From Candidatus Onthovivens merdipullorum (GTDB lineage: Bacteria > Bacillota_I > Bacilli_A > RFN20 > CAG-826), in NCBI GenBank assembly GCA_017694345.1, contig JADIMY010000078.1, forward strand, positions 1 to 32,887: a DNA stretch of 32,887 nucleotides, in the 5' to 3' direction. Below are positions 1 through 32,887 of the stretch, in pieces. The translations under genes were made by a program, and so were the position numbers. Each line of letters opens with the position of its first letter. The stretch's first letter is position 1. The notes below the pieces were generated by a model. It did not search any database and was not told the origin of the DNA. It saw nothing but the letters and a program-made list of their open reading frames with translations.

Positions 1-431
1 AGATAATAGTTATATTTAAATAAAGTTCTTTGTAAGACATAGTTTTTATAGTTATCTTTAGGATCAATTAATGTTTTAATTGATCCTAAAAGATCTTCTT
101 TATCTATTTTAGAATCAAAATCTAATATTAACTTATTTAATTCAATCGAATCTGATTGAATTAAATAAGGTTCAGATTTTTTTAATGGTTCGATTAAGTA
201 ACTTAGTTCTTCTAAGTTAATTACATTAGTATGATATAAATAATGTAAATAAAACCAGATATCTTCTATGTTACCATTAATTAATGAAGAAAACTTTAAT
301 TCATATAAACTTTGGTTTAAAGATAACAATGTTCCATTATATGAATCTCTTTTAATATTTATAAATAAACTTCTTAGGTTTACTCTATTTTTAATATTAT
401 TCCTTATTTCTTTTTTTAATTCTTCGGTCAT
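1..431 (-). CDS. hypothetical protein, partial (C-terminus lies beyond window start)
   Basis: Open from ATG (cat at 429-431) to the window edge with no stop: MTEELKKEIRNNIKNRVNLRSLFINIKRDSYNGTLLSLNQSLYELKFSSLINGNIEDIWFYLHYLYHTNVINLEELSYLIEPLKKSEPYLIQ...; SD-like GGAG ~10 nt upstream. Absent from the ORF track, presumably because it is truncated. Confidence 0.7.
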   Translation of the reverse strand, partial: MTEELKKEIRNNIKNRVNLRSLFINIKRDSYNGTLLSLNQSLYELKFSSLINGNIEDIWFYLHYLYHTNVINLEELSYLIEPLKKSEPYLIQSDSIELNKLILDFDSKIDKEDLLGSIKTLIDPKDNYKNYVLQRTLFKYNYY

Positions 432-458
432 ATAGTTTTTCTCCATTAACATGTAAGA

Positions 459-497
459 ATATTGGTAAAGTAATAATGCTTATTACTTTACCAATAT
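459..497. repeat. perfect 18-bp inverted repeat, 3-nt loop (atattggtaaagtaataa-tgc-ttattactttaccaatat)
   Basis: Direct reading; lies in the 5' leader of the partial minus-strand CDS. Confidence 0.9.
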
Positions 498-1030
498 ATA
501 GTTTTCTTATCTTTTACTATTATATCGAAATTAAACTAAAATCACAGGGATTTAATAATGTAAATATTAGTTATTAAAAGTTTATATACAACAAGAATTA
601 TACCCCCGTAGCGTAAGTATTTATTTTATAGACCCGACAAATACCTCATCACTAAATCTAAATCTTTATTTTCTAATTCTTAAATAATGTGTAGATATAT
701 TTTTTGGTTATATTCATATTAAAAATGTCCTAATCTTTTAATAACACTTGTAATGGAAACTTCTATAAATAGTAATAAGGATGCAGGTGTATGTTTAATC
801 TATGAATTGTAATTATAGAAACATTTGCTTTTTTACATCTTCATACCAATAAATCATTTTTTAAAAGTATAGACAAATGAATTAATGCAATATCTTGATT
901 AAAAAAACATTGATTAGCTAGATATTAAAGTAATTGCGAATTGTAGTTTTTCTTAAATTTTCTTTATCTCATTTTTATAAACTTTCATATTCTACTTGAA
1001 TATCTTTTATTAAAAACTTCCTTAATAAAC

Positions 1031-1061
1031 AAAAAAGCCTCTAAATCTTGAGGCTTTTTTT
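1031..1061 (-). terminator. intrinsic terminator (bidirectional-looking) after rplQ
   Basis: aaaaaagcctc-taaatctt-gaggctttttttt: GC-containing stem flanked by A and T tracts, downstream of the last operon gene. Confidence 0.85.
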
Positions 1062-1086
1062 GGTTTTTATTTAAATATTAGATTTA

Positions 1087-1482
1087 TTAATCAGCTAAGA
1101 TTAATAATCTCATTGGGGCATTATCACCTTTTCTATTTTCAAGTTTTAACACTCTAAGGTAGCCACCATTACGATTTGCAAACTTAGGAGCAATCTCTTC
1201 AAATAATTTACTTAAAGCATCTCCACCATTTTCTAAATCGTATTTCTTTAAAACACTAGCTGCAAGTCTTCTACTATGTAAATCACCTTTTTTAGCATAA
1301 GTTACAAGACGATCAAATTGTTTAACAACATCTTTAACCATACTACGAGTAACTCTAACTTTTCCAAAAATGACTAGTTCAGTGCAAAGATTTCTAACTT
1401 GTGCTTTTTGTTTACTACTAGTATAAGGGGTCTTAAATCTTACACCACCTTTACCATGAACATTCTTTCTTCCGATTTGCAT
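1087..1482 (-). CDS. rplQ: 50S ribosomal protein L17
   Basis: MQIGRKNVHGKGG...; follows rpoA as in the canonical alpha operon. Confidence 0.93.
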   Translation of the reverse strand: MQIGRKNVHGKGGVRFKTPYTSSKQKAQVRNLCTELVIFGKVRVTRSMVKDVVKQFDRLVTYAKKGDLHSRRLAASVLKKYDLENGGDALSKLFEEIAPKFANRNGGYLRVLKLENRKGDNAPMRLLILAD

Positions 1483-1496
1483 AACTTTCTCCTAAA

Positions 1497-2483
1497 CTAT
1501 TCAGGTTTAGCTTCTTTAAAGCTAAGTCCTTTCTCTTCGAGCTTATCTTTAACTTCTTTAAGAGACTTTTTACCTAAATTTCTCACTTTCATCATCTCAG
1601 CTTCAGTCTTTTGTGTTAATTCTCTTACATTAGCAATACCTGCTCTTTTTAAACAGTTATAACTACGAACACTTAAGTCTAAATCTTCAACAGTGAGATT
1701 TTCATAGGTTTCTTCTTTCTTAACATCGACATCTTTAATTAAATCGAGATTTCCATAAGTGCCATTAGATACTTCTAAGAATTTATTGAAGTAAGCGATT
1801 AGCATTTTACTAGCTAAAGCAATAGCATCTTTTGGTTCGAGCGCGCCATTTGTCCAAACTTCTAAAGTAAGTTTATCGTAATTACTACTATGACCAACAC
1901 GGGTTGGTTCAACTTGATAATTTACTCTAGTAACACTACTAAAGTTACTATCAGTTGCAATACCATGAAGTGGGATTTTGCTAATGATCTTGTTTTGTTC
2001 ATTAGTGACATAGCCTCGACCATTTTTAATGTGGAGAGTCATCTTTAAATGACCACCTTCAGCAATATGAGCAATCTCTAATTCTGGATTAACAACAGTT
2101 AAGCCAGTAGGAGTTTCAATATCACCTGCTTTAAAAACGGTTGGTCCATAGACATCGACATAAGCGGTGTAATCTTCTTCTCCAATAGTATCAGATTTTA
2201 AGATTAAATCTTTTAAATTAAGAATAATTTGTGTTAAATCTTCTTCAATTCCTTCTAAAGCAGTAAATTCGTGAACTGCTCCTTCAACTTCAACACAATA
2301 AACACTTGTTCCAGGTAAACTAGAAAGTAATACACGTCTAAGAGCATTACCAAGCGTAGTGCCAAACCCTCTTTCAAGTGGAGAGCAAACTATACGTCCA
2401 TAGTGTTCGTCTTTATCCCCTGTTGTGAATTTAAAATCACATCTTTCAAAAGGACGAGCAATCTTTAATTCTTCATTATCCAT
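1497..2483 (-). CDS. rpoA: DNA-directed RNA polymerase subunit alpha
   Basis: Alpha NTD (GFGTTLGNALRRVLLSSLPG) and alpha CTD (LDLSVRSYNCLKRAGI...LGKKSLKEVKDKL). Confidence 0.98.
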   Translation of the reverse strand: MDNEELKIARPFERCDFKFTTGDKDEHYGRIVCSPLERGFGTTLGNALRRVLLSSLPGTSVYCVEVEGAVHEFTALEGIEEDLTQIILNLKDLILKSDTIGEEDYTAYVDVYGPTVFKAGDIETPTGLTVVNPELEIAHIAEGGHLKMTLHIKNGRGYVTNEQNKIISKIPLHGIATDSNFSSVTRVNYQVEPTRVGHSSNYDKLTLEVWTNGALEPKDAIALASKMLIAYFNKFLEVSNGTYGNLDLIKDVDVKKEETYENLTVEDLDLSVRSYNCLKRAGIANVRELTQKTEAEMMKVRNLGKKSLKEVKDKLEEKGLSFKEAKPE

Positions 2484-2507
2484 TTTTCTAGCCTCCTAAA
2501 ACTAATA

Positions 2508-2897
2508 TCAACCATGTGGATGCTTTGGTGGTCTACAACCATTATGTGGAATTGGAGTAGAATCGACAATTGAAGTAATGGTTAATCCAGCTTGTGATAA
2601 AGCTCTTATAGCGCTTTCTCTACCAGCTCCTGGACCTTTAACATCGACATCAACACTTTTAATACCTTGTTCTACTGCGGCTCTTCCTGCTGCTTCAGCA
2701 GCGCTTTGTGCAGCAAATGGGGTAGATTTCTTTGCTCCTTTAAATCCTAAAACACCAGAACTTGACCAGGCAATTGCATTGCCTTGTTCATCAGTAATAG
2801 TGACGATGGTATTATTGAAGGTAGCGTGAATATGAGCGACACCCTTCGTATAAGCTCTTTTAATCTTCTTTTTACGAGTAGTTTGTTTTTTAGCCAT
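2508..2897 (-). CDS. rpsK: 30S ribosomal protein S11
   Basis: [15 protein letters not shown]...[12 protein letters not shown]; ends in TGA. Confidence 0.98.
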
Positions 2898-2910
2898 AAC
2901 TTACGCCTCC

Positions 2911-3285
2911 TTATTTGACAGCTTCTTTCTTATTAGCGATTGTCTTTCTAGGACCTTTACGAGTTCTCGCATTAGTCTTAGTTCTTTGACCTCTAACAGG
3001 AAGCCCTCTTCTATGACGAATACCTCTATAACAACCAATTTCTTGGAGTCTTTTAATATTCATCATTACTTCTCTTCTTAAATCACCTTCAACTTTATAA
3101 TGACTTACTTCATTTCTAACTCTAGTAATTTCATCTTCAGTTAAATCTTTAACTCTTTTAGTTGGATCTACATTTGCGTTAAGAACAATCTTTTTAGCTG
3201 TAGATAAGCCAATTCCATAAATATAAGTTAATGAATAGGTGATAACTTTATCATTTGGAATATCAACACCGACAATACGTGCCAT
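2911..3285 (-). CDS. rpsM: 30S ribosomal protein S13
   Basis: [26 protein letters not shown]...[18 protein letters not shown]. Confidence 0.98.
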
Positions 3286-3300
3286 AATTTTTCCTCCTAA

Positions 3301-3414
3301 TTAGCCTTGTCTTTGCTTATGTTTAGGATTAGAACAGATGACCATAACTTTGCCATGTCTTCTAATTACCTTACATTTGTCGCAAATAGGTTTTACGGAA
3401 GGTCTTACTTTCAT
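3301..3414 (-). CDS. rpmJ: 50S ribosomal protein L36 (zinc-binding form)
   Basis: Not in ORF track (short). Manual translation: [39 protein letters not shown] present upstream. Confidence 0.96.
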
Positions 3415-3426
3415 ATAATTTCCTCC

Positions 3427-3648
3427 TTATTTGTGTCTAAACACTATTCTGCCATTGTTTAAATCATAAGGCGAAAGTTCGATGGTAACTTTATCACCAG
3501 GTAAAATGCGTATGTAATGCATTCGGATTTTACCTGAAACAGTGGCGTGAATTACCATATTGTTATCTAATAGCTTTACTTTGAAATTGCAATTTGGTAA
3601 AGCTTCTGTGACAATCGCCTCGACGGATATTACATCTTGTTTTGCCAT
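3427..3648 (-). CDS. infA: translation initiation factor IF-1
   Basis: [30 protein letters not shown]...[30 protein letters not shown]. Confidence 0.97.
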
Positions 3649-3649
3649 A

Positions 3650-4420
3650 CTAGTTAATTTCTTCTCCTTCTTTTAAAGTTAAAATTTCATAACCATCACT
3701 TGTCACAGCGACCGTATTTTCATAGTGACAAGAGAGTTTCCCATCTATAGTTTTCGTAGTCCAACCATCTTCTAGAATCTTCACTTCTTTTGATCCTTCA
3801 TTGACCATTGGTTCAATTGCAATAGTCATTCCTTCTTTTAAGATCGGACCAGTGTGAGGAAGTCCAGTATTAGGGACATATGGATCTTCATGAACTTCTC
3901 TACCTACCCCATGTCCACTAAAATCTTCATTTAAAGAGTAACCTTTAGAATGAACATAGCTTTCTATAGCGTTTGATATATCCCCGATATGGTTATTTGG
4001 ACGAACTTCTTTAACTCCTTTAAAGAAACTTTCTTTAGTTACTTCGATGAGTCTAGAAGCTTCACTACTAACTTTTCCAACAGGAAATGTACGGGCAGCA
4101 TCTGCGGTATAACCGTTTTTAGTAACTAAGATATCATAACTTACGATATCGCCTTCTTTTAAGATAATCTTTTTAGAAGGAATACCATGAATTAAGGTAT
4201 CATTTACCGAGATGCAAATGTGACCTGGAAAACCTTCGTACTTATAAGAACTCGCTTTACCTCCACGAGATTCGATAAAGGTGTTCGCAATACGATCAAG
4301 TTCATAGGTCGAGATACCTGGAACACTATGAGCTTTCAAGATGTCAAAGAGCTCAATAATGATTTTTCCAGCTTCTTTTATTAAAGCAATTTCACGCTTC
4401 GATTTAATAATGATACTCAT
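3650..4420 (-). CDS. map: methionine aminopeptidase, type I
   Basis: [18 protein letters not shown]..., [12 protein letters not shown], canonical position. Confidence 0.96.
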
Positions 4421-4428
4421 TAATATTC

Positions 4429-5076
4429 TTAACCTAAAATTGCATTAATATCTTTCATTAATTCTTCTAAAGGTTTAGTTCCATCGACTTCGTGGAGTTT
4501 ATTGACTTTAGAATAAAATTTTACTAGTGGCATTGTATTTTGATGATATTCACTAAGTCTAGTACGAAGTGTTTCTTCGTTATCATCTTTTCTTTGAATT
4601 AAATCTCCTCCACATAAATCACATTTACCTTCAACTTTTGGAGGCATATTCTTAATGTGATAAGGAGCGCCACATTTAGAGCAAACTCTTCTACCAGTAA
4701 TTCTTTCGACAAGAATATTTTCAGGAACAACGAAGTTAATAACATATTTAACTTCGCGATTTAATTCTTTACCAATATTTTCAAGAGCTTCGGCTTGAGC
4801 AATCGTTCTAGGAAAACCATCTAATAAATATCCATCTTTACAATCATCTTTAGAAAGTCTTTCTTTAACTAGTCCGATTGTGACATCGTCTGGAACAAGT
4901 GCTCCTTTAGAGATATAGCTATTAGCTAATTCTCCTAAAGGAGTTTTATTTTTAATTGCTTCTCTAAACATATCTCCGGTTGAAATATGAGGGATATTAT
5001 AAGAAGCACATATACGCTTAGCGTTTGTTCCTTTACCAGCACCAGGAGCTCCAAGTAATATGATTGATTTCATCAT
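4429..5076 (-). CDS. adk: adenylate kinase with Cys4 zinc lid
   Basis: GAPGAGKGT P-loop; CSKCGAPYHIKNMPPKVEGKCDLCGG lid. Confidence 0.97.
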   Translation of the reverse strand: MMKSIILLGAPGAGKGTNAKRICASYNIPHISTGDMFREAIKNKTPLGELANSYISKGALVPDDVTIGLVKERLSKDDCKDGYLLDGFPRTIAQAEALENIGKELNREVKYVINFVVPENILVERITGRRVCSKCGAPYHIKNMPPKVEGKCDLCGGDLIQRKDDNEETLRTRLSEYHQNTMPLVKFYSKVNKLHEVDGTKPLEELMKDINAILG

Positions 5077-6410
5077 TACATTCCTCCTATTACTTCATCA
5101 TAACTCTTTCCAGCGATTAAACCATTGATTTGGTTATTAAGTTCTAGAGCAACACCGACGACGATAATAAGTCCTGTTCCACCTATAGCAAGGGTTGGAT
5201 CTTCATTAAAGACAGTAAGTGTTAAAACTACTGGTAGAGCCGCAATAAACATCAAGCTTATTGCTCCGATAAAGGTAACTCTATTTAAAACTTTTTTAAC
5301 ATAATTTGCGGTTTCAACCCCTGGTCTAATTCCAGGAATATAACTACCATTCTTTTGGAAATTCTCAGCTAACCTATCTGGATTAATTTGTAAATTAGCG
5401 TAGAAATAAGTAAATAACAAGATGAGTACGAGGTAGATTATAAGTCCCCAAGGAATCATAACTCCACCAGTATTGACTAATTGGTTATATTGGAAAATTT
5501 GTAACCAACTAGCGTTCATCGCATCTTCACTAATAAAACTAGCAATAACACTAGGTGCCATCATAATTGAACTAGCAAAGATGACAGGAATAACACCAGC
5601 ACTATTAATTTTTATTGGTAAGAAACTAGCTTTTGAAAGTTTTTCGCTTCCACCACTTCTAGTTGCGTGTTGAACTGGTATTTTTCTTCTAGCAAGTTCG
5701 ATATAAATAACAAAAGCGACAATAGCGATTAAACAAGCGATATATAAGACGAATTGGAAGACTCCTCTCATCGCTTCTTTACTGCCGGTATTCCAACTTG
5801 CAAGTACCCATTCGCTAAATCCAGTATAGATTTGATTTGGTAAACTAGCGACAATTCCAGCAAAGATAATAACGGAGATTCCATTACCAATACCTTTAGA
5901 AGTAATTTGGTCACCTAGCCACATAACTAGCATTGCTCCAGCTACCATAATCGATACGACATAAGCGTAATTTAAGAAATTTTCTTCAAAATTAAATGTA
6001 ATCCAACTCGTATTTTGTGCAGTTTGAATAATTCCATAAGCTTGAACTGCAGCTAGCATAAGTGTTAAATAACGAGTTGCCATCTCGATTTTTTTACGAC
6101 CGTATTGTCCTTGCTTAGTGAGTTCACTTAATGCAGGAAGAACATCCATACTTAAAAGTTGGATGATAATTTGAGCCGTAATATAAGGCGAGACACCTAA
6201 AGCAAAAATCGAAAAGTTTTGTAAAGCACCACCACCAAGAAGATTCATTAAAGCGAAGACATTATTAGATTGATCTAAGACATCGCTATTAACAGTAATT
6301 CCTGGAGCGGTAATCGCTGCCCCGATTCTAAAGACAAATAAAATCATAATCGTGAAGAATATACGATTTACGACTTCTTTGTTTTTAAAAATTTGGATAA
6401 ACTTCTTCAT
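5076..6410 (-). CDS. secY: preprotein translocase subunit SecY
   Basis: 10-TM protein; ITAPGI, GVSPYITAQIIIQLL, GQYGRKKIEMATRY, GSYIPGIRPG motifs. Confidence 0.98.
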   Translation of the reverse strand: MKKFIQIFKNKEVVNRIFFTIMILFVFRIGAAITAPGITVNSDVLDQSNNVFALMNLLGGGALQNFSIFALGVSPYITAQIIIQLLSMDVLPALSELTKQGQYGRKKIEMATRYLTLMLAAVQAYGIIQTAQNTSWITFNFEENFLNYAYVVSIMVAGAMLVMWLGDQITSKGIGNGISVIIFAGIVASLPNQIYTGFSEWVLASWNTGSKEAMRGVFQFVLYIACLIAIVAFVIYIELARRKIPVQHATRSGGSEKLSKASFLPIKINSAGVIPVIFASSIMMAPSVIASFISEDAMNASWLQIFQYNQLVNTGGVMIPWGLIIYLVLILLFTYFYANLQINPDRLAENFQKNGSYIPGIRPGVETANYVKKVLNRVTFIGAISLMFIAALPVVLTLTVFNEDPTLAIGGTGLIIVVGVALELNNQINGLIAGKSYDEVIGGM

Positions 6411-6434
6411 AACTAATTACAAATGGTAATTATA

Positions 6435-6872
6435 TTATAAAACTTCGGCTTTTGCACCTGCTTTATTTATTTTTTCTAAAGCACTTTCACTAAATTTATT
6501 AGCTTTAATGGTAATTTTCTTAGTGAGTTCTCCTTCACCTAAAACTTTTAAACCATTAAATTCTTTTTTGATAACCTTGTCACTAACGAGTCTAGTTAAG
6601 TCAATGACTTCACCATCGTTATAGCGATTTAAGACTTTAAGATTGACGGTAGCGTAGATTTTTTTACCAAAATGTTTGAAACCTCTTTTAGGAAGTCTTC
6701 TAAAGAGTGGAAGTTGACCACCTTCAAAACCAAGTCTAACTCCACCACCAGTTCTACTATTTTGTCCTTTAGAACCAGATCCACCATTTTTTCCTAGTCC
6801 ACTACCAAGTCCTCTACAGCGTCTAGTTTTAGTTTTTCTACTACCTTCAGTTGGTTTAAGATTATTTAACAT
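6435..6872 (-). CDS. rplO: 50S ribosomal protein L15
   Basis: Start revised from ORF-track 6911 to ATG at 6872 ([31 protein letters not shown]...) because AAGGAGG SD sits just upstream. Confidence 0.94.
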
Positions 6873-7503
6873 CGCTACTTTCCTCCTTAGGTCCTCTAAG
6901 AGCTTTAACACCCTTATAACTCTTTAAATTACTTAAAGCATTATGTGTTGCACGGATGACATTAATTGGAGTTCTACTTCCATAAACTTTACTATAAACA
7001 TTTTGAATACCAGCAAGTTCAAGAATTGCTCTAACAGCACCTCCAGCAATGATTCCAGTACCTTCAGGAGCAGGTTTTAAGAAAACTTCAGTAGCTCCAA
7101 ATTTACCAATAATTTCGTGAGAAATTGATTTAGCGTTAGCAAGTTCAATATTGAAAGTATTTCTTTTTGCTTTTTCAACAGCTTTTTTAATAGCATCTGG
7201 GACTTCGCCTGATTTACCACTTCCAAAGCCATATTTTCCTTTACCATTACCAATTACGACAACGGCACTAAATTTCATTCTTTTACCACCGCTAACAACT
7301 TTAGTAACACGGTTAATAGTGACGACTCTTTCTTCGTATTCTTTTACTTCAGCTTTTGGAGCTCTTTTTGTGAAAGGTCTTTTACCTCTAGGAGCACCTT
7401 TTTTAGCGTTTTGAGCGTTTTCGTTAGTTTCTACATTTTCAGTAGTTTCTTTTACTTCAGCTTGAACTTCTTGATTTTCAACTTTCTTTTCTTCGTTTGC
7501 CAT
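6862..7503 (-). CDS. rpsE: 30S ribosomal protein S5 with charged N-terminal extension
   Basis: [38 protein letters not shown] core; ~50-aa K/E-rich N-terminus. Confidence 0.97.
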
Positions 7504-7513
7504 AATTTACTCC

Positions 7514-7870
7514 TTAGAATTTTAGACCTGCTTCCCTAGCAGCTTCAGCTAGAGCTTTCACACGACCATGATATAAATATCCAGCACGATCAAAGACGAT
7601 TGAAGTAATGTTTTTTTCTAAACACTTTTTAGCAATATCTGTTCCGACAAGTTTTGCGGCTTCGATATTGTTTCCTCTAGGTAAGTGAAGTTGTTCACTA
7701 CTACTAGAGCATAAAGTGACGCCTTTAGTATCATCAATAATTTGAGCTTCAATATTTTTATTACTACGATAAACACATAGACGAGGAGTAAGGCTAGTTC
7801 CACTAATCTTAGCACGAACTCTTAAATGTTTTCTTTTTCTAACTAAATTTTTATCAACAGTTTTAATCAT
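7514..7870 (-). CDS. rplR: 50S ribosomal protein L18
   Basis: [37 protein letters not shown]...[26 protein letters not shown]. Confidence 0.97.
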
Positions 7871-7881
7871 AGCCTCTCTCC

Positions 7882-8427
7882 TTATTTCTTACCAGCTCTC
7901 TTACCTTCTTTACGTAAGATATGTTCGCCTTTATATTTAATTCCCTTTCCACCATATGGTTCTGGTTTACGGGTTTCACGGATTAATGCAGCCGTTTGAC
8001 CAACTTTGAATTTATCACTACCACTAACTTCGATGTGGTTAGCATCGATACATTTAATTGTAACACCTTCAATTGGTTTTAAGACATTTTCATGACTATA
8101 ACCAACATGTAAAACGAGATCTTGACCTCTCATTTCAGCTCTATAACCGATTCCAACGATTTCAAGTTCTTTTTTAAAGCCGTCGTGGCAACCAATTATA
8201 GCGTTATTAATAAGAGCTCTAATCGTTCCATGAAGTTGTTTTGTTTGTTTTTCTTCATTAGTTCTAGAAACTTTGATGTGACCATGTTCGATTTCAACTT
8301 TAATTAATCTAGGATCATAAGGAATTTTATCTTCCCCATTTTTTCCTTTAATATCGACTGTGTTATCTTTTATTTCAACGCTAACTCCTTCGATAAGAGG
8401 AATTAATTTTTTACCAATACGTGACAT
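7882..8427 (-). CDS. rplF: 50S ribosomal protein L6
   Basis: [11 protein letters not shown]...[29 protein letters not shown]. Confidence 0.97.
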
Positions 8428-8440
8428 TAGTTACTCCTCC

Positions 8441-8839
8441 TTACCAAATGTAGCAAACGACTTCGCCACCGATATTTTGAGCTCTACAAGCTTTATCGGT
8501 TAATAGTCCTTTACTAGTTGAAATAATAGCGATACCTAAACCTCTAAGAACGCTTGGAATGTGTTTAGCATCGCAGTTAACTCTTAAGCCAGGTTTAGAA
8601 ATTCTTTTTAAGCCAGTGATGACACGAGTTTTATTTTCACCATATCGAAGTGATATAGTTAAAGTCTTTTTATGTTCATCGATACTTTCAACTTTATAAT
8701 CAGTGATGAATCCTTCATCACGGAGAATTTTACAAATAGCAACCTTCATTTTGCTAGAAGGCATCGAAACGCTTTCGTGATATAAAGCATTAGCGTTTCT
8801 AATTCTTGTTAACATATCTGCAATAGGATCTTGATGCAT
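8441..8839 (-). CDS. rpsH: 30S ribosomal protein S8
   Basis: [29 protein letters not shown]...[31 protein letters not shown]. Confidence 0.97.
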
Positions 8840-8851
8840 AATATTACCTCC

Positions 8852-9037
8852 TTACCATGAAGATTTCTTTAGTCCTGGGATCTCACCTTTATAAGCGAGT
8901 TCTCTAAGACAAATTCTACAAAGTCCAAATTTAGAATAGACTGCGTGAGGTCTACCACATCTTTTACAACGGGTATATTCTCTAACTTTAAATTTTTGAG
9001 GTCTTGATTGTTTTACTTTTAAACTTTTTCTAGCCAT
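8852..9037 (-). CDS. rpsN: 30S ribosomal protein S14, type Z (zinc-binding)
   Basis: [38 protein letters not shown]. Confidence 0.97.
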
Positions 9038-9050
9038 AAATTAACGCTCC

Positions 9051-9677
9051 TTATTTACTAAAAGGCATACCTAACTCTTTAAGTAAAGCGTAGGCTTCCT
9101 CATCGGTTCTTGCGGTTGTGACGATTACGACATCAAGTCCTCTTACTTTACCAACTTTATCGTAATCAATTTCAGGAAAGATGAGTTGTTCTTTAACACC
9201 TAAAGTGTAATTACCTCTTCCATCGAAACTATTTTTATTAACACCACGGAAATCACGAACTCTAGGTAAAGCAATTGAGACGAGTTTATCGAAGAATTCA
9301 TACATTCTTACACCACGGAGTGTTACTTTACAACCAATTGATTGACCTTCTCTTAATTTAAAGGTAGCAATTGATTTTTTAGCTTTTGTAATGATAGGTT
9401 TTTGACCAGTAATTAAAGCGAGTTCACTAACTGCTTCATCGAGTCTTTTACTATCACTAGTTGCATCTCCAACACCGATATTTAAGACAATTTTATCAAG
9501 ATGTGGAACTTGCATAATTGATTTATATTCAAACTTTTTCATTAAGTTAGGAGTAATTTCGTTATGAAATTTTTCAAGTAAACGAGTAGTTTTTACTCTT
9601 TGCTTATGTTCTCCTTTTTCTTTCTTTACTTCAGTTTTAGGAGCTCTTACTTTAGCTTTAACTTCTTTTTCTGCCAT
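9051..9677 (-). CDS. rplE: 50S ribosomal protein L5 with charged N-terminal extension
   Basis: [18 protein letters not shown]... core; ~28-aa Lys/Glu-rich N-terminus. Confidence 0.97.
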
Positions 9678-9688
9678 AATCTTCTCCT

Positions 9689-10000
9689 TTACTTAATGAT
9701 CGAGTCGTTAATTTTTTGATAACGAACTTTATTTCCATCTTTATCGAACTTATAGCCAATACGAGTACCTTTTTTAGTTTTATTGTCGTAATACATAACA
9801 TTACTTACATCGATTGGACTATACATTTCAACAATTGAGCCGTTAGGATTTTGTTGAGTAGGTTTTTGATGTTTCTTATGAATATTAACACCCTCGACAA
9901 CTACCTTATTAAGTTTTGGGTAGGCTCTTTGGATGACACCAACTTTACCTTTATCTTTTCCAGCGATAACGACTACTTTATCACCTTTTTTAAGTTTCAT
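9689..10000 (-). CDS. rplX: 50S ribosomal protein L24
   Basis: [28 protein letters not shown].. KOW motif. Confidence 0.97.
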
Positions 10001-10018
10001 ATCCTTATTCCTCCCAGT

Positions 10019-10393
10019 TTATAAAACTTCAGTTGCAAGGGATACAATCTTCATGAATGCATCACCTTTTTCTCTTAATTCACGAGCGACAGGTCCAAAG
10101 ACACGAGTTCCAACTGGTGTCTTATCTTCATTGATGATGACGCAAGCGTTATCATCAAATCTAATAGTAGATCCATCTTTTCTTTGAATAGGATAGCTAG
10201 TTCTTACGATTACTGCTTTAACAACATCGCTTTTTTTAACCTTAGCATTAGGTATAGCATCTTTAACAGCGCATAAAACGATATCACCAACAGAGCAACT
10301 CTTTCTATGGCTACCACCATAGATTCTAAATACTCTTACGCTACGAGCACCAGAATTATCAGCAACTTTTAAATTTGTTTCGGTTTGTATCAT
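10019..10393 (-). CDS. rplN: 50S ribosomal protein L14
   Basis: [24 protein letters not shown]...; SD GGAGG upstream. Confidence 0.98.
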
Positions 10394-10395
10394 AA

Positions 10396-10743
10396 TTACT
10401 TAGCCTCCGTAACAGTTTCTTCTTTAAGAGCTTCTTCTTTATGCTCTTCGTGTAAAACTTCTTCAAGAGCTTCTTCTTCCATTAATTTAATGCTTTCAAG
10501 AGCTTTCTTATCGACACTAACTAATCTAAATCTCTTGGTTTTGCTCATTGGACGGCATTCTTCGATAGTGACAGTATCACCAACTTTTGCAGTTTCAAGT
10601 TCATCATGAGCATAGTATTTACTTCTAAATTGAACTCTCTTTTTATATTTAGGATGTTTTCTATAAGATTCAACTTGGACAACTAATGTCTTTTTGGTGT
10701 TAGCAGCAATGACTACACCTTGAATACGTCTTCTTTTATCCAT
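10396..10743 (-). CDS. rpsQ: 30S ribosomal protein S17 with acidic C-terminal extension
   Basis: [45 protein letters not shown] core; Glu-rich C-terminal tail. Confidence 0.96.
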
Positions 10744-10754
10744 AACTTCTCTCC

Positions 10755-10952
10755 TTATTTAATACCGAGTTCTCTTTCTTTAAGAACTGTGTATACACGA
10801 GCAATATCTTTACGGACATTTTTAATTTCACTAGTATTTTCGAGTTGTCCGACAGCTTTCTTTCTTCTTAAATTGAATAATTTTTCTTTTAAGGAGTAAA
10901 TTTGTGAATTTAATTCTTCAGTTGATAATTCTCTAACTTCAGCTATTTTCAT
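10755..10952 (-). CDS. rpmC: 50S ribosomal protein L29
   Basis: MKIAEVRELSTEELNSQIYSLKEKLFNLRRKKAVGQLENTSEIKNVRKDIARVYTVLKER. Confidence 0.97.
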   Translation of the reverse strand: MKIAEVRELSTEELNSQIYSLKEKLFNLRRKKAVGQLENTSEIKNVRKDIARVYTVLKERELGIK

Positions 10953-10955
10953 AAA

Positions 10956-11369
10956 CTATTTTTCCTCCCTTTTGATTACTCTTGTTCTAATTGGTAATTT
11001 GTAAGATGCCATACGGAGTGCTTCTTTAGCAACTTCATCTGGAACTCCACCAATTTCGAATAAAACTCTATTTGTTTTAACAACAGCTACCCAATACTCT
11101 GGATTACCTTTACCACTACCCATACGGACTTCAGCAGGTTTTTTAGTTTTTGCTAAGTGTGGGAAGATTCTAATCCAGATCTTTCCTTGTCTTTTGGTAT
11201 ATCTACTTAAGACGACACGGCAAGCTTCGATTTGACGGTCGCTTATATAGTTACCAGTGACAGCTTGGAGACCATATGTACCAAAATCGACAGTGTTACC
11301 AGCTTTTGATAAGCCTTCATATTTGATAATATGTGGTCTTCTATACTTGACTCTTTTTGGTTGTAACAT
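10956..11369 (-). CDS. rplP: 50S ribosomal protein L16
   Basis: [36 protein letters not shown].... Confidence 0.98.
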
Positions 11370-11371
11370 AT

Positions 11372-12046
11372 TTATTCTCCTTTCTTATCACCTTTTGGAC
11401 TCGTTTCAACTTCTCCTCTACAAATCCAAACTTTGACACCGAGTTTTCCATAAGTTGTCATTGCTTCACTTACTGCAAAATCGACATCACTCTTTAAGGT
11501 GTTGATAGACATAATTCCATCTTTATAGCCTTCGCTACGAGCAATATCTGCTCCACCAAGTCTACCACTAACTTCGGTTTTACATCCTTTAGCACCAGCT
11601 TTTCTAACTTGAGAGATAGCTTTCTTTTGAACGATACGGAAACTAGCTCTTTCTTCGAGTTGTTTAGCGATTTGTAAGGAAACAATTTTAGCGTCTAAAG
11701 AAGGTTGTTTAACATCGACGACATCGACTTTTACATCTTCGTTGTGGATAAGTTTAACAAGTTCTTTCTTTAAGGCTTTAATTGTAGCTCCTTCTTGACC
11801 AAGGACGACACCAGGTCTAGCGACAAAGATCATAATTGTAACATGTTGACCTTTATTAGTCTTTTTTCTTTCAATTTCGATATGTGATAAGAAAGCATTT
11901 CTATCGATATGACTTTCAATATATTCACGAATCTTGTTATCTTCGATTAAGAAAGTTGAGTAATCTTTTTTATTAGCAAACCATCTGCTATTCCAATTTT
12001 TATTAATTCCAACTCTCATTCCTACTGGATTAACTTTTTGTCCCAT
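11372..12046 (-). CDS. rpsC: 30S ribosomal protein S3
   Basis: [29 protein letters not shown]... KH domain. Confidence 0.98.
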
Positions 12047-12059
12047 AGTTTCACCTCTC

Positions 12060-12653
12060 TTAATCTCTTTCTTTTAAAGTGACATAGATGTTACTAAATC
12101 TTTTTACTAAGCCACTTGCACTACCTTTAGCTCTTGGTAAGTATCTTTTCATCTTGACACTATCACCAACCATAATTTCACTAACATATAACTTGTCTCC
12201 GTTCATATTGAAGTTATTAGTAGCATTAGCATAAGCACTTTTAATGACTTTACTAACCATTACACAAGCTTTTTTATGAACATTTGCTAAGATAGCAAGA
12301 GCTTCATCGACATCCTTATTTCTTACTAGATTTACGACTAAGCGTGCTTTTCTTGGAGTAACTTTGACATTTAAGGCACTAGCTTTGGATTCAGTTCTTT
12401 TTGGTTTAGCTTCTTCGACAACTTTTTTCTTTTTCTTAGAAACCTTTTCTTCTTTAACTTCAGGTGCTTTAACTTCTTCACTAGCTTTTTTAGTCTTTCT
12501 TGGTTTTTTAGTTTCGACTACTTCACTAGTTTCTTTTACTTCTTCTTTTGGAGCTTTAGCTACTCTTTTACGAGTTACTTTCTTTTCAGTTTCTTTTACT
12601 TCTTCGCTAACTTCTTTTTTAGCTCTTTTTGTAACTTTCTTTTCTTCAGCCAT
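12060..12653 (-). CDS. rplV: 50S ribosomal protein L22 with ~90-aa Lys/Glu-rich N-terminal extension
   Basis: Core ASALNVKVTPRKARLVVNLVRNKDVDEALAIL...; start revised from 12668 to ATG 12653 (GGAGGAAAAGCTAATGGCT). Confidence 0.95.
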   Translation of the reverse strand: MAEEKKVTKRAKKEVSEEVKETEKKVTRKRVAKAPKEEVKETSEVVETKKPRKTKKASEEVKAPEVKEEKVSKKKKKVVEEAKPKRTESKASALNVKVTPRKARLVVNLVRNKDVDEALAILANVHKKACVMVSKVIKSAYANATNNFNMNGDKLYVSEIMVGDSVKMKRYLPRAKGSASGLVKRFSNIYVTLKERD

Positions 12654-12667
12654 TAGCTTTTCCTCCA

Positions 12668-12976
12668 TTACTTCTTAATGCCTGCAGCAGCTTTAGCAGC
12701 AGCTTTATCTTCAGCATTATTTCCAAAGTGTCCTTTATAGGTTCTAGTTGGAGCAAACTCACCGAGTTTGTGTCCAACCATATCTTCAGTAACATAGACT
12801 GTAATAAAGGCGTGACCATTATAAACAGCGAAAGTATGTTCGACAAATTCTGGGAAAATTGTACTTCTTCTAGACCAGGTTTTGATGACTTCTTTTTTGT
12901 TAACTTTATTTAAAGCTTCAACTTTTTTCATCAAGCTTTCATCAACGAATGGTCCTTTTTTTAAACTTCTTGACAT
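12668..12976 (-). CDS. rpsS: 30S ribosomal protein S19
   Basis: [24 protein letters not shown]...[16 protein letters not shown]. Confidence 0.98.
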
Positions 12977-12990
12977 AGCGTTCTCCTTTA

Positions 12991-13824
12991 TTACTTACCA
13001 TTTCTTCTTCTAATAATTAATTTAGTAGAAGCTTTCTTATTCTTACGAGTCTTAACTCCAAGAGCTCTTTTACCCCAAGGGGTTCTTGGTGCATCACGAC
13101 CGACAGGACATTTACCTTCACCACCACCATGTGGGTGATCAGTTGGGTTCATAGCACTACCTCTAACGGTAGGTCTAATTCCTAAATATCTTGATTTTCC
13201 AGCTTTTCCTAAATTTACTAAGCTATAGTCTTCATTTCCAACTACACCAATCGTTGCTTTACAAGTTCCTAAGATTTTTCTCATCTCACCACTTTGAAGT
13301 CTAACGATGACATATTTTCCTTCTTTACCAAGGATTTGTGCACTACATCCAGCACTTCTACAAAGTTGACCACCTTTTTTTGGAGTAAGTTCAACATTAT
13401 GAACGAATGTACCTTCAGGAATGTTATTGAGTAACATTGCATTACCCGTTACGATATCGCAAGTTTCTCCACTCACGATTTTATCACCGACTTTAAGTCC
13501 TTTTGGTTGGATGATATATCTTTTTTCTCCATCAACATAATGGATTAAAGCGATATTAGCATTTCTATTTGGATCGTATTCAATTGCGAATACTTTTCCA
13601 ACTACTCCATCCTTATCTCTTTTAAAATCGATAATTCTATATTTTCTTTTGTTTCCTCCACCGATATGGCGAGTTGTAATAACACCTTGGTTATTTCTTC
13701 CACCAGTTTTCTTTAAGGTAACGAGTAAACTTTTTTCAGGAGTAGATTTTGTGATCTCTTCCATAGAGATGGTTGTCATTGCTCTACGAGAAGGAGTATA
13801 TGGTTTATAACTTTTTACTGGCAT
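12991..13824 (-). CDS. rplB: 50S ribosomal protein L2
   Basis: [17 protein letters not shown]...[32 protein letters not shown]. Confidence 0.98.
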
Positions 13825-13851
13825 AATATTTCTCCTATATGTAAGTTAACT

Positions 13852-14199
13852 TTATTCTTTGAATAAGTCGATTGCTTCGCCACTAGCTAAAGTAATAATA
13901 GCTTTTTTATAACCTGGGAGAGTTCCTTTATATCTACTTCCACGGGTTACAGTTTTACTTTTAGCGTGAGATGTTTGAACACCGATAACTTTAACATTAT
14001 AGATGTGTTCAATAGCTTTCTTTATAGCAATCTTATTAGCGTCACTTTTAACAATAAAGGTTGCTTTATTGTTTTCTTGAGACATCGTCATTGATTTTTC
14101 AGTAATAAGAGGTTCAATAATGATATCGAAATCGTTTGCAGTACCTTTTTTTACTTCATTTACAACTTCAGGAGTTGTAACTTTTGCTTTTCTTGGCAT
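13852..14199 (-). CDS. rplW: 50S ribosomal protein L23
   Basis: DIIIEPLITEKSMTMSQENNKATFIVKSDANKIAIKKAIEHIYNVKV. Confidence 0.97.
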   Translation of the reverse strand: MPRKAKVTTPEVVNEVKKGTANDFDIIIEPLITEKSMTMSQENNKATFIVKSDANKIAIKKAIEHIYNVKVIGVQTSHAKSKTVTRGSRYKGTLPGYKKAIITLASGEAIDLFKE

Positions 14200-14843
14200 T
14201 ATTTAGTTTCCTCCTTTACTTTGTTAATACTATTTTCAAATCCTTTTAAATCTTCTTTAACAAAGATTAAGGCTTCAGTATTTAAGATATCGTAGACGCT
14301 TAAGTTTCCAATAAATCTATTGATTAAATTTGGAAGGTTACGACTTGCTCTAAGGACAAGTGAATCGTCTCTAACTAAGGTAACTTTTTTATTTTCAAGT
14401 TTGAGAGCCTTTAATAATTCACTCATTTCTTTAGTTTGTCCATTTACTTTAAGTTCATCTAAGACATAGATGTGTTCTTTTCCTAAACTTGATAAGGCAC
14501 TCTTAATAGCTAATGTATGAGCTTTTTTATTTTGTCTAAGTTTGAAGTTTTGTTCTCCTTTAGGTCCAAAGACATTTCCGCCTCCAACCCAGATAGGTGA
14601 ACGGGTGCTTCCAGCTCTAGCTCTACCAGTTCCTTTTTGTCTCCAAGGTTTTTTACCACCACCACTTACTTCAGCTCTTGTTTTAGTTTTAGCGGTTGCT
14701 TGACGACGATTTGCCATATAAGTGGTAACTGCATCAAACATTACTTGGTTATTCACTTCGTGAGCGAAGATATCTTTACTAACGCTAACTGTAGAAGTTT
14801 TTTCGCCTTTTAGGTTATATACATTTAATTTAATTGATTCCAT
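14199..14843 (-). CDS. rplD: 50S ribosomal protein L4
   Basis: RQATAKTKTRAEVSGGGKKPWRQKGTGRARAGSTRSPIWVGGG. Confidence 0.98.
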   Translation of the reverse strand: MESIKLNVYNLKGEKTSTVSVSKDIFAHEVNNQVMFDAVTTYMANRRQATAKTKTRAEVSGGGKKPWRQKGTGRARAGSTRSPIWVGGGNVFGPKGEQNFKLRQNKKAHTLAIKSALSSLGKEHIYVLDELKVNGQTKEMSELLKALKLENKKVTLVRDDSLVLRASRNLPNLINRFIGNLSVYDILNTEALIFVKEDLKGFENSINKVKEETK

Positions 14844-14857
14844 ATAACGACCTCCTA

Positions 14858-15565
14858 TTAATTAGCACTAGCTTCTGTAGCTTCAGCTTTAGGAGTTCTA
14901 TCGATTAATGTTTTAATTGCTTCGACATTTCCTCTTTGAGCTTTAATTGCACTTCTAATCATAACGATGGATTTTTTAGGTCCTGGGACACCACCACTAA
15001 CTAAGATATAGTTTTTAGTTGCATCAACTTTAACAATTCTTTGATTTAAGACTGTTGCACTTTGATTACCCATATGTCCAGCCATCTTTTTACCAGGGAT
15101 GACACGGTTATTACAACGACCATTATTAGCAAATGATCCTTGACCTCTATGGTAACCAGATCCATGTCCTTTAGGTCCTATTGTGTGACCCCATCTTTTA
15201 ATAACACCAGCGTATCCTCTACCTTTACTAGTTCCTATAACATCGATAACTTCACCGACTTGGAATAAATCAGCTTTAATTTCATTACCGACTTCGAACT
15301 TGAGCATTTCATCACCTTTAAGTTCATATAAATGTTCTTTAGTAGGAACACCGGCTTTTCTATAAATTCCTTTTAAAGGATTTGTTACTCTACTTTCTTT
15401 TTTATCTTCGTAGCCAACTTGAACTGCTTCATAGCCATCACGATCTAAAGTTTTCTTTAAAGTAACAACATTAGGTAAGACTTCGATAACAGTGACAGCA
15501 TACATTGTACCGTCTTCTGCGTATAATTGAGTCATTCCCATTTTACGACCAATGATACTTTTCAT
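14858..15565 (-). CDS. rplC: 50S ribosomal protein L3
   Basis: MKSIIGRKMGMTQLYAEDGTMYAVTVIEV...; start revised from 15607 to 15565 (GGAGGTAAGAGTGATG). Confidence 0.97.
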   Translation of the reverse strand: MKSIIGRKMGMTQLYAEDGTMYAVTVIEVLPNVVTLKKTLDRDGYEAVQVGYEDKKESRVTNPLKGIYRKAGVPTKEHLYELKGDEMLKFEVGNEIKADLFQVGEVIDVIGTSKGRGYAGVIKRWGHTIGPKGHGSGYHRGQGSFANNGRCNNRVIPGKKMAGHMGNQSATVLNQRIVKVDATKNYILVSGGVPGPKKSIVMIRSAIKAQRGNVEAIKTLIDRTPKAEATEASAN

Positions 15566-15578
15566 CACTCTTACCTCC

Positions 15579-15890
15579 TTATAATTTGATATCGATATCG
15601 ACACCACTTGGAAGATCTAATTTTCTAAGGGCTTCAATCGTGTCACTATTTGGACTAACGATATCGATAAGTCTCTTATGTGTTCTAATTTCAAATTGTT
15701 CACGAGAATCTTTATTTATATGAACAGCTCTAAGGATTGTTACTACTTCTCTTTCGGTTGGAAGAGGAATAGGACCAACAACTCCTGCACCAGTTTTAGT
15801 AATTGCACCGACAATCTTTTCAACTGCAAAGTCTAATACTCTGTGGTCATAAGCTTGTAAGCGAACTCTAATCTTCTTAACTTTTGCCAT
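15579..15890 (-). CDS. rpsJ: 30S ribosomal protein S10
   Basis: [73 protein letters not shown]. Confidence 0.98.
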
Positions 15891-15908
15891 GAATTTTCTC
15901 CTTTCTTA

Positions 15909-15977
15909 ACAGGCCTTGTAGCTACTTCTTGTAAGTTACCTGATAACCCTTCATGACAACGCCTGTGGGTGTATCAG
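15909..15977 (-). promoter_or_regulatory. structured 5' leader of the S10 operon (putative r-protein autoregulatory leader)
   Basis: Minus strand: CUGAUA-(C)-ACCC ... GGGU-UAUCAG stem whose loop carries ACAGGC, complementary to GCCUGU just upstream of the rpsJ SD. Confidence 0.65.
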
Positions 15978-16012
15978 CAATCTTCCATATCAACATAGCC
16001 GTCAGCGTTAAA

Positions 16013-16041
16013 ATAATACATAATCGTACTTTTTAAGTCAA
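16013..16041 (-). promoter_or_regulatory. sigma-A type promoter for the S10-spc-alpha operon
   Basis: Minus strand TTGACT-17 nt-TATTAT. Confidence 0.8.
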
Positions 16042-16428
16042 TAAGAAATTTCTACTAAAAATTATTAAGAAAATTTAGTATATCTCTTTTTACAACTTCT
16101 TTACAAAATTTTACCTCTTCTTGGTTTTCGATTTACATATTAAATATAGAATAATTAAAAGAAGGTTTACTATGAAAAAAAGGTTTATATTAAAAAGCTC
16201 AACTAGAATCGAAACAACTTTTAATAAACATCTTAATTTTGCTTATTATTATATAAATAGATATAAGATTAATTCTTATGGTTTTCGTGTTCTAATAAAT
16301 TTAGAAGATTTTCATATAAACTATTTTTAAAAAATATTAACTTAAAATAAACCAATGCATTAAAAAAATTTAATCACACATATAAATAATATAATTGAAT
16401 AAATATATTAAAAACAGGTAAATTAAAA

Positions 16429-18428
16429 ATGGTAATCATAAATAATCTATATAAAGAATATGTTAAAAATAAAAAGGCAAAATTAATTTATGAAAATCTT
16501 AAAGTTACTTTTAAACAAGGATTAAATGTCATCCTTGGTAAATCTGGTAGTGGTAAAACTACTTTATTAAATATTATTGCTGGTCTAACTTCCTATGATG
16601 GAGTAGTTAAAATTGATGATTTAGAATTAGAAAAATATAAAAATAGAGCTTCTTTACTAGGTAATTTAATTTCTTACATAACACAAGATTACAATTTACT
16701 GAATGAACTTAATGTTTATGATAATTTAACAATTAACCTAGTTAAAAATAAAAAAGAAAAAATTGATAAAAAATTAGTTATAAACACTTTAAAGAAAGTT
16801 AATTTAAATGAAGATATTCTAGATAAAAAAATAGATGAAATTAGTGGTGGCGAAGCTCAAAGAATTGCTATAGCAAGAGTCTTGCTTAATGATAGTAAAA
16901 TAATTTTAGCTGATGAACCAACTGGTAATTTAGATGAAGATAACGCTTTAAAAATTTTAGAATTATTTAAATATTTATCTAAAAGTTGCACCATTATTTT
17001 AGTTACTCATAATAAATCTTTAGCTTATAAATATGCTGATGGATTATATGAAGTAGATGATAAAAAACTTCGTGTTTTAAAAGAAAATCAAAGTATTGAA
17101 AATAACAAAAACCCTGCAAATCAAAACAAAAAGCCTGCAAAACTCAACTTTTTTAATTTATTTAAATTTTCTAATTCCATACTTAATAATAAAAAGTTCA
17201 TCTCTTTTTTCTTAAGTTTAGCCTTAATATTCTGTGGTGGATTTTTATCTAGTGGACTAGATTTAATCGATAATAATATTCCAAAAGAACTAAATGAAAT
17301 CTCACTTAAATATAATATTTCTAGTGGTTTAATATTTAAGCAAAACGAAATATCAGTTAATCAAATTGATCTAGATAATGAAGTTATTAATAGTGAATTA
17401 GCTAATGAAATTAATGCTTTAAGTAAAGAAAAAAATTTAACTTTATATCCAGCTTATGTTCCTTCTCCTTATATAGAAGATAGTCCTTAATTAAACACAT
17501 TAAAAGAATTAGACTTTGGTAATCATATAAATAATATTTTAGTTAATGATAATAATGAGATATTTAATGATTTAGGATTAACCTTAATTGGATCACTTCC
17601 TAAAGATAATGAAGTAATTTTAACAAATGAAACTCTATTAGATTTAGGGTGGATTGGTGAATATTATCTCGATAATACTAGTATTTTATCTAGTTTTATT
17701 GGTAAAACTTATAAATTAAATGTCGAAGGCACCACTTCTTTAAAAATTTCTGGAATCGTGATTAATAATCACTATGAACAATATATAGATGAAAATAGTT
17801 TAGAAGTATAAAAATATTATGATTTATATAAAGCGATCTTTTTAACACTTCTACTTTTAACAAAATAAATGAAAATTATAGCGATATATCGATGTTTTAT
17901 TTTAAAACTAGCGAAGATAACTTTAAAAAAGTTATCGAAATAATAAATACTTTAAATAATATAGATGCTAATGCTAATTTAAATATAGGTAATATCTTAC
18001 TAACTTCTTCTTTTGGTCCTTTTACTAATAGTGATGTAATTAGTATATTTTTAATATTTTTAGTCTTTGTTATTATAATTTTATTAATCTATTTATTTAA
18101 TTATGCTTATTCAATAATAACTATAAAACAAAATACGATAAATAAATTGTTGAAACTAGGATTTGCAAAGTTAGAATCATTTAAAATGTATATCCTTAAT
18201 TTAAGTTTAATTAATCTTATTTCTTTACCCTTTTATTATTTAATTTATTATATTGTCAATATCTTTTTAAATAATTTAGCGTTTAATAATCAAACAAATC
18301 TAATTTTAACTTCTTTAGTTAATTATGAATTTTATGTTCCAATAATAATCTTTATTATCACCTTAACTATATTAACTTCTATTACTTTCTTAATTTATCT
18401 AAGATTAACTAGCAAAAAGAATAATTAA
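16429..18428 (+). pseudogene. degraded ABC transporter, fused ATP-binding/FtsX-like permease protein
   Basis: N-terminal ATPase intact (GKSGSGKTT, ISGGEAQRIAIARVLL, IILADEPTGNLD). Same-frame homologous-looking coding continues after TAA at 17488-17490 and up to TAA at 17809-17811; frame then shifts in a T run (~17839-17843) into ORF 17892-18428 (multi-TM C-terminus). Confidence 0.85.
17127..17149 (+). repeat. 23-nt direct repeat copy 1 (caaaaagcctgcaaaactcaact); a degenerate tandem half-copy lies at 17106-17126
   Basis: Identical to 19804-19826. Confidence 0.9.
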
Positions 18429-18575
18429 ATGTTTATCGTTAATTAAATTAGTAATGTAGGTGCTATATAAAAAAATATTTAAAAGATTTAATTTTGGCTA
18501 AAATTCGATTTAATCTTATTTTAGACGCTTGTTTTTATACTTATAATCGTCTAAACTATATACAAGAGGTTATTT

Positions 18576-19796
18576 ATGTTTATTAAAAGAGATATCAAAA
18601 AGTTCTTATTGGATACATCAAGTGATTATTCCTGTATATTGTTAACTGGTCCAAGACAAGTCGGTAAAACTTTCTTGTTTGAAACTCTTTCGGATGATAA
18701 TAGACAAAAAGTTTCTTTAGACGATATAGAAATAAGGCACTTAGCAACGACTGATCCTAAATTATTTTTTTCTATTTATAAAACTCCAATTTTAATCGAT
18801 GAGGTGCAATATGCACCTGAACTTTTTCAATATATTAAAATAGCTATTGATAAAGGAGCTAGACCTGGTTCTTTTTGGTTAACTGGGTCGCAAATATTTC
18901 GTTTAATGAGGTTAAGTGGAGAATCACTTGCGGGTAGAGTTGCCTTATTAAATTTATTACCATTATCTCAACATGAAATATATAATCAAGATAAACCATT
19001 ATTTGATACTACTTTAAAACTTGATTCATTTATTAATCAAAATAAGCTAATAAATAAGGTTTCAATTGATGAAATATATAAAAGAATCTTTAAAGGTGGA
19101 ATGCCTGGAATCATTAGCCAAAAATATAATAATGAAAATTTGTATTATTCAAGTTACTTAAATACATATGTATTACGCGATATTATGCAAGAAGCAAATG
19201 TAAATGGGCTTAAGTATTTAGAGTTTTTAAGAGCTACTGCTGTTAGAATTGGACAAGTTTTAAATATTCATTCCATAGCACAAGATGTCGATATAAGTGA
19301 TGAAACAGCTAAAAGATGGCTTAGTTTATTAGAAAAATGTGGAATTATATATTATTTATATCCTTACTCTCGTAATGATTTAAAAAGAACTATTAAAGCT
19401 CCTAAATTATACTTTTTTGATACCGGATTAGTGCGTTATTTAGCTCGCTATGTGACTAGTGAAGAATTAAGTGCTGGCGCTTTAAATGGAGCAATTTTAG
19501 AAAACTATGTAATTAATGAAATAATTAAAACTTACTACAATCAAGGTAAAAATCCATTCCTCTACTACTATCACGATAAAGATCAAAATGAAATTGATTT
19601 AATAATCGATGAAAATGGTTTGCTACATCCTTTTGAAATAAAAAGATCTGAGTCGCCTACCATAAAAATGACCAAAGCTTTTAATATTTTAAGAAACAAT
19701 TTAAATAATGTTGGAATTGGAGGAATTATTTGTACAAGAGATTCCTTTACTATGCTTGATGAAAATACCTTAGTTATTCCAGTTTCTTTTTTATAG
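18576..19796 (+). CDS. ATP-binding protein, AAA_14/DUF4143 family
   Basis: MFIKRDIKKFLLDTS..LLTGPRQVGKTFLFE Walker A; LIDEVQYAPELF; WLTGSQIF; C-terminal YFFDTGLVRYLAR ... EIDLIIDENGLLHPFEIK (DUF4143-type). Confidence 0.88.
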   Translation: MFIKRDIKKFLLDTSSDYSCILLTGPRQVGKTFLFETLSDDNRQKVSLDDIEIRHLATTDPKLFFSIYKTPILIDEVQYAPELFQYIKIAIDKGARPGSFWLTGSQIFRLMRLSGESLAGRVALLNLLPLSQHEIYNQDKPLFDTTLKLDSFINQNKLINKVSIDEIYKRIFKGGMPGIISQKYNNENLYYSSYLNTYVLRDIMQEANVNGLKYLEFLRATAVRIGQVLNIHSIAQDVDISDETAKRWLSLLEKCGIIYYLYPYSRNDLKRTIKAPKLYFFDTGLVRYLARYVTSEELSAGALNGAILENYVINEIIKTYYNQGKNPFLYYYHDKDQNEIDLIIDENGLLHPFEIKRSESPTIKMTKAFNILRNNLNNVGIGGIICTRDSFTMLDENTLVIPVSFL

Positions 19797-19803
19797 ATAA
19801 AGG

Positions 19804-19826
19804 CAAAAAGCCTGCAAAACTCAACT
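19804..19826 (+). repeat. 23-nt direct repeat copy 2 (caaaaagcctgcaaaactcaact)
   Basis: Identical to 17127-17149; intergenic, just after the DUF4143 ATPase. Confidence 0.9.
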
Positions 19827-20042
19827 ATTTTATTAGAAATTTAAAAATTACTAATTTTAATCTTATCGTTTTCTTCAAAATTATTAATCATAAATAAGTA
19901 CTAAAGTTTGATTGCCTATCTAGTATAGATTTCTCTAAAAAGTACTACCTTTTATTTTTAATTTTCATAAACTGAATTTCACTTTACGAGCGTTTATTTT
20001 ATTATTGAAAATAATAAAGTAAAAATCTAAAATAAAGAACAT

Positions 20043-20122
20043 ATGAGGAGTAGCGAAGTAAGTGAAAGCGACATCTCGGTAATATAATACCCGCCCACTT
20101 ACGAGTTTATCAGCCAGATCAT
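20043..20122 (+). promoter_or_regulatory. probable yybP-ykoY (Mn2+) riboswitch
   Basis: AUGAGGAGUAGCGAA-GUAAGUG-AAAGCGACAUCUC-GGUAAUAUAAUACC-CGCC-CACUUAC-...CAGCCAGAUCAU: P1 AUGA/UCAU, 7-bp GUAAGUG/CACUUAC, GGUAAUAUAAUACC hairpin, GGAGUAGC and GCCAGAUC segments resembling the family's conserved loops; directly upstream of a P-type ATPase. Confidence 0.7.
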
Positions 20123-20143
20123 CTATTTACGGAGGTAAAAGGT

Positions 20144-23002
20144 ATGGCAAAAGAAAAAACAGCAGATAATACTATGCCAAAAAAAGAAATTCCTAATTAC
20201 GAAACTTTAACCGTTGAACAAGTTGAAGAAAAATTAGGAACTAATAAAGAAACAGGATTAAGTTCTTCTGAAGCTAGTGCTAGACTTGAAAAATATGGCC
20301 CAAATAAGCTAGAAGAAAAGAAAAAGAAAGGTTGGTTTAGAATCTTTTTAGAACAAATGAATAATCCAATGATTTTTGTTTTATTTGCTGCAATTATCAT
20401 CACTTTAGGTATTTCAATATTTGAAACAATTAACGCTGCTAATGCAGGATGGATTATTGATGGTGAACCTATTCAAAATGTTTTCTTAGATGTTGGAGAT
20501 TGGCCTGATGTCATCATCATTTTAGCAGTTATTATATTAAATGCAGTAATTGGCACTGTTCAAGAAATTAAAGCTCAAAATTCATTAGAAGCATTAAAAA
20601 AATTATCCTCTCCAGAAACTACAGTTATTAGAGATGGTAAAAGAATCAAAATCAAATCAGAAAATTTAGTTATAGGTGATGTCGTTGTACTTGAAGAAGG
20701 CGATACAATCGGGGCTGATTTAAGATTAATTGAAGCAATCAATTTAAAAGCTAATGAATCAAGTTTAACTGGAGAAAGCGTTCCAGTTGAAAAAGATTCT
20801 ACTATTACTTTTTCTAATAAAGTTGGCATCGGTGACCGTATTAATATGGCATATATGTCTACTCCTGTCACTTATGGTAGAGGTTTAGGAATTGTCACTT
20901 CTACTGGTATGGATACTGAAATTGGTAAAATCGCTAATGCATTAGATAGTGAAGAAGACCAAGAAACACCATTACAAAAAAGTTTAGCCAAACTCTCAAA
21001 GTTCTTAGGATTTTTAACATTAGGTGTTGTTATCGTCGTTTTAATTGCTGATATTATTTGGCTATTTGTCGAAAAAAATAACACAAATGTAAATAGTTGG
21101 CTTGAAGCCTTTATTAATGCGATTGCTTTAGCTGTCGCTGCAATTCCTGAAGGTCTTCCTGCTGTTGTTACTATTGTTTTATCTATTGGTGTTCAAAGAA
21201 TGGTTAAAGCTAATACAGTTGTTAGAAAGCTTCCTAGTGTAGAAACTTTAGGTGCAGTTAGTATAGTTTGTAGTGATAAAACTGGTACTTTAACTCAAAA
21301 TAAAATGACTGTTTTAAAAGCTTATGTCGATGAAAAATATTTTACAGAAAATGATTTTAATACCGATGTAGCTTCAAGTAATCCAGATCTACTTCTACTT
21401 GCTAAAGGAATGTCCCTATGTTCTAATGCTACAGTTGATGAAGGATTATATGGTGATCCAACTGAAATTGCTCTAGTTGCTTTTTCAAATCAATTTGATA
21501 TGCATAAAAAAGATTTAGAAAACTTAACTCCTAGAGTAGATGAATTACCTTTTGATAGTGTTAGAAAAATGATGTCAACTAAACACTTAACTAAAGATGG
21601 AAAAACAATTATTTATACTAAGGGTGCTTTAGATAGTATCTTAAAATATGCAACAAAAATAAAAGTTAATGATGAAGTTAGAGCTATCACTAAAGAAGAT
21701 ATCGATAAAATTTATACCGCAAATAAATATTTCTCTAGTAAAGCTTTAAGAGTTTTAGCTCTATCTTATACTAATAAAGAAAATATTGAAGAAAGCGACT
21801 TAATCTTTGTTGGTCTAGTTGCAATGATTGATCCTGCTAGACCAGAAGCTAAACCTGCAGTTAAGAAATTTAAAGATGCGGGTATTACAACCGTAATGAT
21901 TACTGGTGATCATAAAGATACCGCTTTTGCTATTGCTAAAGATTTAGGAATTGCCGAAAGAGAAGATCAATGTGTAATGGGACAAGATATCGATAATCTT
22001 TCTCAAGAAGAACTTCAAAACTTATGTAAAACAGTTAGAGTTTTTGCTAGAGTTTCACCTGAAAATAAAACTTCGATTGTTAAGGCTTTTCAAGCTAATG
22101 GTAATATTTGTGCAATGACTGGAGATGGTGTTAACGATGCTCCAAGTTTAAAAGCTGCTGATATTGGTATAGCAATGGGTATTACAGGAACTGATGTTGC
22201 TAAAGGTGCAGCTGATATGGTTTTGACTGACGATAACTTTGCTTCAATCGAAAAGGCTGTTGAAGAAGGTAGAGGAATATACGCTAATATCAAGAAAACT
22301 GTTATATTCTTACTCTCAAGTAATATTGCTGAAGTTTTAGCAATGTTCTTTATCATCTGTATAGGATTCCCTTCTCCTTTTATTGCAATTCACTTATTAT
22401 GGGTTAACTTAATAACTGATAGCTTACCTGCTATTGCTTTAGGCATGGACCCTAAAGATCCTAATAATATGAAAGAAAACCCTCGTGACCCTAAAGAAAG
22501 TATTTTAGCTAAAGGTGGACTTGCTACAACTATTGGATTTGGTGCAATTATCACTATTGCTGTTATCATTTCTTACTTTGTAGCTGCATTATTAAGTCCA
22601 GAATTTTATAGTGATGGCTTTGCAAATCAAGGCTTTATGGGAATTAAGGCTTTCTATGAAAGCGCTGAACACGAATTACAATTACATCAAGCTCAAACAA
22701 TCGCCTTTACTACATTAGCTGTTAGTGAATTATTCCATATGGTTGGTATGTCTAACATGAATAAATCGTTTATTCATGTCTTTAAAAATAAGAATCACAT
22801 GATGTTAATTGCTTTCTTAGTTGGCTTAGGACTTCAATTCTTCGTCATTATGACTCCAGGTGTTCAAGATGTATTTTCAACTACTAACTTAACATGGCAA
22901 GAATGGTTAGTAACTTGTGCTTTAGCTTTAATGCCTCTAATTGCTCATGAAATACTTGTCTTAGTAAAATACTTAATTAAAAAATTTAAAGCTAAAAAGT
23001 AA
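20144..23002 (+). CDS. P2A-type cation-transporting ATPase (PacL/Ca2+-ATPase-like; possibly Mn2+/Ca2+ exporter)
   Basis: SDKTGTLTQNKM, IPEGLPAVVTIVLSIGVQRM, MTGDGVNDAPSLKAADIGIAMG, NLITDSLPAIALGMDP; SD GGAGG upstream. Confidence 0.95.
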   Translation: MAKEKTADNTMPKKEIPNYETLTVEQVEEKLGTNKETGLSSSEASARLEKYGPNKLEEKKKKGWFRIFLEQMNNPMIFVLFAAIIITLGISIFETINAANAGWIIDGEPIQNVFLDVGDWPDVIIILAVIILNAVIGTVQEIKAQNSLEALKKLSSPETTVIRDGKRIKIKSENLVIGDVVVLEEGDTIGADLRLIEAINLKANESSLTGESVPVEKDSTITFSNKVGIGDRINMAYMSTPVTYGRGLGIVTSTGMDTEIGKIANALDSEEDQETPLQKSLAKLSKFLGFLTLGVVIVVLIADIIWLFVEKNNTNVNSWLEAFINAIALAVAAIPEGLPAVVTIVLSIGVQRMVKANTVVRKLPSVETLGAVSIVCSDKTGTLTQNKMTVLKAYVDEKYFTENDFNTDVASSNPDLLLLAKGMSLCSNATVDEGLYGDPTEIALVAFSNQFDMHKKDLENLTPRVDELPFDSVRKMMSTKHLTKDGKTIIYTKGALDSILKYATKIKVNDEVRAITKEDIDKIYTANKYFSSKALRVLALSYTNKENIEESDLIFVGLVAMIDPARPEAKPAVKKFKDAGITTVMITGDHKDTAFAIAKDLGIAEREDQCVMGQDIDNLSQEELQNLCKTVRVFARVSPENKTSIVKAFQANGNICAMTGDGVNDAPSLKAADIGIAMGITGTDVAKGAADMVLTDDNFASIEKAVEEGRGIYANIKKTVIFLLSSNIAEVLAMFFIICIGFPSPFIAIHLLWVNLITDSLPAIALGMDPKDPNNMKENPRDPKESILAKGGLATTIGFGAIITIAVIISYFVAALLSPEFYSDGFANQGFMGIKAFYESAEHELQLHQAQTIAFTTLAVSELFHMVGMSNMNKSFIHVFKNKNHMMLIAFLVGLGLQFFVIMTPGVQDVFSTTNLTWQEWLVTCALALMPLIAHEILVLVKYLIKKFKAKK

Positions 23003-23024
23003 TTTTTATCCCCCACTAAGTCTT

Positions 23025-23059
23025 AAAAATCCCTACTTGTATATAAAGGAGGGATTTTT
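23025..23059 (+). terminator. intrinsic terminator of the P-type ATPase gene, overlapping the SD of the next gene
   Basis: aaaaatccct-acttgtatataaagg-agggattttt: 10-bp perfect stem ending in a T tract. Confidence 0.75.
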
Positions 23060-23061
23060 TA

Positions 23062-23556
23062 ATGATTAAGAAATTATTTTTATTTCTATTTAGTATTTTT
23101 TCTTTAATTAGTTGTTCTAATAAGGATTTATGTGATTGTAAAGATTATCAAAATAGACAATTTTTAAATTACTACGAAACTTATGGATTAACTTCATTAG
23201 ATAACTTTTTTAGTTTATCTAATGATATGTACTATATTTATTTATATAGTATAACTTGTCCTCGTTGTGAAAATATTAAAGGTTGTGTATTAGATTACTT
23301 AGATACCTCAACTTCACCACCTCTATATCTACTTCAAAAGGATAAAATTGAAAATTTTAAGGATTATTTTAAAGCATTACCACTTGACTATAATAAAGAA
23401 AATAGAGAAACTTTAATAAAAGAATGCATTAATAAATCATCGCTAAGTGAAATTTATTATTTTGGGACACCTACATTAATAGAAATTAACGAAAATAAAT
23501 TAACAAATATGTTAGTTGGTGAAACATCGTTAATAAACTTTTTTAGTAATTTTTAA
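23062..23556 (+). CDS. thioredoxin-fold lipoprotein (CPRC)
   Basis: Lipoprotein signal MIKKLFLFLFSIFSLISCSNK; YIYLYSITCPRCENIKG active-site-like motif; FGTPTLIEI cis-Pro-like motif. Confidence 0.8.
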   Translation: MIKKLFLFLFSIFSLISCSNKDLCDCKDYQNRQFLNYYETYGLTSLDNFFSLSNDMYYIYLYSITCPRCENIKGCVLDYLDTSTSPPLYLLQKDKIENFKDYFKALPLDYNKENRETLIKECINKSSLSEIYYFGTPTLIEINENKLTNMLVGETSLINFFSNF

Positions 23557-23600
23557 TATTTATTATATACAAAAAATTAATTCTAATTTATAATTTTCAT

Positions 23601-24125
23601 ATGAGATTTGCAAGGTTATTTGTTCTACTTTCAATATTTTCACTAGTTTCTTGTAATAAAACTAGAGACTATAGTGACCATAAAAATCGTGAATATTCAA
23701 CTTATTACGATAGATTTTTATTAAATGATTTAAATGATTTTTATAATCAAGATAGTGATTTATATATCATCTATATGTATGGTTCAACTTGTGAACCTTG
23801 CACTAAAATTAAAGGTGTAATTTTAGATTATTTAGATGAAATTATTGATGGAACTTGCACATATATAACTGACTTTTACATCTATGAAAGAGAGTTAGAT
23901 CCTAATTATTCTAGTGGTGCTTGGAGTAGCTATTATTTTAAGCCATTACCAGAGAATGCTACTTCAATTAGAAATACTTTAATTACTGAAATGTTGGGAG
24001 CTACTTCTCTTAGCGAAACATACTTTTTTGGAACACCTTCTTTATATATTATTAAAGATCATTCTTTAGATAATTTAATATTAGGTAGTTCTTCTTGTGG
24101 AGATTATATTTATAGGTATTTATAA
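23601..24125 (+). CDS. thioredoxin-fold lipoprotein (CEPC), paralog of preceding gene
   Basis: MRFARLFVLLSIFSLVSCNK lipobox; YIIYMYGSTCEPCTKIKGVILDYLDE; FGTPSLYII; aligned by eye with 23062-23556. Confidence 0.8.
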   Translation: MRFARLFVLLSIFSLVSCNKTRDYSDHKNREYSTYYDRFLLNDLNDFYNQDSDLYIIYMYGSTCEPCTKIKGVILDYLDEIIDGTCTYITDFYIYERELDPNYSSGAWSSYYFKPLPENATSIRNTLITEMLGATSLSETYFFGTPSLYIIKDHSLDNLILGSSSCGDYIYRYL

Positions 24126-25979
24126 ATGAAAAAAAGTTTAATATTAATTCCAGCCTTATTTAGTTCTTTTATTTCCTTGGGTTTTATTAATAAACCTGTC
24201 AACATATTTAAATCAGTTACCGAAATATCAACTATAGATGAGCTTCGTTCTACAAGTGAAGAAATAAAAGAATACTATAGTGCATTAGATGGTAAAGATT
24301 TAAAAGGTGATGAATTTTTAAGTGCTTTACAAGAAATATTAAAAGAAAATCAAACTAAATGTGATTATTCTGGTAAAAGTGGAAAATCTAAAAGTAAAAT
24401 TTGGGATACATATCTACTTGCTGATCGAAACTTTGATAAATCACCTTTAACAACTGAAGAAATAAATAAAATAAATGAAGGTGACCCTTATTGGTGGGAT
24501 ACCGACTTAGTTTATTGTAATGTTTTATATGAAGAGGAACCTTATAAATTTGATCGACAAATAGTAAATCAAAATATTGAAGGCCAAGAAGAACAAAAAA
24601 TTGACCGTGAACATATTTATCCTAAATCCTATGGTTTTAATGGTGCTAATGGTAATAATGATGCCTATAAAGATATGCTAGCAGGTTGCGATATGCATAA
24701 TCTTCATATGGGTGAAGGTACTTCTAATCAAAATTATCATGGCAATCTTCCTTATGGCAATGTAAGTGAAATCGATAAAGAAAATAAAGACAATATCGCC
24801 ATTTCTTCTTTAAGTGGAACAGTTGGAAGCTATAAAGGTACTCATGAAGTTAAAGAAGGCACTACTTCTTATACTAAAGAAGTATTTGAACCAATCGATA
24901 AAGACAAAGGCGATATCGCTAGAAGCATTTTCTATATGGCAGCTAGATACCATAATTATGAAGAAAATGTTATAGGTGAAACTTATCCTACACCTCGACT
25001 TTTATTAAGTGATTTTCCAAATGATCCTAAAGATGGCACTCATGAACCAGGCGAAACTAAAGATACAGATATATCTTATGGTGTCTTAAGTGATTTAATA
25101 GAATGGAATAAACTTGATGAAGTCACTGAAAGTGAAAAATTAAGAAATGATTTAGTCTACAAATATATTCAGCACAATCGTAACCCATTTATTGATTTTC
25201 CTAAATGGGTAGATATCGCTTTTAATCCAGATACAGAATATGTAATCGATTTAAATAGTGAAGATGGCGTTAGTTTAGCTTTTGAAGCTAATATTAGTTT
25301 TGGTAATAATACAAACACCTATGCATTAAATGAACCAATTGATTTTTCTAATTTGGTAATGAATTACACTCTTCCTGGAGAAGATGAAAAAACTAGCGAT
25401 TACACCAATTTAAATTTAGATATCACTAATAGATTAAATGATAAAGTAATTTATAGTAATTACGATATGTCAAAGCCTTTAACCTTAGAGGAAGGATATT
25501 ATAAATTTAATTTCGCTTTAAAAGAAAATAATGAATATTCATTAGATGTTGAAGTTAAAGTTGGTGATTGTAATATAAATTATGTAGTTGATTTTAGTTC
25601 AATCCCTGAAACACAAAATTTATTTAAACCTCTTAATTTAAGTGCTATTAATGGAACTATTTCAATTGGTAACACTACTAAAAACTTATCTTACAGTGAT
25701 TTATCGATAAAACTATTAAACGCTAACAAAGAAGAAATTAATATTAGTGGTGATAATATTAGACTTTCTTTTGGTAATTACTCAATTGAAGCAAGTTACA
25801 CTGATTTTTTAGGTGAATCTCACTCATTAACAAAAGATTTTAAAGTTGGTTTTGTTTTAGATGCTTTAACTATAGCAATAATTGTTATTGCTATAGTAAT
25901 AATCGTTATTTTAATAATTTTGATAGCCACCAAAAATCATAAGAAAAATAAAAGAAAAACCAAAAAATCAAATAGATAA
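24126..25979 (+). CDS. secreted, membrane-anchored endonuclease I-family nuclease
   Basis: Signal peptide MKKSLILIPALFSSFISLGF; IDREHIYPKSYGFNG...DMHNLHMGEGTSNQNYHGN nuclease motif; C-terminal TM ALTIAIIVIAIVIIVILIILIA followed by KNHKKNKRKTKKSNR. Confidence 0.85.
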   Translation: MKKSLILIPALFSSFISLGFINKPVNIFKSVTEISTIDELRSTSEEIKEYYSALDGKDLKGDEFLSALQEILKENQTKCDYSGKSGKSKSKIWDTYLLADRNFDKSPLTTEEINKINEGDPYWWDTDLVYCNVLYEEEPYKFDRQIVNQNIEGQEEQKIDREHIYPKSYGFNGANGNNDAYKDMLAGCDMHNLHMGEGTSNQNYHGNLPYGNVSEIDKENKDNIAISSLSGTVGSYKGTHEVKEGTTSYTKEVFEPIDKDKGDIARSIFYMAARYHNYEENVIGETYPTPRLLLSDFPNDPKDGTHEPGETKDTDISYGVLSDLIEWNKLDEVTESEKLRNDLVYKYIQHNRNPFIDFPKWVDIAFNPDTEYVIDLNSEDGVSLAFEANISFGNNTNTYALNEPIDFSNLVMNYTLPGEDEKTSDYTNLNLDITNRLNDKVIYSNYDMSKPLTLEEGYYKFNFALKENNEYSLDVEVKVGDCNINYVVDFSSIPETQNLFKPLNLSAINGTISIGNTTKNLSYSDLSIKLLNANKEEINISGDNIRLSFGNYSIEASYTDFLGESHSLTKDFKVGFVLDALTIAIIVIAIVIIVILIILIATKNHKKNKRKTKKSNR

Positions 25980-25981
25980 AC

Positions 25982-28900
25982 TTAAGAATTAAATGTTTCA
26001 TCAATCTTAGAATTAATGTGTTTTATAACGTCTTCATTAATTTTTAAGATTCGGTCATAAGTAAAGATACCATTAGTTTCGTCTTCAATATCATTAAGTT
26101 CAGTATAAATTACTCCATTAAGACCTTTCTTAATTAAAGGTAAAATTTTCTTCATGTATAGTTTTGAATAAGCTTGTTCATATTTTTCTTTCTTATTGTA
26201 AATGCGATATCCAAACTTCTTTAAGCCAAAGAAATGATCTTTAATCGTATAACTATACCCACCAAATTCAGTAAAAATAACAGGTTTTTGCAGGGTTTTT
26301 GAAATTTTTAAAGGATAAAAGTAAGAGTGAATACTTCTAATTTCGTTAAATCCATTATCGTACCAGCCACTAGCTACATCATAAATCCTAGAGTTGTCTA
26401 TTTCTTTAGCCATAAGATAAATTTCATAACTATCAAATTGACCCCAGCCTTCATTAAATAAAGTATACATAATAATTGAAGGATGATTATATAACCTATT
26501 AATAATAGAATTTAACACTTCTTTATATTCGTTTTTAGATTCAGTTTCTTCTCTAGAGAATTTCTTATAGTCCTTATCATTTTCTTTCTTTAAAAATGGA
26601 AATACCCCACCTTTAGTAATAGTCCAGAATTTATAATCACTTCCACCATTAGGAATATCTTGAATAACAAGTAATCCATTAGCATCACAATAATAATAAA
26701 ATGTATCGCACTCTTCTTTAATATGAACTCTTAAAGTATTAAAACCTAATTCTTTAACTTTACTTATATCAAATAAATAATCTTCATAAGATTTAGGAGT
26801 TAAATTACCTTCTTTATAATAACCTTGATCTAATAAACCATTAATAAATATTTTTTTATTATTTAAATAAAGATTACTACCTTCAATTTTTATATCTCGA
26901 TACCCAAAATAAGTATTAACAATATCCTTATTAAACCTAATCTCAACATCGATAAGTTTAGGATCATCAATCTCCCATAAAGGTAAACTTAAATCTTTAA
27001 GTACTACTTCTTTATTAGTTTCAACATCAAACTCATATCTATCAAATTTTAAATGAGCTATTCCATCTTTATTTGTTTTTATAAAGACTTTTAAACTATT
27101 TTCATTAATTAAAGGAGTAAATTTTGATTCAATAATAAATTCATCGCTAGTTGATTCAAGCCAAACCGGTTTATAAATACCACTACTAGAAGTATACCAT
27201 ACTCCACCTCTAGATAATTTTTGTTTGCCTCTAGTTAAACTTGACCTATTTGTTTCATCTTTACAAATAACTTCGAGTACAAACTCATTAGTTTTAATAA
27301 ATGGCGTTATATCTAAAACAATTGGTGTATAACCTCCAATATGAGTAGAGATATGAATTGAATTAATATAAATTTTAGAAATTTGATCAATTCCATCAAA
27401 ATGTAGAACCAATCTGTCTTTTTTAAATTTTTCTGGTAATTTAACTAACTTTCTATAATGAATATATTCATCTACTTCTAATAAATGAGATACACCACTT
27501 AAAGGAGATTCAATTGCATAAGGTACAATACACTTCTTGTCGTACTTTACATTTAAGTCATTACTTTTATTAATAACAATATCCCATTCTCCATTTAAAC
27601 ATAAATAACTATCTCTAACAAAACTTGGTCGAGGATATTCACTAAGTGGAACTTCTTCATTATGTTTATTACCTTTAATTAATATTCCTAAATTCTTATT
27701 TTTCTTATCTTTTTTATCTTTATATATTAAATAAGTTAAAGGTATAAAAATTAAAACCATAATTGCTAAAGCAACTAGCCAAATATAAGCACTAGGTAAA
27801 GGTTTAGTTTGACCTAAATCGGTATAAAATTTATCACTAAAATTCTCACTTAAAGCTTCACCAATAAAAGGGCCAGTCACCATAGGAAGCATAACGACAA
27901 AAATCATTCTGATTCCCATAAATGATCCTTCTTCACCTTTAGGTATATTGTCTCTAACTATGGAATTTAATAAGCTAGTCATTGAAATATAGCCAAACAT
28001 CATTATTGTTCCAGCAATAATCGCAAAAGCTAAGTTTCCAGGATTAACAAAATAAACTAAAAGTAATCCAGCCATATAAATTAAACTAAGTGGTATTAAC
28101 ATAATTAATTTATTATGTCGGTCACTTAAAAAACCAAATAAAATACTTAGAATACTACCTAAAATTAAGACACAACCTAATACAATTGAAAAATTAATTC
28201 CGCTAAATTCTAAGTTATGTTCGAAGTAAACCATTAAATATGGAAAGAAGACTTGTGTCGCTACACAATATATTAAATAAGCGATTAAAACTATATAAAG
28301 CTTCTTATTATTTTTTATCGTTTTTAATTTAAAACCCTCTAAAACTTGACTAAAATATCCTTTTTTTCTTTCTTCTTTAGGTTCTTTTGGTAACAAGAAA
28401 ATAGATAAAATACCAACTAAAAATACTACTCCACCAATAATATAAAAGAATAAATCCCATCTAGGGGTTTCTAGTTGTGTTAAATTATTTAAACCTACAA
28501 ATATTATAAGCATTGCAAATAAAGGTAAAACACTTAAAACTCCCTCAACTTTTCCTCTATTTTCTTTACTTACAACTTTCGTGACATAACTATTAAAAGA
28601 AGCATCATTAGCACTACTTCCAAAGAAAGTCATAACACAATCAAGTACTACAACAAATACTCCACTTAAAAATCCAGCATTAGCTATTGGAAATAAAGCA
28701 TGAACATTATCGACATTAATTAAACCAAATGCAGCTGTTGAAATTCCCCATAAAATATAGCCTGAAATTATAAAAATCTTTCTTTTGCCTAAATAGTCAG
28801 TTAAAGCACCTATTAAAATAGTAGTTAAACATGCAGTTACTGCACTTAAGGCTACTGTTAAAGATATTAAACTTAAATAATTACCACCATCATCCAGATA

Positions 28901-29008
28901 GAAAATAAAACTATTTAGATACATATTTTCAACAGCCCAGGCAAGTTGACCAGCTAATCCAATTATGATAAAACTAATCCAGCTTTTAATCGATATCTTC
29001 TTATTCAT
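25982..29008 (-). CDS. MFS sugar transporter fused to glycoside hydrolase family 2 domain
   Basis: aa ~1-435 12-TM MFS (GALTDYLGKRKIF, GFLSDRHNK); aa ~450-1008 GH2: YPRPSFVRDSYLCLNGEWDIVI, LHFDGIDQISKIYINSIHI, FNTLRVHIKEECDTFYYYCDANGLLVIQDIPNGG, TLFNEGWGQFDS (acid/base), KPVIFTEFGGYS (nucleophile). One uninterrupted frame. Confidence 0.9.
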   Translation of the reverse strand: MNKKISIKSWISFIIIGLAGQLAWAVENMYLNSFIFYLDDGGNYLSLISLTVALSAVTACLTTILIGALTDYLGKRKIFIISGYILWGISTAAFGLINVDNVHALFPIANAGFLSGVFVVVLDCVMTFFGSSANDASFNSYVTKVVSKENRGKVEGVLSVLPLFAMLIIFVGLNNLTQLETPRWDLFFYIIGGVVFLVGILSIFLLPKEPKEERKKGYFSQVLEGFKLKTIKNNKKLYIVLIAYLIYCVATQVFFPYLMVYFEHNLEFSGINFSIVLGCVLILGSILSILFGFLSDRHNKLIMLIPLSLIYMAGLLLVYFVNPGNLAFAIIAGTIMMFGYISMTSLLNSIVRDNIPKGEEGSFMGIRMIFVVMLPMVTGPFIGEALSENFSDKFYTDLGQTKPLPSAYIWLVALAIMVLIFIPLTYLIYKDKKDKKNKNLGILIKGNKHNEEVPLSEYPRPSFVRDSYLCLNGEWDIVINKSNDLNVKYDKKCIVPYAIESPLSGVSHLLEVDEYIHYRKLVKLPEKFKKDRLVLHFDGIDQISKIYINSIHISTHIGGYTPIVLDITPFIKTNEFVLEVICKDETNRSSLTRGKQKLSRGGVWYTSSSGIYKPVWLESTSDEFIIESKFTPLINENSLKVFIKTNKDGIAHLKFDRYEFDVETNKEVVLKDLSLPLWEIDDPKLIDVEIRFNKDIVNTYFGYRDIKIEGSNLYLNNKKIFINGLLDQGYYKEGNLTPKSYEDYLFDISKVKELGFNTLRVHIKEECDTFYYYCDANGLLVIQDIPNGGSDYKFWTITKGGVFPFLKKENDKDYKKFSREETESKNEYKEVLNSIINRLYNHPSIIMYTLFNEGWGQFDSYEIYLMAKEIDNSRIYDVASGWYDNGFNEIRSIHSYFYPLKISKTLQKPVIFTEFGGYSYTIKDHFFGLKKFGYRIYNKKEKYEQAYSKLYMKKILPLIKKGLNGVIYTELNDIEDETNGIFTYDRILKINEDVIKHINSKIDETFNS

Positions 29009-29046
29009 AAAAGTTAGTCTCCTATTTACTTAAATTTTAGCACTAC

Positions 29047-30555
29047 TTATTTAACTTGACTTATATAATTTAAAACATCAGAAATTTTATTTATGATATC
29101 ACTAGCTATCACACTGTTTTCATTAATTGTTTCAATAGCAAAATCACTAGCTTTTCCTAAAATATAACTAGCTAAACTTACTTCTTTAAGTAAATCGATG
29201 TTTTTAACGACCATACCTAAAGTAATTCCACTTAAAACATCTCCACTTCCACCCTTTGCTAAAGATGGGTTGCCTGTAATATTAAAATAAAAAGTTTTAC
29301 CATCACTTGCTACACTTGTTTCACTTTTTAAATTAATGATAACTTTATATTTATTAGTAAACTCTTTTAAATAAGATAATGTTTCTAAATTTAAACATTT
29401 AATTTCTTTATTAATTAGTCTAGAAAATTCTTTTATATGCGGTGTTAATATTACATCACATTTATGAGTTACTAATGCATCTATTCCATACTTAGATAAA
29501 CTATTAATTCCATCAGCATCTATAATAAGTTTACCTTCATAATTATTTAATAAATAAACTATAACTTTATAAACTTCTTCGCTTATTCCTATTCCCATTC
29601 CAATTGCTATAGCATTCATTTTTAATAAACTATCTAAATCATCTTTATTAAACTTTATATGTCCATCATTATCACTCATCCCTTTATACATTATTTCAGG
29701 ATAATGAAGACTATATAATGGAACTAAAGATTGAGGTATACATAATGTAGTGTATCCTACCCCACATCTTAATGCGCTTATAGCATTATAAGAAAGTAAT
29801 ATACTACCTAAATATTCTTTACACCCACCAATTAAAGCTACTCTACCATAAGTACCTTTATTAGAAATTCTTTCTCTTTTAGGAAAAAACCTTGCAAAAT
29901 CCAACTTATTTAAACAAAAACAGTTATTATTAATATCACTTCCATCAAGTCCTATATGAACAATTCTTACTTTATTAAAGTAGTTTCTCCCTCGATTTAT
30001 GATAAAACCAATCTTATAGAACTCAATTGTATATAGATAATCGCATTTAAAAGCGATACCCATTATCTCGCCAGTACTTCCATTAACTCCACTAGGAATA
30101 TCAATACTAATTTTTAATCCATTAAAACTATTTAATATATTGATAACTTCTTTATATTCTCCACTTATCTCTTTATTTAGTCCACTACCAAATATGGCAT
30201 CAACATAAATATCATATTGATCAACTAAATTATCGATAAATTTACCTTTGTTAGCGATATATTCTTCTTGATAAAACTTTGCTTCTAAATTTTTTATTTC
30301 TTTATTTTTCTCGATTTGATAAATATTAACTTCATAGTTATGTTTTAATAGTTCATTAGCTAAAACATAACCATCTCCAGCATTTCCTCCTCGACCAGTA
30401 ACTATTAAAACTTTACTATCTTTAGCTAAATATTTTTTAATTTCTTTATAAATACCAACTCCAGCTCTTTTCATTAATTCTTTTGAAGCAATTCCTTTTT
30501 TTATTGTGATTTCATCAATATTTTTAGCCTCTATATCATTAATAATATTAATCAT
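29047..30555 (-). CDS. nnr: bifunctional NAD(P)H-hydrate epimerase / ADP-dependent NAD(P)H-hydrate dehydratase
   Basis: YjeF-N (VTGRGGNAGDGYVLANELLKHNYEV) plus carbohydrate-kinase-like C-domain (GNPSLAKGGSGDVLSGITLGM). Confidence 0.93.
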   Translation of the reverse strand: MINIINDIEAKNIDEITIKKGIASKELMKRAGVGIYKEIKKYLAKDSKVLIVTGRGGNAGDGYVLANELLKHNYEVNIYQIEKNKEIKNLEAKFYQEEYIANKGKFIDNLVDQYDIYVDAIFGSGLNKEISGEYKEVINILNSFNGLKISIDIPSGVNGSTGEIMGIAFKCDYLYTIEFYKIGFIINRGRNYFNKVRIVHIGLDGSDINNNCFCLNKLDFARFFPKRERISNKGTYGRVALIGGCKEYLGSILLSYNAISALRCGVGYTTLCIPQSLVPLYSLHYPEIMYKGMSDNDGHIKFNKDDLDSLLKMNAIAIGMGIGISEEVYKVIVYLLNNYEGKLIIDADGINSLSKYGIDALVTHKCDVILTPHIKEFSRLINKEIKCLNLETLSYLKEFTNKYKVIINLKSETSVASDGKTFYFNITGNPSLAKGGSGDVLSGITLGMVVKNIDLLKEVSLASYILGKASDFAIETINENSVIASDIINKISDVLNYISQVK

Positions 30556-30563
30556 AGTGCCTC

Positions 30564-32804
30564 CTAAATAATCTCTCTAGATTTATGACAAGTTAAATAT
30601 ATTATTTGATATTTCTTTGATAATTCTTTTAATAAATCTATAGCTTTTTTAATATGAGATTCATCTAAATTAGTAAATGAATCATCTAAAATTATAAAAG
30701 GTTTTTCTTTATTATAAATGATATTAATTAAAGCAAATCTAAGAATTAAACTAACAAAATCTAAATAACCTTTAGATAATAAATTTATATCTAGTCCACT
30801 ACCACTATTAGTGTCTAAAATTAGTTTAAAATCAGAATTAACATTAAAACTATTTATTCCTTTAACATCTTCCTTTTTTAAAATAGGATTAATAAAATCG
30901 GTTAATGGCTTAACATATTTTGCATTTAAATTCGTATAACTTGAAATAAAAAACTCTTTAGTTAGTTCAAGTAATTTTGTTTTTTCTTCTAATTCTTTTA
31001 AACTCTCTTCTTTATATTTAATTAATTCTTTGTTATCTTCAACTTTTTCATATGTAAACATTAGTTCATTGTTTAACTTTGATTTTAAAGATATTAAATC
31101 ACTATTAATTTTACTAAGTTCATCATTGTTATTTTTACTTTCAAGATTTAATTTTTCTAAATCGATATTTTCATTTTTACTAAATAAATTCTCATTATTA
31201 TTTTTTAAATTTAAAAGTTTATTATTACAAACTTCTAATTCTGTATTTAACTTTCTTAATTCTTTTAAATTATATCTTGCATCAATTAAATTAAAATTAG
31301 TGTCATTAAAATTATAGTGTTTATAAAATTCTTTAATCTTGAACTCTAAATCTTTTATTTTTGCCTCGTAATCGCTTTTATTTTTATAAAAACCCTCTAA
31401 AACTAAATTATTTTTTAAAAATAACTCATAATTCGTATTAAATTTAGCTATTGATTCATCTAAATTTTCTAGATTAAATTTACATTTTTTTATTACTTCA
31501 ATAGCTTCTATTGAAGGGATAATTTTTTCAATTTTAATTTCCTCCACTTCGTTTTTCTTAGTTTTACTTTTATAAAATAAAAATAATAAAACGCTTCCGG
31601 TAAGAATAAAAATAACACCTAAAATTGTTGCTATAATTAAGCCATAAGTAGAATTGCTAACAAAAATAAGACTTAGAAACGAGATAAGGCATAAAGCATA
31701 GAAAACTAAAGAAGAAAAAAGAAACTTCTTATTTCTAGTAAATTCTTCTTTAACCTCATTAATTTTTGTTTCATATATTTTTTCTTTTTTATTAATATTT
31801 TCTTTATCGATTTTATTAGGAGTGTAACCATTAAATAACACTAAATTTTCTTTTTCTGTGTTTTCGATATTCTTTAAATTATTATTTTGTTCTTTTATTA
31901 GATTAGTTACTTGATTTTTATTATTTTCATACTCGTTTAAAATTTCTTCGTTAATATCTGCATTATTAAAATATTTCTTAATTCCGCTAATATCTTTTTC
32001 ATATTTAGCCTTATTTTCTTTAAGATTATTATAGTCATTTATAACTTTTAAATTAGCGTAAGAATTATTGATTATATCTTTATTTTTGTTTAGTTGTTCT
32101 TTTCTATTTTCAAGGTTATTTATTTTATTTTTTACCTCATTTATTTCGCTTTCAATATTATTATGCTCAAGGATATAATCCTTTAAATCTTTAATTTCTT
32201 TTTGAATCTTTTTATATTCATTATTATCAGCTCGACCTTTAGGGCTAATTAGCTTTATATCGCTATCGATTTTACTAATAATTTCAGGGTAAATGTCGAT
32301 ATCAACAATATGCCCTACAACTTTATGAATTGAGTCTTTTAAAGAATCGTTTGTATCTTTATTATTTTTAAAATCGATAAAATTTTGTTCAATAAAACAA
32401 GTCTTTTTAAAAGTTTCAAAATTTACTCCTAGTAAACTTTCTCCAATAGGTCTATCTAATTCATCTATTTTTATCTCGTTAAAAGATTTTAAATCGATAA
32501 CTTTTAAAGTTTCATTAAAAGTTCTTTTACCTTTGCTAGAGTAAATTCTTTCAATCCTATATTTATTTAAATTATCGAGTTCAATTTCGATATACCCACC
32601 AAAACTAGTTTCACCCCAGGTTTTATACATATTTACTAACTCAAAATCTACTTTTGTTCCATATAAAATGACTAAGATAAAATTAGTTAAAGTAGTTTTA
32701 CCATTTCCATTATCTTTAATAATCGAAGTTAAATCGCTTTTAAAATTAAGATCAAAATTTTTAAGTACTCCAAAATTATTTATGTGTAAACTAAGTAATT
32801 TCAT
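30564..32804 (-). CDS. SbcC/YhaN-like AAA ATPase with coiled coil and internal transmembrane hairpin
   Basis: LHINNFGVLKNFDLNF..IKDNGNGKTTLTNFILVILYG; LLSKGYLDFVSLILRFALI signature-like; FIILDDSFTNLD Walker B; central FLFSSLVFYALCLISFLSLIFV...YGLIIATILGVIFILTGSVLLFLFY. Confidence 0.85.
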   Translation of the reverse strand: MKLLSLHINNFGVLKNFDLNFKSDLTSIIKDNGNGKTTLTNFILVILYGTKVDFELVNMYKTWGETSFGGYIEIELDNLNKYRIERIYSSKGKRTFNETLKVIDLKSFNEIKIDELDRPIGESLLGVNFETFKKTCFIEQNFIDFKNNKDTNDSLKDSIHKVVGHIVDIDIYPEIISKIDSDIKLISPKGRADNNEYKKIQKEIKDLKDYILEHNNIESEINEVKNKINNLENRKEQLNKNKDIINNSYANLKVINDYNNLKENKAKYEKDISGIKKYFNNADINEEILNEYENNKNQVTNLIKEQNNNLKNIENTEKENLVLFNGYTPNKIDKENINKKEKIYETKINEVKEEFTRNKKFLFSSLVFYALCLISFLSLIFVSNSTYGLIIATILGVIFILTGSVLLFLFYKSKTKKNEVEEIKIEKIIPSIEAIEVIKKCKFNLENLDESIAKFNTNYELFLKNNLVLEGFYKNKSDYEAKIKDLEFKIKEFYKHYNFNDTNFNLIDARYNLKELRKLNTELEVCNNKLLNLKNNNENLFSKNENIDLEKLNLESKNNNDELSKINSDLISLKSKLNNELMFTYEKVEDNKELIKYKEESLKELEEKTKLLELTKEFFISSYTNLNAKYVKPLTDFINPILKKEDVKGINSFNVNSDFKLILDTNSGSGLDINLLSKGYLDFVSLILRFALINIIYNKEKPFIILDDSFTNLDESHIKKAIDLLKELSKKYQIIYLTCHKSREII

Positions 32805-32887
32805 TTTATTTCACTTTCACTAAAATATTTAGTTCCTAGTTCTAATATTTTGTTTTTAGTCTCTTCACTAAGCGAACTATTTAATAG
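32801..32887 (-). CDS. partial CDS (C-terminal end), likely SbcD/YhaO-like metallophosphoesterase by gene order
   Basis: Open minus-strand frame ...LLNSSLSEETKNKILELGTKYFSESEIK* ending in TGA that overlaps the downstream ATG (ATGA). Function inferred only from synteny. Confidence 0.55.
   Translation of the reverse strand, partial: LLNSSLSEETKNKILELGTKYFSESEIK

Follow-up and report, generated by a model that had tools for sequence, protein, structure and literature searches.

A natural one-chain protein that joins an MFS carrier to a GH2 group III enzyme, probably of galactofuranosidase type, and recurs among gut bacteria

Results

In a 32,887-nucleotide contig of Candidatus Onthovivens merdipullorum, which we analyzed whole and refer to as the window, one gene encodes a single chain that comprises an MFS carrier followed by a complete GH2 enzyme. 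On balance, we think it probable that the MFS part of this natural protein takes up a galactofuranosyl saccharide, that the tethered GH2 group III enzyme hydrolyses it at the inner face of the membrane, and that such proteins arose repeatedly from an overlapping operon. The substrate, the import direction, and the benefit of tethering are what we infer within this reading.

The fusion is encoded in one continuous frame

The initial annotation described a genuine one-frame MFS-GH2 fusion, and this was borne out by the 1008-residue frame and by the same fusion in 26 genomes (Table 1). Within that frame, Pfam matched MFS_1 (E 9e-36), MFS_2 (residues 160-370), Glyco_hydro_2_N, and Glyco_hydro_2_C. 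The MFS domain covers residues 1-429 and is followed by a charged flexible linker and then by the complete GH2 enzyme. The linker sequence and the motifs FNEGWG (E853) and FTEFGG (E914) are exactly as first reported, and the two catalytic residues are intact throughout the relatives, fused and unfused. No in-frame ATG, GTG, or TTG occurs in the window's protein between residue 417, inside TM12, and residue 533, in the GH2 N-domain, and therefore the intact hydrolase is expected only as the fusion, in agreement with the earlier proposal. Both other frames of the linker contain stops. Some other fused members keep in-frame start codons near the joint, and most have none with a convincing ribosome-binding site.

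Table 1. Positions in the window of the fusion gene and its parts
Feature	Position	Strand	Basis
Complete fusion gene, 1008 aa, single open frame	25982..29008	(-)	ATG start, stop 25982-25984; relatives full-length in one frame
AGGAG ribosome-binding site, 10 bases 5' of the gene's only start (ATG)	29019..29023	(-)	Read from sequence
12 transmembrane segments, residues 5-427; MFS_1, residues 28-380	27728..28996	(-)	Pfam, hydropathy, structure model
Linker, residues 428-459, charged; lacks an in-frame start codon; modelled at low confidence; under coding constraint among relatives	27632..27727	(-)	
GH2 N-terminal sugar-binding domain, residues 514-618	27155..27469	(-)	Pfam
GH2 TIM-barrel catalytic domain, residues 706-998	26015..26893	(-)	Pfam, fold
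E853, GH2 acid/base, NE motif, invariant 66/66	26450..26452	(-)	Alignment of relatives
E914, GH2 nucleophile, EFGG-type motif, invariant 66/66	26267..26269	(-)	Alignment of relatives
T969, YT motif, common to 7SF2, 9J6M/N, and 7XYR; putative Thr replacing the -1 subsite Trp	26102..26104	(-)	Putative position assignment

An assembly or sequencing artefact that joined two genes is barely credible here. In favour of an artefact, the assembly is a draft of 137 contigs and some relatives are unfused; against it stand independent assemblies from many species that show one frame. The 26 fusions (relatives 73-36% identical) include 16 in the window's genus, where 15 further genomes carry the full-length frame at identities from 73 down to 48%. 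A second family in the window's order contributes four genomes (G232, G234, L037 = G236, and G238), among which the frame of G234 is missing its first 181 MFS residues. The others are G275, G312, G429, G544, and two Clostridia-labelled MAGs (L038 and L067). The L037 fusion lies on an 876-kb contig at 206x coverage. Across the joint, dN/dS is low (0.07-0.52 for the linker in close pairs), with whole-codon gaps only and no frame breaks. We ruled out misassembly or frameshift on the basis of this recurrence and of the coding constraint on the linker. No plasmid record covered 80% of the query, and among the matches listed only the GH2 half was represented.

Two other regions of the window deserve mention. 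The gene at 24126-25979 (+) converges on the fusion gene, with stops 2 bases apart, and encodes a 617-residue protein with an endonuclease I domain (PF04231), a C-terminal hydrophobic segment, and a Lys-rich tail; it is thus probably a membrane-anchored extracellular nuclease. At 1087-15890 (-), a single strand carries about 25 ORFs, most of them short and closely spaced, whose size and packing recall a ribosomal-protein cluster.

The hydrolase is predicted to lie in the cytoplasm

Hydropathy analysis resolved 12 hydrophobic segments in the carrier, and a count of Lys and Arg in its loops gave 22 inside versus 3 outside. Since the inside loops are rich in these residues, we predict that the carrier begins and ends in the cytoplasm and that the GH2 domain is also located there. 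This positive-inside count upholds the 12-TM, N-in topology with a cytoplasmic GH2 domain that had been put forward, and it places the C-terminal end of the carrier inside as well. AlphaFold modelled both domains well (mean pLDDT 83.6), with a disordered, low-confidence joint at residues 435-447. The pTM of the full model was only 0.60, and therefore no docking of the MFS and GH2 domains is predicted, which counts against a reading of joint transport and hydrolysis.

The carrier had been annotated as an MFS sugar transporter. Membership in the MFS stands by profile and fold, with 12 TM segments and MFS_1 above its cut-off; sugar transport is something we infer, because no curated sugar-transporter subfamily cut-off was reached. 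The GPH sugar:cation symporter model TIGR00792 scored 28-31 bits versus a curated cut-off of 231, and we did not file the carrier as GPH. Foldseek returned LmrP, YajR, and MelB at close scores. Neither curated models nor a PDB profile nor fold gave a clear MFS subfamily, and this, along with the drug exporters that stand beside MelB among the fold neighbours, speaks against uptake. Saccharide import would follow from the cytoplasmic hydrolase and the catabolic gene neighbours. As a separate observation, distant MFS relatives (∼37% identity; L059 and L062) lie directly 3' of a GH13 alpha-amylase-family gene, a placement that suggests that the carrier family serves other saccharides too.

The enzyme groups with GH2 group III

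Both the sugar-binding N domain and the TIM barrel score above their curated Pfam cut-offs. The best sequence match was PDB 7SF2 (E 4e-81 over residues 453-1003), which was also the best fold match, followed in both respects by the Streptomyces beta-D-galactofuranosidase 9J6M/9J6N and then by 7XYR, with beta-glucuronidases and beta-galactosidases of other groups clearly later. As 9J6M (GH2_18) and 7XYR (GH2_19) outscore all group I enzymes, we place the enzyme in group III by this ranking. T969 is invariant and is likely the equivalent of the group III Thr listed in Table 1. GH2 group III comprises furanosidases, including arabinofuranosidases (PMC12243196), and the Streptomyces enzyme, ORF1110, cleaves beta-D-galactofuranosides but neither alpha-L-arabinofuranoside nor beta-D-galactopyranoside (PMC4560423). 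Scores against the beta-galactosidase and beta-glucuronidase equivalog models fell far below their cut-offs. Judged by these matches, the GH2 part belongs with the furanosidases of group III and differs from the usual beta-galactosidases and glucuronidases. The beta-glycoside substrate first suggested therefore needs narrowing: the sequence, the fold, and the neighbouring genes all indicate a galactofuranosidase-type enzyme. Weighing against this are the depositors' labels of 7SF2 as a beta-galactosidase and of 7XYR as a beta-glucuronidase; we found no assay behind the 7SF2 label. The genome of the window holds three more GH2 genes, none fused to a transporter (L002 on C123, L003 on C47, and L004 on C115), which are likely group III because they have the same Thr in a YT/LT motif.

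Gene neighbourhoods point to galactose

In the window's genus, the fusion gene follows genes for a NAD(P)H-hydrate epimerase/dehydratase (in L084 too) and an SMC-like ATPase, neighbours that are uninformative on substrate. Most loci read had no polysaccharide-utilisation cluster around the fused genes, and the neighbours were largely housekeeping genes. A GH3 gene and a sulfatase gene lie near the fused gene in L067.

The unfused operons of three sister genera (g25, g23, and g30), by contrast with these uninformative neighbours, adjoin a galactokinase-like gene. In g25, an Und-P-translocase-like gene and then a galactokinase-like gene precede MFS and GH2, and this set is convergent with genes for a family-2 glycosyltransferase and UDP-galactopyranose mutase (Glf). 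In g23, the operon is oriented divergently from genes for galactose mutarotase, a galactokinase-like kinase, and a second GH2 enzyme, and in g30 the kinase gene is also near MFS-GH2. Overall, the kinase lies within 4.2 kb of the GH2 gene in 22 genomes of these genera, and it is present in 137/153 genomes that match either half of the fusion versus 32/71 that match neither (224 family genomes; Fisher p 3e-12, uncorrected for ancestry). The window's own genome has adjacent mutarotase and kinase genes on contig C31. Two points tell against the galactose reading, namely that the kinase scored 138 bits against the galactokinase model, under the cut-off of 226.65, and that it is unlinked to the fusion gene in the window's own genus. 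UDP-galactopyranose mutase is present in the window's genome, but across the family its presence was not associated with that of MFS-GH2 (p 0.78). This goes against galactofuranose, and we dropped Glf co-occurrence as support for it. At the g25 loci (L116-L119), synthesis of galactofuranose and breakdown of galactofuranosides may be encoded next to each other.

That the enzyme is instead an alpha-L-arabinofuranosidase, or a plain beta-galactosidase or other pyranosidase, seems to us somewhat unlikely. Group III does contain arabinofuranosidases (PMC12243196), and the best PDB match was deposited as a beta-galactosidase. L-arabinose isomerase (AraA), however, is absent from 11/11 genomes of the genus, galactokinase-like and mutarotase genes neighbour the operon in the sister genera, and the equivalog scores are low. 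Taken together, the gene context favours a galactose-releasing and probably galactofuranoside-cleaving enzyme. It fits a substrate of dietary origin as well as one derived from other microbes or from the surface of the cell itself.

The fusion probably arose from an overlapping operon

Most of the unfused homologues examined form a two-gene operon, MFS then GH2. Among 29 unfused adjacent pairs, 27 have overlapping frames and 23 are in relative frame +1. Fused linkers keep a peptide typical of a separate GH2 start (NNG-LY-L...EYPRP), and a small indel in the overlap would therefore explain the joining. The overlap is very A-rich at the MFS stop in unfused relatives (G089 locus L075, G103 locus L077, and others), as in GAAGAAAAAGAAAAATAATGG of G089; programmed frameshifting could yield some fusion product even in "unfused" species.

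The trees required eight changes between fused and unfused states for GH2, seven for MFS, and seven for the concatenated alignment, numbers whose exact value is not fixed by the sampled MAG set and single-gene trees. A single origin was rejected by the AU test, both for one clade of all fused rows (p 5e-9) and for one clade of the inner 20 fused rows (p 8e-7). The ancestral state is the overlapping operon, MFS then GH2. The changes may be gains or losses, with repeated gain the simpler reading because the outgroups are unfused throughout. The initial annotation held that close relatives with two separate genes would speak against the fusion. Some genomes of the same genus do have separate genes, so that fused and unfused states are intermixed within one genus; this is no sign of error, since the two closest relatives, at 73% and 63% identity, have the fusion, and the trees identify the separate genes as the ancestral or sister state.

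Discussion

We propose that the N-terminal MFS domain imports a galactofuranosyl or, less likely, another galactosyl saccharide, and that the linker would hold the C-terminal GH2 domain at the inner face of the membrane, where the sugar would be removed by the two-glutamate mechanism usual for GH2. Freed galactose would then be handled by two enzymes whose genes lie elsewhere in the genome, a galactose mutarotase and a galactokinase-like kinase. On the genetic side, a small indel or stop loss in an overlapping MFS-GH2 operon would have brought both genes into one frame, an event that would have been repeated in Bacilli and Clostridia. Repeated joining suggests that a physical link between carrier and enzyme brings some benefit or, at a minimum, does little harm. 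The direct coupling of uptake to hydrolysis put forward in the initial annotation goes further than these results. We regard as rather unlikely the stronger prediction of a single-polypeptide transport metabolon, in which the substrate would leave the carrier beside the tethered galactofuranosidase, hydrolysis would pull uptake, and this advantage would have led to repeated selection for the fusion among the Bacilli and Clostridia of the gut.

There is nearly an even prospect that the fusion is selectively neutral, keeping the same two activities in 1:1 amounts with no coupling, given that one indel easily joins overlapping, A-rich gene ends in frame +1. The overlap and +1 frame of 23/29 unfused pairs, the mixture of both states inside one genus, and the differing length and sequence of linkers between fused groups are all consistent with neutrality. 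On the other hand, several fused clades were kept through long divergence (GH2 down to ∼45% identity) with coding constraint on the linker, and independent internal starts were lost. Far less probable is that the GH2 part mainly regulates the transporter, in the manner of the IIA domain of LacS. LacS, a GPH carrier, likewise combines a 12-TM MFS part and a cytoplasmic domain at the C terminus in one chain (PMC10703360), but its IIA domain is a regulatory phosphotransfer domain whereas ours is a hydrolase, and none of the GH2 catalytic motifs varies among the proteins, whether fused or not.

Returning to the proposed carrier-hydrolase protein, its GH2 part resembles Streptomyces sp. JHA19 ORF1110 (GH2_18; 9J6M/9J6N) in group III fold (TM-score 0.80-0.84 on target), in the catalytic Glu pair, and in the motif YT...D.E.E.NG..TYD. 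At ∼25% identity, the two differ in that ORF1110 carries a signal peptide as well as an AbfB domain (PMC4560423), whereas the GH2 part of the fusion is predicted to be cytoplasmic and is tethered to a transporter. The closest match, the Bacteroides cellulosilyticus GH2 protein 7SF2, stands alone, and its activity is the depositor's label. Consistent with the initial annotation, which knew of no characterised example, our search, which covered the open-access literature, turned up no natural protein in which an MFS carrier is joined to a glycoside hydrolase. NarK1-NarK2 (cited in PMC7997004) is a natural MFS gene fusion like this one but joins two carriers without an enzyme. Both halves of our protein belong to known families; what is new is the joined form, its recurrence, and the likely substrate class.

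Whether joining a carrier to a catabolic enzyme brings a gain has mostly been argued from engineered fusions and weak complexes. One engineered system, in yeast, reportedly used scaffolded xylose isomerase. This artificial transport metabolon (Thomik et al. 2017, cited in PMC6349770) follows the same idea of an enzyme at a sugar transporter but is not a natural fusion. To our knowledge, little has been described of how gut bacteria take up and use galactofuranose, a non-mammalian sugar; if galactofuranosyl uptake is true, these proteins would offer such bacteria a way to bring galactofuranose into the cell. In nature, carrier and enzyme have been joined several times (seven to eight changes on the trees), and the unfused sister genes of the same genus can serve as controls; the benefit of joining is therefore directly testable.
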